Shown one piece after another: positions 1-64,000 of a stretch of 64,000 nt of DNA (positions within the stretch are counted from its first letter, which is position 1; the number at the start of each line of letters is the position of its first letter). The notes below the pieces were generated by a model, which had not been told where the DNA came from, did not search any database, and worked only from the letters and a program-made list of their open reading frames with translations. The stretch is from Halogeometricum rufum (GTDB taxonomy: Archaea > Halobacteriota > Halobacteria > Halobacteriales > Haloferacaceae): the NCBI RefSeq assembly GCF_900112175.1, contig NZ_FOYT01000002.1, positions 434,001 through 498,000 of the forward strand, given 5' to 3'. Made by a program: the position numbers and the translations under genes.

Positions 1-66
1 GAGTATCTCGCGCGCGAGTTCGTTTCCGAGCAGTTCGAACAGTTCGTCGGCGCCCCGGCGTGACAC
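1..66 (-). CDS. Winged-helix transcriptional regulator, N-terminal fragment (runs off the window)
   Basis: The first 66 bases read on the minus strand give an open frame from a GTG at 64-66 (another GTG lies at 76-78) to the window edge. The peptide contains ADELFELLGNELAREIL, which matches the first helices of the ArsR-like winged-helix proteins common in haloarchaea (pattern LLGNExRxxIL). Only about 22 codons are visible, so the ligand domain and true start are unknown. A DNA-binding role is inferred from the helix pattern alone. Confidence 0.5.
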   Translation of the reverse strand, partial: MSRRGADELFELLGNELAREIL

Positions 67-109
67 GGAGCCACACACGGCGGTCGGGGACAAGAATCCG
101 GTGGCCGTC

Positions 110-817
110 TCAGGGAAGCGCGCGCAGGTCGTCGAGCATCTCGTCCAAGTCGCGGTTCGAGATGGCGAGCGAGAAGCCGTCGATGCTGGCGAGGGCGGGG
201 GCGTGTTCCCACAGGTCGTCCTCCGTCAGGCCGTGGAGGACGACGGCGTTCGGCGTCGGGTTGACGACGCGCATCGCCACGAGGGGGGACTCGCCGCGAC
301 TGACGCCCGTGAAGACGAGCGCGCGACTCGTGGACTGCCCGTAGAGGCGGTAGAACTCCTCGGACGACAGGCGCGTGATGGCCTGGATGCTGTTGATGAC
401 GGTGTGCCCGCTCACGTGGTCGTGGTCGCCGCGGACGAGTTCCGTCGCGTCCATCGCCTCGTACAGGCGTTCGAGGGGGACCGATGTGGCGTACTCCCGC
501 AGGTCCTGGACGATGTCGCTCTCGAACCCCGCGGAGATGACGCGAGCGTACTGCCGGATGCGACTGCCGCCGCGCGACTGGTCGATGTCGAGGAGGGCCT
601 CGACCATCCGGCGGACGACGCCGATGCCGGGGCTCTCGCGCCGTCCGCTCTCGTAGTCGGAGATGACCGACGACGACACGTCCAACTCCTCGGCCAGCGC
701 CGTCTGCGAGATGTCGAAGTCCGTCCGCCACTTGCGGAGGGTCGCGCCCGCGTCGTCGCTCAGCGTTATCTCACCGGCGATACGTCGTGCGAGTTCGTCG
801 CGCGGAACCTCGCTCAT
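110..817 (-). CDS. HTH (Xre/Cro-type) transcriptional regulator, COG1709-like
   Basis: A 235-residue protein. Residues about 27-62 form a Cro/C1-type helix-turn-helix (LRKWRTDFDISQTALAEEL followed by a recognition helix with SSVISDYESGRR). The remaining 170 residues are a conserved C-terminal domain typical of haloarchaeal COG1709 predicted regulators; its ligand is unknown. The ATG at 817 begins MSEVPRDELARR, and no better start lies upstream. It is transcribed away from the membrane hydrolase gene at 987, leaving a shared 169-bp promoter region. Target genes cannot be told from the sequence. Confidence 0.82.
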   Translation of the reverse strand: MSEVPRDELARRIAGEITLSDDAGATLRKWRTDFDISQTALAEELDVSSSVISDYESGRRESPGIGVVRRMVEALLDIDQSRGGSRIRQYARVISAGFESDIVQDLREYATSVPLERLYEAMDATELVRGDHDHVSGHTVINSIQAITRLSSEEFYRLYGQSTSRALVFTGVSRGESPLVAMRVVNPTPNAVVLHGLTEDDLWEHAPALASIDGFSLAISNRDLDEMLDDLRALP

Positions 818-986
818 CGAGCGTCACCCGCGCCCCGTCCGTCCCGGTGCATACGGTGCGACGTGTGCGACTCGGGCGCAAAAGGGTATCGAAAATCGGG
901 TTCGACGAACGACGATGTGTCGGCGACGGTCCGAAGTCGGTCACCCGAGGCGAACGTTCAAGAGGGAGAGCGCGTCACTCTCCCCC

Positions 987-1652
987 ATGCCGTCGACCGT
1001 CGTCCACCTCGCACTCGGTGGACTCATCGGTGCCGCCCTCCTCGGCGCGGAGTTCGACCGGCGGAGCCTCCTCGTCGTGTTCGCGTTCACCGCGCTTCCG
1101 GACCTCGACGTGCTGGCGGAACCCCTCCTGCCGGGTGCGCACCGGTCGCTGGGGCACACGTTCGTCCTGCCGGCCGTCCTGTTCGCTCTCCTCCTCTGGG
1201 ACGCGCGTCGCGGCGCGGCGTCGGCCCTCCGGCGGCGGTTCGGCGTGCGCGGCGTGAAACTGGCGTGGGTGGGGGCGTTCTGCCTCCTCGCCGCGGGCAT
1301 CGTCCCGGACCTCCTCGTCGGCGGCGTGAACGCCTTCTACCCCCTCCACGACCGGTTCTACACGGTCGACGGCCGACTGCTCTACTCGACGGACCGGGGC
1401 TGGGTCCAGACGCTCGTGGACCTCTCGCCGCCGGAGCCGAAACCGGCCCGGACGACGGACAACTTCCAGTTCCGGACGGTGCTGGACGCCGCGCCGACGC
1501 GGGGCGTCGAACCGGCCCCCGAGGAGGCGCGCGTCGAACGCGTCTTCCCCGTCGCCATGACCGGCTTCCGGTTCGGTATCGTCCTCCTCTCCGCCGTCGT
1601 GGTGAGCGTGCGACTGGCCGGCGACCGGTTCGCGGGTCTGTTCGAGGCGTGA
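987..1652 (+). CDS. Membrane-bound metal-dependent hydrolase (DUF457/YdjM family)
   Basis: A 221-residue membrane protein with 4-5 hydrophobic segments. The metal-ligand pattern of the YdjM/DUF457 family is visible: a His near the N-terminus in VVHLALGG, Asp residues in ALPDLDVL (about 37-44), HRSLGHT (about 50-56), and a later GIVPDLL. These residues are thought to bind a metal on the membrane; the substrate is unknown across the family. The ATG at 987 was chosen because the longer in-frame extension is arginine-rich shadow sequence over the promoter region. Confidence 0.82.
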   Translation: MPSTVVHLALGGLIGAALLGAEFDRRSLLVVFAFTALPDLDVLAEPLLPGAHRSLGHTFVLPAVLFALLLWDARRGAASALRRRFGVRGVKLAWVGAFCLLAAGIVPDLLVGGVNAFYPLHDRFYTVDGRLLYSTDRGWVQTLVDLSPPEPKPARTTDNFQFRTVLDAAPTRGVEPAPEEARVERVFPVAMTGFRFGIVLLSAVVVSVRLAGDRFAGLFEA

Positions 1653-1721
1653 GTCGGTCCGAACGAGACGGGCCGCCCTCGCACCGGGGCGTTCATGGCC
1701 GACGGCGTCGACGGACGAACG

Positions 1722-2216
1722 ATGACCGACGCGACGATACGACCGTACGAACCGGAGGACGCCGACGACCTGTGGGCCCTGAAGCGCGGCTTCGAACTCG
1801 GCATCGGGGCGAACACCGGCGGCGAGGACAAGGGCGAGACGTACGAGGAGAAACTCGACGACGACTACCGGACCCGGTGGCTGGCGTGGGTCGACCGCTG
1901 CGTCGACGAGGACGAGACGTGCGTCGCCGTCGCGGCGACGGCCGACGGACTCGTCGGCTACGCGTTCGTCCTGCCCGAGTCGCTGGCGTTCGTCTGGGAC
2001 GCCGCCGTCCTCAACGAGATATTCGTCGCGCCCGACGCGCGCGGCACGGGCGTCGCGGACGGCCTGATGGAGGCCGCCCTCGACTGCGCCCGCGAGCAGA
2101 CGCTCCCGCTCGACCGGATGGTGCTCGACGTGGACCGGGAGAACGACCGCGCGCAGGCGTTCTACGAGCGGTACGGCTTCGAACACTGGGGCGAGATGGT
2201 CGCCAGAGAACTCTGA
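1722..2216 (+). CDS. GNAT family N-acetyltransferase
   Basis: A 164-residue cytoplasmic enzyme of the Gcn5-related acetyltransferase fold. The acetyl-CoA pyrophosphate loop is visible as ARGTGVADGLM (about residues 106-116), preceded by the beta-4 strand ending in EIFVAP. The C-terminal ENDRAQAFYERYGFE motif is the usual cofactor-binding helix and strand. The ATG at 1722 (MTDATIRPYE) fits the family N-terminus better than the ATG at 1695, which adds nine residues. The acetyl acceptor is unknown. Confidence 0.88.
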   Translation: MTDATIRPYEPEDADDLWALKRGFELGIGANTGGEDKGETYEEKLDDDYRTRWLAWVDRCVDEDETCVAVAATADGLVGYAFVLPESLAFVWDAAVLNEIFVAPDARGTGVADGLMEAALDCAREQTLPLDRMVLDVDRENDRAQAFYERYGFEHWGEMVAREL

Positions 2217-2786
2217 CTACGACCCGCCGCGAACCGCGCCCGCGACGGCACCGCCGACGCCGCCGAGGGCGACGGGTTCGACCAGGCCCGCGAGGAGAAC
2301 CGTCGTCACCGGGTCGGGGCGGACCACGTTCCCGCCGAACGAGACGGTGAAGGCGAACAGGCCGGCGACGGCGACGACGAAGTAGCCGAACGCGACCATC
2401 GCCCCCGAGAGCGCGCCGTCCGCCGGCGACGACGCCCGCGAGAGCGTCGCGGCCGCCGCGCCCCCGGCGAGGAGGCAGACGACCGGCACGGCGTACAGGA
2501 GCGGGGAGAACGCCTCCGTCGTCCCGACGAGGTCGACGCTCGACGTGGACCCGAACAGGCCCGGGACGAGCGTCTTCACGCCGTGGACGTTCAGGAACGA
2601 CCAGCCGACGACCTGCCACACCGAGAGTTCGCTCCCGAACGCTTCGAGGAAGCCGAACGCGGCGGAGTTCCGTATCGTCCCCGCCGTCGCGAGGTAGACG
2701 AGGAGGTAGCCGAGGACGCCGGCTCCGAGGCCGCTTCCGAGGCCGGCGACCGCTGTTCGCGGCGACCGAACGCTGCTGGGAGACAT
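2217..2786 (-). CDS. Haloarchaeal membrane protein, 5 predicted TM segments (unknown function)
   Basis: A 189-residue Ala/Gly/Val-rich integral membrane protein with about five hydrophobic segments, converging on the GNAT gene with no intergenic space. The start MSPSSVRSPR at 2786 is favoured because a TATA-like element (tatata, around 2814-2820) lies about 30 nt upstream, giving a leaderless transcript; a start at 2807 would fall close to that element. I recognise no functional motif. Similar haloarchaeal proteins are often listed only as putative transporters, which this sequence does not prove. Confidence 0.72.
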   Translation of the reverse strand: MSPSSVRSPRTAVAGLGSGLGAGVLGYLLVYLATAGTIRNSAAFGFLEAFGSELSVWQVVGWSFLNVHGVKTLVPGLFGSTSSVDLVGTTEAFSPLLYAVPVVCLLAGGAAAATLSRASSPADGALSGAMVAFGYFVVAVAGLFAFTVSFGGNVVRPDPVTTVLLAGLVEPVALGGVGGAVAGAVRGGS

Positions 2787-2864
2787 TACTGTCGAGACGA
2801 CTCTCACCGCTTCGTATATACTTCGTGGCCGGCGTGCGAGAACGGCGCACGGAGAACGCGACGC

Positions 2865-3494
2865 TCAGGGGAGCGTCTCGACGAACGTCACCGAGTCGTC
2901 CGCGCCGCCCGCGTCGCGCCACTCGGCCTGCGAGACGGTGTAGCGCGCCTCGTCGCGCACGTCGCCGTCGGTGAAGGGGAGGCCGCGGCGGACCACGCCC
3001 TCGAACCGGCCGCCCGCGTCCGCGACGTACTTCTCGACGGCGCGGCGAGATTTCTCGTTGCCGGCGGCGACGCCGACGGCGACGAGGCCGACGTCGAGGC
3101 GGTCGAACGCGAGGGTCAGCAGGGCGCGGGCGCGTTCGCCGGAGTAGCCCCGCCCCCAGAACCGCTTCCGGAGCCAGATACCGGGTTCGGCCACGTCGCG
3201 GTCCCAGTCGAACTCGAGTGCGCCGACGCCGACGAACTCGCCGGTGTCCGGGAGCCGAATCGCGTACTCGGCGCTCTCGGCCTCCGCCCACCGCTCCTCG
3301 CAACCGCGGAGGAAGTCGAACGCCTCCTTCGGCGTCTCGTGCGGCGAGAACGGGACGTGTTCGAACGTCTCCGCGGCGTCCTCGCCGGAGGCGACGCGGT
3401 AGAGTTCCCGCACGCCGACGGTGTCGCGACCGGCGCGTTCGAGCCTGAGTCGGCCCGTCTCGACGACGGCGGGGAACAGGTCACTCGTCGCCAT
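2865..3494 (-). CDS. GNAT (RimJ/RimL-like) N-acetyltransferase, copy B
   Basis: A 209-residue acetyltransferase of the RimJ/RimL type that acetylates protein N-termini or small amines. The order is as expected: an N-terminal TGRLRLERA, a central GIWLRKRFWGRGYSGE in which the RGYSGE loop binds acetyl-CoA, and a C-terminal NEKSRRAVEKY. It overlaps the upstream gene at 3481-4119 by 14 bp and is a clear paralogue (same block order), so the two arose by tandem duplication and are probably cotranslated. Substrate unknown. Confidence 0.87.
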   Translation of the reverse strand: MATSDLFPAVVETGRLRLERAGRDTVGVRELYRVASGEDAAETFEHVPFSPHETPKEAFDFLRGCEERWAEAESAEYAIRLPDTGEFVGVGALEFDWDRDVAEPGIWLRKRFWGRGYSGERARALLTLAFDRLDVGLVAVGVAAGNEKSRRAVEKYVADAGGRFEGVVRRGLPFTDGDVRDEARYTVSQAEWRDAGGADDSVTFVETLP

Positions 3495-4119
3495 CGACGT
3501 CCTCCCACCGGAGCGTCGCCGTCCGTTCGTCCACCGCGTCGCGCCACTCCGCCTGCGTGACGGAGAACCGGACGGTCGACTCGGGGTCGCCGTCGCGTTC
3601 GACGCGGTGGCGAAACTCGCCGTCCCGACTGCCGCCCGCCGCCTCGACGTAGTCCGCGATGGCGCGGACGGCGCGTTCGTCGGCCGGAATCGCCTCGGCC
3701 GCGCACAGCGACACGTCGAGTTCGTCGAAGGCGACCTCGAAGAACGCCCGCGCGCGTTCGCTGACGTAGCCGCGACCCCGGAACGGCTTCCTGAGCCAGA
3801 TGCCGAACGCGGCGGTGTCGCGGCCCCACTCGAAGTGCAGGCCCGCCGTCCCGGCGAACGCGCCCGCGCCGTCCTCGCCGTCGCGCGGGTAGACGGCGTA
3901 GACGGCGCTCTCGCCGGCCTCCCACCGGTCCTCGATTCGGCGGAGGAACTCGTCGGCCTCCTTCGGCGACCGGTAGGGGTTCCACGTGACGTAACGGGTC
4001 ACGTCTTCGATGCTCGCGGCGCTCTCTCGGCCGTGTTCGTACAGTTCGAGCGACGCGACCTCCTCCCGCGTCGCGCGCCTGAGGCGGAGGCGGTCGGTGC
4101 GTATCTCGACGGGGAACAC
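3481..4119 (-). CDS. GNAT (RimJ/RimL-like) N-acetyltransferase, copy A
   Basis: A 212-residue paralogue of the downstream gene. It shares TDRLRLRRA near the N-terminus, the acetyl-CoA loop in GIWLRKPFRGRGYVSE, and a C-terminal VTQAEWRDA block that is also present in copy B (VSQAEWRDA). It follows the flavoprotein gene by 45 bp and overlaps the next gene by 14 bp, so the three genes look like one transcription unit. Substrate specificity is unknown; sequence drift outside the cofactor loop suggests the two copies act on different acceptors. Confidence 0.87.
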   Translation of the reverse strand: MFPVEIRTDRLRLRRATREEVASLELYEHGRESAASIEDVTRYVTWNPYRSPKEADEFLRRIEDRWEAGESAVYAVYPRDGEDGAGAFAGTAGLHFEWGRDTAAFGIWLRKPFRGRGYVSERARAFFEVAFDELDVSLCAAEAIPADERAVRAIADYVEAAGGSRDGEFRHRVERDGDPESTVRFSVTQAEWRDAVDERTATLRWEDVDGDE

Positions 4120-4164
4120 GACCGTGCGGACGCAGTCCGGCGAAAAGAAGCTACCCCGGCCGTG

Positions 4165-4617
4165 TCACTCGACACCACGCATCGTCTTCTCCCGCCGACC
4201 GGTGAGTTCGTCGGGAACGAGGCGGTACATCTCGAACTCCAACTCCGTGGTCGGTTCGTCGTAGATGGTGACGAACGGGATGTCCATCGTCCGCATCGCC
4301 TCGACGACGGTGGAGTCGAGTGCCGCCTCGGTCACCTCGGTGAGGCGGCCGCGGGCGACGACGGACTTCCACCCCTCGTCCGTCTGTTCGTGGACGACGA
4401 CGGAGACGGCACCGGGCGCGTCGACGTACTCGCGTTTCTCCGACTCCGAGTCGAACGCGAGTCGAAGGTAGAGGCTCTCCTGCTCCGCGTCGAAGCCGTA
4501 GGAGACGGGAATCGCGTAGGAGTCGTCGTCCTTGGCGAACGCGACGACGCCGGTGCCGCCCGTCCCGAGGAACTCGACTGTCTCTTCGTGGCTCATGGCG
4601 ACGGACTGGTCGGACAT
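4165..4617 (-). CDS. Pyridoxamine 5'-phosphate oxidase-like FMN-binding protein
   Basis: A 150-residue split-barrel flavoprotein. The family pattern is visible: an N-terminal helix, GTGGTGVVAFAKDDDSYAIP, a strand pair in SLYLRLAFDSESEKREYV that would contact FMN phosphate, and GWKSVVARGRLTEV. Haloarchaea carry many such small proteins; enzymatic roles are mostly unassigned. A TATA-like ttttaag about 28 nt upstream of the ATG at 4617 suggests a leaderless transcript and supports the start. It heads a probable operon with the two GNAT genes. Confidence 0.83.
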   Translation of the reverse strand: MSDQSVAMSHEETVEFLGTGGTGVVAFAKDDDSYAIPVSYGFDAEQESLYLRLAFDSESEKREYVDAPGAVSVVVHEQTDEGWKSVVARGRLTEVTEAALDSTVVEAMRTMDIPFVTIYDEPTTELEFEMYRLVPDELTGRREKTMRGVE

Positions 4618-4822
4618 GAGATAATCTACGCTCGGCGGCGACTTAAAATGACGTTCCGCTTATCGTTTTCTCGGGCGGCGGGGCGACCGACGGCACGGGG
4701 CGGAACGCCTCGTCGGGCGCGGCGCCGCTCTCGGTGCGTGCGAACGCCGGGGCCCGCTCTCGGTACCGCTCTCGTGCGGACGACACTGACGCTACCGACG
4801 ATTCCCACCGTGACCCTTGTTG

Positions 4823-4860
4823 TCAATACATTATCATAGGAGGGGAGCGTACGGGGCCTA
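4823..4860 (+). promoter_or_regulatory. Promoter and RBS of the DUF7544 membrane gene
   Basis: An AT-rich stretch (aatacattat, 4826-4835) stands out in GC-rich flanks about 28 nt before the ATG at 4860, as expected for a haloarchaeal TATA box. An aggagggg purine run lies 8-16 nt before the start and could serve as a Shine-Dalgarno sequence if the leader is longer. Confidence 0.5.
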
Positions 4861-5885
4861 TGGCTCTCCACGCACTCGACGACGTCGACGACGCACTGGA
4901 CGTGACGCGAACGTTCCTCGGCTCTCTGGACCGCACGGCGTGGGTGAAACTCGCCCTCGTGGCGCTGTTCATCGGCGGCCCCGGCGCGAACGTCAACTCC
5001 TTTCAGTACACGTTCGGCGGGGACGGCGGCACCGGCGGCCCCGCGACGGGGGTCCCCCCCGGAGACGTGTTCGGGCCGAACGCGTGGCTCCTCGTCGCGG
5101 GCGTCGTCGGCTTCTTCGTGCTCCTCGGACTCGCCTTCGCCCTCGTCGGTTCGGTCATGGAGTTCGTCTTCGTCGAGTCGCTCCGAAACGAGTCGGTGAC
5201 GGTCCGGCGGTACTGGGGCCGACGGTGGAAACAGGGCGTTCGCCTGTTCGGATTCCGCCTGCTCGTCGGCTTCTTCGTGTTCGGCACCGTCGCCCTGTTC
5301 GCGGCGCCGTTCCTCCTCGCCGCGGCGGGGTTCGAACCGTTCACGGGCGGCGTCTCGCTCGCCGTCCTCCTGGTCGTCCTCCTGCCCCTGTTCGTCGTCC
5401 TCGCCGTCGTCGCCGGCCTCGTCAACGGCTTCACCACCGTCTTCGTCGTCCCCATCATGATTCTAGACGACTGCGGCGTCCTCGCCGGGTGGCGGCGCCT
5501 CTGGGCGACGATGACTCGCCACTGGGTCCAGTACCTCGCCTACGCCGTCGCGAGCTTCTTCCTCTCGATAGTCGGCGGCATCCTCGTCGCAATCGTCACC
5601 GTCGTCTTCGTCGTCGTCCTCCTCGTCCCGTTCGGCCTCCTGTTCGCCCTCGGTATCGGTCTCGTCGAGTTCGTCGCCGAACCGGTCGGCATCGCGGTGT
5701 TCGTCCTCGCCGGCCTCCTGTTCGGTCTCGCCGTCCTCGCCGTCGCCGCACTCGTGCAGGTGCCCGTGCAGGCGTACCTGCGCTACTACGCGATGCTCGT
5801 CCTCGGCGACGTGGACGAGACGCTGGACCTCGTCCCGACGCAACGCGCCGCCGTCCGCGGGTCACCGGACGTGGTCGAGGAGTGA
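4860..5885 (+). CDS. DUF7544-type polytopic membrane protein
   Basis: A 341-residue integral membrane protein. A short cytoplasmic N-terminus (ALDDVDDALDVTRTFL, then DRTAWVKLALVALF) leads to about six membrane segments: roughly residues 30-45, 80-105, 135-165, 175-205, 235-270 and 280-315. The N-terminal pattern, a loop with VRRYWGRRWKQG, and the later WRRLWATMTRHWVQY motif match the haloarchaeal DUF7544 family, of unknown function. It stands alone with its own promoter. The ATG at 4860 directly follows a promoter and RBS, which fixes the start. Confidence 0.8.
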   Translation: MALHALDDVDDALDVTRTFLGSLDRTAWVKLALVALFIGGPGANVNSFQYTFGGDGGTGGPATGVPPGDVFGPNAWLLVAGVVGFFVLLGLAFALVGSVMEFVFVESLRNESVTVRRYWGRRWKQGVRLFGFRLLVGFFVFGTVALFAAPFLLAAAGFEPFTGGVSLAVLLVVLLPLFVVLAVVAGLVNGFTTVFVVPIMILDDCGVLAGWRRLWATMTRHWVQYLAYAVASFFLSIVGGILVAIVTVVFVVVLLVPFGLLFALGIGLVEFVAEPVGIAVFVLAGLLFGLAVLAVAALVQVPVQAYLRYYAMLVLGDVDETLDLVPTQRAAVRGSPDVVEE

Positions 5886-6132
5886 GCGAGCGAGCCCGGA
5901 ACCCACTCGCCGTCGCTCTTGGGAACGTAAACTGAGCGACCGAAGCGAGCGCCCTTTCGAAAGTTCAGCGGTCCGTTCTCGGGGAGCGGCGGCGCCGGAC
6001 GCGCCCGTGACCGAGGCGCGCCGCGACGCGTGCCCGCGGCCTTCGCGCCCGACTCACGGAATCCGGGGGTGAACCCGAGGCTCAGTTTGTAAGCCAGAAA
6101 GCGAAAAAACGCGCCACCCGTGAGTACAGACG

Positions 6133-6915
6133 ATGTCAGACCCGGTCGTCGTTACGCTCGCCAGTTCGCCCGTCCCCGAGTGGGCGGTCCATCTGGGGAA
6201 ACAGGTAGAACACGCGCTGGCTCCCGCACGCGAGTTGCTCAAGCCGCTCCTCGCCAGTTGGGTGACGCTGGCCGTCTGGGTCACCCTCAACGTCGTCTCT
6301 CTCGGCGTCCTCTGGTGGGACGTCCGCGAGCGAAACCAGAACCTCCCCTCGATGATGAAGTTCGTCTGGTCGCTCGTCGTCGCCTACTCCGGTCCGGTCG
6401 GGCTGGCGGTGTACTGGTACTCGGGGCGGACGCAACTCGACAGCGACTCGCTCTGGAAGCGAGGGTTCCGCTCGACCTCGCACTGCTACTCGGGCTGTGG
6501 GATAGGCGAAGTCATCGGCATCACCGCGTCGACCATCATCCTCAGCTTCTCCCTGTTCTGGGTGACCGTGGCGACGTTCACGATGGCGTTCCTGTTCGGG
6601 TTCGCGTTCACCATCGGGCCGCTGATGCAGGAGGGCGTCGGGTTCGGCGAGGCCGTGAAGGACGCACTGTGGAGTGAGACGCCCAGTATCACCATCATGG
6701 AGATAGCCGCCATCGGCACCGACCTCCTCCTCGCCGGCGGGGCGAAGTGGACCGCGCCGCTGTTCTGGACGGCGCTGTTCTTCTCTTTGACCATCGGGTT
6801 CGTCGCCGCCTACCCCGTCAACGCCGTGCTCATCGTCGCCGGCGTCAAGGAGGGGATGGGCAACCCCGCCGAGATGGACGGAAGCGGCGGAAGCCGTTCG
6901 TCGGCCGCCGACTGA
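6133..6915 (+). CDS. DUF4396 membrane protein with HC-x2-GC motif
   Basis: A 260-residue membrane protein with five to six hydrophobic segments. The hallmark of DUF4396 is seen at residues 117-125, HCYSGCGIG, followed by GEVIG; the His and two Cys could bind a metal, which is consistent with the copper/metal-related contexts where this family is found, but that is inference. The C-terminus ends in a Ser/Gly/Ala tail. The ATG at 6133 is the first good start after a 247-bp gene-free gap. Thirty bases beyond its stop begins the rfcL-like relic. Confidence 0.82.
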   Translation: MSDPVVVTLASSPVPEWAVHLGKQVEHALAPARELLKPLLASWVTLAVWVTLNVVSLGVLWWDVRERNQNLPSMMKFVWSLVVAYSGPVGLAVYWYSGRTQLDSDSLWKRGFRSTSHCYSGCGIGEVIGITASTIILSFSLFWVTVATFTMAFLFGFAFTIGPLMQEGVGFGEAVKDALWSETPSITIMEIAAIGTDLLLAGGAKWTAPLFWTALFFSLTIGFVAAYPVNAVLIVAGVKEGMGNPAEMDGSGGSRSSAAD

Positions 6916-6945
6916 GTCGCCGGTGGCGACGCGCCGGTGACGCTC

Positions 6946-7000
6946 CGCAACCACTAAACGCACCTCGGACGACCCTTCTACAATGGCAGACTGGACGGAG
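6946..7000 (+). repeat. Direct repeat, left copy: rfcL promoter and first six codons
   Basis: These 55 bases align without gaps to 8109-8163, which holds the rfcL core promoter and start: 48 of 55 positions agree by my count. All seven differences fall between the promoter element (gcaaccactaaacg is identical) and the start; the last 20 bases covering ATG and MADWTE are identical. The two copies flank the MntA-HepT locus. Confidence 0.85.
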
Positions 7001-7012
7001 CAGTCGGTCTAA
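6983..7012 (+). pseudogene. Relic of rfcL 5' end (encodes MADWTEQSV then stop)
   Basis: An ATG at 6983 reads MADWTEQSV and stops at TAA 7010-7012. The first six codons equal those of the intact rfcL at 8146, and the promoter-like element 25-30 nt upstream is also kept. The frame is lost after codon six. It is either the broken end left behind by insertion of the toxin-antitoxin segment or a decayed copy. If transcribed it could make a nine-residue peptide from a second rfcL-type promoter. Confidence 0.7.
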
Positions 7013-7140
7013 TCGTGTGTAGTTCGTGTGTAAGGCCGGCCGTCCTCCTCCTCGGAATCCGACGGACGAACCGCACAGTCTGTTCCTCCTCGGTCGGGGT
7101 GTGAAGAGCCGGAATGGCGTTGTTGACCGAGGACTACCGC

Positions 7141-7569
7141 TTACGACCGCTGCTGCTTGAACCACCGAGCGACTTCGGTCTGAAACCGCCCGAACCAGCG
7201 GAGGTCCTCGTGTAGCACGTCGTAGACGACGTCGTGATTGACATCGCCGTATCGGTGAGCGAGAACGTTCCGAAACCCGACGGCCTCCTCCATCTTCGCT
7301 TGCGTCTCGTCCGAGAGGATACCGGCGTTCCCGAGGGCTTCTATCTCCTTCTTCGACGTCCCACTCGGGGTGAGTGCTTCGGCCGAACGGATGTGCTGGG
7401 CGAGGTCGATACAGGACTGGATGAGATTCATGAACGTCCGTTCGACGGCCCGCTGAGTCACCATGTCGGCGAGGTACTCCTCCTTCGACATCCCTCGCAT
7501 TCGCTTCAGGTCGTCAGTGTACTGATTGACGTGACGGAGTTTGTCCACGACGACGTCCCCGTCGACCAT
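7141..7569 (-). CDS. hepT: HepT-like HEPN ribonuclease toxin (type VII toxin-antitoxin)
   Basis: A 142-residue all-helical HEPN protein. The catalytic motif RX4HXY is present as RNVLAHRY (R100, H105, Y107). In characterised type VII systems the R/H pair cleaves RNA (often tRNA) and the Tyr is the site that MntA modifies with AMP. A preceding helix MNLIQSCIDLAQHI matches the conserved HepT dimer helix. The ATG at 7569 directly abuts the TAG of mntA (7570-7572) with no spacer, so the two are translationally linked. Function is inferred from motif and pairing, both very typical. Confidence 0.88.
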   Translation of the reverse strand: MVDGDVVVDKLRHVNQYTDDLKRMRGMSKEEYLADMVTQRAVERTFMNLIQSCIDLAQHIRSAEALTPSGTSKKEIEALGNAGILSDETQAKMEEAVGFRNVLAHRYGDVNHDVVYDVLHEDLRWFGRFQTEVARWFKQQRS

Positions 7570-8004
7570 CTACGTGTCGCCCCGGGCGAGTCGGTCGATG
7601 AACTCACGGCGCTCCCGCTCCCGTTCGTTCGCCGTCGACTCGTACTCTCGCCCGATTCGTTCTCGGTACGTCTCGACCGCACGCTCGTCGCCGGTGAGAA
7701 CGATTCCGTCACGAAGTGCGGCGTACGCAACCGGCGTCGGAAGCGAGTCGACGTCGCTCACGTCTACGAACCCGTCGGCGTACTCCTGCAGTCCAGCGTC
7801 GATGCGGTTTCGAGCGTCGAACCGTTCGTGGTCCGTCATCTCCTCGGGGAACCGGAGGGCGACATCCACATCGGATGATTCGGTGGCGGTTTCTCGTGCG
7901 TGCGACCCGAACAGAACGGCGAAAACGACCGGCGTCTCGGCGAGGTACGCTCGCATCTCCGAGAGATTCGCTCCCTCGACGTTCGACTCGTCCTCGCTCG
8001 CCAT
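7570..8004 (-). CDS. mntA: MntA-like minimal nucleotidyltransferase antitoxin
   Basis: A 144-residue nucleotidyltransferase-fold protein with the canonical MntA signature GSX10DXD: G33-S34 in VLFGSHAR and D45-V-D47. In studied HepT-MntA pairs this enzyme transfers AMP units from ATP to the HepT tyrosine and silences it. The ATG at 8004 (MASEDESNVE) is chosen over 8067 because a TATA-containing palindrome at 8025-8043 sits at the right distance for a leaderless transcript and would lie inside the longer frame. It is the first gene of a two-gene unit with hepT. Confidence 0.87.
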   Translation of the reverse strand: MASEDESNVEGANLSEMRAYLAETPVVFAVLFGSHARETATESSDVDVALRFPEEMTDHERFDARNRIDAGLQEYADGFVDVSDVDSLPTPVAYAALRDGIVLTGDERAVETYRERIGREYESTANERERERREFIDRLARGDT

Positions 8005-8024
8005 GCCGTACTGTTCGAGACTCC

Positions 8025-8043
8025 GGAGTAATACGTTTACTCC
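8025..8043 (-). promoter_or_regulatory. Palindromic promoter/operator of mntA-hepT
   Basis: A perfect 7-5-7 inverted repeat, GGAGTAA / TTACTCC around tacgt, spans positions 21 to 39 nt before the mntA ATG. Its AT-rich centre is the only TATA-like stretch upstream, so the promoter and a likely operator coincide. This layout is what toxin-antitoxin autorepression would use; binding by the MntA-HepT complex is inference. A shorter inverted repeat (CTCGT/ACGAG, 8043-8057) follows on its upstream side. Confidence 0.55.
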
Positions 8044-8108
8044 TCGTACGCCACGAGTGGATTGCACGAAAAGACGGGTCCCTCGAACGAGATTCCCGGT
8101 GGACTATT

Positions 8109-8163
8109 CGCAACCACTAAACGCCCGTCCGACCACCCTCACACAATGGCAGACTGGACGGAG
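8109..8163 (+). repeat. Direct repeat, right copy: functional rfcL promoter and start
   Basis: The functional partner of the 6946-7000 repeat. The element cactaaacg (8115-8123) sits about 25 nt before the rfcL ATG and is the probable core promoter of a leaderless transcript. Because the promoter itself is within the repeat, rfcL kept its own regulation after the 1.1-kb segment was placed upstream. Confidence 0.8.
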
Positions 8164-9639
8164 AAGTACCGGCCTTCGACGCTGGCGGAGGTCCGCGGGA
8201 ACAACAAGGCCCGCGACGCACTCGCCGAGTGGGGGAAGACGTGGGACGACCACCGCGAGGCGGTGGTCCTCCACGGCGCGCCGGGCGTCGGCAAGACGTC
8301 GGCGGCGCACGCCCTCGCCAACGACATGGGGTGGGAGACGGTCGAACTGAACGCCTCCGACCAGCGGACGGCGGACGTCATCGAACGCTTCGCCGGGCGC
8401 GCCGCGATGAACACGACGCTGGCCGGCGCGTCGGCGGGCGACGCCGACGGCCGGCGCGAGGGTCGGCAGTTGGTCGTCATGGACGAGGCGGACAACATCC
8501 ACGGCAACTACGACCGCGGCGGCGCGGGCGCGATAACGCGCCTCGTCAAGAAGGCGAACCAGCCCATCGTCCTCATCGCCAACGAGTACTACGACATGTC
8601 GAACGGCCTGCGGAACGCCACGCAGGACATCGAGTTCCGCGACGTCTCCGCGCGCTCTATCGTCCCCGTCCTCCGTGACATCCTCCGCAAGGAGGGAATC
8701 GAGTTCGACAGCGACGCCCTGGACCGACTCGCGGAGACGAACAGCGGCGACCTGCGCTCGGCCGTGAAGGACCTGCAGGCGGCCGCCGACGGGAAGGAGC
8801 GTCTCACCGTCGAGGACGTGGTGACGGGGACGCGCGACAGGGCCATCGGCCTGTTCGCGTTCATCGACGCCGTGCTGAAAGAGGAGTCCGCGGAGGAGGC
8901 ACTCCAGTCGGCGTACGCGGTGGACGAGACGCCCGACGACCAGGTGCAGTGGATAGAGGACAAGGTGTCGCTGGTGTACGACGACGACGAACTCGCCCGC
9001 GCCTACGAGTTCCTCGCCAACGCCGACGTCTGGTTGGGCCGCGTCAGGGCGACGCAGGACTACTCCTACTGGCGGTACGCGACGGACAACGTCGCCGCGG
9101 GCGTCGCCGCGGCGCGGGACCGAACCCGCGGCGGGTGGACCCAGTACGGCGGCGCGCCGTATCGCTCCACGCGCGACTCGACGCGGGACGAAATCGTCCG
9201 GAAGATAGCCGAATCGGGCGGATTCTCGATGGGGACGGCCCGCCGTGACGTCCTCCCGTTCCTCGCGACGATGACCCACCACTGCAAGCCCCGCGACCTG
9301 ACCGTCGCCATGGCCGCGTGGTACGACCTGGACGAGGCGGCCGTCTCCTACGTCACCGGAAGCGGCGAGACGACGAACAAGGTGCAGTCCATCGTCGAGG
9401 ACGCCCGCGAGATGCGCGAGACGGAGATGGAAGCACACACCGGCGGAGCGTTCGAGGGGGCCGCACCCGACGCCGACGGCGGCGACGGCGCGGACACCGA
9501 CGGCGACGCGAACGGCGACGACGCGGCGAACCGGGACGACGCCGACGACGACGTGTTGGACGGCAACGCCGACGCCGACGACAGGGCCGAGGACGCCGAG
9601 GACGACGACGGCCAGTCCGGGCTGGACGACTTCTTCTGA
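8146..9639 (+). CDS. rfcL: Replication factor C large subunit (clamp loader)
   Basis: A 497-residue AAA+ ATPase that with RfcS loads the PCNA sliding clamp during DNA replication and repair. Walker A is GAPGVGKT (44-51), Walker B ends in DEAD (113-116), and a sensor/arginine region follows in FRDVSARS. After the C-terminal collar (about 230-420) comes a very acidic, low-complexity linker rich in Asp/Ala/Gly (about 440-488), then QSGLDDFF, a PCNA-interacting PIP box at the extreme C-terminus. No intein is present. Start MADWTEKYRP matches the family exactly. Confidence 0.96.
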   Translation: MADWTEKYRPSTLAEVRGNNKARDALAEWGKTWDDHREAVVLHGAPGVGKTSAAHALANDMGWETVELNASDQRTADVIERFAGRAAMNTTLAGASAGDADGRREGRQLVVMDEADNIHGNYDRGGAGAITRLVKKANQPIVLIANEYYDMSNGLRNATQDIEFRDVSARSIVPVLRDILRKEGIEFDSDALDRLAETNSGDLRSAVKDLQAAADGKERLTVEDVVTGTRDRAIGLFAFIDAVLKEESAEEALQSAYAVDETPDDQVQWIEDKVSLVYDDDELARAYEFLANADVWLGRVRATQDYSYWRYATDNVAAGVAAARDRTRGGWTQYGGAPYRSTRDSTRDEIVRKIAESGGFSMGTARRDVLPFLATMTHHCKPRDLTVAMAAWYDLDEAAVSYVTGSGETTNKVQSIVEDAREMRETEMEAHTGGAFEGAAPDADGGDGADTDGDANGDDAANRDDADDDVLDGNADADDRAEDAEDDDGQSGLDDFF

Positions 9640-9687
9640 CACCTGCCTGCCGTTCGTTTTATCGAACAGCCACCTGAAAACGGGCGT

Positions 9688-10635
9688 GTGACAGAGTTCG
9701 GATACACGCTGTCGAGCGAGGAGTTCGGCCCGACCGAACTGGTGGAGAACGCCGTCGAAGCGGAGGACAGGGGCTACGACTTCCTGTCCGTCTCCGACCA
9801 CTTCCACCCGTGGCTGGCCGAACAGGGCGAGTCGCCGTTCGTCTGGAGCACCCTCGGCGGCGTCGCCGAAGCGACCGAGGAGGTGGACGTGGGCGTCGGC
9901 GTCACCTGCCCGACGACGCGCATCCACCCGGTGAACGTCGCGCAGGCGGCGGCGACGACGAAGGCGATGCTGGACGGCAGGGCGTTCCACTTCGGCGTCG
10001 GCACCGGCGAGGCGTTGAACGAACACGTCACCGGCGAGCGCTGGCCCGAGTACGCGGTGCGAAAGGAGATGCTGGCGGAGGCAATCGACGTGATTCGGAG
10101 CCTCTGGACCGGCGAACAGGTGAGCCACCGCGGCCCCCACTACACCGTCGAGAACGCCCGTCTGTTCACCCTCCCGGACGAACCGCCGTCGCTGGTCGTC
10201 TCGGCGTTCGGGGCGGAGTCCGCGCGGATGGCGGACGAACTCGGCGACGGCTTCTGGTCGGTCGGTCCGCAGGACATCGTCTCCGAGTTCGACGGCGACG
10301 GCCCGAAGATAACGCAGTTGTCCGTCTGCGTCGCCGACGGCGAGGACGAGGCCGTCGAGACGGCCCACGAGAACTGGCGACAGTCGGCGCTGCCGGGGGA
10401 GTTGAACCAGGAACTGCCGACGCCGAAGCACTTCGACCAGGCGAGCCAGTTGGTGTCCGAGGACGACGTTCGGGAGGGGAGCATACTCACCGACACGGAC
10501 CCGCAGGCGCACGTCGACAGCATCCAGCAGTGTCTCGACGCGGGCTACGACCACGTCTACTTCCACCAGATCGGCGACGACCAGGAGGCGTTCTTCGAGT
10601 TCTACGAGGAGGAAGTGCTCCCCTCGTTCCGGTAG
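9688..10635 (+). CDS. F420-dependent LLM-class oxidoreductase (G6PDH-like TIGR03557 type)
   Basis: A 315-residue TIM-barrel enzyme of the luciferase-like family, using coenzyme F420. The N-terminus FGYTLSSEEFGPTELVENA, the SDHFHPW block (about 36-42), VGVGVTCPTTRIHPVNVAQA, FHFGVGTGEALNEHVTG, and the C-terminal YDHVYFHQIGDDQ are the conserved blocks of the F420-dependent glucose-6-phosphate dehydrogenase-like group. Substrate in haloarchaea is not established. The start is a GTG at 9688, 48 bp after rfcL. The alcohol dehydrogenase gene follows 57 bp downstream on the same strand. Confidence 0.9.
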   Translation: MTEFGYTLSSEEFGPTELVENAVEAEDRGYDFLSVSDHFHPWLAEQGESPFVWSTLGGVAEATEEVDVGVGVTCPTTRIHPVNVAQAAATTKAMLDGRAFHFGVGTGEALNEHVTGERWPEYAVRKEMLAEAIDVIRSLWTGEQVSHRGPHYTVENARLFTLPDEPPSLVVSAFGAESARMADELGDGFWSVGPQDIVSEFDGDGPKITQLSVCVADGEDEAVETAHENWRQSALPGELNQELPTPKHFDQASQLVSEDDVREGSILTDTDPQAHVDSIQQCLDAGYDHVYFHQIGDDQEAFFEFYEEEVLPSFR

Positions 10636-10692
10636 TCCGGGCGGCGGCGACCCGAGCGGGGTCTTTTTCGAGTCGGCCGCGCAACCGCGTGT

Positions 10693-11754
10693 ATGCGCGC
10701 CGCAGTCCTCCGCGAACACGGCGAACCGCTGAGCATCGACGACGTGCCCGAACCGACGCCGGACCCCGAGGGCGTCGTCGTGGACGTCGAAGCCTGCGGT
10801 ATCTGCCGGAGCGACTGGCACGCGTGGATGGGCCACGGCGAGTGGGCCGACGACGCGGTGGACGCGGGGCAGATTCTCGGTCACGAACCCGCCGGCCGCG
10901 TCGTCGAGGTGGGCGACCGGGTTGAGACGGTCCGGGAGGGTGACCGCGTCGCCCTGCCCTTCAACCTCGCCTGCGGGTCGTGCGGCCACTGTCGGACCGG
11001 CCACGGCAACGTCTGCACGGGCGACCACCCCCACGCGCTCGGCTTCGAGCGGTCCGCGCAGGGCGCGTTCGCCGAACGGGTCCACCTCCCGTCGGCGGAC
11101 TACAACGCGATTCACCTGCCCGACGGCGTCGATTCCCGCGACGTGGCCGCCCTCGGCTGTCGGTTCATGACTGCGTACAACGCCTTGGACGCCCGCGCCG
11201 GACTCCGACCGGGCGAGTGGGTGGCCGTCCACGGGTGCGGCGGCGTCGGCCTCTCGGCGATTCAGGTCGCCGGCGTCCTCGGCGCGCGCGTCGTCGCGGT
11301 TGACGTGCGCGAGGCGGCCCTCGACGCGGCGGCGGACCTCGGCGCGGAAGTGCTCGTGAACGCCGGCGAGGCGGACGCGGTATCGGCGGTCCGCGACGCC
11401 ACGGACGGCGGCGCGCACGTCTCCGTGGACGCCCTCGGCGTCGCGGAGACGTGCCGCAACTCGGTCCGATGCGTCAGACCGCGCGGGACGCACGTGCAGG
11501 TGGGGCTGACGACGGACGAGGAGCGGGGCGAGGTGTCGCTCCCGACCGACTGGATGACCCGTCACGAGGTGTCGTTCCTCGGCGCGCGCGGGATGCCGCC
11601 GACGAGCGCGGACGACCTGCTGTCGCTTCTGGCCGCCGACCGAGTCGAACCGGGTGCGCTCGTGACGAGGACGGTGTCACTCGAAGCGGTCCCGGACCGA
11701 CTGGCGGCGATGACCGACTACGACACCGTCGGCGTCGAAGTGATGACGTTCTGA
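10693..11754 (+). CDS. Zinc-dependent medium-chain alcohol dehydrogenase
   Basis: A 353-residue cytoplasmic NAD(P)-dependent dehydrogenase. Catalytic zinc ligands are visible: C35 in ACGICRSDWH and H64-E65 in LGHEPAG. The structural-zinc lobe has four Cys at about 94, 97, 100 and 108 (CGSCGHCRTGHGNVC). The Rossmann loop GCGGVGLS lies near 178. The alcohol substrate is unknown. It may be cotranscribed with the F420 oxidoreductase just upstream. A promoter-like AT run is absent in the 57-bp gap, which fits that view. Confidence 0.92.
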   Translation: MRAAVLREHGEPLSIDDVPEPTPDPEGVVVDVEACGICRSDWHAWMGHGEWADDAVDAGQILGHEPAGRVVEVGDRVETVREGDRVALPFNLACGSCGHCRTGHGNVCTGDHPHALGFERSAQGAFAERVHLPSADYNAIHLPDGVDSRDVAALGCRFMTAYNALDARAGLRPGEWVAVHGCGGVGLSAIQVAGVLGARVVAVDVREAALDAAADLGAEVLVNAGEADAVSAVRDATDGGAHVSVDALGVAETCRNSVRCVRPRGTHVQVGLTTDEERGEVSLPTDWMTRHEVSFLGARGMPPTSADDLLSLLAADRVEPGALVTRTVSLEAVPDRLAAMTDYDTVGVEVMTF

Positions 11755-11790
11755 GCGACCCCCGAACGGGAGTTCGAGGCCCGAAAGTCG

Positions 11791-12330
11791 CTACGGAACG
11801 GCCGCGCGCGCGGCGAGTCGCGGCGCGGTGACGCCGAGCAACGGCCCCGCGAGGATGGCCGCCGGGAGTGCGAGCACCGACCCCAGAGACGCCATGCCGA
11901 CGCTCCCGGTGAGGGCGCCCACGACGAGAGCGCCGCCGAACCCGCCGGCGACGTATCCGAGCGTCCCGTACCACACGCCCGTCGCCCACGGAACGTCGGC
12001 GAGGAGTCGCGCGCCGACGGCGCCGACGGCGACGGGGACGCCCTCGACGACGGCCGCCGTCAGGAGGCCGACGACGACGGAGAGGACGGAGAGGACGACG
12101 GCGTTGCCCTCGATTCCGAACGGGTTCGACGGCGAGGACGTCAGCGACCGGAAGAGCGCGAGTGCGCCGACGAGCGCACCCGCGGCGTGGACGCCCGCGA
12201 GCGAACGGACGAGCGACAGTCGCGAGAGGCGGGCGACGACGAGGCTCACGCCCGCGAGGAACGAGAGGGCGAACAGCGTCGCGACGGCGGCGAGGACGAC
12301 GAGGAAGCCGGGGCCGGGGACGTTCGTCAT
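11791..12330 (-). CDS. Hypothetical membrane protein, about 5 TM segments
   Basis: A 179-residue integral membrane protein, rich in Ala, Val, Leu and Gly, with hydrophobic segments near residues 6-28, 38-58, 70-95, 108-125 and 135-170. No catalytic motif was recognised. The ATG at 12330 (MTNVPGPGFLVV) is chosen because the 43-residue upstream extension is arginine-rich and overlaps the zinc-ribbon gene's promoter region. It converges on the alcohol dehydrogenase gene. Confidence 0.68.
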   Translation of the reverse strand: MTNVPGPGFLVVLAAVATLFALSFLAGVSLVVARLSRLSLVRSLAGVHAAGALVGALALFRSLTSSPSNPFGIEGNAVVLSVLSVVVGLLTAAVVEGVPVAVGAVGARLLADVPWATGVWYGTLGYVAGGFGGALVVGALTGSVGMASLGSVLALPAAILAGPLLGVTAPRLAARAAVP

Positions 12331-12383
12331 ACGCGACGCTACTCCGACGGGCGATAAGTGTCTTCGGTCTGTCGAGACGGGAG

Positions 12384-12560
12384 CTAGCGGACGGTGAGCG
12401 TCTCCCCGCAGTCGGGACAGGAGAGCGACTCGGCGTCGCGCGTCGCGACCGTGAGCCACTCGTCGACGGGCGCGGCGCGGCCGCAGGCGGGACAGAACAG
12501 GACGGCTTTCGGGGTGGTGGTCGTCTGGCGTTCGCGGGACCGGCGTGTGAGCGCGTTCAT
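12384..12560 (-). CDS. Small zinc-ribbon protein (58 residues)
   Basis: A 58-residue protein starting at ATG 12558-12560 and ending at TAG 12384-12386. It carries two CPxCG knuckles, CPACGR (about 23-28) and CPDCGE (about 48-53), which would bind one zinc, linked by a short DEWLTVATRDAESL segment. The N-terminus is basic (RRSRERQTTTTPK). Such tiny zinc ribbons are frequent in haloarchaea, and their partners are mostly unknown. It lies 55 bp beyond the end of the ABC transporter operon, same strand. Confidence 0.75.
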   Translation of the reverse strand: MNALTRRSRERQTTTTPKAVLFCPACGRAAPVDEWLTVATRDAESLSCPDCGETLTVR

Positions 12561-12615
12561 ACCGAGAGAGACGCTGCCAGAGGGGAAGAGGGTAGCGTGT
12601 GTCGCCGTGGCTCGG

Positions 12616-13347
12616 CTACAGCAGTTTCGAGAGGAACTGCTGGCCGCGTTCGGTTTCGGGGTTCTCGAAGAACTGCTTCGGTTCGCCCGTCTCGACGATT
12701 CGGCCGTCGGCCATGAGGACGATTCGGTCGCCCACCTCGCGGGCGAAGCCCATCTCGTGGGTGACGACCATCATCGTCATCCCCTCGTCGGCGAGCGTCC
12801 GCATCACTTCCAGCACCTCCCCGACGAGTTCGGGGTCCAGCGCGCTCGTCACCTCGTCGAACAGCATCACCTTCGGGTCCATCGCCAACGCGCGGGCGAT
12901 GGCGACGCGTTGCTGTTGGCCGCCCGACAGTTGGTTCGGGTAGGAGTTCATCTGCGCGCCGAGTCCGACGCGTTCGAGGAGTTCCTCGCCGCGCGCCATC
13001 GCCTCCGCCTCGTCGATGCCGCGGACCTTCCGCGGCGCGAGCGTGACGTTCTCCAGCGCCGTCTTGTGCGGGAACAGATTGAACGATTGGAACACCATCC
13101 CGATGCGCTGGCGCAGGACGTTGATGTCGGCCTTCGGGTCGGAGATGGAGTCGCCGTCGAGTCGAATCTCGCCGCCCTGAATCTCTTCGAGGCGGTTCGC
13201 ACACCGAAGCAGCGTGGACTTACCGGACCCGGACGGCCCGATGACGACGGTCACGTCCTGGTCCTCGACGTCCAAGGAGACGTCTCTGAGGACGTGCGTC
13301 TCGCCGAAGTACTTGTCAACGTGGTCGAACTCCAGGAGGGAGTTCAC
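12616..13347 (-). CDS. Polar amino acid ABC transporter ATP-binding protein (GlnQ-like)
   Basis: A 243-residue ABC ATPase. Walker A is GPSGSGKST (37-45), the Q-loop is in VFQSFNLFP, the signature is LSGGQQQR (140-147), Walker B ends VMLFDE (160-165), and the switch His lies in VVTHEMGFA. The high identity to the GlnQ/ArtP class indicates polar amino acid import. Its ATG overlaps the stop of the permease gene by 4 bp (ATGA), so the pair is translationally coupled. It is the last gene of a binding protein-permease-ATPase operon. Confidence 0.94.
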   Translation of the reverse strand: MNSLLEFDHVDKYFGETHVLRDVSLDVEDQDVTVVIGPSGSGKSTLLRCANRLEEIQGGEIRLDGDSISDPKADINVLRQRIGMVFQSFNLFPHKTALENVTLAPRKVRGIDEAEAMARGEELLERVGLGAQMNSYPNQLSGGQQQRVAIARALAMDPKVMLFDEVTSALDPELVGEVLEVMRTLADEGMTMMVVTHEMGFAREVGDRIVLMADGRIVETGEPKQFFENPETERGQQFLSKLL

Positions 13348-14174
13348 TGGTCGTCACCCCCCCAGTCGGCGCGGTCCTCCAGGTAGGTCACGAGTCGCAT
13401 CAACGGGAGCGTGATGGAGAGATACGCGATGGCGACGATAACGAGCGGCGTCCAGGGGTCGAACGTCGCGCTGTTGACGCTTCTGAACTGCTGCATCAGT
13501 TCGGGGAGCGCGATGATGGTGAGAAGCGAGGTGTCCTTGACGAGGATGACCTGGTCGTTGCCGATGGCCGCGAGGGCGTTGCGCCACGCCTGCGGGACGA
13601 CCACCTCGCGCATCCCTTGGATGTAGCCCATGCCGAGCGACCGCGCGGCCTCCATCTGGCCGTCGGGAACGGCGTCGATACCGCCGCGGACCGCCTCGCC
13701 GACGTAGGCGGCGTGGTTCAGCGTCAGGGCGATGATGGCCGTCGGGAAGCCCCAGTTCTGCACCGGGAACGTCCCCGGCCACAGCGTCGGGATGCCGAAG
13801 TAGACGACGAAGAGTTGGAACAGAAGCGGCGTTCCGCGGAAGAACTGAACGTACGCCGTCGCGATGCCGTTCGTTATCGACGTCTTCGAGACGCGCGCGA
13901 GACCGACGAACACGCCCGCGGTCACCGAGAGCACACCGCCGATGACGACGATTTGGAGCACCAGGAGGTACGCCGAGACGAACTGCGGCAGGACGGTCCG
14001 CATCAGCTCGAAGCTGACCTGCGTGACCACGATGTAGACGACGAGTGCGAGGACGCCGAGCGCGAAGACGCTCGACAGACTCGCGCCGAGCCACTTCAGC
14101 GTCGTGTCGTCGAGGAGCCCGCCGCTCCCGCGGTTCCCCTCGTCGGACGTTGCCCCCGAGTATGAATCAGCCAT
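13344..14174 (-). CDS. Polar amino acid ABC transporter permease (GlnP-like, HisM/GltK type)
   Basis: A 276-residue permease. After a hydrophilic N-terminus (about 28 residues) come roughly five to six membrane segments. The cytoplasmic EAA loop that docks on the ATPase is seen in MEAARSLGMGYIQGMREVVVPQ with the conserved G. FRGTPLLFQLFVVYFG is the TIGR01726-type HEQRo permease signature. It lies between the binding protein (43 bp upstream) and ATPase (4-bp overlap) genes. Only one permease gene is present, so a homodimeric pore is likely. Confidence 0.93.
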   Translation of the reverse strand: MADSYSGATSDEGNRGSGGLLDDTTLKWLGASLSSVFALGVLALVVYIVVTQVSFELMRTVLPQFVSAYLLVLQIVVIGGVLSVTAGVFVGLARVSKTSITNGIATAYVQFFRGTPLLFQLFVVYFGIPTLWPGTFPVQNWGFPTAIIALTLNHAAYVGEAVRGGIDAVPDGQMEAARSLGMGYIQGMREVVVPQAWRNALAAIGNDQVILVKDTSLLTIIALPELMQQFRSVNSATFDPWTPLVIVAIAYLSITLPLMRLVTYLEDRADWGGDDQ

Positions 14175-14217
14175 GATAGTTCGGATATCGGTGTGAGTTA
14201 ATAAAGGAGGGTCCCGT

Positions 14218-15123
14218 TCAGCCGCTGAAGTACTCCGAGTATATCTCGTCGTACGTGCCGTCCTCCTTGATGGCCGCGAGCGCCTCGTTGACCTTCTCGC
14301 GGAACTCGTCGTCGTCCTGGCGGAACGCGATGCCGTAGTTCTCGACGGTCAGCGTGAGGTACGGCGGCGCTTCCTGCCCGGCCTCGGCGGCCGCGCCCTC
14401 GCCTTCGAGGAACACCACGTCGTCGCGCTGGTTGGCGAACTCGGCGTTGACGGTGTTGTCGTTGATGACGGCGACGACCTGCCCGTTGATGAGGGCCTGG
14501 AACGCGCCGTTGATCTGGTCGTACTGCTTGAGCGTGAGGTCGCCGTCGAACTCCGTTTTGAGCTCCTCGGCGGCGGTGGAACCCGTCGTCCCCTTCTGGA
14601 CGCCGACGGGCTGACCCTTCAGGTCCTCCTTCGACGAGATGTCGCCGTTCGCCCGCACGATGACCGTCTGGTACGCCGTGAAGTAGGGGTCCGAGAAGTC
14701 AACCTTCTCCGCGCGCGTGTCGTTGATGGTCATCGCGGACATGATGATGCGGAAGTTGTTGTTGTTCAGCGAGGGGATGATGGAGTCGAAACTCGTCGGC
14801 TTGAACTCGTAGCTGACGCCGAGTTGCTCCTCGAAGATGGCCTGTGCGATGTCCACGTCGAAGCCGGTCAGTTCGCCGGACGTCGTCTCGTACTCGAACG
14901 GCCGGTACGGGATGTCCGACCCGATGACGACGTTGTCCGGGACGACGGAGTCCTCCGTCGCCGTCGCCGTCGGTTCCTCGGTGGTCTCGCCGCCGGAACT
15001 CTCCGTGGTCGTCGATTCGGTCGTCTCAGCCTCCGTACTGCCACCGTTGCCACCGGTACATCCCGCGAACAGACCGGTGCCGACCACGCCGACACCCGTC
15101 TTCAGGTAGGTACGTCTATCCAT
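14218..15123 (-). CDS. Amino acid ABC transporter substrate-binding lipoprotein (GlnH-like, SBP3 family)
   Basis: A 301-residue extracellular binding protein. The N-terminus MDRRTYLKTG with a hydrophobic run and FAGC (Cys22) is a Tat-type lipoprotein signal typical of haloarchaea. A Thr/Glu/Ser-rich linker (about 28-60) separates it from the SBP family 3 domain, with PYRPFEYETTSGELTGFDVD and IMSAMTINDTRAEKVDFSDPY. It is first in the operon, so it delivers substrate to the permease encoded next. Start ATG 15123 directly precedes the signal. Substrate specificity (polar amino acid) comes from family only. Confidence 0.93.
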   Translation of the reverse strand: MDRRTYLKTGVGVVGTGLFAGCTGGNGGSTEAETTESTTTESSGGETTEEPTATATEDSVVPDNVVIGSDIPYRPFEYETTSGELTGFDVDIAQAIFEEQLGVSYEFKPTSFDSIIPSLNNNNFRIIMSAMTINDTRAEKVDFSDPYFTAYQTVIVRANGDISSKEDLKGQPVGVQKGTTGSTAAEELKTEFDGDLTLKQYDQINGAFQALINGQVVAVINDNTVNAEFANQRDDVVFLEGEGAAAEAGQEAPPYLTLTVENYGIAFRQDDDEFREKVNEALAAIKEDGTYDEIYSEYFSG

Positions 15124-15307
15124 GACAACGTTTCGTAACCGATGGGGGTATAACATATCTTCGATTCGACGACCTCGGCGCGTTCGAGACTGACAATTTT
15201 TGCGGAAAGAAGGGTCGATTGTCACATTCTTTCGTCTACTCCACGGGCGGCTTCGGACGGAATCGGCCGACTCCGCGGGGACGACTCGGCGGCGTCGCGG
15301 TCCGCCG

Positions 15308-16126
15308 TCAGTCGCTCCCGCCGGGGACGCCGCGGGACCGCCGCGCCGCCCGGTCCCGGAGGGCGTACGCGGCCGCGCCCACGAGCCCCAGAGCGACGAC
15401 GGTGCCGCCGACGGAGACGTACTGGAGGCCGCCGCCGTACACCTGCCGCCCGAGGACGAGGAGGGCGACGAGGAGGAGGGCCGCGCCGCCGGTGGCGAAG
15501 CGGATTCGGTCCGCACCGTCGGCGTCGGCCAACCAGACGGTCACGGCGACGAGCGAGCCGTACGTCACGAGACCGAGCGTGTAGTAGACGGCCTGCGCGT
15601 TCGCGCCGAACGGGACGAACATGTGGGGCGCGAGGACGACGAGGGCGGCGACGCCGACGGCGAGGGCGGACACGAGGCGGCGAATCTCGGCGACTCCGGG
15701 GGCTTCGAACGTCCACGCGGCGGCGAGGACGACGCCGGTGAAGATGGTCGAGGCGGTGACGAAGTGCGCCGACAGGATGGCCCACTCGTACGTCGTCACC
15801 GTCAGCGCGCCGAGGATTATCTGCGAGGGCAGGAGGATGGTCGCGGCGGCGAGGGCGCGGCGGACCCGGCGGTCAGCCCCGGTCCGCCACACCTGAATCG
15901 TCGTCCCGAGGATGACGAAGCCGACGACCATCGCGACGAGGCGGTGGAACCACTCGATGAAACTGCTCCAGTTCGCCGGGAACAGTCCGAGGAAGCCGTC
16001 GCAGAAGGGCCACCGGCCGGCGCACGTCAGTCCCGCACCGGCCGCGGCGGTGTACACCCCGAGCACCATCAGGAACCCCGTCAACGGGACCGACAGCGCC
16101 ACGAGGCGCCGGAGGCGAGCGTTCAT
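15308..16126 (-). CDS. ctaA: Heme A synthase (COX15/CtaA family)
   Basis: A 272-residue membrane enzyme with about eight hydrophobic segments that oxidises heme O to heme A for cytochrome oxidase. Conserved heme-ligand histidines are seen in EWFHRLVAM (about 59-67), SAHFVTAS, and APHMFVPFGANAQ; a Cys pair lies in the loop TCAGRWPFCDG (about 34-44), equivalent to the cysteine loop in bacterial CtaA. The protein is short, as in archaeal forms with a half-length ancestral fold plus extra helices. Partner oxidase genes are not in the window. Confidence 0.9.
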   Translation of the reverse strand: MNARLRRLVALSVPLTGFLMVLGVYTAAAGAGLTCAGRWPFCDGFLGLFPANWSSFIEWFHRLVAMVVGFVILGTTIQVWRTGADRRVRRALAAATILLPSQIILGALTVTTYEWAILSAHFVTASTIFTGVVLAAAWTFEAPGVAEIRRLVSALAVGVAALVVLAPHMFVPFGANAQAVYYTLGLVTYGSLVAVTVWLADADGADRIRFATGGAALLLVALLVLGRQVYGGGLQYVSVGGTVVALGLVGAAAYALRDRAARRSRGVPGGSD

Positions 16127-16305
16127 ACTCTCCGCTCGGGGGCGAATCCACTTGAACCCCTCTCTCCGCCGACGCGCGAACTACTCGCTCGCGCGCGGCG
16201 TGCGACGCCGGCGCTCTCGGTCGCGCCCGTTCGGCCGTGCGGGAACCGGTGTCGGGCCGCGAGCGCATCGGAACGTTTCAAGTTCTCGGGCGGGAACGCT
16301 CTCAC

Positions 16306-17433
16306 ATGACCGACGAGGACGACACCGTCGCGAGGCACCTCGACGACCGGCGCGAACGCCTGGACGACTACCTCGACCGCGAGGACCTCGACGCCGTCTG
16401 GTTCGCGCGGCCGAACTCCTTCTCGTGGCTCACCGGCGGGAGCAACGTCGTCTCCCGCGACGCCGACGTGGGCGTCGCCGCCGCCGGCTACGACCGCGAC
16501 GACGGGTGGGTCGTCGTCACCGACAACATCGAAGCCCAGCGACTCGCCGACGAGGAACTGCCCGACGAGTTCGCCGTCGAGGAGACGCCGTGGTACGAGT
16601 CCTCCCTCGCGGAGGCCGTCGCCGACCGGACGACCGGTCGCGCCGCGGCGGACTTCGACGTGCCCGGACTGGAGACGGTGGCGGCGAGCGAACTCCGCCA
16701 ACCGCTCTCCGCGACGGACGTCGACCGGTACCGTGACCTCGGCCACGACACCGCTGACGCCGTCGAACGGGTCGCCCGCGAACTCGAACCCGGCGACACC
16801 GAACACGAAGTCGCCGCCGCCCTGAAGATAGCGCTGGCGACCCGCGGCATCGACGCCCCCGTCGTCCTCGTCGGCGGGAGCGAACGCGCCCAGCAGTACC
16901 GCCACTACACGCCGACGTACGCGGAGTTGGGCGACTACGCCCTCCTCTCGGTGACGGCCGAACGCGGCGGCCTGTACGCGAGTACGACCCGGACCGTCGC
17001 GTTCGACCCGCCGGGGTGGCTGGCCGAACGGCACGCGAAGGCCCAGCAGGTGGAGACGAGTGCGCTGGCGGCGACGCAGGCCGTCGCCCGACTCGGCGGC
17101 ACCGCGGGCGGCGTCTTCGACAACATCGCGGCCGCCTACGAACACGTCGACTTCCCCGAGGAGTGGCGCGAACACCACCAGGGCGGGGCCGCGGGCTACG
17201 CCGGCCGCGAGTGGTTCGCCGCGCCCGACGCCGAGGAGGCGGTCCGGACCCCGATGGCGTACGCGTACAACCCGACGATTCGGGGGGCGAAGTCCGAGGA
17301 CACCGTCCTCGTGAGCGACGACGACGCCGAGGTGCTGACGACGACGGGCGAGTGGCCCACGCGCGCCGTCAAGGGGTGGGACCACGAGTTCGCCCTCGAA
17401 CGGCCGGAAGTGCTGCACATCGACCCGGAGTAG
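16306..17433 (+). CDS. M24 (creatinase/aminopeptidase P-like) protein lacking metal ligands
   Basis: A 375-residue protein with the two-domain creatinase/Xaa-Pro dipeptidase shape: an N-terminal domain (1-140) with WFARPNSFSWLTGGSNVV and a C-terminal pita-bread domain. The usual five metal ligands look absent. The first two Asp are replaced in LLSVTAERGGLYASTTRTV (the family has a D before G and D before TRT), the His position falls in GGAAGYAGREW, and the first Glu position reads AYAYNPTI. It is therefore probably not a peptidase. It may bind a small molecule or peptide. Start ATG 16306 chosen; the longer frame lacks sense upstream. Confidence 0.8.
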   Translation: MTDEDDTVARHLDDRRERLDDYLDREDLDAVWFARPNSFSWLTGGSNVVSRDADVGVAAAGYDRDDGWVVVTDNIEAQRLADEELPDEFAVEETPWYESSLAEAVADRTTGRAAADFDVPGLETVAASELRQPLSATDVDRYRDLGHDTADAVERVARELEPGDTEHEVAAALKIALATRGIDAPVVLVGGSERAQQYRHYTPTYAELGDYALLSVTAERGGLYASTTRTVAFDPPGWLAERHAKAQQVETSALAATQAVARLGGTAGGVFDNIAAAYEHVDFPEEWREHHQGGAAGYAGREWFAAPDAEEAVRTPMAYAYNPTIRGAKSEDTVLVSDDDAEVLTTTGEWPTRAVKGWDHEFALERPEVLHIDPE

Positions 17434-17559
17434 TCCCGGCGCCGGGGCGCGTCGGCGCGAGGCGACACTACTACTCGGAACCGAGTTGCATTTCGTCGTC
17501 TGTCGAAGCAGAGTTCGACAGTACGGTAGCTTTTTGAGGGCTCCGACGGTCCCTCCGGC

Positions 17560-19806
<2,247 letters not shown>

Positions 19807-19824
19807 CGCCGCTTTTTTGGTCCA

Positions 19825-19849
19825 CCGATGGACGCTGAGCGTCCATCGG
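19825..19849 (+). terminator. Hairpin after maeB (11-bp perfect stem)
   Basis: CCGATGGACGC, loop TGA, GCGTCCATCGG. A T-run (tttttt) lies just before it at 19813-19818, and there is no T-run directly after. It could stabilise the maeB mRNA 3' end, or be the end of the inserted segment. Confidence 0.5.
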
Positions 19850-19878
19850 ACCTCGATTCGCTGCGCTCAACGAGACAG

Positions 19879-19924
19879 CTTTTTGCGACGAGGCGTCCGC
19901 GGAGCGGACCCGAGTCGGAAAAAG
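19879..19924 (+). terminator. Imperfect 46-nt palindrome with T/A-rich ends
   Basis: Arms run from CTTTTT (19879-19884) through GTCCGC, loop GGA, to GCGGAC and AAAAAG (19919-19924), with a few mismatches and one bulge. On either strand it forms a long hairpin followed by a U-run, so it could end transcription in both directions. Confidence 0.5.
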
Positions 19925-19934
19925 GTGGTCGCTG

Positions 19935-19975
19935 AACCTCGCGGGCGTGGCCGTCGTGGACGCGCAGAACGAGTA
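19935..19975 (+). repeat. 41-bp direct repeat, copy 2 (orphan maeB 3' end)
   Basis: A perfect copy of 19765-19805. Here the frame reads through [13 protein letters not shown] to a TAG stop, where the functional gene uses TAA. Nothing upstream of it encodes malic enzyme, so it is an orphan gene tail. With copy 1 it brackets 129 bp holding the two hairpins. Confidence 0.92.
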
Positions 19976-20049
19976 GTCAGCGACACCTCTCTTCTGGCTC
20001 GTTCGGCTCTCTTTCGCCTCGTTTGACTCGCTTCCGATTCGCTCGACGC

Positions 20050-20742
20050 TCACCGAAACTCCAGCCACGCGACGCCCGCGGCCAACCCGGCGAAGAGCGG
20101 TGCCGCGAAGAGGACGAACGTCGCGCCGTCCGGCGGCGAGTAGCACGCCGCGAACGCGACGAACGCGAGCGCGGCGTACCCGCGCTGTCTGGTCGAGGTG
20201 TACCGACCGACGACGCCCGCGCGGACGGCGGCAGCGAGGAGGAACGGCGTCGCCGCCGCGGCGCCGAGGGCGACGGGGAAGAACAGCCACACCTCCGCGG
20301 CCCAGTAGGCGTCGAGGACCGGACGCCCCGAGGCGGACGCGACAGCGCCGACGACGTGCGGGAGTGCGACCCGACCGCAGACGGCGGCGACGGCGAACGC
20401 GACCGGAGCGACGGCGGCCTGTCGTCGGCCCCGCGAGAGGGAGACGCGCGCGTCGCGGCCCACCGCGCCGACGAGGACGATTGCCGCCGCGAACGCCCCC
20501 GCGAGCGTGCCGACTTCGACCGCGAGGCGGAACCCCGACTGGGGACGCGGGGAGAGGTCGACCGGGAGGACGGACGACGGGGCGACGGCGGTGAGGTCGA
20601 ACGCCGCCGCGAGGGCGGTGACGACGGCGGAGACGAGGAGGAAGACGGCTAAGAGCGCGCGGAGATGCCGGCGGGCCGACGCCCAGAGAGGACCGTCGGC
20701 GGTGCCGTCGAAGCCGTCGGCGGTGTAGTATTCGGAGGGCAT
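20050..20742 (-). CDS. Hypothetical membrane protein, 6 predicted TM segments
   Basis: A 230-residue membrane protein with a short Tyr/Asp-rich N-terminus (PSEYYTADGFDG) and about six hydrophobic segments (28-50, 75-95, 112-132, 148-175, 188-205, 208-226). Resembles in outline the short haloarchaeal membrane proteins of unknown function; no motif recognised. It ends 74 bp beyond the orphan maeB tail on the opposite strand. Confidence 0.7.
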   Translation of the reverse strand: MPSEYYTADGFDGTADGPLWASARRHLRALLAVFLLVSAVVTALAAAFDLTAVAPSSVLPVDLSPRPQSGFRLAVEVGTLAGAFAAAIVLVGAVGRDARVSLSRGRRQAAVAPVAFAVAAVCGRVALPHVVGAVASASGRPVLDAYWAAEVWLFFPVALGAAAATPFLLAAAVRAGVVGRYTSTRQRGYAALAFVAFAACYSPPDGATFVLFAAPLFAGLAAGVAWLEFR

Positions 20743-20862
20743 CGGCAGAGCGTCTCGGGACGGCGACTATCAACTTTCTGTCCCCGCCCGCGGGGAACCG
20801 GTCGTCCGCCGGCCGCGCACAGCGTGCGTAGCTTCACGTCGTCGCTCGCCGACGCTCACGCG

Positions 20863-21657
20863 ATGACAGTCCCACCGGGCGACCCGGCGTCGCTCTCGTT
20901 CGCACTGGTCGTGGCCGCCGTCGTCGCGTTCGGCGGGTTCGTCACCGGGCTGAACGGGTTCGGGTTCGCCGTCGTGGGCACGTCGCTGTTGGCGTTCGTG
21001 ATGGACCCCCAGACGGCAGTGACGACGATGATTCTCCCGATACTCGCCGCGAACGTCTCCCTCGTCCGCGAACTCGACCGAGACGGCTTCGTCTCGTGCG
21101 TCCGACGGTTCTGGCCCTACGTGGGCGCGGCGCTGGTCGGAACCGTCCTCGGCATGCTGTCGCTGTCCATCGTACCGACGCGACCGCTAGCGCTCGGACT
21201 CGGCCTGTTCGTCCTCGCCTACGTCGCACTCTCGCAGGAGCGAGTCGAGATTCCGGGCGAGTCGCTGCTCAGACGGCGCTGTTTCGTCGACACCGGGGCG
21301 ACGAAGGCGGCGCTCGGATTCGTCTCCGGCGCCGTCTTCGGCGTCTCGAACGTCGGCGTGCAGGTGGTCGCCTACCTGAAGAGTCTGGACCTGGACCGGG
21401 AGACGTTCGTCGGCGTCGTCGCCATGGTGTTCCTCGGCGTCTCCGTGGTCCGCATCGGCACGGCGGCGGTGCTCGGACTGTACGACGGCGGGGGCCTGTT
21501 CGCCGTCTCCGCGGCGGCGGCGGTGCCGGGACTCGCCGGCGTCGCCGTCGGCAAGCGCGTCCGGCCGGCCGTCCCCGAGTCGTCTCAGCGGGCGGCGACG
21601 TTCGGACTCTTGGCCGTCATCGGCGTCCGACTGACGCTCTCGGGTGCGGGGCTGTGA
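20863..21657 (+). CDS. TauE/SafE family sulfite/sulfonate exporter-like permease
   Basis: A 264-residue membrane protein with seven to eight hydrophobic segments. It shows two TauE/SafE half-repeats: FGGFVTGLNGFGFAVVGTSLL near residue 30 and GFVSGAVFGVSNVGVQVVAYL near 150, each with the glycine-rich kinked helix of the family. Members move sulfite, organosulfonates or sulfoacetate; the substrate here is unknown. ATG 20863 (MTVPPGDPAS) chosen because the in-frame region upstream overlaps the neighbour's promoter and is arginine-rich. Confidence 0.87.
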   Translation: MTVPPGDPASLSFALVVAAVVAFGGFVTGLNGFGFAVVGTSLLAFVMDPQTAVTTMILPILAANVSLVRELDRDGFVSCVRRFWPYVGAALVGTVLGMLSLSIVPTRPLALGLGLFVLAYVALSQERVEIPGESLLRRRCFVDTGATKAALGFVSGAVFGVSNVGVQVVAYLKSLDLDRETFVGVVAMVFLGVSVVRIGTAAVLGLYDGGGLFAVSAAAAVPGLAGVAVGKRVRPAVPESSQRAATFGLLAVIGVRLTLSGAGL

Positions 21658-21678
21658 GCGGACGCGGTGGGCGGACGC

Positions 21679-22329
21679 TCAGTCGCTCGCGCTCCCCTCG
21701 AACCGCGACGGCGGCGGGAACTGCGGGTCGTCCGTCTCGGCGTCGGCGGGTTCGACCGGAGAGAGCGTGTCCGGCATCACGCAGCGCTGTTTCTTCCGGT
21801 TGACGTGCGCGTACTCGTCGGGCGCGTTCGCCAGCGGATGCGCCGGGTTCTCCCGGCCGTCGATGCGCGCGGCGCGGAGTTCGGCGAACCCGGCGATGCG
21901 GGCGCGGATGCCCCGCCAGTGGTTCTCGCTGCCGGCGGGCACCGACGTGGGTCGTCGCCGTCGCCAGTCGGGGTCCGCGGCGGCGAGGACTTCGGTGTTG
22001 ACGTTCGCCGCGAGGGCGTCGTGGTCGATGAGGACGCCGACGCGCGCGTTCGGCGGCGCGCGGGCGGCGAGGACGTCGAGACCCAGGTGTAACGCGCGGT
22101 ACTCGGAGACGTTGTTGTTCGGAGCCGTGTCGGGGAGGGCGACCCGCGCCACGCGCGTCCCGTCGCACGTCTCGATGACGACGCCGAGTCCGCCGTCACC
22201 GGTCGGTCGATAGGAGCCGTCGGTGGCGACGTAGAAGTGGCGGTGATGTGTGCGCGGCGGGTGCGCGATGTGCGGCGTGGGTGACTCGTCGAACAAGTCT
22301 CGAAGGGATTGACGGCCGTGAACGGCCAT
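21679..22329 (-). CDS. rnhA: RNase HI-like ribonuclease (haloarchaeal type)
   Basis: A 216-residue protein with an RNase H fold, which cuts the RNA strand of RNA-DNA hybrids. Catalytic carboxylates are seen in YVATDGSYRP (first Asp), NNNVSEYRALHLGL (Glu), and VLIDHDALA (second Asp); a candidate fourth acidic residue is in ANAPDEYAHV. An N-terminal extension (about 32 residues) and a Pro/Glu-rich C-tail are extra. Type 1 RNase HI enzymes were first shown in archaea with haloarchaeal proteins. It is divergent from the CBS gene. Confidence 0.85.
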   Translation of the reverse strand: MAVHGRQSLRDLFDESPTPHIAHPPRTHHRHFYVATDGSYRPTGDGGLGVVIETCDGTRVARVALPDTAPNNNVSEYRALHLGLDVLAARAPPNARVGVLIDHDALAANVNTEVLAAADPDWRRRRPTSVPAGSENHWRGIRARIAGFAELRAARIDGRENPAHPLANAPDEYAHVNRKKQRCVMPDTLSPVEPADAETDDPQFPPPSRFEGSASD

Positions 22330-22353
22330 ATCCCCCGTAATCGGTCACGAAAC

Positions 22354-22363
22354 TTAAATATAT
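22354..22363 (+). promoter_or_regulatory. TATA box in the rnhA/CBS divergent region
   Basis: TTAAATATAT is the strongest AT run between the two divergent genes. It is 46 nt before the first possible ATG (22400) of the CBS gene and 25-34 nt before the rnhA ATG (22329) on the other strand, so it may serve either or both directions. Confidence 0.5.
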
Positions 22364-22426
22364 CCCGCGTTTGCAGCGGTCGCGGTAAGGAACAGACAGA
22401 TGCCCGTCGTTCACGTACGGACGGGT

Positions 22427-22927
22427 ATGGAACTCACCGCCCGCGAACTGATGACGACGGACGTCGAGACGGCGGCGCCGGACGACGACGTGAGCGAGGT
22501 GCTCGGCCGCCTCGCCCGCGCAGACTTCAACGGCTTCCCCGTCGTCGACGACGAGGGACGGGTCGTCGGCATCGTAACCCAACGGGACCTCGTGGAACTG
22601 TTCCAGACGAAAGACCGGACGCTGTGGATACCCATCGGTTTCCCGCCGTTCATGGAGACGCTGACCTACGCCATCGACGTCTCGTGGGACGACCTGGACC
22701 TCGGCGTGGACCTGTTGAAGAACGCCAACAAACCCATCAGCGACGTGATGACCGCTGACGTGGTGACGGTCGGTCCCGAGGCCGACCTCGAAACCCTCCT
22801 CGACCTCCTCGCGGACGACGCCCGGGACATCAACCGACTCCCGGTGGTCGAGGACGGGCGTCTCGTCGGCATCGTCGCCCGACAGGACGTGCTCCGCGCG
22901 ATTCGCGACCGACGCCGCGGCGACTGA
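22427..22927 (+). CDS. CBS-domain pair protein
   Basis: A 166-residue protein made of two CBS domains (about 6-60 and 100-160), which usually bind adenine nucleotides or S-adenosylmethionine as energy or metabolite sensors. Each repeat has the typical start (ARELMTTDVETAAPDD; ISDVMTADVVTVGPEAD) and end (GRVVGIVTQRDLV; GRLVGIVARQDVL). No catalytic domain is attached. An in-frame ATG at 22400 would add nine residues; 22427 (MELTARELM) matches the usual family start. Partner protein unknown. Confidence 0.87.
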   Translation: MELTARELMTTDVETAAPDDDVSEVLGRLARADFNGFPVVDDEGRVVGIVTQRDLVELFQTKDRTLWIPIGFPPFMETLTYAIDVSWDDLDLGVDLLKNANKPISDVMTADVVTVGPEADLETLLDLLADDARDINRLPVVEDGRLVGIVARQDVLRAIRDRRRGD

Positions 22928-23048
22928 GGGCGCGCGGGCACTCGCGCGAAGTCCGACGCCGCACGACGGTCCGGGCCGCGACTTTCGCTCTCCGGCAGAC
23001 GAGGTGGCCGAACGAAACGTTGAGGGGGGCGGCCGACCGACCGCAGGT

Positions 23049-23996
23049 GTGAGCCGCTATCGCAATCTCGGCCTGTTCCTCTTTCTCGCCGCGGTGTGGG
23101 GTGCGGCGTTCATGGCCATCAAGGCCGGCCTCGGGACGCCCGGCGACCCCGGCGGGTTCTTCGAGACGCCCGTGCTGTTCGCCGCGATTCGCTACGACGT
23201 CGCCGGCGTGTTGATGCTCGGCTACGCCGTCTACGCCACCGACCACGCGATTCCGAGCGGCCGCGACGAGTGGACCACCGTCGTCGTCGGCTCCGTCCTC
23301 ATCATGGCGGGCTACCACGCCCTCCTGTTCGTCGGCGAGACGGACCCCGCCGTCACCTCCGCGGCCGCCGCGGTCATCGTCAGCCTGAGTCCCGTCCTCA
23401 CGGCGGGGTTCGCCCGCGCGTTCCTCCCGTCCGACACGCTCTCGGTCCTCGGTGCCGCCGGTTTGCTCTTGGGACTCGTCGGCGTCGTCGTCCTCTCGAA
23501 CCCCGACCCGAACAACCTGCTGTCGGGCGGCACCGTCGCCAAACTCCTCATCTTCGGCGCGGCGGTGAGTTTCGCGCTCGGATCGGTGCTCACCCGCCGC
23601 ATCGACGCCGACTTCCCCATCGAGACGATGGAGGCGTGGACGATGCTCGGCGGCGCCCTGCTGATGCACGTCGTCAGCGTCGGCATCGGCGAGTCCGCCG
23701 CCGACGTGACGTGGACGACGGACTCGCTTCTGGCCGTCGGCTACCTCTCGGTGGTGGCCAGCGCCATCGGCTTCCTCGTCTACTTCGACCTCTTGGAGCG
23801 CCTCGGCCCCATCGAGATAAACCTCGTCTCCTACGTCGCGCCCGTGTTCGCGGCGCTCACGGGGTGGGCGTTCCTCGGCGAACTGCCGACGGTGTACACC
23901 GTCGTCGGCTTCGTCGTCATCTTCGCCGGCTTCCTCCTCCTGAAACGGGAGAGCCTGCGGCGAGAACTGCCTCGCATCCGCAGAGCGCTGTCCTGA
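23049..23996 (+). CDS. EamA/DMT superfamily transporter
   Basis: A 315-residue inner membrane protein with ten hydrophobic segments in two EamA halves (about 8-140 and 155-305). The first half opens with LFLFLAAVWGAAFMAIKAGL and the second with the glycine-rich ISFALGSVLT-type helix (here VSFALGSVLTRRI). These carriers export amino acids or metabolites; substrate unknown. GTG 23049 (MSRYRNLG) is preferred; an earlier GTG at 23004 would add 15 mostly hydrophilic residues. Confidence 0.88.
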   Translation: MSRYRNLGLFLFLAAVWGAAFMAIKAGLGTPGDPGGFFETPVLFAAIRYDVAGVLMLGYAVYATDHAIPSGRDEWTTVVVGSVLIMAGYHALLFVGETDPAVTSAAAAVIVSLSPVLTAGFARAFLPSDTLSVLGAAGLLLGLVGVVVLSNPDPNNLLSGGTVAKLLIFGAAVSFALGSVLTRRIDADFPIETMEAWTMLGGALLMHVVSVGIGESAADVTWTTDSLLAVGYLSVVASAIGFLVYFDLLERLGPIEINLVSYVAPVFAALTGWAFLGELPTVYTVVGFVVIFAGFLLLKRESLRRELPRIRRALS

Positions 23997-24117
23997 CCGG
24001 AGGCGCTCTCGAGCGGTCGTCCGACGAGACGCGGGGCGGTCGGGTGGACTCTCTCGTCCGGGCGGCGTTCCGCCACACGCCTCAAGTGGCGGAGGAACCT
24101 ACCGGGTTACCGACCGC

Positions 24118-24249
24118 ATGCGTACCGAGACTGACCGACCGGTTCCGGGGAACGCGCCGTCGCTCTCGGTCCGAGCCGAAGTCCGGGCCGATGCCGCGCG
24201 ACGGGCGACAGAACCGAACGAGGCGAACGGAGGCCGGTCGCGGCGATGA
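24118..24249 (+). CDS. Possible 43-residue ORF coupled to the PAP2 gene
   Basis: An ATG at 24118 opens 43 codons ending in TGA 24247-24249, which overlaps the PAP2 start ATG (24246) as ATGA. The peptide is Arg/Ala/Glu-rich (start MRTETDRPVPG) with no membrane segment or known motif. The overlap suggests translational coupling, but composition alone does not prove coding, and it may be a non-functional leader frame. Confidence 0.25.
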   Translation: MRTETDRPVPGNAPSLSVRAEVRADAARRATEPNEANGGRSRR

Positions 24250-25253
24250 GAGAGGCCGTGCTGGGCTCCGACGGTGACCGACCGAGCAGGTGGACCGTCG
24301 CGCTCGCCGCGGCCGCCGCCGTCGGCGTCGTCCTCGCGTCCGCCTTCGCGTTCGACATCGCCGTCCCGAACCGAGGTATCGGCGTCTTTCAGCTCCTCTC
24401 GTCGCCGACGAGCGCCACGCTCGCGGTTGCCGGACTGGTCACGCAGTTCGGCGACCCGTGGTTCCTCCTCCTCACCGCGACCCTGCTCTACCTCCTCGGA
24501 ACGGAGCGCTCGCTCGTTCAGCGACCGCGCGAGGGCGCGTTCGTCCTCGCGGTGACGTTCGCGGCGTTCTCCTTCATCGACCTCCTCAAGAACGTCTTCG
24601 TCGCGCCGCGTCCGCCCGGTGCCGGAACGGTGGCGCTCCCGACCTGGCTCCCGGCCGTCCTCGCCGGGCCGTTCCGGAGTATCACGACCGGCACGGGGTA
24701 CGCGTTCCCGAGCGGACACGCCCTCGGGACGACCGCCGTCTTCGCCGCGCTGGCCTACCGGCTGGAGGCCGGGTCGGGAGCCACCCGGTGGACGGTAGCT
24801 CTCGTCGGGGTACTGCTCGTGGCCGCGTCCCGAATCGTCCTCGGCGTGCACTTCTTCGTCGACATCGCCGTGGGTCTCCTCGCCGGCGCGAGCCTGTTCG
24901 CGGCCGCCGCCGCCGTCGGGAGCCGGGACCCGCTCCGCGTGTTCGCGCTCGGGTCGATACTCGGCGTCCTGGCGGTCGTCGCGAGCGCCGTCTCCCCGGC
25001 CGGCGAAGTCTGGAAGGCCGGGCAGTGGCTCGGCGGGTCCGTCGGCGCAGGAATCGCCTGGTACGTCGTCCGACCGTCCTCGCAACTCAGCCTCCGCGAG
25101 ACGGTCGCCGCCGGCGTCCCCGTCGCCGTCCTCTGGGTCGGAGTCTACGTCACCTCGCCGCCGCTTCTCGTGACCGTCGTCGGCACCGCCGTCGCGGCGG
25201 GCGTCACGATAGCGGCACCGACGCTCGCCGGACGGGCGGTGGAGCCGAGCTAA
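24246..25253 (+). CDS. PAP2-family membrane phosphatase
   Basis: A 335-residue integral membrane phosphatase. The three PAP2 motifs are present: KNVFVAPRP (motif 1, about 117-125), PSGH in YAFPSGHALG (motif 2, about 157-160), and SRIVLGVHFFVD (motif 3, about 195-206). The catalytic site would face outside and dephosphorylate lipid phosphates or pyrophosphates, such as isoprenoid-PP. A further C-terminal block of about four membrane segments is a common haloarchaeal extension. Confidence 0.9.
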   Translation: MREAVLGSDGDRPSRWTVALAAAAAVGVVLASAFAFDIAVPNRGIGVFQLLSSPTSATLAVAGLVTQFGDPWFLLLTATLLYLLGTERSLVQRPREGAFVLAVTFAAFSFIDLLKNVFVAPRPPGAGTVALPTWLPAVLAGPFRSITTGTGYAFPSGHALGTTAVFAALAYRLEAGSGATRWTVALVGVLLVAASRIVLGVHFFVDIAVGLLAGASLFAAAAAVGSRDPLRVFALGSILGVLAVVASAVSPAGEVWKAGQWLGGSVGAGIAWYVVRPSSQLSLRETVAAGVPVAVLWVGVYVTSPPLLVTVVGTAVAAGVTIAAPTLAGRAVEPS

Positions 25254-25324
25254 CGCCCGGTCCCGGGGTCGAGACGCTCGGCTCCGTCGGCACGAGATCC
25301 GTCGCCTCGCCCGAGGCGGGCGGC

Positions 25325-25606
25325 CTACGAGTCGGCGCGCGTCGCCTCGACGACTTCGGCGACCATCGTCCACCCGTCCTCGTCGGCTCCCTTCCGGCCG
25401 AGGAGGACGGACTCGTTGTCCGCCGAGGTGACGAGACGGTACTCGGCGTCGTCGTCCACCCGTTCGCCCTCCGCCTGAAACTCCTGCTGGAAGAACTCGG
25501 TGCTGTGCATGCGGTAGACGGCCGACGACCCGTCGTCCAACGTGAGGCGCACGGGGTTCGGCGAGACGTTGTGGATGCGCTTCGCGACGTCGTTGAGGTC
25601 TGCCAT
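25325..25606 (-). CDS. Conserved haloarchaeal protein, 93 residues
   Basis: A small soluble acidic protein starting MADLNDVAKRIHNVSPN (ATG 25606) with beta-rich composition (VRLTLDDGSSAVYRM, YRLVTSADNESVLLGRK). It looks like the small conserved haloarchaeal proteins with a single antiparallel beta domain; no function is recognised. The nine-residue upstream extension is Arg-rich and unlikely. It converges on the PAP2 gene and lies 67 bp beyond the kinase-like gene, same strand. Confidence 0.7.
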   Translation of the reverse strand: MADLNDVAKRIHNVSPNPVRLTLDDGSSAVYRMHSTEFFQQEFQAEGERVDDDAEYRLVTSADNESVLLGRKGADEDGWTMVAEVVEATRADS

Positions 25607-25673
25607 GCGCGGACGGAGGCGCCGTCGGCCCAAAAGTCCGACTCCGAGGACGCCGCGGCGGCGAGTGACTCGA

Positions 25674-26285
25674 CTACAGTTCGACGTCCGGGGTGTGGAA
25701 CGCGCCCTCGTCCACCTCGGCGTCGTACTCCTCGACGGCCGTGAGGACGATTTCGAGCAGGGCCTCGGGACTCCACCGCGCGGTGTTGACGCGGAGGTCG
25801 TAGAACGACTGGTCGGAGACGTCGATGCCGTAGTACGACTCGTACCGGCCCGCCTCGCTCACCTCGCGGACGCGCATCTCGGCCCCCATCTCCTCGCGGT
25901 CGGCCGTCCGTTCGACGCGGACCTCCTCGGGCGCGTCGAGCCAGATTCGCAGGTCCGCCCGGTTGCCCGCCAGCCACCCGGCGAGGCGCGACTCGAGGAC
26001 GAACGCCTTGTTCGCCGTCCCCCACTGCTCGGCGATGGTGCGGAGGCGACGGTCCAGCGCCCGGTCTATCTCGTCGGACTCGTCGGCCTTGGCGATGAGT
26101 TGCGAGAGCGACATCCCGCGCTCTTCGGCGAGTTCGCGGAAGATGTCGCCGCCGGAGACGTACCCGCAGTCGAGCGACCGCGAGAGGCCTTCGCACAGCG
26201 TCGTCGCCCCGCATCCCGGCGGGCCGGAGACGGTGATGAACAGGTTGCTATCGACGGACCGTCCCGCTGCGGCGTCTTCCTCCAT
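25674..26285 (-). CDS. Cytidylate-kinase-like P-loop protein with degenerate Walker A
   Basis: A protein of about 203 residues (ATG 26285; another at 26306) with the archaeal cytidylate kinase/AAA_33 layout: FITVSGPPGCGATTL, YVSGGDIFRELA, an LID-like arginine region, and LRIWLDAPEEVRVERTADRE. The Walker A lysine is replaced: GPPGCGATT has Ala (codon GCG) where GK[ST] is expected. The rest is well kept, so the loss is unlikely to be decay of a dead gene. It may bind nucleotides weakly, or have another role. The true cmk should be elsewhere in the genome. Confidence 0.8.
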   Translation of the reverse strand: MEEDAAAGRSVDSNLFITVSGPPGCGATTLCEGLSRSLDCGYVSGGDIFRELAEERGMSLSQLIAKADESDEIDRALDRRLRTIAEQWGTANKAFVLESRLAGWLAGNRADLRIWLDAPEEVRVERTADREEMGAEMRVREVSEAGRYESYYGIDVSDQSFYDLRVNTARWSPEALLEIVLTAVEEYDAEVDEGAFHTPDVEL

Positions 26286-26398
26286 CATTGACGTTCGGGT
26301 CGTCACCCTACGACCACAAAAAGCCGCTGACGAGCGTCTGCCGTGCTAGTGGGTCTGTCTCCCGCCGCCGCGACGACCGCTTCGCCCGAACGCGGCGG

Positions 26399-27385
26399 TC
26401 ACTCGAACGTCGCCGCGGCCGACTCGCGGGAGAGTCCGGCGGTGAGAGCGAGGACGAGTTTCACCCGCGCCTTCGCCGTCGAGAGGTCGCCCGCGTAGGC
26501 GACGCCGTGGTCGCGGAGGGTGACGCCGCCGCCCGCGGTGCCGTACACCGCCTCGGTCGGGCCGGCGTGGCACCGCGAGGAGACGACGACGGGGACCGAC
26601 TCGAGAGCGTCGGCGACGGCGTCTCCGAGCGGACCGGTCGCGTTGCCGAGTCCCGTCCCCTCGACGACGACGCCGTCGGCGTCTGGGAGGAGGCGTTCGA
26701 GGGCGCTCCCGTCGACGCCCGTCCCCGAGTGCACGACGGGGACCACGGCGTAGTCACCTGCGTCCCGGTCCGGGTCGAGAGCCTCGGCCGGGAGCGACAG
26801 GTCGGACGCGGCCCGCGCGGGGTCCCGGTGGATGCGCGTCGTCGCGCGCGTGAACATCGCCACCGGTCCCTTTCCGGGCGACTGGAACGTGTCCAGCGCG
26901 TTCGTGTGCGTCTTGACCGCGTCGCGGGCGGCGTGGAGTTCGTCGTCGAAGGCGACGTGGGCGCCCGGCGCGAATCGGTCGTCGACGGCCGCCCGGACGG
27001 CAGTCAAGAGGTTCGCCGGGGCGTCGGACCCCGGTTCGTCGAAGCGCCGTTGCGACCCGGTGACGACCACGGGCACCGACACGTCGCAGGCGACGTCGAG
27101 CGCGTACGCCGTGTCAGCGAGCGTGTCCGTCCCCTGCGTGACGACGACGCCGTCCGCGCCGTCGGCCGCGGCGGTTCGAACCGCGTCCGCGGCCGCGGCG
27201 ACGACGCCGAAGTCCATGTCGAACCCCGGTCGCGACCCGACGTCGGTGACGCGCAACGACGCGTGGTCCGCGACGGCCGGCACCGCCTCGACGAGTTCTT
27301 CGCCCGCCTTCGCGGGGGCCGCGCCGTCCTCGGCTGGTTCGCTCGCTATCGTTCCGCCGCACCCGACGACGTGTACCGTAGACAT
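26399..27385 (-). CDS. ansA: Type I L-asparaginase
   Basis: A 328-residue enzyme hydrolysing asparagine to aspartate and ammonia. The first catalytic Thr is in GCGGTIAS (8-15); the second set is in VVTQGTDTLADTAYAL with the conserved T-D pair. FTGSQR-type substrate-loop sequence is seen as VTGSQRRFDEPGSDA. It lacks the N-terminal domain of GatD encoded at 45013, so it acts on free asparagine rather than tRNA. It stands alone on the minus strand. Confidence 0.9.
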   Translation of the reverse strand: MSTVHVVGCGGTIASEPAEDGAAPAKAGEELVEAVPAVADHASLRVTDVGSRPGFDMDFGVVAAAADAVRTAAADGADGVVVTQGTDTLADTAYALDVACDVSVPVVVTGSQRRFDEPGSDAPANLLTAVRAAVDDRFAPGAHVAFDDELHAARDAVKTHTNALDTFQSPGKGPVAMFTRATTRIHRDPARAASDLSLPAEALDPDRDAGDYAVVPVVHSGTGVDGSALERLLPDADGVVVEGTGLGNATGPLGDAVADALESVPVVVSSRCHAGPTEAVYGTAGGGVTLRDHGVAYAGDLSTAKARVKLVLALTAGLSRESAAATFE

Positions 27386-27810
27386 CGTTCGTCCCCGAGG
27401 ACGCCGCCGCGTCGATTACGTCTTTCGCCACCGGCGCGCGTCGGTCCCACCCCCGATAGCGGCGCGTACGACCCCGTCACGTCGGATTATCGGAACGTTT
27501 TCTCCCCGTCACCGGGTGAAATGGAGGGGACTCGCGGCCCGCAGCCGGTTCGGTAGTCTGTGGGCGCGTCCGCCGCGTTCGACCGCGTCAGACGATTATC
27601 TCATCTCCGACAGTATCTTCCAAAAGAACGTATCTTGTCACGAACGGTTTCACATCGAAACCGATTCTATGAGCTGAATAAACTATCTCGGAGTCTCTCG
27701 CCTCGTTTAGAACAGTCATCGTTCCGTTACTGTCTGATTTAAACGGTTATGAACAGACGCCAACTCTCGGGCGGGTTAATGTGAGTGTCCGGCCTTCGGA
27801 CAGGTGAGGT
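27386..27810. other. 425-bp gene-free region with AT-rich patch
   Basis: No convincing coding frame. Bases about 27590-27760 are markedly AT-richer than the rest of the window by eye. TTTAAA at 27738-27743 is a probable promoter for the small membrane protein at 27823. A perfect 6-bp hairpin with a 5-nt loop, TGTCCG/CGGACA, spans 27786-27802 in its predicted leader. Confidence 0.5.
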
Positions 27811-27822
27811 GTGCCCCAGGAA

Positions 27823-28107
27823 ATGTCGAACTCGTCATCAACGGTCCCCCACGAACGCTTCGCCCGACTGCGCGAAGTGATAGCAACGACGCCGAACACC
27901 GTCCGCTTCGGACTGAAACTGGTCGCCTATCCGATTCAGTTCGTCGCGTTCTGGCTGGCCGTCGCTCTCCCCTTCCTCTACTTACCGCTCCTGCACGGCG
28001 GCCTCCGGGGCGGACAGGCGACGGTGTTCGGGTCGCTCCTCGCGGTCAACGTCGCCGCCCTGGTCATCGGGCACGGGCACAGCAGCGACGAGACCGAGAA
28101 TCGGTAG
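27823..28107 (+). CDS. Small membrane protein, two TM segments (94 residues)
   Basis: A 94-residue protein starting MSNSSSTVPHERFARLREVI (ATG 27823; a GTG at 27811 would add four residues). A basic amphipathic N-terminal stretch is followed by two membrane segments (about 33-53 and 62-80) and a hydrophilic tail HGHSSDETENR. The His/Asp/Glu tail could bind a metal, but this is speculation. Its leader carries a hairpin at 27786-27802. Confidence 0.62.
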   Translation: MSNSSSTVPHERFARLREVIATTPNTVRFGLKLVAYPIQFVAFWLAVALPFLYLPLLHGGLRGGQATVFGSLLAVNVAALVIGHGHSSDETENR

Positions 28108-28220
28108 CTTCGGCCCTCCCCCACCGTTCCCACCGCTTCGGTCCACCCTCACCGCTTCCCACCGCTTCGGCCCTCCCCCACCACTCCGGCCCTCCCACGC
28201 TTCTTCGTTTTCTCTCGGCC
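28105..28220 (+). repeat. C-rich degenerate tandem repeat
   Basis: About five imperfect copies of an element like ccgcttcggccctccccacc occur here, e.g. around 28112, 28132, 28158 and 28185. The strand is strongly C-rich with few G, unlike its surroundings. It lies between the small membrane protein and the aldo/keto reductase and holds no gene. Confidence 0.55.
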
Positions 28221-28307
28221 CCGAACTGATCGCGTCCGCCGGTCGCACCGCTTCTCGCTCGGAGACGAATCGAGGCGTTTACCGCCCGACCGCTGTTTGC
28301 CACAGCC

Positions 28308-29282
28308 ATGACGCTCGATACGGTCTCGCTGGGTCGAACCGGGACGAAGGTGTCCGAGGTGGCCTTCGGGACGTGGCGGTTCGGCCGCGAAGACGACACG
28401 GGGGCCGTCGAGGTGGGTCCCGAGCGAGCACATCGACTGCTCGACGCTTACGCGGACGCCGGCGGGACGTTCATCGACACCGCCGACATGTACGGCGGCG
28501 GGCGGGCCGAGGAGTACGTCGGCGACTGGTTGGCCGAGCGCGACCGGGAGGACTTCGTCGTCGCCTCCAAGATATACTGGCCCACCCGCGAGGACCCGAA
28601 CGGGAGCGGACTCAACCGCAAGCACCTCCGCCGGAGCATCGACGAGATGCTCGACCGACTCGGGACCGACTACGTCGACGTGCTCTACACCCACCGGTGG
28701 GACGACGACACGCCGGCGCGCGAGTTCATGCGAACGCTCGACGAGTTCGTGCGCGACGGCACCGTGAACTACCTCGGGACGTCCACGTTCGAACCGAACG
28801 CGTGGAAGGTGGTGAAGGCCAACGAGATAGCCGACAAGCGGGGATACGAACCGTTCACGCTGGCGCAACCGCGCTACAACGTCGTCAACCGCGAGATAGA
28901 GGGCAACTACCTCGAGATGTGCGCCGACTACGACGTCGGCGTCGTCCCGTGGTCTCCGCTCGCGGGCGGGTTCCTCACGGGCAAGTACAGTCGCGGCGAG
29001 GAACCGCCCGCCGACTCGCGGGCCGCCTCCGACCAGCAGTTCGTCGACTCGTACCTCACGTCGGAGAACTTCGACGCCCTCGAAGCCGTCGAGTCCGTCG
29101 CCGCGGACGTCGACGCCTCGCCGGGGCAGGTCGCACTCGCGTGGTTGCTCCACCACGACCAGGTGACGGCCCCCATCGTCGGCGCGCGCACGGTGTCCCA
29201 ACTGCGGGAGAACCTCGCCGCGGCGGAGGTGTCGCTGACGGCCGACCAGTTCGAACGCCTCCTCGAAGCGAAGGCGGAGTAG
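28308..29282 (+). CDS. Aldo/keto reductase
   Basis: A 324-residue NADPH-dependent TIM-barrel reductase. Catalytic tetrad residues are visible: Asp and Tyr in FIDTADMYGGG (about 55-65), Lys in VVASKIYWPTR, and His in VLYTHRWDD. The C-terminal cofactor loop appears in PIVGARTVSQLRENLAA. Closest in style to the YghZ/AKR11-like group acting on aldehydes or ketones of unknown identity. The ATG at 28308 directly precedes the first barrel strand (SLGRTGTKVSEVAFGTW). Confidence 0.92.
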   Translation: MTLDTVSLGRTGTKVSEVAFGTWRFGREDDTGAVEVGPERAHRLLDAYADAGGTFIDTADMYGGGRAEEYVGDWLAERDREDFVVASKIYWPTREDPNGSGLNRKHLRRSIDEMLDRLGTDYVDVLYTHRWDDDTPAREFMRTLDEFVRDGTVNYLGTSTFEPNAWKVVKANEIADKRGYEPFTLAQPRYNVVNREIEGNYLEMCADYDVGVVPWSPLAGGFLTGKYSRGEEPPADSRAASDQQFVDSYLTSENFDALEAVESVAADVDASPGQVALAWLLHHDQVTAPIVGARTVSQLRENLAAAEVSLTADQFERLLEAKAE

Positions 29283-29322
29283 AACCGTCAGACGTACCGG
29301 GCGCGGCATCGTATCGGCGGGT

Positions 29323-29907
29323 ATGACCGACGCGAACGCCGCCGCGGACGTCGACCCGGACGCCTACGCCGAAGAACTGCAGCGGAAACGCGAGGAGAAG
29401 GACGACTTCTTCGCCTCGCACCCGCAGTCCCCGATTCCGCCCGAGCAACGCGACTCGTTCTCCGGACTGGACTACTTCGACCCGAACCCCGACGCCCGCG
29501 TCGCCGTCACCGTGCGGGTCCACGACGACCCCGAACCAGTGACGATGGAGACGACTGCGGGCAACGAGGTGCGCTACCTCCGACTCGTCACGTTCGCCTT
29601 CGAACTCCGCGGGGAGTCCGTCGAACTCCACGGCTACCAGCAGGAACGCGAGGACGACGACGCCATCTTCGTCCCGTTCCGGGACAAGACGACGGGCCAG
29701 CAGTCCTACCGGAACGGCCGCTACCTCGAACTCCATCCCGAAGACGGGCTGACGGACGGCGAGTCCGTCGTCTTGGACTTCAACCTCGCGTACACGCCGT
29801 TCTGCGCCTACAGCGACACCTTCGCCTGTCCACTCCCCCCGGAGGAGAACTGGCTGGAGGTGGCCGTCGCCGCCGGCGAGCGCGATTGGTCGCCTGCTAA
29901 CGAGTGA
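29323..29907 (+). CDS. DUF1684 protein
   Basis: A 194-residue soluble protein with the DUF1684 layout: an N-terminal helix EELQRKREEKDDFFASHPQSP, FVPFRDKTTGQQSYRNGRYL, VVLDFNLAYTPFCAYSD, and the C-terminal CPLPPEENWLEVAVAAGER. The family is of unknown function, sometimes linked to nucleotide or flavin chemistry; the invariant Cys in FCAY and CPLPP are kept. It follows the aldo/keto reductase by 41 bp and may be cotranscribed. Confidence 0.9.
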   Translation: MTDANAAADVDPDAYAEELQRKREEKDDFFASHPQSPIPPEQRDSFSGLDYFDPNPDARVAVTVRVHDDPEPVTMETTAGNEVRYLRLVTFAFELRGESVELHGYQQEREDDDAIFVPFRDKTTGQQSYRNGRYLELHPEDGLTDGESVVLDFNLAYTPFCAYSDTFACPLPPEENWLEVAVAAGERDWSPANE

Positions 29908-29963
29908 CACAATCGCACGATGAAAGCGCAATACACATATTCGACGCCTGCCCAGCGTCAGGC

Positions 29964-30152
29964 ATGGGACTGCTCAGCAGCAAGAAAGCGCTCGTCGGTC
30001 TGGTTCTGATGGTCGTCGGAACGCTCGCGTTCCTCCCCAGCGTCGTCCCCGGCGTCGCGGGTGTCTCGGTGTACGCACTGGCCGTGGCCGCTCTCGTCCT
30101 CACGGTGGGGACGTGGCTCGTCGGAACGTCCGGCGGCGGTCGACCGGTCTAG
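29964..30152 (+). CDS. Small membrane protein, two TM segments (62 residues)
   Basis: A 62-residue protein MGLLSSKKALVGLVLMVVG with two hydrophobic segments (about 9-29 and 34-52) and a Gly-rich tail. ATG 29964 is preferred over an overlapping upstream ATG at 29904. An AT-containing stretch (acacatattc, 29932-29941) lies about 25 nt before the ATG and would give a leaderless transcript. Function unknown. Confidence 0.6.
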   Translation: MGLLSSKKALVGLVLMVVGTLAFLPSVVPGVAGVSVYALAVAALVLTVGTWLVGTSGGGRPV

Positions 30153-30275
30153 ACGGCGTCTCGCGCTGATTTTTCGTCTCGAAGCTACGGTCCCGAGCGC
30201 TGGCTCCGGCGTTCGCGTCGTCGAGGAGTGGCCGTCGCTCGCCGCGTGGCGTCGATAAGAAAGGGAAGTCGCCGA

Positions 30276-30770
30276 TTAGTTGTTCGGTGCCGTGTACTCC
30301 GAGAGCGTCGCGGAGTTCTCGTTGTTCTCGGAGTTCCAGACGACGCGGAACGTCTGTCCGCTGAGGTCTCCGTTGCCGCCAGCGTAGAGCGTCGAACCGG
30401 CGCTCACAGACGCCGACGAACCGAAGCCGCCAGAGTCAGTGAATCCCTCGCTTGAGCTGGTAGTTTCGGTAGATATACCGACCAAATTTTTGTCCGTAGC
30501 GACGTCGACGTCCTTCGTAGCCGTGAGGTTCAGTCGACTTGCGTCGATCGTATCACCCGTCTCGTGCGTGATCGTCACGTTGTCGTTCGAGGCGTCCTCG
30601 AAGTCGAATCCGAAACTGGCCTGCGGCGTGGTCTGCGAGACGCTTCCCCCGAGGTTGAGCACGAACGTGCCGATGACGGCGGCGAGGATGACCGTGATAG
30701 CCACCATCAGGATGACGCCGATGACCGGCGACACCGCGGAGTCGTCCGTGAATAATTGTTTAAGTTTCAT
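30276..30770 (-). CDS. Type IV pilin (haloarchaeal PilA-like), distal copy
   Basis: A 164-residue pilin subunit. The class III signal [12 protein letters not shown] precedes [17 protein letters not shown], the conserved H-domain of haloarchaeal adhesion pilins; PibD would cleave before the hydrophobic helix. After the helix come [12 protein letters not shown], a Ser/Thr-rich variable middle with a serine-rich insert ([12 protein letters not shown]), and a C-terminal [23 protein letters not shown]. It is separated by one base from the stop of the second pilin gene, so both are in one unit and this is the downstream member. Confidence 0.92.
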
Positions 30771-30771
30771 T

Positions 30772-31182
30772 TTAGTTCGGAGCCGTGGACTCGCTCAGCG
30801 TCGCGGAGTTATCGCCGTTCTCGCTCTCCCAGACGACGCGGTACGTCTCTCCGTTGTTGTACCCCTTGAGAACCTGCATATCGCCAGCACTGATCCTCTG
30901 ATCGCCTTCGTTCCACGTAACGTCGTCGTCGCCTCCAACGATTCTGACAGTTGCCGTACTGATATCGATCGTGTCCCCAGTTTCATGGGTAACGTTGATA
31001 CCGGTACTGTTGTAATCGAATCCGAAACTGGCCTGCGGCGTAGTCTGTGAAACGCTTCCCCCGAGGTTGAGCACGAACGTGCCGATGACGGCGGCGAGGA
31101 TGACCGTGATGGCCACCATCAGGATGACGCCGATGACCGGCGACACCGCGGAGTCGTCCGTGAACAGCTGTTTGAGCTTCAT
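30772..31182 (-). CDS. Type IV pilin (haloarchaeal PilA-like), promoter-proximal copy
   Basis: A 136-residue pilin. Residues 1-50 are nearly identical to the other pilin, including the signal and H-domain; the C-terminus [19 protein letters not shown] also matches. The middle is shorter and different (it contains [15 protein letters not shown]). ATG 31182 begins MKLKQLF; an upstream frame adds a non-pilin sequence. The likely promoter is an AT-rich stretch around 31318-31331 (acttaaatctaaa), leaving a leader of roughly 110 nt. Confidence 0.92.
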
Positions 31183-31810
31183 GGTTGGTTTGTCGGACAC
31201 ACTCCGACGACAGAAGAGTCGGCGGTTCGCTTCCCCCTCGGTGACCCCACCGGAGTCGGTGGGCCACCGTCCCATCCCCTGTCGTGGCGTGTCTATTCGC
31301 CCCGATACGCTACTCCAACTTAAATCTAAAGGTCAAGTTAACCGAACAGTCATATACGAGTTCATCCGTTAATCACCCCTTTAAGACCAGTTTAAATGGG
31401 GGTAGTCACCCCTGTTCGGGAGTTTCGGGCGGATAGACAAAAACTATCGAACAGTCGGGCCGTTTCCGGCCGGCCGCCCGAGCGCCGACGGGGCCGATGC
31501 TCCGATCGGTCCGGTCGGCGTCCCAACCCCGACGCGCTACTCGGCCCGTCGTCGGTCAGGTCGCCGATGTTCAGTGGCTCTCGTCGAGGCGCGGTGCCGC
31601 AGTCGCTCGTCGTAAGTTGTTCGTGCCCGCGCACGCGAGAGCCGCACCGCTCACTCGGGACGAACAACCGCCTCTCGCCACTGCATCGAGGACGGTCACG
31701 GCTCTCGGCGGGGGAGTACCGAGCAGAATCGTGCGGGGAGCGGGCGACCGTGGGACCAACGAAAGCCGCGCGGACACGGAGGGCGCGCGGCGTGCGTACG
31801 GAACCGCGAA

Positions 31811-31845
31811 GTGCGGTCCGCCCTACCCAAGGCGGCAGTACGCAC
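31811..31845 (+). other. Strong two-step hairpin upstream of the S-layer gene
   Basis: GTGCG ... CCGCC, loop ctacccaa, GGCGG ... CGCAC form two stacked 5-bp GC stems with short internal loops. It could be part of a small RNA or an upstream terminator. No T-run follows. Confidence 0.4.
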
Positions 31846-31944
31846 CGTCACCTAACTCGTCAGTCCAAAAAAGGTTTTCTGTTGATAATTCCTACATCGG
31901 CGACTGACAGGGAGTTTAACTCGTGGCCATCGTGTTAGTACAGA

Positions 31945-31975
31945 AAGTATTTACGTGACACGGTCGTCGGACCGT
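31945..31975 (+). promoter_or_regulatory. Probable S-layer gene promoter with hairpin at the expected start site
   Basis: aagtatttacg (31945-31955) is the best TATA-like element. About 20-25 nt later is the perfect inverted repeat ACGGTC gtcg GACCGT (31960-31975). A transcript from here would carry a leader of about 125 nt, in line with the unusually long leaders reported for haloarchaeal S-layer genes. A second weak candidate is agtttaac near 31912-31919. Confidence 0.45.
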
Positions 31976-32099
31976 ACGTACCCCTGCCCATGGTGACATC
32001 CGTGAGTAACTCCATCCAAGTCCGTGCGGTCGGGCGCTCTGTGGGATACAGAGGGTGGACGAAAGCCGGTGTTGCCGTCTGCAACAACTCCAAAAATCC

Positions 32100-34925
32100 A
32101 TGACAAGCAACACGAAGCAACTCCGCGCGGTATTCCTCGCGGCGCTGATGGTCATGTCGGTTTTCGCCGGCACCGTCGCGTTCGCTGGAAGCGCTGCTGC
32201 GGTTACTGGTGCCTCTGTGGACTTCTTCAACCCAGACAATCTGGACGAAGGAACCACGGAGACACACAACCTGAACGTATCGTTCACTGGATATGCTGAC
32301 AGCGCTGGCGACGACTACGTCAACGTCACCCTCCCCGCAGGGACGATTGACGACGCCACTGGCCTCACCGTCGAGACCCGAGATGGTGACGTGATCACCA
32401 CCGTCTCCTCGGGCGACGTCAACGGTGACAGCCTGAACGTCTCGTTCGACGCGACGGGCACAGCCCACAACGACACCATCTACCTCAACGGGTCGATGGA
32501 CGTGGCTGCGCCGTCCAACGTCGACGGTGACGTCTCCGGTCCCATCAGCTTCACGCTCACGGACAGCGACGGCACGTCCGAGAGCGCTCAGCAGACCGTC
32601 ACCATCAACGACGCCGACGCGTCGGGTGACACCGAGGCTCCCGAATACCTCGAATCGGTCCACTACGACGCTGACACCACCGACGACGAGACCGAAATCG
32701 AGTTCTCGTTCAGCGAGGAAGTCAACAACCTCGGTGACGCCAACCTCTACCTCGACGAGAAACCGCTCGGCACGGTGAGCGAGTTCACCGAGTCCGTCAG
32801 CAACGAGGGTGGCGGTCAGTACATCGCCACTGTCGACGGCTCTGACGTCAACACCGGCGAAATCGAGGTTCTCCTCACGTCTAGCATCACCGACGCCGGC
32901 GGCAACGAACTCACCAACACCGGTAACAAGACCGTCGAGGTCGCACCCGTCACCGTGACGGGCGGTGAAGACGTGAACGCCTACCAGGGCTCGCAGGTTG
33001 CCGTCGTCGCTGACGGCACCGACACGGGTATCGAAGTCGAAGCCAGCGGCGAAGAGGACTTCGACTACTTCGTGTCCGGTAGCACCGGTGCGAACAGCGA
33101 AGTGTTCGTCTTCGACACGGACGACCGTGACATCGGTCAGTACAACATCTCCATCGAAGGCGAAAGCGAAGCGACGGTCAACGTTCGTGACCTCGGTCTG
33201 GAAGTCGACATCGACGACCTGAACATCACGAACGACGACGAAATCGAAGGGACGGTCTCCGCGAACGCGGGTAACCGTCCGGTCACGCTCGAACTGCTCG
33301 ACTCCGACGGCGACGTCGTCGACGAGCAGGGCAGCACCATCGCCGCTCGTCTGACGGGTCAGGCCGAGTACGAGTTCACGTACAACGCCTCCGACCTCGA
33401 CCTCGACGACGGTAACTACACCGTGCTGGCGACGGACAACCAGTCCGGTGTCGAAGCGGAATCCTCCTCCATCGTCGTCACCGACGCTGGTGAGGGCCGC
33501 GCCGACATCGGCGGCTCCGGCATCATCACCGAACAGCGTGGTGACGTCGCGAACATCACCATCACGCTGCAGAACACCGACTACGCGACCCTGACGCTCG
33601 GGTCCGACGACGTCGGCTACCGCAGCAACGTGACGGTCGAAGACGAGAACGGCGACGGCGAAGTCAACCTCCTGTTCAACACGTGGGCGGCAACGGGTCG
33701 CTCGGGTAACGTCGAGAACACGAACGTCTACGACGTGCCCAACCTGGAGGACGACGACGACTCCATCACTGACGCCACCATCGAGGAAGGCGTCGACTCG
33801 CTCCTCGAATCCGGCGAGTACGACCTCGAAGTCCGCGCCGGTCAGAGCGAGGAAGAAGACTCGCAGGGCGTCGGCACGCTGACGCTCGAAGAGCGCAACA
33901 CGACGTCCATCCGTAGCTGGACCGCCCCGACGGGCACCAGCTTCGACGACACCGAAGAACTCTACGACGCGGTCGGTGACAACAACCTCACCCAGTCCAA
34001 CCAGATCGCCTACGGCGACATGGCCGTCCACCAGCTCGAGGCCTCCGGTCTCGAAGGCCTGCTGGGCGCTCAGGACGAGGACGAGGTGACGAGTGAGTTC
34101 TTCGACAACGACGGCGACGAGTACAAGCTCACCGTCGAGCAGATGGACCCCGGTGCGAACCGCGACCCGTACCAGGTCCTCCTCGGCCCGGACAACGCGA
34201 CCGTGTGGGCTGACTCGGAGAACGACACGTACTTCATCATCTACGACACGGACTCCAACAACCTGAACACGGACACGCGGTCCATCGAAGATGACGACAC
34301 GCTCGAAGCCAACTTCACCGTCTACGAGGACGAAGACAACCTCACCGACGTTGAAGACGGCGAGACCGTCCTCGACGAGTACAGCTTCGTCGAGGCCGAG
34401 TACATGGTCGACGAGCCCGTGAACGTCTCGGCCTCTGGCGAGCAGACGATAATGGGCGAGACGACCGTCGCACCCGGCACGGAAGTCAGCCTGCGCGCCC
34501 GCTCCAGCGGCGACACGCAGCCGAGCTTCCTGAAGACGGCGACCGTCTACGTCACGGAGAACCAGACGTTCTCCAGTACGTTCGACTTCAGCGAGCAGGA
34601 AGTCGGCGACACGTTCGAGCTGACGGTCCGTGGCGGCGCTGCTGACTCCGAGACGTTCGACGGGAACGTCGTGGAGAGCGTCGAGACGGAGACGAACATG
34701 ACGGAGACGGAGATGACGGAGACGGAGATGACTGAGACGGAGATGACGGACACCGAAACCGAGGCGCCCGGTACGGACACCGAAGCGCCCGGTACGGACA
34801 CCGAAGCGCCCGGTACGGACACCGGCACGGAGCCCGCCACTGAGACCGGTACGCCCGGCTTCGGTGTGGTCGTCGCCGTGACGGCACTGCTGGCCGCCGC
34901 GCTCCTCGCCATCCGTCGCGACTAA
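32100..34925 (+). CDS. csg: S-layer glycoprotein (PGF-CTERM type)
   Basis: A 941-residue surface-layer protein forming the cell envelope. Signal peptide: residues 1 to about 34, ending AGSAAAV. The mature part begins with beta-domains (DUF7827-like) holding many N-glycosylation sequons (NVSFT, NVTLP, NGSMD, NITITL). Near the C-terminus is a Thr/Glu-rich stalk with MTETE and APGTDTE repeats (about 865-910), a likely O-glycosylated spacer. It ends with PGFGVV, one membrane helix and RRD, the tripartite signal cut and lipid-linked by ArtA. ATG 32100 starts the signal (MTSNTKQLRAVF). Codon use is less extreme than in neighbours, as in very highly expressed genes. Confidence 0.95.
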   Translation: MTSNTKQLRAVFLAALMVMSVFAGTVAFAGSAAAVTGASVDFFNPDNLDEGTTETHNLNVSFTGYADSAGDDYVNVTLPAGTIDDATGLTVETRDGDVITTVSSGDVNGDSLNVSFDATGTAHNDTIYLNGSMDVAAPSNVDGDVSGPISFTLTDSDGTSESAQQTVTINDADASGDTEAPEYLESVHYDADTTDDETEIEFSFSEEVNNLGDANLYLDEKPLGTVSEFTESVSNEGGGQYIATVDGSDVNTGEIEVLLTSSITDAGGNELTNTGNKTVEVAPVTVTGGEDVNAYQGSQVAVVADGTDTGIEVEASGEEDFDYFVSGSTGANSEVFVFDTDDRDIGQYNISIEGESEATVNVRDLGLEVDIDDLNITNDDEIEGTVSANAGNRPVTLELLDSDGDVVDEQGSTIAARLTGQAEYEFTYNASDLDLDDGNYTVLATDNQSGVEAESSSIVVTDAGEGRADIGGSGIITEQRGDVANITITLQNTDYATLTLGSDDVGYRSNVTVEDENGDGEVNLLFNTWAATGRSGNVENTNVYDVPNLEDDDDSITDATIEEGVDSLLESGEYDLEVRAGQSEEEDSQGVGTLTLEERNTTSIRSWTAPTGTSFDDTEELYDAVGDNNLTQSNQIAYGDMAVHQLEASGLEGLLGAQDEDEVTSEFFDNDGDEYKLTVEQMDPGANRDPYQVLLGPDNATVWADSENDTYFIIYDTDSNNLNTDTRSIEDDDTLEANFTVYEDEDNLTDVEDGETVLDEYSFVEAEYMVDEPVNVSASGEQTIMGETTVAPGTEVSLRARSSGDTQPSFLKTATVYVTENQTFSSTFDFSEQEVGDTFELTVRGGAADSETFDGNVVESVETETNMTETEMTETEMTETEMTDTETEAPGTDTEAPGTDTEAPGTDTGTEPATETGTPGFGVVVAVTALLAAALLAIRRD

Positions 34926-35223
34926 CGTCTGAACCACCGGCTCGCGCCGGCCCTTCGAACTTCACTTATTTCGACGCCGCAACCGAGAGCGACAGCGCCG
35001 TCGCGCGACGACGGTCGGCCGTTCACGACATCTTCTGCCGACGCACGTTCGACCGCAGAACCGGTGCCGTCGCTGACGGACGGTTCGAGACGGACGGCGT
35101 GAACGACCGACGAACCGTGAGACGGTCCGGTCGAGAGGCGAAACCGAGCGCACTCGGAGCGTCGAACGGCCGTTGTGACTCGACGAGGAAGGAGACGACT
35201 GTTCGCGTGACGTTCGAGAGAAG
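34926..35223. other. Gene-free 298 bp between S-layer gene and tRNA-Met
   Basis: No supported gene. The first ~25 bases after the S-layer stop include gaaccaccggctcgcgccggcc, with a small CGGC/GCCG hairpin that could end the S-layer transcript. No T-run of note is present on the plus strand. Confidence 0.4.
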
Positions 35224-35379
35224 TGCCCGGGGTGGGCTCCGAACCCACGATCTCCGCATGTCCCAGGTCTGAGGCTCGGCAGGCCCCTGTGGGGAGCGGG
35301 CGGAGGCTTCCAAGGCATACCGCACCGAATCTCAGAAACCCTATGAGTGCGGCGCTATGTCCAGCTAAGCCACCCGGGC
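35224..35379 (-). tRNA. Elongator tRNA-Met(CAU) with an 82-nt intron
   Basis: Reading the minus strand: acceptor GCCCGGG (35379-35373) pairs with CCCGGGC (35225-35231) with discriminator A at 35224; D arm follows; anticodon stem CCGCA pairs with UGCGG around loop CU-CAU-AA; variable AGAUC; T arm GUGGG UUCGGAG CCCAC. Exon 1 is about 35342-35379 and exon 2 about 35224-35259, so 35260-35341 is an intron placed after position 37, as in other haloarchaeal elongator tRNA-Met genes. The exon-intron ends should form the bulge-helix-bulge cut by EndA. CCA is not encoded. Confidence 0.92.
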
Positions 35380-35404
35380 TCGTTCACTCGTTGGCCGATG
35401 AAGT

Positions 35405-35413
35405 TCTTTAACC
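35405..35413 (-). promoter_or_regulatory. TATA box of tRNA-Met
   Basis: On the minus strand GGTTAAAGA lies 26-34 nt before the first tRNA nucleotide at 35379. It is the best TATA match upstream and fits archaeal tRNA promoters. Confidence 0.65.
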
Positions 35414-35509
35414 TTCTCATCTGATAGTGCCGAGAGGCGTGCCACCACGCCGCACGAGGGGGCGTCGAGTCACCCTCGGATTTATCAACCGGGACGGGTA
35501 CACCCACCT

Positions 35510-36586
35510 ATGAGCCAACCGCAGATGGTCCAGTCCGCCCTCGAGGGCGAAGACGTGGTCGCCCGCGTCGCCCTCGGCGGCGAGGACGAACTGTACGCCA
35601 CGCCGACGCGAACGCTGGTCTATCGGTCGGAAGGGTTACTCTCGGACGAGACTGTCGAGGAGTACCCGCACACCGCCGAGCGTATCACCGCCTCCGAAGG
35701 TCGACGGAAGGGGAAGATAACGCTCGACTACGGTCTCGACGGCGAGCAGTCGTTCGGTCTCTCCGTGAAGCACCTCGACCGCGCCCTCCACCCGGTCGTC
35801 GAAGGCGTCCTGAAGGCCAACGACATCCTCGCGGCCGACGAACCGGTCGAGCGACTGTTCCGGTTCAGCGAACTCACCCTCGTCGTCTCCGCCGGACGGG
35901 TCGTCAAGCACATCGGGTCGGCGCTGTGGGACGACGACTTCGAGGAGTACCGCTACGACGACGTGACCGACCTCCAGTTCGAGGGCGGCAGCGTCGCCAC
36001 CTCCGTCGTGATGACCGTCGACGGTCGGCAGGAGCGGTTCAAGGCGCCGAACGACGACGCGCGCGAACTCCGCGAGACGCTCGAATCCGCGCTGCTGAGC
36101 TACTGGGGCGTCTCCTCGCTGGACGAACTCCGCGAGGCGAACGAACCCGAGGAGGACGAACCGCCGGCCGAGGATGGGGAGGTCTCCTTCGGCGACGGTC
36201 CCGACCCGCTGAGCGCCAACCCCGCGGAACTGTCCGACGAACCGAAGAACGCCACGCGTTCGGAGTCCGCACCCGACGAACCCGTCGAGGCGGCCGCGAA
36301 CGCGAGTGCGAGTGCGGGAAGCGTCGCCCAGCAGGTCGAAGCGTCTCCCCAGCAGGTCGAAGCGTCTCCCCAGTCGGTCGAAGCGGAGGCGGAGACGGAG
36401 ACGACGGCCGACGCCGACGAGGGGTTCGAGGGGTCGGGCTTCCAGTCCGCGGCGGCCGACGCGGACGAACGCGTCGCCGAGGAACTCGCGGAACTCCGGG
36501 CGACCGTCGACAGGCAGGGCGAGGAGATTCGCCAACAGCGCGAACTCATCGAGCAACTCATCGAAGAACTGCGCCGCGGTCGGTAA
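35510..36586 (+). CDS. DUF7115-type haloarchaeal protein with C-terminal coiled coil
   Basis: A 358-residue soluble protein. Residues 1 to about 195 form two PH-like or bacterial-PH-like beta domains (ALEGEDVVARVALGGEDELYA; LVVSAGRVVKHIGSALWDDD). A low-complexity acidic linker follows (about 205-315) with a short tandem repeat QVEASPQ/QVEASPQ/SVEA. The last 35 residues are a coiled coil (LAELRATVDRQGEEIRQQREL). TATA-like gatttatc (35479-35487) about 25 nt upstream suggests a leaderless mRNA. Matches the haloarchaeal DUF7115 group; function unknown. Confidence 0.8.
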   Translation: MSQPQMVQSALEGEDVVARVALGGEDELYATPTRTLVYRSEGLLSDETVEEYPHTAERITASEGRRKGKITLDYGLDGEQSFGLSVKHLDRALHPVVEGVLKANDILAADEPVERLFRFSELTLVVSAGRVVKHIGSALWDDDFEEYRYDDVTDLQFEGGSVATSVVMTVDGRQERFKAPNDDARELRETLESALLSYWGVSSLDELREANEPEEDEPPAEDGEVSFGDGPDPLSANPAELSDEPKNATRSESAPDEPVEAAANASASAGSVAQQVEASPQQVEASPQSVEAEAETETTADADEGFEGSGFQSAAADADERVAEELAELRATVDRQGEEIRQQRELIEQLIEELRRGR

Positions 36587-36609
36587 CCGCGGCTCCGACC
36601 GGCGTCGAC

Positions 36610-37164
36610 TCAGTCGCGACCGAGGACTTTCCTGATACACGAGGAGCCGAACGGCCCCAACTCGCCGGAGTCGAAGCGGACGAAGTGACCCGTCGAGAGG
36701 CCGGCCCCGCACCGCCGACAGGAGAAGTCGCCGTCCCGTCGGACCACCTGACGCTCGAAGCGGACGAACGTCCCGCCGCGGCGCGTCAGGATGCGCCCCT
36801 CCTCCCGGTCGATGACCCCCCGAAGCTCCGCCGTGTCGAGTATCTCCCGCGTGAGCGTCGGGTTCGTCGTCACCGTCTCGATGCGGTCGACGGCCGCCGA
36901 CAGGGGGAGTTCGTCGGCTTCGAGGTGGGCGAGGAGGTCCACGCCGAGTTCGATGCGCTCCTCGCGGTCCATCTCGCCCACCGGACGGTCCGCGGCGGGG
37001 CCGGCGTCGGGTCCGTCGTGACTCGGGTTCGTGCCCGTTCCCGCCCGGTCACCGCTCTCGGCGTCGTCCGCGGCGCCGTCCCGGCCGCACCCACCGTCGG
37101 CGGTGCCGTCGCTCCCGACTTCGAAGGCCGACAGGTCCGACTGCGCCTCGCTGTCGTCGTCCAC
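36610..37164 (-). CDS. DUF5830-type zinc-ribbon-like protein
   Basis: A protein of up to 184 residues. The conserved core (from MDREERIELGVDLLAHLE, residue 65) has a helical half and then GTFVRFERQVVRRDGDFSCRRCGAGLSTGHFVRF and GPFGSSCIRKVLGRD, in which the Cys residues (CxxC and a later C) may bind zinc. The first 64 residues are an acidic, Gly/Asp/Ala-rich tail. An alternative start at 36972 gives only the core. It overlaps neither neighbour and converges on DUF7115. Function unknown. Confidence 0.78.
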   Translation of the reverse strand: MDDDSEAQSDLSAFEVGSDGTADGGCGRDGAADDAESGDRAGTGTNPSHDGPDAGPAADRPVGEMDREERIELGVDLLAHLEADELPLSAAVDRIETVTTNPTLTREILDTAELRGVIDREEGRILTRRGGTFVRFERQVVRRDGDFSCRRCGAGLSTGHFVRFDSGELGPFGSSCIRKVLGRD

Positions 37165-37310
37165 GAATCACCCTCACGTGGGCGGCGCAGCGACAAAAAC
37201 GCACCGCGGTCGGGTCGAGAGCGAGGCCTGTGACGCGGGGCGGGCGGCCGCGGCGGACGGATCCCGGCGAGGCACAAGGCGTATAGCCTCGCGTGCGAGA
37301 GAGTCCGTCG

Positions 37311-37973
37311 ATGGAGCGCCCTCGGGTCAGTTCGCGCGTCGTCGCCGGCGTGACGCTGGTCGTCGTCGCCATCGCGGCGGTGGCCGTCTCGCCCGACGCG
37401 GTTCTCTCGCGCGCGGCGTGGGTCGTCGTCGACCCCACGCGTCTCGTCGTCGCCGCCGTCGCCCTCGCCGTCGTCCGGCCGTTCCTCGCGTGGCCGACGA
37501 CGATTCTGGCCGTCGTCGTCGGGTTCGGCTTCGGACTCGTCGGCCTCCCCTTTGCCCTCGCGCTCATCGTCCTGACCAGCGTACCGCCGTTCCTGTTCGC
37601 CCGGCGCTACGGCCGGACGGGTCGGCTCGCGGCGGCCGGCGAGTCGTTCGTCGAGCGAACGGGCGACCTCAGGAGCGTCGTGCTCAGCCGTCTCGTCCCC
37701 GCGCCGTCCGACGTGGTGTCGGTCGGCGCCGGCATCGCCGGGGTGCGTCTCCGCTGGTTCGTCGTCGGCACCGCCGTCGGCGAGTTGCCGTGGGCCGTCG
37801 CCGGCGTCCTGGCCGGCGCCTCGGCGGAGACGCTGACGACGGGCGACCTCGCGGGCGCGATAGACGCGCGACTGGTCGTCGCCGCGGGACTCGCGGCCGT
37901 GCTGTTGCTCGCGCCGACGGCGTACGAGTGGTACGGCGAACGCGCCGACGGCGCGGACGGCGACGCCGCCTGA
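37311..37973 (+). CDS. TVP38/TMEM64 (VTT/DedA-like) membrane protein
   Basis: A 220-residue membrane protein with about five to six segments. The VTT-domain core is present: a re-entrant region TTILAVVVGFGFGLVGLPFAL, ARRYGRTGRLAAAGESFVERTG, then VVLSRLVPAPSDVVSVGAGIAGVRLRWFVVGTAVGELPW, which holds the conserved R.(V)P...(G). The family includes lipid scramblases and small-solute carriers. ATG 37311 (MERPRVSSR) is taken; 37293 adds six residues. Confidence 0.85.
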   Translation: MERPRVSSRVVAGVTLVVVAIAAVAVSPDAVLSRAAWVVVDPTRLVVAAVALAVVRPFLAWPTTILAVVVGFGFGLVGLPFALALIVLTSVPPFLFARRYGRTGRLAAAGESFVERTGDLRSVVLSRLVPAPSDVVSVGAGIAGVRLRWFVVGTAVGELPWAVAGVLAGASAETLTTGDLAGAIDARLVVAAGLAAVLLLAPTAYEWYGERADGADGDAA

Positions 37974-37979
37974 GCCGGG

Positions 37980-39494
37980 CTATTCGAGGAGCGACTCGCC
38001 GGTCATCGCCGCCGGCCGTTCGATTCCCATCAGTTCGAGCATCGTCGGCGCGATGTCGCACAGCGACCCGCCCGACCGGACGGTTCGGCCGCCGTCGTCG
38101 CCTTCGGGCGTGAGGTAGACGAACGGAACGGGGTTGGTCGTGTGGGCGGTGTGCGGCGACTCCGGCGTCCCCATGTCGTCGGCGTTGCCGTGGTCCGCCG
38201 TGACGAGGACGTGTCCGCCCGCCGCCTCCACCGCCTCGACCAGCCGACCGAGCTGTTCGTCGACGGCTTCGACGGCTTCGACGGCGGCGTCGAAGTCGCC
38301 GGTGTGACCCACCATGTCCGGGTTCGCGTAGTTGAGGACCATCGCGTCGGGGTCCTCCGACTCGACGAGGTCGATTGCCGTGTCGGTCACCGCCGCGGCG
38401 CTCATCTCGGGCTTCTCGTCGTAGGTGGGCACGTCGGGGCTCTCGATGATGCGCCGAATCTCGCCGTCGAACTCCACCTCGCGGCCGCCGTTGAGGAAGT
38501 AGGTGACGTGGGCGTACTTCTCGGACTCGGCGAGGCGGAGTTGAGTCTTCCCCGCCTCCGCCAGCGTCTCCCCCAGCGTCTGCTGGGGCTCCTCCGGCGG
38601 GAAGGCGACGGGGAACGGGAACGTCTCGTCGTACTCCGTCATCGTCACCAGCCGAGTCTCCGGCGGCGACGTCTCGAACGACCACTCGGGGTCGATGTCT
38701 GCGAGCATCCGACAGAGCTGTCTGGCGCGGTCCGGTCGAAAGTTGAAGAATATCACGGCGTCGCCGTCGTCGAGCGCCGGCCCGCCCTCGACCAGCGTCG
38801 GTTCGACGAACTCGTCCGTCTCGCCGCGGTCGTACGACTCGGTGACGGCGTCGACGGCCGTCGCCGCCTCGTACTCGGCCTCGCGTTCGACGATGGCGTC
38901 GTAGGCGCGCTTCGTCCGCTCCCAGTTCTGGTCGCGGTCCATCGCGTAGTAGCGCCCCGAGACGGTGGCGACGTCGCCCGTCCCGTGGTCGTCGACGACC
39001 GACTCCAGTTCCGCGAGGTAGTCCTCGCCGCCGTGGGGGTCGGTGTCGCGTCCGTCCATGAACGCGTGGCTGACGGCCTCGACGCCGCGGTCCGCGGCCA
39101 TCTCGATGAGCGCGTGGAGGTGCTGCTGCTCGGAGTGGACGCCCCCGTCGCTGACGAGGCCCATGAAGTGGACGCGTCCGCCCGTCTCCGAGACGTGCTC
39201 GAACGCCGAGTTCAGCGCGTCGTTCTCGTAGAACGAGCCGTCGTCGATGGCGTCCTCGATGCGCGTGTACGCCTGTTTGACGACGCGGCCCGCGCCGATG
39301 TTGAGGTGGCCCACCTCGCTGTTGCCCATCTGTCCCGCCGGGAGGCCGACGTTCCGTCCGGACACGTCGAGCGTTCCGTACGCACCTGCCTCGGCGATGC
39401 GGTCGAAGTTCGGCGTGGCCGCCGCCTTCACCGCGTCGCGTCTGTCGTGGTCGCCGAGACCCCAGCCGTCGAGGATGACGAGCGCAGCCTGCAT
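37980..39494 (-). CDS. gpmI: 2,3-bisphosphoglycerate-independent phosphoglycerate mutase
   Basis: A 504-residue glycolytic enzyme interconverting 3- and 2-phosphoglycerate via a phosphoserine. The catalytic serine is S59 in GQMGNSEVGHLNIGAGR. Metal ligands are seen in ILDGWG (Asp9), VTADHGNADDMG and HTAHTTNPVPF. DGRDTDPHGG is the substrate-binding loop, in the inserted domain. Length is standard for the long, BPG-independent form with two metals. It stands alone on the minus strand, ending 7 bp from the VTT gene. Confidence 0.96.
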   Translation of the reverse strand: MQAALVILDGWGLGDHDRRDAVKAAATPNFDRIAEAGAYGTLDVSGRNVGLPAGQMGNSEVGHLNIGAGRVVKQAYTRIEDAIDDGSFYENDALNSAFEHVSETGGRVHFMGLVSDGGVHSEQQHLHALIEMAADRGVEAVSHAFMDGRDTDPHGGEDYLAELESVVDDHGTGDVATVSGRYYAMDRDQNWERTKRAYDAIVEREAEYEAATAVDAVTESYDRGETDEFVEPTLVEGGPALDDGDAVIFFNFRPDRARQLCRMLADIDPEWSFETSPPETRLVTMTEYDETFPFPVAFPPEEPQQTLGETLAEAGKTQLRLAESEKYAHVTYFLNGGREVEFDGEIRRIIESPDVPTYDEKPEMSAAAVTDTAIDLVESEDPDAMVLNYANPDMVGHTGDFDAAVEAVEAVDEQLGRLVEAVEAAGGHVLVTADHGNADDMGTPESPHTAHTTNPVPFVYLTPEGDDGGRTVRSGGSLCDIAPTMLELMGIERPAAMTGESLLE

Positions 39495-39715
39495 GTTCGG
39501 GGCGACGCGGGCGAGTCGTAACTAGCCTTCGCTTCCCGATGTCGGTCGTTCACGGTCTTTTGCGGGCGTCCGCGGCTCTCTCCGGCGGTTCGGCGAACGG
39601 CGGGCCGGGGGCGGCGGCAGGGCGGTCCACCGCGGGTGCAGACCGGCGCGGCCCGGCGCGGACCGACGAGCGGAACGCGACAGCTTCTTTCGACCGCCGC
39701 CCGTCGGGACGGGCG

Positions 39716-40432
39716 ATGGACGAGACAGGAGACACGCCGAGGCGGACGCTCCGGCGACCGGTTCCCGAGCGCTGGGTGCAGTACTACCTCGGCAACGGGG
39801 CGAGTCTCGCGTGGTTGCTCCTCGTCAACGCCGCCGCGTTCCTCCTCGGCGTGAGCTTCTACGTCCACTCGGAGCCGTCGCTGTCGGAGGTCAGTTCGCT
39901 CCTGTACCCGCTGTTCGGCGACTCGCCGACGGCGCTGGCGCTCGCGACGCTCTCGTTCGCGACGCTCCTGCCGCACCTGGGCGAACGCGTGACGGACGCG
40001 CCGTCGAACCGCGTCCTCGCCGTCGTCCACACGCTCGCGTTCGTCTGGCTGGTGAAGTACGGCGTCTGGACCGCCGTCGCCCTCAACCTCCGTCCGGACC
40101 TCTACGTCGGCTTCACGCCCGAGTTGCTCTGGGACTACTGGGGCATCATGCTCACGCACCTGTTCTTCCTCGTCGAGGCGGTGGCCGTCCCCTACTACGG
40201 GAAGACGACGCGGGGGGCGCTCGGACTCGCCCTCGTCCTCGCCCTCGTCAACGACGTGTACGACTACGGCTTCGGCTTCTACCCGCCGCTGAAGTACGAA
40301 GCGGGGCCGCTCTTGGCGGGTATCACCGTCACGCTCACCCTGCTCACGGTGGCGCTCGCGGCGTGGATGTTCGACCGGCACGGCGCCGAATCGACGCGCG
40401 AGGACGCCGCCGCGGCCGCCGAGCGTCAGTAA
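39716..40432 (+). CDS. DUF1405 membrane protein
   Basis: A 238-residue membrane protein with six to seven hydrophobic segments. The DUF1405 pattern shows in VQYYLGNGASLAWLLLVNAAAFLLG, the tripeptide-rich LVKYGVWTAVAL, and LLWDYWGIMLTHLFFLVEAVAVPYYGK. Function is unknown. ATG 39716 (MDETGDTPRRT) is preferred because the 59-residue extension to 39539 is basic/low complexity and overlaps the gpmI promoter. The regulator gene follows 32 bp downstream. Confidence 0.85.
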   Translation: MDETGDTPRRTLRRPVPERWVQYYLGNGASLAWLLLVNAAAFLLGVSFYVHSEPSLSEVSSLLYPLFGDSPTALALATLSFATLLPHLGERVTDAPSNRVLAVVHTLAFVWLVKYGVWTAVALNLRPDLYVGFTPELLWDYWGIMLTHLFFLVEAVAVPYYGKTTRGALGLALVLALVNDVYDYGFGFYPPLKYEAGPLLAGITVTLTLLTVALAAWMFDRHGAESTREDAAAAAERQ

Positions 40433-40464
40433 GTCTCATCACGCCGCGTGATTTACCTCTGGTT

Positions 40465-41133
40465 ATGGACTCCGCGGTACTGTTAGACCTACTCGGTAAC
40501 GAGAACCGGCGGCGCATCCTCCGGTTGCTGTCGCACAAACCCTGCTACGTCACCGAGATTAGCGAGTACCTCGGAGTGAGTCCGAAGGCGGTCATCGACC
40601 ACCTCCGGAAACTGGAGGACGCCGGACTCGTCAAGAGCCGCACCGACGACCAGCGACGCAAGTACTTCCACATCTCGCGCAACCTCCGCCTCGAGGTGAA
40701 CGTCTCGCCGTACGGGTTCGGAGCCAAGAGCGCCTATCCCGCGAGTCCGAACCTCGACATGTCCGGCCGGTGTCCGCACCTCTCCTTCGACATGCCGGCC
40801 GAGGACGCCCAGGACGTGAGCGAACTCGCGCAGGAACTCGGCCACCTCGCCGACCTGGAGAACGAACTGTCGCTGGCGCAGCGCTGGGTCCACGGGCGTA
40901 TCACCGACGTGCTGGACCGACTGAACGAGCGCATCGGCGCGGACGCCGACAGCCGCTTCTACGCGGAGACGCTCGCGGCCATCGCGCGCGGCGAGGACAC
41001 GATAGAGGGCGTCGCGCGCGAACTCAACGCCGCGCCCGCCGACGTCGAAGAGGCGGTCCACCGACTCGCCGAACGCGGACTCGTCGCGAAGGAGGAGGGC
41101 GGGTGGGTCGTCGCCGGCGGGACGTTGGCCTGA
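40465..41133 (+). CDS. ArsR-like winged-helix regulator with C-terminal domain
   Basis: A 222-residue DNA-binding protein. The winged helix (about 3-70) reads LLGNENRRRILRLLSHKPCYVTEISEYLG with recognition helix SPKAVIDHLRKLEDAGLV and wing RRKYFHIS. After a Gly/Tyr/Pro-rich loop comes a helical part (about 110-155), then a second HTH-like fold (IEGVARELNAAPADVEEAVHRLAERGLV, about 180-207). A TATA-like gatttacc sits 16-24 nt before the ATG. Target genes unknown; neighbours suggest control of the DUF1405 or DUF4129 genes, by inference only. Confidence 0.87.
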   Translation: MDSAVLLDLLGNENRRRILRLLSHKPCYVTEISEYLGVSPKAVIDHLRKLEDAGLVKSRTDDQRRKYFHISRNLRLEVNVSPYGFGAKSAYPASPNLDMSGRCPHLSFDMPAEDAQDVSELAQELGHLADLENELSLAQRWVHGRITDVLDRLNERIGADADSRFYAETLAAIARGEDTIEGVARELNAAPADVEEAVHRLAERGLVAKEEGGWVVAGGTLA

Positions 41134-41232
41134 CCGGACGGCGCTCTCTCGTCCGGCCCCGACCGACCGCGCCGACGGAGGGAAAGATGTTTCATCGGGG
41201 CCGCCGATTCTGTCAGCGAGACGAACGTATCG

Positions 41233-41919
41233 ATGGAACGGTCCCGCGCCGCCGCCCTCCTACTGACCGTGTTCGCCGTCGCAGTCGTCGGTCTCGCGGC
41301 GAGCACGCTCCCCGCGGCACAGTCGGACGCCGTACAGCCACGGGACAGCGCCGCCTCCGGGTCGGGTTCGCCGTCCGGCGGTGGCGCCGAATCGTCCTCG
41401 CAGCATCTCGACAACCTCGTCTTCCCCTCCGTCGACGCCGCGAACGAACTGGAGAGCGACTCGACGGGCGACGGAACCGCGCTCGGACGACTCGTCGTCG
41501 GCGTCGCGCTGTTCCTCGTCGGCGCGTTTCTCGTCGTGGTGCGACTCACCGGGGACGACGCACGCGCGCCCCCGGACGCCGACGACCCGCCGTCGCCCAC
41601 CGCCCCCGCGTCGCCGTCGGCCGACGCGCCGCGGGGTGTGACCGGCCCGCCACCGACGAACGACGTCTACCGCGCGTGGCGCGCGCTGGCGTCCGCCGGG
41701 CCGACGCGTCGCCGGTCGCAGGAGACCCCCACCGAGTTCGCTCGGCGGGCGGCCGAGTCCGGGCTTCCCGACGCACCGGTCGGTCGGCTGACGGAACTGT
41801 TCCGGTCGGTCCGATACGGTGACGCGCCGCCGACGGCCGACCGCGAACGGCGCGCGCTGGACGCTCTCGACCGGATTCCGCAGGTCGACGCGCCGAGCGA
41901 CGCGGAGTCGGACCGATGA
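41233..41919 (+). CDS. DUF4129 membrane-anchored protein (first gene of DUF58 operon)
   Basis: A 228-residue protein with an N-terminal signal/TM segment (about 5-27), a second TM near 90-110 (LVVGVALFLVGAFLVVVRL), and a cytoplasmic C-terminal domain matching DUF4129: VYRAWRALASAG, ETPTEFARRAAESGLP, LTELFRSVRYGDAPPT. In other prokaryotes DUF4129 partners with DUF58 proteins and MoxR ATPases in cell-envelope or chaperone-like assemblies. Its last codons overlap the DUF58 start by 4 bp (ATGA). Confidence 0.85.
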   Translation: MERSRAAALLLTVFAVAVVGLAASTLPAAQSDAVQPRDSAASGSGSPSGGGAESSSQHLDNLVFPSVDAANELESDSTGDGTALGRLVVGVALFLVGAFLVVVRLTGDDARAPPDADDPPSPTAPASPSADAPRGVTGPPPTNDVYRAWRALASAGPTRRRSQETPTEFARRAAESGLPDAPVGRLTELFRSVRYGDAPPTADRERRALDALDRIPQVDAPSDAESDR

Positions 41920-43856
41920 GCCGCCGCCGAGACGCGCTGGCCGTCGGCCTCGCGTCGAGCCTCCTCGGGCTCCTCCTCCTCGCCGCGCCGACGCTCACGG
42001 CCGGCGTCGACCTCTCCGGAACGGTCCGAGCCGCCCCGTTCGTCGCCGTCGGCGTGGCCGCCCTCGTCGTCGCCGGTCACTACGTCCGCGCCGAACTGGA
42101 GGCGGGCGACGCGGCCGACGCGGCGGCCGGGAGCGAACGCTACCCTCGGCCGGGCAACCGGCCGTCGTACGCCCGCCCCGGCGCGTCGCTGGTCGATAGC
42201 GTCGCGGCGATTTCGTGGACCGACCGGCGGCAGTCCGAACCGACCGCTCGCCTCGCCCTGCGCTCGGACGTGCGGGACGCCGCCGTCCACGTCCTCTCCG
42301 AGACCGAGGGCTGGTCGCAGTCCGAGACCGAAGCGCGCCTTCGGGAGGGCGACTGGACGACGGACGCCCGCGCGGCGGCCTTCTTCGCCGACGACGCGGT
42401 CCCGTCGCTCTCCGTTCGGCAGCACCTCCGTTCGCTCCTCGGCCGTGACCCGCCGTTCGCCCGCCGGGCGCGGCACGCCGTCGCCGAACTGGTGCGTCGG
42501 GACGGAACGGCGGGCGCCTCGACAGTCCTCGCCGCGCGGACGGACGAGTCGCGGCCGGCGACGACGAGGCGGTACTGGTCGTCGGTCGACGGCGAGGCGT
42601 CGCGCGCGGTCGAGACCGGACGGGCGCGGCAGGCGACGGTCGCCGCCCTCGCGGCCGGCGGGTTCGGCATCGTCACCCTCCGCCCGGCGCTGCTGTTGCT
42701 CTCGCTGTTCGGCGTCACCGTCGCCGGCTACGCCCGCGTCGCCGCGCCGCCGTCGGACGCCGTCAGGGTGACCCGAACCGTCGGCGACGACGCCCCCGAA
42801 CCCGGTTCGGCCGTCGAAGTGACCGTGACGGTCGAGAACGCAGGCGAGACGACGCTCCCGGACGTTCGACTCGTCGACGGCGTCCCCGCCGGACTCGCCG
42901 TCACCGAGGGGACACCCCGGTTCACCACCGCGCTTCGACCCGGGCGGCGAGCGACGTTCTCGTACACGGTCGAGGCCGCCCCCGGCGTCCACGAGTTCGA
43001 CCCCGCCCTCGTCGTCACCCGGGACCTCGCGGGCCTGCGCAGGCGGGAGACGCTCGCCGACGCGGGCGGGTCCGAGGTGGCCTGCCGACCAGACCCGCCC
43101 GCGCCGGACCTCCGACTCGGCCCGCAGCGCACGGTACTCCCCGGCCAGACCCGGTCGACGGTCGAGGGGTCGGGCGTCGAGTTCCGCTCCGTTCGCGAGT
43201 ACCGCCCCGGCGACCCCCTCTCGCGCGTCGACTGGAACCGGAAGGCGAAGACGGGCGAGTTCACCACGGTCGACTTCCGGGAGTCGCGACTCGCGAGGGT
43301 GCTGCTCGTCGTGGACGCCCGCCGGGCGGCCTACCTGACGCCGGACGACGGGGGCGTGCCGGCGGTCCGTCGGAGCGTCGCCGCGGCGCGGTCTCTCGCC
43401 GACGGACTCGTCGCGTCGGGCGTTCCGGTCGGTATCACGGCGCTGTCGCCGCGGCCGTGCTGGCTCCCCCCGGGGGTCGGTGCCGACCACCGACGCCGGT
43501 TGCTGGACGCGTTCGCCGGCGACGACGCGTTCTCGTGGGACCCTCCCGTCGAACGCGTCGGCGTCGACGCGGCGGTCGAATCCGTCGTTCGGCGCGTCGA
43601 CGCCGACACGCAGTTGCTGTTCCTCTCGCCGGTCTGCGACGACGACGCGCGGGCGGTCGCTCGGCGACTCGACGCGCACGGCTACCCGATACGCGTCGTG
43701 AGCCCGGACCCGACGGCGTCGTCGTCGGACTGCGCGCTCGGCTACGCGTCGATTCGGCGTCGTCTCCGCCTCCGCGAACTCCGCAACGCCGGTCTCTCGG
43801 TCCTCGACTGGGACCCGACCGTCGACTTCGAACGGGTGGTTCGCCGTGAGACGTAG
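41916..43856 (+). CDS. DUF58 (vWA-like) protein
   Basis: A 646-residue membrane-anchored protein. Two N-terminal TM segments (about 10-30 and 38-55), another TM pair near 240-265, then an extracellular CARDB-like beta region (about 285-355: VTVTVENAGETTLPDVRLVDGVPAG). The DUF58 core follows: EFRSVREYRPGDPLSRVDWNRKAKTGEFTTVDF (about 425-457), leading into a vWA-like fold with LLVVDARRAAYL. It is the middle gene of a three-gene unit, overlapping DUF4129 (4 bp) and the next gene (11 bp). Confidence 0.9.
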   Translation: MSRRRDALAVGLASSLLGLLLLAAPTLTAGVDLSGTVRAAPFVAVGVAALVVAGHYVRAELEAGDAADAAAGSERYPRPGNRPSYARPGASLVDSVAAISWTDRRQSEPTARLALRSDVRDAAVHVLSETEGWSQSETEARLREGDWTTDARAAAFFADDAVPSLSVRQHLRSLLGRDPPFARRARHAVAELVRRDGTAGASTVLAARTDESRPATTRRYWSSVDGEASRAVETGRARQATVAALAAGGFGIVTLRPALLLLSLFGVTVAGYARVAAPPSDAVRVTRTVGDDAPEPGSAVEVTVTVENAGETTLPDVRLVDGVPAGLAVTEGTPRFTTALRPGRRATFSYTVEAAPGVHEFDPALVVTRDLAGLRRRETLADAGGSEVACRPDPPAPDLRLGPQRTVLPGQTRSTVEGSGVEFRSVREYRPGDPLSRVDWNRKAKTGEFTTVDFRESRLARVLLVVDARRAAYLTPDDGGVPAVRRSVAAARSLADGLVASGVPVGITALSPRPCWLPPGVGADHRRRLLDAFAGDDAFSWDPPVERVGVDAAVESVVRRVDADTQLLFLSPVCDDDARAVARRLDAHGYPIRVVSPDPTASSSDCALGYASIRRRLRLRELRNAGLSVLDWDPTVDFERVVRRET

Positions 43857-44346
43857 TCGCGACGCGCTCCCCGGCGGGGTGCCGACGCCGAGCGGCGTCC
43901 TCTCACTCGCGGCGGCGACGGCCGGAGTCGTCGTCGTCGCGGTGTCGCCGTACACGCTCGCCGCCGGGGTGCTCGGTCTCACACTCGTCGCCGTCGGCCT
44001 CGGTCGCCGGTCGGGGCGGGCGTTCTCCGCGGGGGCGGCGTGTCTGTTCGCGGCCGTCGTCGTCGCCGGAGCGCTGGGGATGGCGCCGTCGTTCGTACTC
44101 CTCGCCGCGTCGCTGGTCGCGGTGTCGTGGTCCGTCGGCCGGAACGGACTCACCATCGCGGCCGAAGTCGGCGCGGACACCCCCACGCTCCGCGTCGAGG
44201 CGGTCCACGCGGTGGGGACCGTCGCGCTCCTCGCCGTCGGCGCGAGCGTCGGGTTCGGCGTCTTCCTCGTCGCCACCGGCGGCCACTCCGCGCTCGCACT
44301 CGTCGCACTCCTCGTCGGCGTCGTCGCGTTGCTCGTCGGTCTGTGA
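43846..44346 (+). CDS. DUF7519-like small membrane protein (third gene of DUF58 operon)
   Basis: A 166-residue protein with five hydrophobic segments and little else: about 18-35, 38-55, 60-78, 80-98, 120-165. It overlaps the DUF58 gene by 11 bp, so it belongs to that unit. Haloarchaeal DUF58 loci often end in a membrane protein of this kind (DUF7519). No motif was recognised. Confidence 0.72.
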   Translation: MRRSRDALPGGVPTPSGVLSLAAATAGVVVVAVSPYTLAAGVLGLTLVAVGLGRRSGRAFSAGAACLFAAVVVAGALGMAPSFVLLAASLVAVSWSVGRNGLTIAAEVGADTPTLRVEAVHAVGTVALLAVGASVGFGVFLVATGGHSALALVALLVGVVALLVGL

Positions 44347-44361
44347 GCGACGGCGGCGCTC

Positions 44362-44868
44362 TCAGATGTCTCGCGTGAGTCCGTCGCGCAGGTCTCGGCC
44401 GAAGTAGTGTCCCGCCAGCGAGGCGAGCAGTCCGGCGCCGGCACCGACGCCGGCGATGGCGAGTCCGTACTGCGCGAGGAGTTCGACGGCGAACGGCGCG
44501 AACGCGAACGTCGAGGTCAGCGTGGTCAGGACCCACAGCAGGCCCGAGGCGAACGCGCCCGCCAGACCGACCTCCAGGTAGCGGCGGCGACCCGAGAGCA
44601 GGCCGACGCCGAAGCCGACGGCGAACAGGCCGAGGAAGCGGCCGACGAAGCCGACGACGGGAATCGACCCGCCGAGGAACGCCCCGAGGAGCGACGCGAG
44701 CAGGACGCCGAGGAACAGTTTCGGCGAGAACGCGCCGCCGAGTCGGCCGCCGTTCGACTCGGACCGGGCCGACGCCGGCGACCGTTCCGCGGACTCCCCG
44801 ACCCCGGAGAACTCGTCGTCCAGCGAGAAGTCGGTGGTGGAGGCTTCCTTCTCGTCTGTCCGTTGCAT
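44362..44868 (-). CDS. Hypothetical membrane protein with acidic N-terminus
   Basis: A 168-residue protein: a hydrophilic, Ser/Glu-rich cytoplasmic N-terminus (1-50, MQRTDEKEASTTDFSL), three to four TM segments (about 50-75, 78-95, 100-122, 130-152), and a short basic end HYFGRDLRDGLTRDI. Glycine-zipper-like LLGAFLGG and GAGAGLLASLAG patterns are visible. ATG at 44868. It converges on the DUF58 operon, 15 bp away. Function unknown. Confidence 0.7.
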   Translation of the reverse strand: MQRTDEKEASTTDFSLDDEFSGVGESAERSPASARSESNGGRLGGAFSPKLFLGVLLASLLGAFLGGSIPVVGFVGRFLGLFAVGFGVGLLSGRRRYLEVGLAGAFASGLLWVLTTLTSTFAFAPFAVELLAQYGLAIAGVGAGAGLLASLAGHYFGRDLRDGLTRDI

Positions 44869-45012
44869 ACGTTCACCTGCGCGGCGCGAGAGTATGGGCT
44901 TTGCGCCGAGTCGCCGGCGGGGAAACTCGACGCGACGGACGGGGGCCGGCGGCCGACGCCCCGTCGACGCCGAAAGGGAGATTTCAAGTCCGGCCCGGCG
45001 GTACCTCGCGGT

Positions 45013-46266
45013 ATGAACGCAGGGGACCGCGTCCGCGTCGAACGCGCGGGCGTCACGAACGAGGGCGTACTGATGCCCTCGACGACGCCGGAGTACCTCG
45101 TCGTCAAACTCGACGGCGGGTACAACGTCGGCATCGAACGCGAGGACGCCGACGTCGACGTACTGGAGACGGACGTGTACGACGTCGAGGAGGCCCAGTC
45201 CGAGTCGACCACCTCCGAGATAGCCTTCGACGACGACCTGCCGACCGTCTCGCTCATCTCCACCGGCGGCACCATCGCGTCGACGGTCGACTACCGGACG
45301 GGCGCGGTGACGGCCCAGTTCGACGCCGAAGACGTGCTCCGGGCCGTCCCGGACCTCGCGGGGCGGGCGAACTACCGCGGCCGCGTCGTCGCCAACATCC
45401 TCTCGGAGAACATGACGCCCGCGGTGTGGCGGGAACTCGCCGAGGCCATCGAGACCGAAATCGAGGCCGGCACCGACGGCGTCGTCGTCATGCACGGCAC
45501 CGACACGATGCAGTTCACCGCCGCGGCGATGTCGTTCATGCTCGACACGCCCGTCCCCATCGTCTTCACGGGGAGTCAGCGCTCGGCGGACCGCCCCTCC
45601 TCGGACAACGTGATGAACGCCGTCTGCGCCGTCGAAGCCGCGAAGGCCGACTGCGCGGAGGTGCTGGTCTGCATGCACGCCAGCGAGTCCGACGACGCCT
45701 GCGCGCTCCACCGCGGGACCCGCGTCCGCAAGAACCACACCTCGCGGCGCGACGCGTTCGAGACGGTGGGCGCGAAACCGCTGGGCGAAGTCGACTACGA
45801 GACGGAAGCGGTGACCTTCCGCCGCGAGTTCGACGCCCGCGGCGAGACGGAGTTCTCCATCGCGACGGACCTCAGCGACGACGTGGACCTGCTGAAGTTC
45901 ACCCCCGGCATGGACCTCGACGCCTACGCCGACTTCCTCCGCGGGCAGGACCTCGACGGACTCGTCGTCGAGGGGACGGGTCTCGGCCACGTCCACACCG
46001 ACTTCATCCCCGTGTTGGCGGAACTGGTCGAGTCGGGCACCGTCGTCACCATGACGACGCAGTGTCTGGACGGCCGCGTCTGCGACCGAGTGTACGACAC
46101 GGGCCGTGACCTCCTCGACGCCGGCGTCGTGGAGGCGGGCGACACCCTCCCCGGCACCGCGAAGGTGAAACTCATGTGGGCGGCGGCGAACCTCGACGAC
46201 CCCGCGGCGGCGATGGAGCGGTCGCTGTCGGGCGAACTCACTCAGCGGTCGGTGCCGTGGGAGTGA
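45013..46266 (+). CDS. gatD: Glu-tRNA(Gln) amidotransferase subunit D
   Basis: A 417-residue glutaminase-type subunit of archaeal GatDE, which converts Glu-tRNA(Gln) to Gln-tRNA(Gln). Residues 1-60 are the extra N-terminal beta domain (GDRVRVERAG; LVVKLDGGYNVGI) that marks GatD; the asparaginase domain follows with STGGTIAS (83-90), HGTDTMQFTAAAM, and FTGSQRSADRPSSD. The partner gatE is not in the window. ATG 45013. The next gene overlaps its stop by 4 bp. Confidence 0.96.
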   Translation: MNAGDRVRVERAGVTNEGVLMPSTTPEYLVVKLDGGYNVGIEREDADVDVLETDVYDVEEAQSESTTSEIAFDDDLPTVSLISTGGTIASTVDYRTGAVTAQFDAEDVLRAVPDLAGRANYRGRVVANILSENMTPAVWRELAEAIETEIEAGTDGVVVMHGTDTMQFTAAAMSFMLDTPVPIVFTGSQRSADRPSSDNVMNAVCAVEAAKADCAEVLVCMHASESDDACALHRGTRVRKNHTSRRDAFETVGAKPLGEVDYETEAVTFRREFDARGETEFSIATDLSDDVDLLKFTPGMDLDAYADFLRGQDLDGLVVEGTGLGHVHTDFIPVLAELVESGTVVTMTTQCLDGRVCDRVYDTGRDLLDAGVVEAGDTLPGTAKVKLMWAAANLDDPAAAMERSLSGELTQRSVPWE

Positions 46267-47255
46267 ACGCGACGGTGCCCGAGACGTTCGGCTGGTACGA
46301 GGACGACACGGGCGAGACGGTCACCGTCCGCGCGGCGACGCCCGACGACTACGACGCCGTCGCCGCGTTCACCGCGGACACGTGGGCCGACAGGGGCGGG
46401 AGCGACTACATCCCGGACATCTACCACGACTGGATCGCCGACGACGACGGCGAGACGCGACAGACGTTCGTCGTCGACGTGGGCGCGGAGACGCCCTCCG
46501 CGGAACTCGGCGCAATCGTGCAGGTGGTGACGCTCTCGCCGTACGAGGCGTGGGGACAGGGCCTCCGGGTCAACCCCGACTACCGCGGCCGCGGGCTGGC
46601 GAAGGCGATAACGGAGGCCAGTTTCGCGTTCGCGCGCGATGCGGGCGCGACGGTCCTCAGGAACATGATATTCTCGTGGAACGTGCGGAGTCTCGGGCTG
46701 GCCCGCGACACGGGCTACGACCCCGGCATCGAGTTCCGCTGGGTCCACCCGACGCCCGACGCGGGCGCGACGGCCGAGAGCGACGCAGACGTTCCCGTCT
46801 TCACCGGCGACGCGAACCCCGACGCCGCGTGGTCGTTCTGGACGAACAGCGAGGCCCGGACGCGGTTGAGCGGACTGGTCCTCGACTTCGAGGAGTCGTG
46901 GGCCGTCTCCGAACTGACCCGCGACCGACTCCGCGCGGCGGCCGACGAGGGCCGATTGCTCGTCGCCGGCGCGGGTCCGACGCGCGGGTTCGCCGCACGC
47001 AGTCGGACGTACGAACGCGAGTCCGACGGCGAGACGGAGACGTGGGCCGAGTACGCCGTCGGCGCGTGGGCGTGGCGCGACGACGACGCGGCCGACGCCC
47101 TCCTCGCCGCCGTCGCCCGCGACGCCGCCGCCGTCGGCGCCGACCGGACGCGGGTGCTGATTCCGGAGGGTGTCCGCTGGGTCACCGACGCCGCCCGCGC
47201 GAAGGCCGACATCGCGGAGGAACCGACGTTCGTGATGGAAGCCGACCTGACCTGA
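46263..47255 (+). CDS. GNAT family acetyltransferase, possibly two-domain, coupled to gatD
   Basis: A 330-residue protein. Residues about 20-160 are a GNAT domain with the acetyl-CoA loop YRGRGLAKAIT (107-117); the later half (about 185-325) keeps GNAT-like helices and strands, suggesting a fused, degenerate second domain, with AWAWRDDDAADALLAAVARDA and RVLIPEGVRWV. GTG 46263 overlaps the gatD TGA (GTGA), so it is translationally coupled to gatD. No known link to tRNA amidation; substrate unknown. Confidence 0.82.
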   Translation: MNATVPETFGWYEDDTGETVTVRAATPDDYDAVAAFTADTWADRGGSDYIPDIYHDWIADDDGETRQTFVVDVGAETPSAELGAIVQVVTLSPYEAWGQGLRVNPDYRGRGLAKAITEASFAFARDAGATVLRNMIFSWNVRSLGLARDTGYDPGIEFRWVHPTPDAGATAESDADVPVFTGDANPDAAWSFWTNSEARTRLSGLVLDFEESWAVSELTRDRLRAAADEGRLLVAGAGPTRGFAARSRTYERESDGETETWAEYAVGAWAWRDDDAADALLAAVARDAAAVGADRTRVLIPEGVRWVTDAARAKADIAEEPTFVMEADLT

Positions 47256-47369
47256 CCCGACCCGCTTCTATCCTCCCGCCTGACCGACCCGTTCGCTCCC
47301 GAACGGTCCCCCGACCGGGCGTTCTGACTCGCTTCGAGAGAAGGACCGCGTAGACGCCGTCGGCCGGCG

Positions 47370-47879
47370 CTACGGCGGGGTCAACACGCCGTCGAGGAGG
47401 TGGACGACGCCGTTCGACGCCTCGACGTCCGTCGCGACGATTTCGGCCTGTCCGCCGTTCAGTTCGGTTCCGTCCACGGTGACGGGCGCGCCGTTCAGCG
47501 TCGGGAGGCGCGGCGCGTTCACGATGGACTCCGAGTAGCGGCGGCCGGGGAGGACGTGGTAGGCGAGGACGGCCCGAAGGACGTCGACGGGCACGTCGTC
47601 GAGTGAGCCGTACGGCGAACTCGCCAGGAACGACTCGAACGCCGCGTTCGTGGGTGCCAACACCGTCAGCTGCCTGTTCCCGCTCAACAGCCCGAGAAGT
47701 CCGGCTCTGTCTACCGCGGCGGCGAGGATGCTCAGGTCGTCCGTCGCGGCGGCGATATCGACGATGGTGTCCGGCGCGCTCGCACCGCGTCGAGCGCTGG
47801 CCGACCCGGCCCCGACAGCCAGTAGCACGCCCGTGCCTCCGACCGCTTTCAGAACGTCGCGTCGTCGTAGTGAGTGCAT
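47370..47879 (-). CDS. Fasciclin-domain protein with Tat signal
   Basis: A 169-residue exported protein. MHSLRRRDVLKAVGGTGVLLAVGAGSASA is a Tat-type signal (RRRDVLK). The fasciclin (FAS1) domain follows: TDDLSILAAAVDRAGL, LTVLAPTNAAFESF (H1 motif), LRAVLAYHVLPGR, and the C-terminal VHLLDGVLTPP (H2). FAS1 domains mediate adhesion at cell surfaces. No lipobox or C-anchor is seen, so it may be secreted or bound to the S-layer. Confidence 0.92.
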   Translation of the reverse strand: MHSLRRRDVLKAVGGTGVLLAVGAGSASARRGASAPDTIVDIAAATDDLSILAAAVDRAGLLGLLSGNRQLTVLAPTNAAFESFLASSPYGSLDDVPVDVLRAVLAYHVLPGRRYSESIVNAPRLPTLNGAPVTVDGTELNGGQAEIVATDVEASNGVVHLLDGVLTPP

Positions 47880-48104
47880 CTGCGGTTCGTACCGTCGTCT
47901 GCGAAACGCATAGCCGAACTACCCAACTAGTCGGGAAGCGTGCTCTCGTCTGGCGTTCTCGGCCCCTCCGGAGCGACGGCGGCGGGACCGACGGTCGGCG
48001 CGACGTGGGTTGCGACGGGAGCGAAGCGAGGAGAGGGAAGGAGAGCGGTGCCGGCGGCCTCCGGCGGTGCGGTGGTGCGCGAACGGTCAGGTAGGGTGGG
48101 ATGG

Positions 48105-49175
48105 TCAGTCGTCGGTGGCGGCGACTCGGCGGGCGTCCGCGTCGACCATGCCGAGGACGTCGTCGAAGAAGCCCAGCGAGTCGTGCGGCCCGGGGTGGGC
48201 CTCGGGGTGGTACTGGCGGGTGATGACGTTCAGGTCGTCGTTCTCCAGTCCCTCCGCGGTGTCGTCGTTGACGTTCACCTGCGTGACGTTCAGGTCGCCG
48301 GGGTCGCCGACGGTGTAGCCGTGGTTCTGCGTCGTCATGACGACTTTGCCCGTGTTCAGGTCGCGGACGGGCTGGTTGACGCCGCGGTGGCCGAAGTCCA
48401 TCTTCTCGGTGGTGCCGCCGAGCGCGCGCGCGATGACCTGCTGGCCGAGGCAGATGCCCGCGAGGGGGACTTCGCCGACGTACTCCTCGACGAGTGCCTG
48501 CGCGTCGTCGAAGTTCGCCGGGTCGCCCGGACCGTTCGAGATGAACAGCAGGTCGGGGTCCAGGTCCGCTATCTCGTCGGCCGTCGTGTCGTACGGCAGG
48601 ACGTGCACGTCGGCCCCGCGTTCGTTCAGCGAGTCGACGATGGACTTCTTCGCCCCGCAGTCGACGAGAGCGACCTGCGCCTCGCCGCCGCCGCGGTACG
48701 TCTCGTGTTCGACGGCGCTGACCTGCTTACCGATGTCCGTGTGCTCGCTCATGCCCTTGCACGCCGCGAGTTCGGCTTCGGCGTCCGCGGGGGTCGCGTC
48801 GTCGCCGACGGCGATGCCGCACTTCATCGCCCCCTCCTCGCGGATGGAGGTGACGAGGTCGCGCGTGTCGATGTGGTCGATGGCGGGCACGTCCTCCGAG
48901 TCGAGCCACTCGACCACGTCGTCGGTGAACTCGCGGGCGATACCGGCGCGCGGGTGGACGCGGTCCGATTCGAATCGCTCGTCTCGGACGCCGTAGTTCC
49001 CGATGAGCGGGTACGAGAACGTCAGGACCTGCTCCTCGTAGGAGGGGTCCGTGAGGCTCTCTTCGTAGCCCGTGTACGCGGTCGTGAACACCAGTTCGCC
49101 ACGTGTGCGCCCCGGAACGCGACCGCGCGCTTCGACGACGCGGCCGTCTTCCAGAGCCAGATAGGCGTCCGACAT
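48105..49175 (-). CDS. carA: Carbamoyl-phosphate synthase small subunit
   Basis: A 356-residue glutaminase subunit supplying ammonia for carbamoyl phosphate (arginine and pyrimidine synthesis). N-terminal domain: AYLALEDGRVVEARG, VFTTAYTGYEESLTDPSY. The C-terminal class I amidotransferase has the nucleophile Cys in GICLGQQ and the His/Glu pair in YHPEAHPGP. ATG 49175 (MSDAYLAL) is preferred; a TATA box at 49202-49208 on the minus strand is 27 nt upstream, so it is probably leaderless. carB is not in the window. Confidence 0.96.
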   Translation of the reverse strand: MSDAYLALEDGRVVEARGRVPGRTRGELVFTTAYTGYEESLTDPSYEEQVLTFSYPLIGNYGVRDERFESDRVHPRAGIAREFTDDVVEWLDSEDVPAIDHIDTRDLVTSIREEGAMKCGIAVGDDATPADAEAELAACKGMSEHTDIGKQVSAVEHETYRGGGEAQVALVDCGAKKSIVDSLNERGADVHVLPYDTTADEIADLDPDLLFISNGPGDPANFDDAQALVEEYVGEVPLAGICLGQQVIARALGGTTEKMDFGHRGVNQPVRDLNTGKVVMTTQNHGYTVGDPGDLNVTQVNVNDDTAEGLENDDLNVITRQYHPEAHPGPHDSLGFFDDVLGMVDADARRVAATDD

Positions 49176-49201
49176 TACGAGAAACACACGGAATCTGGGG
49201 G

Positions 49202-49208
49202 TATAAAT
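49202..49208 (-). promoter_or_regulatory. TATA box of carA
   Basis: ATTTATA on the minus strand, 27 nt from the carA ATG, follows the haloarchaeal leaderless pattern. Confidence 0.65.
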
Positions 49209-49213
49209 GTTGC

Positions 49214-49241
49214 TTTCGTAGTTGAGTTACGAATTTCGTAA
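49214..49241. promoter_or_regulatory. Candidate Lrp operator between carA and lrp
   Basis: A perfect 15-bp palindrome TTACGAA-T-TTCGTAA lies at 49227-49241, and a further half-site TTTCGTA at 49214-49220. The three half-sites lie upstream of the carA TATA box and overlap the only AT-rich element that could be the lrp promoter. AT-rich palindromes of this size are typical Lrp/AsnC sites, so autoregulation and carA control are likely but unproven. Confidence 0.55.
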
Positions 49242-49272
49242 TCGGTAAGTCGCCGCAGGGGAGAGAGGGAAC

Positions 49273-49695
49273 ATGGACGACCTGGACCGAGAGATTCTCG
49301 ACATCCTCCGGCGGGACGCTCGAACTCCCTACACGGAGATCGCAGAACAGGTCGGCACCTCCGAGGGGACGGTCCGCAACCGCGTCGAGCGTCTGATGAG
49401 CGACGGCGTCATCGAACGGTTCACCATCGCCACCCGCACGGGGAACATCAAGGCGATGATCGAGGTGTCGGTGAAGGTGGACGTGGACACGACGGAGATA
49501 TCCGACCGGATGGCCGAGTGGGACCAGGTCGACTTCGTCTGGCAGGTGTCGGGCGAGGAGGACGTCGTCCTCGTCGTCGACGCCGCCGACACGCGCGCGG
49601 TGAACGAACTCATCACGCAGGCGCGCGAGTTGGACGAGGTCAAGAGCACGAAGACGCGCCTCATCCTCGACGAACGACTCGGTCGGAACCCGTAG
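49273..49695 (+). CDS. Lrp/AsnC family transcriptional regulator
   Basis: A 140-residue regulator. The HTH (about 4-50) reads LDREILDILRRDARTPYTEIAEQVGTS followed by GTVRNRVERLMSDGVIERF; the RAM/AsnC effector domain (about 62-138) follows with MIEVSVKVDVDTTEI and VSGEEDVVLVVDAAD. Divergent from carA with a 97-bp shared control region holding a palindrome, so it likely regulates carA and itself in response to an amino acid. Start ATG 49273; a purine-rich gggagagagggaac precedes it. Confidence 0.93.
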   Translation: MDDLDREILDILRRDARTPYTEIAEQVGTSEGTVRNRVERLMSDGVIERFTIATRTGNIKAMIEVSVKVDVDTTEISDRMAEWDQVDFVWQVSGEEDVVLVVDAADTRAVNELITQARELDEVKSTKTRLILDERLGRNP

Positions 49696-49740
49696 GACCA
49701 GTCGGCGTCCCCGTTCCGCCGTCCGACCGGTCCGTCCCTC

Positions 49741-50421
49741 CTACGCGTCGTCCACTCGCTGTGAGACGTCGTCGGTGTCGAACCCCTTCGCCGCGTGGAC
49801 TCGCGTGTACGCCCTGTCAACCGTCCGCTCGAATCGGTTGAGGTTCACGACCGGTTCGACCCGGCCGTCGCGGATGGCGTCCGCGACGGCGCTGGGCGTC
49901 AGTTCGTCGGCGTGGACGAGCGTGTACGCTCGGCCCACCTCGACGGGGTAGTGGGCGTCGCTCCCGCCGGTCAGCGGGACGTCCATCTCCGCGGCGAGCG
50001 CTCGCGTCCGTTCGACGTGCTCCGTGTTCTTCCCGTTCAGTTCGAGGGCGTCGAAGTCGGCGTCGGCGTCCTTGAGTTCGCTGTTCCGAAACGGGTGCGC
50101 GACGACGGCGGCGCAGTCACGTTCGTGGGCGAGTTCGACGGCCTCCTGCGGCGTCAACTCGTCCGGTTCCGTCCGACTCGGCGGGTCGGGTCCGACGACG
50201 AGGAGGTGCCCGTCCGTCGTCGTCACCTCGATGCCCGGAATCGTCTGGAGTCGCCGCTCTGCGGCGTACGCGTAGTCGTGGTTCGTCACCGCGATGCCGT
50301 CGAGTCCTCGGAGACGCGCGACCGCGGTGGCGAGTGAGAGACCGATGGGGTCGAACCGGGTCGGACCACCCGGCGACCAGTGGAAGAAGCGAGAGTGGGT
50401 GTGGAGATCGAGGGCGAACAC
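49741..50421 (-). CDS. PHP-domain phosphoesterase/hydrolase
   Basis: A 226-residue metal-dependent hydrolase. Metal ligands are seen in DLHTHSRFF (H7, H9 from the GTG start), TNHDYAYA (about 47-54), VVAHPFRNSE and GGSDAHYP. The GTG at 50421 (MFALDLHTHS) is the only start placed right before the first motif; the longer frame to 50520 runs into the divergent kinase gene. The PHP family hydrolyses phosphoesters by a trinuclear centre. Substrate unknown. Confidence 0.87.
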   Translation of the reverse strand: MFALDLHTHSRFFHWSPGGPTRFDPIGLSLATAVARLRGLDGIAVTNHDYAYAAERRLQTIPGIEVTTTDGHLLVVGPDPPSRTEPDELTPQEAVELAHERDCAAVVAHPFRNSELKDADADFDALELNGKNTEHVERTRALAAEMDVPLTGGSDAHYPVEVGRAYTLVHADELTPSAVADAIRDGRVEPVVNLNRFERTVDRAYTRVHAAKGFDTDDVSQRVDDA

Positions 50422-50473
50422 AGACGCTCCGAGGGGTCGGTACGGCTTTGTTCTTCTGCCCCCACTCCCGGTC

Positions 50474-51427
50474 GTGGCCCGCCGTATCCTCGTCCTGAAC
50501 CCTCGAAGCGGAGACGGCAAGCAGAGCCACCGCGCGAGGCGGCTCGCCGTCGAACGCGGCTACGACGTCCGCGAGAGCGAACGGGCGGGCGACACGGTCG
50601 ACATCGCTCGCGAGGCGGCAGTCGGGGAGGCGTCGCTCGTCGCGGCCTGCGGCGGGGACGGCACGGTGAACGAAGTCGTCCGCGGCGTGGACGAAGCGGG
50701 GCGGTTGGCGGAGACGACGCTGGGCATCGTCCCCACGGGCACGGGAAACGACTTCGCGGACAACCTCGGCGTCCGCGGCGTCGCCCACGCTTTCGAGGTG
50801 CTCGAATCGGGACGGGAGCGGTCGCTGGACCTCGGGAGCGCCCGGTGGACGGCCGCGGCGTCCTCGGCGGGGCTCTCGGACGCGCCGCGACGACCGTTCG
50901 TGAATTCGTGCGTCTTCGGACTCACCGCCGAGGCGAGTGCGCGGACGACGCGCGAGGCGAAGCGTCGCTTGGGCGTCGTCGCCTACGTCCTCTCGACGCT
51001 TCAGGGGAAGCGGACGTTCGAGGGACTGCGGCTGGAGGTGCGGGCCGGTCCCCGGAACGACCCGGTGTGGACCGGCGACGCGCTGATGCTGTTGGTCGGC
51101 AACGGGCGACGCTTCCCGGGCGAACGACTCCAGCAGGCGAACATGGAGGACGGGCTGTTGAACGTCGTCGTCGTCAAGAACCGCCCCGCGTTGGACTACC
51201 TGACGACGGGCGCGGCGGACAGACTCCTGCGGCGCGGGGCGTCGCACCTGACGCACCTGCGAGTGAGCCACCTCGAAGTGGACGCCGGGGCGGCCCGACA
51301 GGTCAGCCTCGACGGCGAACTCGTGGAGGCGAGGCACCTTCGCGCGGACGCCCGCCCGGGAGCGATGCGGTTCCGCGTCGGCGAGGGATACGACCCGTCG
51401 CCGCCGGACCCGACCGACGCCGCGTGA
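50474..51427 (+). CDS. Diacylglycerol kinase-like lipid kinase (LCB5/YegS family)
   Basis: A 317-residue lipid kinase. ILVLNPRSGDGKQ starts the nucleotide-binding fold, followed by AACGGDGTVNEVVRG (GGDGT, about 60-64) and IVPTGTGNDFADNLG, all DAGK-family signatures. The C-terminal beta sandwich ends in RQVSLDGELVEA, where haloarchaeal lipids such as archaeol could be bound. GTG 50474 (MARRILVLNP) is chosen, since the start in front of the first strand is best. Divergent from the PHP gene with 52 bp between starts. Confidence 0.9.
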   Translation: MARRILVLNPRSGDGKQSHRARRLAVERGYDVRESERAGDTVDIAREAAVGEASLVAACGGDGTVNEVVRGVDEAGRLAETTLGIVPTGTGNDFADNLGVRGVAHAFEVLESGRERSLDLGSARWTAAASSAGLSDAPRRPFVNSCVFGLTAEASARTTREAKRRLGVVAYVLSTLQGKRTFEGLRLEVRAGPRNDPVWTGDALMLLVGNGRRFPGERLQQANMEDGLLNVVVVKNRPALDYLTTGAADRLLRRGASHLTHLRVSHLEVDAGAARQVSLDGELVEARHLRADARPGAMRFRVGEGYDPSPPDPTDAA

Positions 51428-51476
51428 ACTGCCGCGCATCGAAGACTCCTTGACCCACCTCGCCAATGTCCACGGT

Positions 51477-52070
51477 ATGAGTACGGACGAGGGCGGGAGT
51501 TCCGCCGCCGACGCGGAGAGCGAACTCCACAAGAACGCCGCGCAGGACGTCATCGCCGTCGACGCCGACGACAACGAGACGGGACTGGTCAACCGACTGG
51601 AGGCCCACACCGGTCACGGGACGCGCCACCGCGCGTTCACCTGTCTCGTCTTCGACGAGGAGGGGCGTCTGCTCCTCGCCCAACGCGCGCCCAACAAGCG
51701 CCTGTGGGACACCCACTGGGACGGCACCGTCGCCTCCCACCCCGTGCAGGGGCAGAGTCAGGAGGAGGCGACGGAACAGCGACTCGAAGAGGAACTGGGC
51801 ATCACGCCCGACCAGTACGGCGACCTGCGGGTCACCGACCGGTTCGAGTACAAGCGCTACTACGAGAACGCCGGTCTGGAGTGGGAGGTCTGTGCCGTCC
51901 TGAAGGTGACGCTCGAGGACACGACGCTGAACCCCGACGAGGATGAGATAGCGGGCCTGCTGTGGGTCGACTACGAACATCTCCACGAACACCCGCAGTG
52001 GTACCGCCAACTGCGCCTGTGCCCGTGGTTCGAGATAGCGATGCGCCGTGACTTCGAGGACGGAGAGTAG
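51477..52070 (+). CDS. idi: Isopentenyl-diphosphate delta-isomerase, type I
   Basis: A 197-residue Nudix-fold enzyme interconverting IPP and DMAPP for archaeal isoprenoid lipid synthesis. The catalytic Cys is in HRAFTCLVFDEEG (about 56-66), and the metal-site histidines/glutamates are in WDTHWDGTVASHPVQGQSQ and ATEQRLEEELGI. YYENAGLEWEVCAVL carries further active-site residues. Its C-terminus overlaps the JAMM protease gene by 23 bp. Start MSTDEGGS at 51477. Confidence 0.95.
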   Translation: MSTDEGGSSAADAESELHKNAAQDVIAVDADDNETGLVNRLEAHTGHGTRHRAFTCLVFDEEGRLLLAQRAPNKRLWDTHWDGTVASHPVQGQSQEEATEQRLEEELGITPDQYGDLRVTDRFEYKRYYENAGLEWEVCAVLKVTLEDTTLNPDEDEIAGLLWVDYEHLHEHPQWYRQLRLCPWFEIAMRRDFEDGE

Positions 52071-52518
52071 TCTCGTCCTCGAACGGGGCGTCGCCGAGTC
52101 GATTCTCGACCACGCCCGCGAGGGCGCGGCGACCACGCCCCCCGAGGAAGTCTGCGGCGTCCTCGGCGGCCGTCGCGCCGACCGGGGGGACGGCGCGTTC
52201 GATGGCGACGCCGCGGAGACGGACACCGTGACCGCGGCCGAACCGGTTCCCAACGTCGCCGGCGACCCCCGGCGCGAGTACGAACTCGACCCCGCGGGAA
52301 CCGTCGCGACCATCGACCGCCTCGAATCGACGGGACTGGACGTGGTCGGCTTCTACCACAGTCACCCCGAGAGCGACCCGGTTCCGAGTCGAACGGACGA
52401 GCGACGGGCGACGTGGCCGGGGTACGTCTACCTCCTCTGCAACCCGGACGGTCGACTGAACGCCTACCGCTGGACGGGCGAGACGTTCGACCGCCTGTCC
52501 CTGACTCGGGCCGACTGA
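52048..52518 (+). CDS. JAMM/MPN metalloprotease (possible desampylase)
   Basis: A 156-residue zinc protease of the JAB1/MPN/Mov34 type. The full JAMM set is present: E34 in PPEEVCG, then H104-S-H106-P-X6-S114-X2-D117 (FYHSHPESDPVPSRTD). In Haloferax, the JAMM enzyme HvJAMM1 removes the ubiquitin-like SAMP proteins; this protein is similar in size and motif, so a desampylase role is likely but unproven. GTG 52048 overlaps the end of idi by 23 bp. Confidence 0.88.
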   Translation: MTSRTESSLVLERGVAESILDHAREGAATTPPEEVCGVLGGRRADRGDGAFDGDAAETDTVTAAEPVPNVAGDPRREYELDPAGTVATIDRLESTGLDVVGFYHSHPESDPVPSRTDERRATWPGYVYLLCNPDGRLNAYRWTGETFDRLSLTRAD

Positions 52519-52570
52519 CCGCGGGCCGAGAACGCAACCCCCTTGCGGCGTCGGTGCTTCCCCCCGACTG

Positions 52571-53284
52571 ATGACCGAGGACGTTGCGGAACCCGACCTG
52601 TACGACTCGCTTTCGGGACAAGTCGCCCTCGTGACGGGCGCGAACCGCGGCATCGGCCGCGAGATAGCCGAACAGTTGCACGACCTGGGGGCGACGGTGT
52701 TCGCCGCCACGCGCAGCATGACCCACGAGATACCGGACGAGTGGGAGCACCTCCTCGTCGACGTGACGCAGGAGGGCGAGATATCCGACGCGGTGGACGA
52801 CATCTTCGCGAGTGCGGGCCGATTGGACATCCTCGTCAACAACGCCGCCGTCGGCGGCGGCGACGGTGACATCGTCGCCGAGTCGGTCAAGGACCTCGAC
52901 CGAACGCTGGCGACGAACCTCCGCGGGCCGATGCTCCTCTGCAAGCACGCCGTCCCCCTCCTCGTGCAGGACGAGGGCGGCCGCGTCGTCAACGTCTCCT
53001 CCGGGATGGGCGCACTGAACGAGGACCAGTCGGGCGGGTCCCCCTCCTACCGCGTCTCGAAGACCGGTCTGAACGGCCTCACGAAGTATCTGGACGGCGA
53101 GTACGGCGACGACGGACTCCTCGCGAACTCGGTCTGTCCGGGGTGGGTCCGGACCGACATGGGCGGCGAGGAGGCCGACCGGTCGGTCGAACGGGGCGCA
53201 GAGACGCCGGTCTACCTCTGTCGCTTCGAACCGGACTCGCCGTCGGGGCACTTCTGGCGCGACCGAGAGGTCATCGACTGGTAG
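52571..53284 (+). CDS. Short-chain dehydrogenase/reductase
   Basis: A 237-residue classical SDR. TGANRGIGREIA (about 22-33) is the cofactor loop, NNAAVGGGDG (about 95-104) the NNAG motif, catalytic Ser in VNVSSGMGAL, and YRVSK (Y-x3-K) follows. Asp in LLVDVTQEG suggests NAD(H) or NADP(H) without clear bias. CPGWVRTDMGG closes the active site. The alcohol/ketone substrate is unknown. ATG 52571, 53 bp after the JAMM gene. Confidence 0.93.
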   Translation: MTEDVAEPDLYDSLSGQVALVTGANRGIGREIAEQLHDLGATVFAATRSMTHEIPDEWEHLLVDVTQEGEISDAVDDIFASAGRLDILVNNAAVGGGDGDIVAESVKDLDRTLATNLRGPMLLCKHAVPLLVQDEGGRVVNVSSGMGALNEDQSGGSPSYRVSKTGLNGLTKYLDGEYGDDGLLANSVCPGWVRTDMGGEEADRSVERGAETPVYLCRFEPDSPSGHFWRDREVIDW

Positions 53285-53333
53285 CGGCGGCGGTGCAGAA
53301 AAACTATACTGCGCCCCGTTTCCGTACAGCGTA

Positions 53334-53816
53334 GTGACACGAACACGGCCCCTGCTACTCGTCTGTGTGCTCCTCGTCCTCGCGGGGTGTCTCGGCGGCG
53401 TCGGCGAGTCGCCGTCGTCTCCGACATCGTCTGCGACGCCACCGGCGACTCCCACACCGACGCCGACGCCGACGCCCACGTCGACGGCGACGATTTCGGC
53501 CGACGACGCCGGGGAACGGGCCATCGAGGCCGAGCAGTCCCGAATCGAACGTCGCCTGAGCGAGTACGAGGCGGTCGGCGGCCTCGGCTTCGGTATCCTC
53601 AGACCGGCCGAGTCCGAGGTGGTAGAGCGAAACGAGAGCGGCGTCGTCGTTCGCGTCTCCGTCGGGTACAGCCTCGAACTCGACTGCGACGGCGACGGCA
53701 CCCCGGACGAATCGCTCGACGGCACCAGTACCGAGACGACCTACGTCGTCTCCGAGTCCGGCGTGCGCCTGACGGGCGTGTCTCGGGACGTACTGGACCC
53801 CTCCGGGTACTGCTGA
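53334..53816 (+). CDS. Secreted lipoprotein with Thr/Pro linker
   Basis: A 160-residue protein with a lipoprotein signal: TRTRPLLLVCVLLVLAGC ends in the lipobox LAGC (Cys18). A Pro/Thr repeat (TPTPTPTPTPTS, about 38-50) forms a stalk, followed by a soluble domain of about 105 residues with two Cys (LDCDGDG and C-terminal GYC). GTG 53334 is the start, 50 bp after the SDR. Function unknown; the outer domain may be a small binding protein. Confidence 0.8.
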   Translation: MTRTRPLLLVCVLLVLAGCLGGVGESPSSPTSSATPPATPTPTPTPTPTSTATISADDAGERAIEAEQSRIERRLSEYEAVGGLGFGILRPAESEVVERNESGVVVRVSVGYSLELDCDGDGTPDESLDGTSTETTYVVSESGVRLTGVSRDVLDPSGYC

Positions 53817-53855
53817 CGGCGGCCGTCTCGGCCGGGGGACGCCGAACGCGCGGCG

Positions 53856-55175
53856 CTACGTCACGCCGCCGCCGCGCGTCTCGAACCGCTCGTACTCCCG
53901 GTCGTCGAGAATCGCTTCGAGGTGTTCGACGACGCGGTAGACGTCCTCGAAGCCGACGTAGTACGGCGACGGGCAGACGCGGACGACGTTCGGCGTGCGG
54001 AAGTCGACAACGACGCCGCGGGCCTTCAACGCCTCCGAGATGCGGTAGGCCTCGGGGTGTTCGACGGCGACGTGGCCGCCGCGCCGCGCCGCCTCCCGCG
54101 GCGTCCCCACCTCGCAGTCGGGGAGTCGGTCGTCCACGAGGGCGACGAGGAAGTCGGTGAGCGCGACGGACTTCTCCCTGAGCGCCTCGATGCCGGCGTC
54201 TTCGGTCACGTTGAGGGCGCCGTCCAACGGCGCGGCGGCGAGAATCGGCGGCGTGCCTATCTGGAACGCGCCCGCCGACGGCGCGGGCGTGTACGTGTGG
54301 CGCATCTCGAACTGCGTCTCCTTCTCGTGGCCCCACCACCCCGCGAGCGCCGGCGTGACGCCGAAGTGGCGTTCGTTCACGTACAGGCCGGCGGGGGCGC
54401 CGGGGCCGGCGTTGAGGTACTTGTAGTGACACCAGACGGCGAAGTCGACGCCGACGTCCGAGAGGCGATGCGGGACGACGCCGACGGAGTGCGCGAGGTC
54501 GAACCCGGCGAGTGCGCCGGCGTCGTGCGCCGCTTCGGTGATTCGCTCCACGTCCAGCAGTTGCCCGCTCCGGTAGAGGACCGAGGGCATGAACACCATC
54601 CCCACGTCGTCGTCGATGGCGGCGACGATATCGTCCTCGTCGACGGTTCGGCCGTCGCGACTCTCGACCACGCGGAGGGCCTCCTCGGGGTCGCGGCCGG
54701 CCTGCCGGAGTTGCGCGCGGATGGCGTAGTGGTCCGTCGGGAAGTCGAGGTCGTTGACGAGAATCTCCGCGCCCCGGTCGGGGTCGTAGAACGTCCCGAC
54801 GAGGGTGTGGATGTTCACCGTCGTGGAGTTGCCCACGACGACTTCCGCGGGGTCGGCGCCGACGAGGCCGGCGAGTCGGTCGCCGAGGCGTTCGCCGTAC
54901 GTGAACCAGTCGGGGTCGGCGTCGGTCCACCCGCGGATGGCGAGCGTCTGCCACTGTTCGACGGCCTCCTCCAACGCGGCCGCCGCGTCCGCGGCGCAGA
55001 GTCCGAGCGAGTTGCCGTCCATGTACAACTCGCCGTCCGGGACGAAGAAGCGCTCGCGGAGCGTCGCCAGCGGGTCGTCGGCGTCGCGTTCGCGGGCCTC
55101 GGTCAGCGTCGGCGGGCGGCCGGCGCTCGATTCGGGGGACGCGTCGGCGTCCGCGTCGTCGCGTGAGTCGTCCAT
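53856..55175 (-). CDS. kynU: Kynureninase
   Basis: A 439-residue PLP enzyme cleaving kynurenine to anthranilate and alanine. YMDGNSLGLCAADA starts the fold; VVGNSTTVNIHTLVGTFY, DLDFPTDHYAI, LAGFDLAHSVGVVPH, and CHYKYLNAGPGAPAG (PLP lysine in HYK) are all kynureninase motifs. The first 25 residues are an acidic Asp/Ala-rich tail from ATG 55175. It is divergent from an HGGGW alpha/beta hydrolase (see that entry), which could supply the preceding step. Confidence 0.93.
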   Translation of the reverse strand: MDDSRDDADADASPESSAGRPPTLTEARERDADDPLATLRERFFVPDGELYMDGNSLGLCAADAAAALEEAVEQWQTLAIRGWTDADPDWFTYGERLGDRLAGLVGADPAEVVVGNSTTVNIHTLVGTFYDPDRGAEILVNDLDFPTDHYAIRAQLRQAGRDPEEALRVVESRDGRTVDEDDIVAAIDDDVGMVFMPSVLYRSGQLLDVERITEAAHDAGALAGFDLAHSVGVVPHRLSDVGVDFAVWCHYKYLNAGPGAPAGLYVNERHFGVTPALAGWWGHEKETQFEMRHTYTPAPSAGAFQIGTPPILAAAPLDGALNVTEDAGIEALREKSVALTDFLVALVDDRLPDCEVGTPREAARRGGHVAVEHPEAYRISEALKARGVVVDFRTPNVVRVCPSPYYVGFEDVYRVVEHLEAILDDREYERFETRGGGVT

Positions 55176-55304
55176 GTCCACACCTCCGCCGCGGGCCACA
55201 AAGCGGTTCGCCTCGCCGCGCCGTCGGACTCTCCTCGCCCCGGCGTCGAAGTGTCCAACACCGCCAGCCCGCCGCTTTTTGGTCGTCCGCCACGGGCACC
55301 CACT

Positions 55305-56255
55305 ATGGACCGACGTGCCCCCGAACTGGACTCCGACGTGGCGGACGTGGTGGCGGCGTTCGAACGCGAGGGACTCCCCCCGTGGCACTCCCTCTCCGTC
55401 GAGAGCGCGCGCCGGGTCGAGGACGAGGCGTTCGCGCCCGCGGACCCGCCGGACGTCGAACGCGTCCGCGACCTCTCGGTTCCCGGCCCGCACGGGGCGA
55501 TTCCGGTCCGGACGTACCACCCCGCGCCCGCGGAGACGCGCGACGTGCTGGTGTTCTACCACGGCGGCGGCTGGGTGCTGGGGACGCTGGACTCGGTGGA
55601 CGAAATCTGCCGTCGCCTCGCCGCCCGGTCGGGTCGCCTCGTCGTGAGCGTCGACTACCGACTCGCGCCCGAGCATCCGTTCCCCGAACCGCTGGACGAC
55701 GCCTTCGCCGCGTTCGAGTGGGCGTGCGAGTTCGCGGCGTCGCTCGGCGGGAGCGGGAACGTCGCCGTCGGGGGGACGAGCGCCGGCGGCAACCTCGCCG
55801 CCGCCGTCGCCCTGCGGGCCGCCGCGAACGCGACGCAGGGCGACGGCCCGACGCCGACGGGCCAACTCCTCGCGTACCCCATCACCGCCCAGACGTTCGA
55901 CACCGACTCCTACGAGGAGAACGCCGACGGCCCCCTCCTCACGCGCGCGGACATGGCGTGGTTCCGCGACCACTACCTCCGGAGCGAGGTGGACAGATAC
56001 AGTCCGTTCGCCGCGCCGGTGCGGGCCGACGAGGAACTGCTGGCCGAGACGCCGCCGGCGTGCGTCGTCACCGCCGGGTTCGACCCGCTCCGCGACGAGG
56101 GGACGCGGTACGCCGTGCGACTCCGGGGCGCGGGCGTCGACGTCGCCCACCAGCACTACCCGAGCATGGTCCACGGCTTCCTGAGTCTCGCGTCGGAGGC
56201 GGACGCCGCCGACGAGGCGTTCGACCGGGTGGTCGAGCGACTGTCCGAGTTCTGA
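55305..56255 (+). CDS. HSL-type alpha/beta hydrolase (HGGGW); possible kynurenine formamidase
   Basis: A 316-residue alpha/beta hydrolase. The oxyanion motif HGGGW (about 82-86), nucleophile GGTSAGGN (about 148-154), acid in TAGFDPLRDEG, and His in SMVHGFLSL are in the hormone-sensitive-lipase pattern. HGGxW is also the signature of kynurenine formamidases; with kynU next door and divergent, N-formylkynurenine is a possible substrate. Plain carboxylesterase activity is equally compatible with the motifs. ATG 55305 chosen from the family start. Confidence 0.88.
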   Translation: MDRRAPELDSDVADVVAAFEREGLPPWHSLSVESARRVEDEAFAPADPPDVERVRDLSVPGPHGAIPVRTYHPAPAETRDVLVFYHGGGWVLGTLDSVDEICRRLAARSGRLVVSVDYRLAPEHPFPEPLDDAFAAFEWACEFAASLGGSGNVAVGGTSAGGNLAAAVALRAAANATQGDGPTPTGQLLAYPITAQTFDTDSYEENADGPLLTRADMAWFRDHYLRSEVDRYSPFAAPVRADEELLAETPPACVVTAGFDPLRDEGTRYAVRLRGAGVDVAHQHYPSMVHGFLSLASEADAADEAFDRVVERLSEF

Positions 56256-56261
56256 GCGCGG

Positions 56262-56471
56262 TCACTCGATTTCGAGCAGACCGACCCACGCGAGGACCGC
56301 GCGGACGAACAGGTACGCGACGAGGAGGGCGGCGAGGAACGTCGTCGGCGCCGAGAGCAGTCGCGCGGTTCGGTAGGGGAGCACGATGCGCGAGAGACCG
56401 AGAATCACGAAGCTCAGCAGTATCAGGCCGAACGCGAGCAACGAAAGCTTCACGAATCCGTTTCTGTCCAT
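56262..56471 (-). CDS. Small membrane protein, two TM segments (69 residues)
   Basis: A 69-residue protein with two hydrophobic segments (about 7-27 and 42-65) joined by a basic loop PYRTARLLSAP, ending LLEIE. ATG 56471 (MDRNGFVKLS); a longer start at 56486 adds five residues. It ends 6 bp from the stop of the alpha/beta hydrolase on the opposite strand. Function unknown. Confidence 0.65.
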   Translation of the reverse strand: MDRNGFVKLSLLAFGLILLSFVILGLSRIVLPYRTARLLSAPTTFLAALLVAYLFVRAVLAWVGLLEIE

Positions 56472-56576
56472 CCGATACGCGGTCACGCGGAGCCGAGTTG
56501 AACGTTCTCCTCCGGCGGGGCCGAGCCGAATCGGCCGCCCGTCGGTCGCCGGCAGGCGCGTTCGAACCCGCGCGGG

Positions 56577-57596
56577 CTACGGTGACTCGCTCCGCCGCGC
56601 CAGTTCCTCGTAGGCCGCCCACGACGGGTCCACCTCGGGGTGCGGCACCGACTCGCCGTCCACGGTGACGCCGGTCCCTTCGCACACGGTGCCGGCGACG
56701 CCGACGGGCGTCCCCTCGGATTCGAGCGCCGAGACGACGGCCGCCGTCGAGTCGGGGTCGACGGCGAGCACCAGCGTGCCGCCCGTCGTCGCCGTCCACG
56801 GGTCGATATCGAGGAACGCGCACGCCTCGCGGACGCCCGGGCGAACCGGTATCTCGTCGGTCGAGACGTCGAGGTGGACGCCCGCGCCGTCGGCGACTTC
56901 GTTCAGCGCGCCGAACAGGCCGCACTCGGTGGCGTCGTGCATCGCGTGGACGCCGCCGGCGGCCGCCGCGGTCATCGCGTCGCGGACGCAGTCGGCCTCG
57001 TCCAAGCGGGCCTGCGCCTCGCGGAGCGTATCCGCCGGGAGGTCGAACTGGTCGGGGAACAGCGTCGTCAGCAGACCCGTCGCCTCCACGGCCGGCCCCT
57101 TCGTGACGAGGACGTCGTCGCCGACGCGGGCGCCGTCCGGGCGAATCACGTCACCGGGGTCGCCGACGGCGAGTGCGGTGGCGCCGCCGACCCACGGGAA
57201 CGAACACCCGGCGTAGCGGGCGGTGTGCCCCGTGACGATGCTGACGCCGAGGTCCGCGGCCTCCTCGTGCATCGCCGTCCACAGTTCGGCGAACGCCTCG
57301 TCCTCGAACTCCGGCGGGAGCGTGAAGGAGACGGCGAGGTGGGAGGGCGGAAGCCCCGAGACGGCAACGTCGGCGAGGACGAAGTCGAGGGCGAACCGGC
57401 CGGCGCGGGCGAGTCCGAGGTCCGGCAGGACGGAGACGGGGTCGGTGGCGACGGCGACGGCCGTCCCGTCGACGTCGAGGAGGCCGAAGTCGACGCCGTG
57501 GGTCGGACCGAGGGCGACGTCGTCGCGGTCGGCCCCGAGGTTCGAGAAGACGTACCGGTCGAAGAACGCGCGGTCCACCTTTCCGAGGTCGCTCAT
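56577..57596 (-). CDS. AIR-synthase-fold protein (HypE/PurM/ThiL-like)
   Basis: A 339-residue protein of the PurM/HypE superfamily, which uses ATP at the dimer interface. Signatures: GVDFGLLDVDGTAVAVATDPVS, ALDFVLADVAVSGLPPSHLAVSFTLP, VTGHTARYAGC, HDATECGLFGALNEVADGAG. Among relatives, HypE matures hydrogenases and ThiL/PurM act on thiamine or purines, but haloarchaeal members of this kind are uncharacterised. The start MSDLGKVDRAFF is chosen (ATG 57596). Confidence 0.85.
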   Translation of the reverse strand: MSDLGKVDRAFFDRYVFSNLGADRDDVALGPTHGVDFGLLDVDGTAVAVATDPVSVLPDLGLARAGRFALDFVLADVAVSGLPPSHLAVSFTLPPEFEDEAFAELWTAMHEEAADLGVSIVTGHTARYAGCSFPWVGGATALAVGDPGDVIRPDGARVGDDVLVTKGPAVEATGLLTTLFPDQFDLPADTLREAQARLDEADCVRDAMTAAAAGGVHAMHDATECGLFGALNEVADGAGVHLDVSTDEIPVRPGVREACAFLDIDPWTATTGGTLVLAVDPDSTAAVVSALESEGTPVGVAGTVCEGTGVTVDGESVPHPEVDPSWAAYEELARRSESP

Positions 57597-57805
57597 GGGG
57601 GACGGTCGACGGCGGTCGGTTTCAACGTGCCGTTGTCGCCCCCGGAACTGCCGTAAGATATACCAGGCGATATGTCGTCGGTGAGGACGATTCGATGTCA
57701 CCCGGATGCGGACCGGGCGCTCCGGTGCCGCGCGTTCCGACCGCCCGTCGGAGCTATCGGCCCTCCACCGCGCCCGCCGACGCCGTTCGTCAGTCGCCGA
57801 CCGAA

Positions 57806-57819
57806 GGAGGAACACGGTG
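57806..57819 (+). promoter_or_regulatory. Shine-Dalgarno that fixes the histidine-kinase start
   Basis: GGAGG at 57806-57810 lies six bases before a GTG at 57817. This clear ribosome site makes GTG 57817 a better start than any in-frame codon upstream. Confidence 0.7.
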
Positions 57820-58914
57820 AGGGAGGACTCGACGGCCTCGGAGTCACGACGCGCCGCCGACGAGAACGGCGACGGCGGCGACGCCGACTACCGCGCACTC
57901 GGCGAACGCGCCGTGGACGCGGCGGTGGTGCTCCTCGACGACGAGGGGCGGGTGGCGACGTGGAACGCGAGTGCGCGGCGACTCACGGGGTACGACCGGA
58001 CCACCGCCCGCGGGGAGGCAGTCGACGCCGTCCTCGACGCGGACGTGGGAGCGACGACGCTCCTCGAAGAGACCGACGCGGCGGGGCGCGTCGAAGTCGA
58101 GTGCGTGGCGCGGGACAGCGACGGTGAGGCGTACGACGCTCACGTCGCCGTCACGTCGCTCCGAGACGACGACGTTCCCGATGCGCCCGCGACTCCGGGC
58201 GTCCGCGCGGACGGGTACGCCCTCGTCGTCCGAGACGTGACCGACTACCGCTCGGAGCGACGCTCGCTCGAACGCCGCAACGAGCGACTGGCCGCCTTCG
58301 CCGGCAGCGTCACGCACGACCTGCGGAACCCGCTCAGCGCCGCACTCGCTCAACTCGACGTGGCCCGCGCGCAGTATCCGGGCGAGTCCCACCCCCACCT
58401 CGACTCGGCGTACCAGTCGCTGTTGCGGATGAACGACCGCATCGACGAAGCGCTGACGCTGGCACACGAGGGCGCGCGGTCGGTCGAACGGACCGCCGTC
58501 TCGCTGTCGACGGTGACGGAGCGAGCGTGGAACGTCGCCGGCCCGGAGACGGGGACGCTGGCGTTCGCGGACCCGCCCGAGACGGTGTCGGCCGACGAGT
58601 CCCGCCTCCGCCGCCTCCTCGAGAACCTGTTCGAGAACGCCGGGTCGCACGCCGGCCCCGAGGTGACCGTCGAAGTCGGCGGCACCGAGGACGGCTTCTA
58701 CGTCGCCGACGACGGCCCCGGAATCCCCGAGAGCGGCCGCGACTCCGTGTTCCAGTACGGCGTCACCGGCGACGACGACGGCACCGGGTTCGGTCTCGCC
58801 ATCGTCACCGCGATAGCCGACGCGCACGACTGGCGGGTCAGCGTCGGCGAGAGTCGGTCCGGCGGTGCGCGCTTCGAAGTCGCGTTCGGACGGTCGTCTC
58901 GCCAGTCACGGTGA
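57817..58914 (+). CDS. PAS-domain sensor histidine kinase
   Basis: A 365-residue signalling kinase. After a hydrophilic N-terminus, a PAS domain (about 25-145: VDAAVVLLDDEGRVATWNASARRLTGYDR) is followed by a short linker and the kinase core: phosphoacceptor H in GSVTHDLRNPLSAAL (H-box about 168), N-box LFENAGSHAG, G1 VADDGPGIP, G2 GTGFGLAI. No TM segment is seen, so it senses inside the cell. No response regulator is adjacent. The start is GTG 57817. Confidence 0.9.
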   Translation: MREDSTASESRRAADENGDGGDADYRALGERAVDAAVVLLDDEGRVATWNASARRLTGYDRTTARGEAVDAVLDADVGATTLLEETDAAGRVEVECVARDSDGEAYDAHVAVTSLRDDDVPDAPATPGVRADGYALVVRDVTDYRSERRSLERRNERLAAFAGSVTHDLRNPLSAALAQLDVARAQYPGESHPHLDSAYQSLLRMNDRIDEALTLAHEGARSVERTAVSLSTVTERAWNVAGPETGTLAFADPPETVSADESRLRRLLENLFENAGSHAGPEVTVEVGGTEDGFYVADDGPGIPESGRDSVFQYGVTGDDDGTGFGLAIVTAIADAHDWRVSVGESRSGGARFEVAFGRSSRQSR

Positions 58915-59128
58915 GGGAAAGCGACCGGCCGCACGGGGGGCGACCGGTCGGCTCATGAAGGAGACGCGAACGAGGTAGTATCGGTCGGGGTCATCCAGTC
59001 CCGGTAACGCGACCTCTTTCCGCGTCACTAGAACGTCTCTCCCGCTTCCTTAAGTAAGTCGCTAAGTCGACTCGGTGAGGGTATATAGACTCAGGAGGGA
59101 GTCGTGAGAGCCGCCGCCTCCGTCCCGC

Positions 59129-60046
59129 TCAGTTCTCGCACATCCGGAAGTGGTCGGTGAGTTCCTGCCGGACGCGGACGGGTTCCTCGTGCTGTATCCA
59201 GTGAGTCGCGTCGTCGAGGACGACGAGGTGGCTGTCCTCGCAGTACTCGACGCTCTGGAGGGCCAGCGACCGGGTGAGGAAGGCGTCTTTCGCCCCCCAG
59301 AGCACGAGCGTCGGTACCTCGACGCGTTCGGTCTTCGGTCGCGGGTTCGACCGGACGATTGCCCGGTACCAGTTCACCATCGACCGGTACGCGTCAGGTT
59401 GCGACCACGCCGCCCGGTAGCAGTCGAAGTCGGCTTCGCTGAACGTCCCGGGTTGACTGGACCGGCGCATCAGGTCACAGAGCGTGCGGTAGCCGCCGAC
59501 TTTCGCCAGCGCCTCGGGCACCTTCGGGAGCTGGAAGAACAGGACGTACCAGCTCTTGAACCGCTGTTCCCAGTCGTTCTTGAGCGCTCGTCTGAACGCC
59601 GTCGGGTGGGGGACGTTCAGCGCCGAGAGCGTCCTGACTCGCTCGGGCGTGTGGAGTCCGACCCACCACGCGACGAACGCCCCCCAGTCGTGTCCGACGA
59701 GGTGCGCGTCCGGCACGTCGAGGGCGTCGAGGAGTCCGAGCACGTCGCCGGCGAGTTCGTCGGGGTGGTAGGCGGCGACGGCCTCGGGCTTGTCGCTCAG
59801 GTGGTAGCCGCGCTGGTCGGGGACGACGACGCGGTACCCCTCGTCGGCCAGCGGACCGATGCACTCGTGCCAGCCGTACCAGAACTCGGGGAAGCCGTGC
59901 AGGAGGACGACCGGTTCGCCGTCCTCCGGGCCGGCGGTGACGACGTGGAGTTCGACGTCGCCCACGTCGACGAACTGCGATTCGCCCCGCATCCCCACGA
60001 CGTCCGGCGTGACGCCGCCGTCGTGAACGGTGTCGAGAGACGACAT
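59129..60046 (-). CDS. Epoxide-hydrolase-like alpha/beta hydrolase
   Basis: A 305-residue alpha/beta hydrolase. HGFPEFWYGW (about 50-59) is the HGxP oxyanion motif; the nucleophile elbow is GHDWGAF (about 118-124), where Asp replaces Ser as in epoxide hydrolases and haloalkane dehalogenases. The charge-relay His is in DDATHWIQHE. Cap-domain Tyr residues (e.g. in SWYVLFFQLP and WYRAIVR) could open epoxides. Substrate not known. ATG 60046. Confidence 0.9.
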   Translation of the reverse strand: MSSLDTVHDGGVTPDVVGMRGESQFVDVGDVELHVVTAGPEDGEPVVLLHGFPEFWYGWHECIGPLADEGYRVVVPDQRGYHLSDKPEAVAAYHPDELAGDVLGLLDALDVPDAHLVGHDWGAFVAWWVGLHTPERVRTLSALNVPHPTAFRRALKNDWEQRFKSWYVLFFQLPKVPEALAKVGGYRTLCDLMRRSSQPGTFSEADFDCYRAAWSQPDAYRSMVNWYRAIVRSNPRPKTERVEVPTLVLWGAKDAFLTRSLALQSVEYCEDSHLVVLDDATHWIQHEEPVRVRQELTDHFRMCEN

Positions 60047-60142
60047 ACCGTCCGTAGGGGACCCGTGGACAAATACGCTATCGCTCGATGGAGGGGTCGC
60101 CTCACCGCGGCGGCGGCCGACCGGCCGATACCGGCCGCCCGG

Positions 60143-62386
60143 TCAGCGATTACCGAACAACCGCTCCGCGAGCGAGCGTTTCCGCGTCTTCTCGGCCAGC
60201 AGGACCGAACAGTCCACCTCGTTCACCACGTCGAGGACCAGCGTCCCGCGGACGAGTCGCGAGAGCAGGCCGCGTTCCGTCGCGCCGATGACGAGCATCG
60301 TCGCGTCTCGCGCGTGGCGCGCGATGGCCGATTCCACGTCGTCGGACTCCTCGACGATCAGTTCGGCGTCGCCGAGTCCGTGGTTCTCGGCCCACTCCGA
60401 GAGGAACCGTTCGCCCTCCGCCTCGTCGTCGGTGACGTGGAGGAGGCGGACCGTCGAGCCGTACTGCTCGGCGAGGGTGGCGGCGACGGCGGCCGAGAGG
60501 TCCGAGTCGGGACCGCCCGCCGTCGGGACCAGAATCTCCGCGGGGTCGAACCCGCGGTCCTTCAGGACGAGGAAGTCGCACGGGAGCGAACTGGCGAGTT
60601 CGTCGATGGCGCTCTCGGCGCGACCCGGGGCCCCGTGGGCGTCCGGGCCCCAGCCCATGACGGTCAGGTCGGCGTCGTACGTGCGAGCGGCGTCGAATAT
60701 CTCCTCGAACGACCGGTGCGAGAGGACGGTGTGCGTCTCCACGGGCACGCCGAACGTCTCGGCGTCCTCGCGGGCGGCTTCGAGCAGTTCGTGTGCCTCC
60801 GCGAAGTCGCCGCGTTCGCGGGCGGACTCCAGCGCCGTCTGGTCGGGCACCTGTTCGATGTGGACGGCGACGACGGTTCCCTCGCGGGCCTTCGCGACGG
60901 CGCTGGCGAGGGTGATGAGGTCCGTCTCGTGTGCGGGGTTCGCCAGCGGCACCATCACGCGGTACTGGCCGCCGTCCGGTTGGACGGACGTGGCCGCCGA
61001 GACGGCGGCGTCGGGCATCTTCTCCGACTGGTTGAGGACGTACTCGCTGAGGACGCCGGACTTCTCCGTCTTTCCGCGCGCGTAGACGAGGTACCACGCC
61101 ACCGACGCGACGACGAAACCGGCGGCGAGCGCTATCTCGATGGGTTCCATGAAGGCGATGAGTCCGAACGAGAGGACGGCCCCCAGAATCGGGACGACCG
61201 GGTAGAGCGGGGCGGTGAACTCGGGGTCGTAGTCGGCGACGTCGGCCTCCCGCATCACGATGAGAGCGACGTTCATCAGCCCGTAGACGATGAGGTGGAG
61301 GACGCTGCCTGCCTTCGCCAGCACCTTCACGTTGCCGACGGCGATGAACAGGAGGATGAGGACGCCGGTGACGGCGATAGAGCGGTACGGCGTCGAGAAG
61401 CGCGGGTGGATGTCGTTCAGCCACGCCGTGATGAGCCTGTCGCGTCCCATCGCGAAGTTGATTCGCGAGGACGCGAGGATGGACGCGTTCGCGCTCGACG
61501 CGGTTGCGAGGAGGCCGCCGAACAGGATGAGACCCGCGCCGACGACGCCGAGGCCGAGCGTGTTCGAGAAGACGACTTCCGCCACGTCGATGACCGGGGT
61601 CGCCGACTGAGCGAGTTCCGTCCAGTTGAGGACGCCCATCAGCATCACCATGATGACGGCGTACATCACGGTCACGATGACGACGGAACCGACGACGGCC
61701 AGCGGGAGGTTCCGTCCGGGGTTCTTAATCTCCTCCGCGACGGTCGTTATCTTCGCGAACCCGAGGAACGAGACGAACACCAGTGCCGTCCCGGGGAGGA
61801 TGGCACCGTACCCGTTGGGCGCGAACGGGCGGAGCGTCGAGAGGTCGGCCATCGTGAGGCCGAGTATCGTGAACACCGTCAGGATGGCGACCAGCGTGAT
61901 GACGATGACGTTCTGGAGCGTCCCCGTCTCCTTGGCGCCGACGTAGTTGACGCCGACGAACGTCGCACCCGCGACGAGGGCAGCCACCTGCGTCGGGTCG
62001 AGCGTGAGAATCCCGAGTCCGACCGTCGGCACGTCCACGAGTTCGATGATGAACCCGCCGAACCCGAGCATGTAGAACGCCGAGGCGAACGCCAGCCCCA
62101 TCCAGTTGCCCATGCCGGCGATGCTCCCGAACAGGGGGCCGAGGGCGTGGTTGATGTAGTAGTAGCCGCCGCCGGCCTTCGGCATGGCCGTGCCGAGTTC
62201 CGACGCCGAGAGCGCCGTGAAGATGGAGACGACGCCGCCGACGACGAACGAGACGGCGACGACGGGGCCGGCGATTGCGGCCGCCTCGCCGGGCAGGACG
62301 AAGATGCCCGCACCGATCATCGTGCCGACGCCGATGGTGAGAGCGGCGAGTGGCCCGAGGTCTTTGGCGAGTTCTTCGTCGGTCAC
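60143..62386 (-). CDS. APC amino acid permease fused to two UspA domains
   Basis: A 747-residue membrane transporter. Residues 1 to about 430 are an APC-family permease with twelve TM segments, opening LGPLAALTIGVGTMIGAGIFVLPG (TM1 with the GAGIF unwound region) and with GGGYYYINHALGPLFG. Two cytoplasmic universal-stress-protein domains follow (about 470-600 and 610-735), typical of haloarchaeal amino acid or cationic transporters. GTG 62386 is the start and overlaps the last micro-ORF's stop. The 56-bp repeat array lies just upstream and carries its ribosome-binding site. Confidence 0.93.
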   Translation of the reverse strand: MTDEELAKDLGPLAALTIGVGTMIGAGIFVLPGEAAAIAGPVVAVSFVVGGVVSIFTALSASELGTAMPKAGGGYYYINHALGPLFGSIAGMGNWMGLAFASAFYMLGFGGFIIELVDVPTVGLGILTLDPTQVAALVAGATFVGVNYVGAKETGTLQNVIVITLVAILTVFTILGLTMADLSTLRPFAPNGYGAILPGTALVFVSFLGFAKITTVAEEIKNPGRNLPLAVVGSVVIVTVMYAVIMVMLMGVLNWTELAQSATPVIDVAEVVFSNTLGLGVVGAGLILFGGLLATASSANASILASSRINFAMGRDRLITAWLNDIHPRFSTPYRSIAVTGVLILLFIAVGNVKVLAKAGSVLHLIVYGLMNVALIVMREADVADYDPEFTAPLYPVVPILGAVLSFGLIAFMEPIEIALAAGFVVASVAWYLVYARGKTEKSGVLSEYVLNQSEKMPDAAVSAATSVQPDGGQYRVMVPLANPAHETDLITLASAVAKAREGTVVAVHIEQVPDQTALESARERGDFAEAHELLEAAREDAETFGVPVETHTVLSHRSFEEIFDAARTYDADLTVMGWGPDAHGAPGRAESAIDELASSLPCDFLVLKDRGFDPAEILVPTAGGPDSDLSAAVAATLAEQYGSTVRLLHVTDDEAEGERFLSEWAENHGLGDAELIVEESDDVESAIARHARDATMLVIGATERGLLSRLVRGTLVLDVVNEVDCSVLLAEKTRKRSLAERLFGNR

Positions 62387-62670
62387 GCGGAGTCACCTCC
62401 GTGCGACGAAGTCGTGACCGGCGGAGAACAATCGTCGGTCACGCGGAGTCACCTCCGTGCGACGAAATCGTGACCGGCGGAGAACAATCGTCGGTCACGC
62501 GGAGTCACCTCCGTGCGACGAAGTCGTGACCGGCGGAGAACAATCGTCGGTCACGCGGAGTCACCTCCGTGCGACGAAGTCGTGACCGGCGGAGAACAAT
62601 CGTCGGTCACGCGGAGTCACCTCCGTGCGACGAAATCGTGACCGGGGGAGAACGGTCGTCGGTCACGCGG
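62376..62670 (-). repeat. 56-bp tandem repeat array (5.3 copies) encoding coupled micro-ORFs
   Basis: A 295-bp array with unit length exactly 56 bp; unit joins lie at 62457, 62513, 62569 and 62625. On the minus strand each unit has the perfect Shine-Dalgarno GGAGGTGA, six bases, then GTG. From each GTG a 19-codon frame (MTDDCSPPVTTSSHGGDSA) runs to TGA, which overlaps the next GTG as GTGA. Five such frames: 62607-62666, 62551-62610, 62495-62554, 62439-62498, 62383-62442. The first overlaps the uspA stop (62663) and the fifth the permease GTG (62386). Copies are nearly identical; the first has Arg for Cys. Not CRISPR: no spacers. Confidence 0.92.
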
Positions 62671-63121
62671 CGTCCTCCTCGTCGGCGTCCGGCAGGGTGA
62701 CCACCGGCAGGTCGCTCTCGGTCACGAGCGATTTGCGGGTGTCGCCGGAGAACAGGTCCCACCACCGACTCCCCCCGCGCGGCGTGAACGCGATGCACGT
62801 CGCGCCGACGTCGTGGGCGGCGTCGATGATGGTGTCGGCGACGTCGGTGCCGTAGCGGAGGTCCGTCTCCACCTCGACGCCCGCGTCTTCGCCCGCCTCG
62901 CGGACGAGTGCGAACAGTTCGTCCGCGAGGTCCTCGCGTTGTTCGACCGACGCCTTGTCCGGGGCGCCGCCGGCCTTCTCGATGACGTGGACGAAGACGG
63001 CGCGCCCCCCGACGGCGGCGACGTGCGGCAGGACGGCGTCGGCCGTCGCGGCGGCGTCGTCGGCGTTCGCGACGGGGACGAGCGGTCGGTCGAACAGCGA
63101 CCGAGGCGACCCCTCAGCCAT
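62663..63121 (-). CDS. Universal stress protein (UspA family), stand-alone
   Basis: A 152-residue UspA-fold protein (ATG 63121, MAEGSPRSLF; an ATG at 63142 adds seven residues). PLVPVANADDAAATADAVLP begins the nucleotide fold; DVADTIIDAAHDVGATCIAFTPRGGS and KSLVTESDLPVVTLP are the usual Usp ends. Its TGA overlaps the GTG of the first micro-ORF (62666), so it, the micro-ORFs and the permease form one coupled unit. Function presumed in stress or regulation of the linked transporter. Confidence 0.86.
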   Translation of the reverse strand: MAEGSPRSLFDRPLVPVANADDAAATADAVLPHVAAVGGRAVFVHVIEKAGGAPDKASVEQREDLADELFALVREAGEDAGVEVETDLRYGTDVADTIIDAAHDVGATCIAFTPRGGSRWWDLFSGDTRKSLVTESDLPVVTLPDADEEDAA

Positions 63122-63405
63122 GCTGGCCACCGCCGTCGACACCGGGTCCGGTTCGGCGGCCGGGCGTCTCCCGGTCCGCGCCCGCGTCGTCGCGTTCGGC
63201 CCGGAGTCCCCCGACCCTCCGGTCGTCCCCCGCGGAACGAGACGTACGTGTACGTGAACGGATGCGACACAGAGTCATACGAGAGCGATTGTCCCTCCTC
63301 GGCTTTAGAAGTTCGCAAACCGACGTACCGGCGGCCGCGGCCGATTCGGCCTCGACGGACCGACCCGGACCGCCGGCCGACGGGACGTGCCGTCGCCCGC
63401 CCGAC

Positions 63406-63804
63406 TCAGACCGCCGCGACCCACGCGCGGTAGTCGTCGTCGCGGCCGTACACCTCGACGAACACCCGGTCGACGAAGGCGGCGAGGCGGTTCGCGTCCG
63501 ACCGCGCGATGATGCGGAGGTTCGTCCCCTCGGCCTCCTCGGGCGACTCCATCCGGTCGATGCGGAACTCCGGGAAGTCGGTCAGGAGGGTCTTCGCGCG
63601 TTCGAGTTCCGCCTCGGTCAGGTCCATGTTGAACGTCTGGTCGGCGAACTGCACCCACGGCGCCGGGGCGTCCTCCCCGTCCACGTCCGGGTCGTGCTCG
63701 ACTTCGACGGTCAGGAACGGACTCGCGCGCGTCCGGTGGGCGGTGACCGCCTCGGCGAACAGTTTCCGTCGCGCTTTCGGGTCGTCGGCGTCGAATCTGG
63801 TCAT
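63406..63804 (-). CDS. Conserved haloarchaeal protein, 132 residues
   Basis: A soluble acidic protein, MTRFDADDPKARRKLF, with an N-terminal helical part, a beta pair (FLTVEVEHDPDVDGED; PWVQFADQTFNMD), a helix LTEAELERAKTLLTDFPEF, and a final helix RLAAFVDRVFVEVYGRD. The arrangement recalls small two-layer domains conserved in haloarchaea; function unknown. ATG 63804 is the only good start. Transcribed alone, 284 bp from the usp gene, with the gap containing no gene. Confidence 0.72.
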   Translation of the reverse strand: MTRFDADDPKARRKLFAEAVTAHRTRASPFLTVEVEHDPDVDGEDAPAPWVQFADQTFNMDLTEAELERAKTLLTDFPEFRIDRMESPEEAEGTNLRIIARSDANRLAAFVDRVFVEVYGRDDDYRAWVAAV

Positions 63805-63853
63805 ACCGGACGTTCGTCGCCGTCGGTAGAAAAACGAGGGGGACTCGGGCGGG

Positions 63854-64000
63854 TCAGAGCAGCGTCACCACGGCCAGCAACGCGAGGGCGGAGACGACGA
63901 CGAGCGACACCGCGAGGACGGCCACCGGGGCCAGACCCGCGTCGCGCATCGCTTCGAGGCGCACGTCCAGTCCGAGGCCGGCGAACGCCAGCGCGAACAG
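63854..64000 (-). CDS. YeiH-like putative sulfate exporter, C-terminal fragment
   Basis: Only the last 48 codons are present; the rest lies beyond the window edge. The peptide reads LFALAFAGLGLDVRLEAMRDAG followed by a hydrophobic helix ending at TGA 63854-63856. FALAFxGLGLDxRL..R.AG is a hallmark of the YeiH/Cons_hypoth698 membrane family (putative sulfate exporters). Function is inferred from this segment alone. Confidence 0.65.
   Translation of the reverse strand: MFALAFAGLGLDVRLEAMRDAGLAPVAVLAVSLVVVSALALLAVVTLL

Follow-up and report, generated by a model that had tools for sequence, protein, structure and literature searches.

The window analysed here is a 64,000-nucleotide stretch of Halogeometricum rufum DNA in which, on the minus strand, a universal stress protein gene (uspA) is separated from a gene for an APC-family permease with C-terminal USP domains by five tandem 56-bp units (Table 1). 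Tandem Repeats Finder places the array at 62376-62674 (period 56, 5.3 copies, 97% matches) and gives it the top score in the window. Each unit holds a micro-ORF that runs from GTG to TGA, and the TGA of every micro-ORF shares four nucleotides (GTGA) with the GTG that follows. The chain begins at the GTGA that terminates uspA (62666-62663) and ends where the fifth micro-ORF overlaps the GTG of the permease at 62386. The five-unit relay described in an earlier, sequence-only reading of this DNA is present, with both ends of the chain on genes. The encoded peptides are MTDDRSPPVTISSHGGDSA (one copy), MTDDCSPPVTTSSHGGDSA (three copies) and MTDDCSPPVTISSHGGDSA (one copy).

Table 1. Features of the uspA-permease region in the window; minus-strand features are read from the higher to the lower coordinate.
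Feature	Position	Strand	Evidence or remark
TATA-like TTCTAAAG	63303..63310	-	~28 nt 5' of the leader ORF ATG; similarly placed boxes in relatives
Probable leaderless leader ORF, 54 codons	63114..63278	-	Stop in uspA start ATGGCTGA, 8-nt overlap
uspA, universal stress protein, 152 aa	62663..63121	-	Pfam Usp 3.1e-08; orthologues in relatives' loci 39-84% identical; TGA inside first GTGA
Micro-ORF 1, 19 codons	62607..62666	-	Shares 4 nt each with the uspA stop and the next start; most divergent copy
Micro-ORF 2, 19 codons	62551..62610	-	
Micro-ORF 3, 19 codons	62495..62554	-	
Micro-ORF 4, 19 codons	62439..62498	-	
Micro-ORF 5, 19 codons	62383..62442	-	TGA overlaps permease GTG
Predicted hairpin arm GTTCTCCGCCGGTCACG within micro-ORF 5, complementary to permease start	62413..62429	-	Folding, duplex, covariation over 15 loci
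Permease ribosome site GGAGGTGA, hairpin loop region	62393..62400	-	Sequence, folding, pattern match
Permease start arm CGTGACCGACGAAGAA of the predicted hairpin	62372..62387	-	Folding, duplex, covariation
APC-family permease with C-terminal USP domains, 747 aa, GTG start	60143..62386	-	Pfam AA_permease_2 1.4e-43, Usp 3.3e-23

The same reading had credited each repeat with a ribosome site of its own. A perfect GGAGGTGA does lie 6 nt upstream of starts 2-5 and of the permease start; however, each copy is located within the upstream unit and thus serves the following start, and the first micro-ORF relies on GAGGAGG within uspA. No anti-SD pattern was found in the assembly, where the rRNA is perhaps missing or masked. 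A genome search placed the array at a single location, all other matches being short and at chance level, and the array has no Rfam match above the gathering threshold.

Much of the chain follows from the repeat period. Because 56 = 60 - 4, any RTGA with an open frame closes on the next copy, and since every RTGA meets the TGA of the next copy in frame 19 codons on, one open unit is enough for a complete chain. On its antisense strand (62414-62640, plus strand) the array carries, because of the same 56-bp period, a relay of four 19-codon GTG frames with GTGA overlaps. When the unit was shuffled its frame was still open in 54-90% of trials, and random first-order Markov sequences of 64 kb usually contained chains of three to four frames and sometimes of five. 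After the antisense control, the relay within the array was dropped as evidence in itself, and the unit length and open frames, which had been thought surprising, lose that standing. The significance of the chain is that both of its ends land on real genes and that it recurs in relatives.

Comparable units were found at 15 loci, which belong to the four genera Halogeometricum, Halogranum, Halobellus and Salinigranum. The units are 55, 56, 58, 59 or 62 bp long, and at all readable junctions the stop and start codons overlap, by 4 nt for units of 56, 59 and 62 bp and by 8 nt for units of 55 and 58 bp. Frames are intact in all readable units, the array of Halogranum amylolyticum being gapped in its assembly; broken frames in relatives had been named as a point that would count against the relay. 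Most unit-bearing species have one unit. Two are present in H. limi, Halobellus sp. Atlit-31R and Salinigranum G030, at least four in Halogranum amylolyticum (in an array interrupted by the assembly gap) and five at the window's locus. In unit-free haloarchaea, the usual arrangement, uspA overlaps the permease directly by 4 or 8 nt. Some Halobellus and Salinigranum species that are sister to species with one or two units have none, and the unit is thus not essential.

Copy number was compared between sister loci in a concatenated uspA-permease tree, of which the well-supported sister pairs were used and the deep part was left uninterpreted because the window permease groups with other genera. 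Sister loci differ as 2/0 and 1/0 in Halobellus and as 1/0 in Salinigranum. Judged from these loci, copy number turns over frequently while the overlaps persist, and the one-copy forms in related genera suggest an ancient coupler that grew to five copies only recently. This comparison gives good support to the proposed passage of ribosomes from uspA to the permease: overlaps are kept at both ends across 15 loci and one to five copies.

Folding of the last unit predicts that micro-ORF codons 5-10 (TGT TCT TCC CCN CTC ACG) pair with the permease start (CGTGAGC GAC GAAGAA), with the ribosome site near the tip of the hairpin; the conserved middle of the micro-ORF, CSSPLT, is the complement of the permease start codons. 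This hairpin, the main feature of the region, had escaped the earlier reading. For the 15 loci we built a hairpin alignment spliced by codon register, in which the loop is omitted and a constant linker put in its place. Paired cells make up 79.9% of this alignment, a figure inflated by the fact that the structure was first found by folding the same sequences, which affects covariation less. Two-sided changes are present at 10 of the 16 pairs, and covariation is 0.302 compared with 0.153 in shuffles (0 of 500 reach the observed value) and at most 0.167 in slid registers. The outer six pairs, which are possible only with permease codons 4-5, covary on their own, one of them occurring as UA, CG and AU. 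Matched arm and start variants include TTCTTC/GAAGAA in H. limi and Halogranum, CTCCTC/GAGGAG and CTCATC/GATGAG in Halobellus and GGTCAC/GTGACC in the window, and the arm fits the permease start of its own species better than those of others (0 of 100,000 permutations; ten loci, P = 5e-5).

The mean duplex z is -2.7 at the 15 unit junctions compared with -0.2 at 50 unit-free junctions (P = 3e-7), with folding energies that refer to 37 °C and standard salt rather than to the haloarchaeal cytoplasm. Two Halogeometricum loci have weak duplexes (G002, z -0.07; G004, z -0.96), and the hairpin is thus not universal. At the starts inside the array the GAAGAA half of the stem is missing, and masking would therefore act mainly at the permease start. 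On the evidence of folding and covariation, the predicted hairpin would mask that start.

In Haloferax volcanii, nine of nine overlapping gene pairs are strictly coupled, and the SD is not used in de novo initiation and assists restarting (PMC6728339). Coupling there is nearly lost at about 20 nt (PMC10666635), so that a distance of 56-280 nt from uspA to the permease, about 280 nt in the window, could be bridged only by translated units. We consider it probable, from the sequence comparisons, that a translated micro-ORF both maintains termination-reinitiation coupling and melts a start-blocking hairpin, and that it has been amplified by slippage. Ribosomes that end uspA would restart on the overlapping GTG of the first micro-ORF, cross 19 codons, restart at the next overlapping start and finally reach the permease. 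Crossing of the last unit would open the hairpin in which codons 5-10 are paired with the permease start codons. As the closed hairpin would block independent starts, the permease would be made mainly by ribosomes arriving from uspA. Translation of the units, formation of the hairpin in the cell and repression by it are steps that we infer from sequence and from folding models.

The five-fold array would most likely have arisen by replication slippage or by unequal exchange between the repeated start sequences. Either process would account for the near identity of the four permease-proximal units and the divergence of the first, and expansion would be cheap and readily tolerated, since the relay survives any change by whole units. 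An effect of unit number on permease output is possible but unproven. It has a stronger version, in which copy number is a selected rheostat: additional units would lower the flow to the permease through loss at each restart, or raise it through extra entry, and reversible slippage would do the tuning. Copy numbers of 0, 1, 2, at least 4 and 5 among close relatives, repeated changes in different lineages and a strong SD in each unit are consistent with this. However, most species hold a single unit, neutral slippage predicts an identical pattern, and three tandem perfect SDs of this kind occur at one locus among 391 haloarchaeal genomes; we therefore regard selected tuning as rather unlikely. 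We are equally doubtful that a slippage-adjustable relay, together with hairpin opening, sets the ratio of permease to stress protein by copy number. If it did, the relay would amount to a digitally adjustable translational attenuator in an archaeon. In any case, these relatives of the genetically tractable Haloferax volcanii provide a natural series in which 0, 1, 2, at least 4 or 5 coupling steps link one and the same gene pair, together with a covarying hairpin predicted to mask the permease start.

It is improbable that the array is a neutral minisatellite, with a permease translated independently and micro-ORFs that are by-products of the repeat. A relay is automatic at a 56-bp period, on the antisense strand as well, and chance alone would often leave the frames open. 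Nevertheless, units that are present once in related species and genera retain both overlaps and the covarying arm, antisense relays are missing from most of the compared unit-bearing loci, and haloarchaea are not known to start de novo through an SD (PMC6728339).

We give still less credence to an action of the micropeptide itself, whether as a stalling or sensing Cys/Ser/Pro leader peptide or as a secreted or bound peptide. MS(D/G)(D/E)CSSPLT...HGG is common to several Halogranum, Halobellus and Halogeometricum units, and third-position changes predominate in some micro-ORF comparisons. However, the varying third positions pair with the third positions of permease codons 4-5 and change jointly with them, those of the micro-ORF Cys and Ser codons facing those of the permease Glu and Asp codons, and the coding-like pattern thus arises from pairing. 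HGGD is the SD itself, which Salinigranum reads in another frame as HTEVS, and the peptides of G002, G004 and Salinigranum are unrelated. No independent evidence of a functional peptide emerged. Since the codons that are conserved change in step with those of the permease start, peptide conservation was discarded as the driver and RNA pairing is the better account of it; the earlier suggestion that the tiny peptides may matter is not borne out. A role of the repeats at the DNA level, as regulator-binding sites or as an internal promoter, is hardly credible: each unit has an inverted repeat (CGTGACCG...CGGTCACG), but the array lies inside the operon, has no TATA-like sequence (its AT-richest 8-mer is ATTGTTCT), on which ground an internal promoter was rejected, and the repeat covaries with the permease start codons instead of holding a fixed motif.

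A coupler that keeps ribosomes in transit and opens a masked start has counterparts elsewhere. In erm leaders, MS2 coat-lysis and rpmI-rplT, upstream translation opens a structure that hides a downstream start. The arrangement proposed here resembles these translational attenuators and coupled operons with masked ribosome sites in that the permease start would be hidden until the upstream frame is translated, and in silico (folding and covariation) SD and start lie in a hairpin that overlaps a leader ORF. It differs from them in being archaeal and in having a tandemly repeated coupler.

Mycobacterial interspersed repetitive units (MIRUs), which vary in copy number, are another counterpart. According to PMC12548453, where Supply 1997 is cited, the internal ORF of a MIRU couples to a gene at a -4 overlap; the array unit is likewise a short repeat with an ORF coupled to a gene start in this way. 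MIRUs are dispersed over many loci and seemingly mobile, whereas the array unit occupies one locus in its genome, and a dispersed repeat family was rejected on that ground. Unlike a MIRU, the unit is haloarchaeal, 55-62 bp long and equipped with a predicted hairpin fitted to its own downstream gene.

The TeRe pairs of Haloferax volcanii are alike in their -4 (ATGA/GTGA) and -8 overlaps, strong upstream SD and co-directional haloarchaeal genes (PMC6728339, PMC10666635). TeRe pairs overlap by 4, 1 or 8 nt or lie a very short distance apart; the readable junctions of the 15 loci all overlap by 4 or 8 nt, and the SD, which is helpful and not essential in TeRe, precedes starts 2-5 and the permease at 6 nt. 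The known TeRe pairs consist of two ordinary genes, whereas in the present loci between one and five micro-ORFs that lack annotation separate the genes and the second start is predicted to be covered by a covarying hairpin. In mycobacteria, leaderless small ORFs are coupled to genes through RTGA; their peptides are unconserved, the RTGA linkage is conserved, and they may deliver ribosomes (PMC4633059). The array units carry the RTGA tetramer that links small ORF and gene. They are, however, operon-internal and would be fed by uspA, and, with no TATA in the array, probably do not start at a transcript 5' end; such a start is likely for the leader ORF before uspA, judged from TATA spacing. The mycobacterial small ORFs resemble this leader ORF and the Halorubrum micro-ORFs described below. 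RTGA-coupled small ORFs (PMC4633059) and MIRUs (PMC12548453) tell against the earlier remark that no described system of this sort was known. Three elements are new here: the unit lies inside an archaeal operon, its micro-ORF contains a covarying arm predicted to mask the start, and it has been amplified in tandem.

At 17 of 17 loci compared, including Haloferax, a TATA-like box is followed after ~28 nt by an ATG and a frame of 24-57 codons that ends on the uspA start. The peptide of this leader ORF is not conserved between genera, and uspA itself appears to be fed by a coupled leader ORF. In genomes of the Halorubrum, Haloprofundus and Halegenticoccus types, permease homologues have other, unrelated micro-ORFs with the same overlaps, several of them behind a TATA-like box of their own. 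Taken with the uspA leader ORF, these micro-ORFs suggest that very short frames with a coupling role recur in haloarchaeal operons and go unannotated.

Short leaderless frames such as MTHVRRVTTVRGGPP, MTPRSSKRVVSIVDDDVTTEGRS and MSYPGTASLRPPSFWSIYG, which end on the permease start (4- or 8-nt overlap) at permease homologues without a directly overlapping uspA, were seen together with TATA-like boxes at Halorubrum-type loci (genus g14: L162, L165, L166, L169, L171, L173, L175, L177 and L182) and Haloprofundus-type loci (genus g11: L160, L163, L035 and L036). At L026 (G022, Halegenticoccus soli) the position of the permease start is ATA in ATAAGCGACGAG and overlaps the TAA that closes a 20-codon frame upstream; this ATA is a non-standard start, an error or a sign of another start site.

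The permease start region of the window is 85-86% identical to those of Haloferax mucosum and Haladaptatus, compared with 77% to H. limi. The window uspA is nearest to that of H. limi (84%). The window may thus have acquired its permease by exchange, in which case the arm in the array has come to match the start of the incoming gene.

A search of 391 haloarchaeal genomes for three tandem perfect SDs returned this array and two unrelated repeats. L198 (G104) and L199 (G038) are tandem repeats with units of ~28 and ~40 bp, respectively, and GGAGGTGA in each unit.
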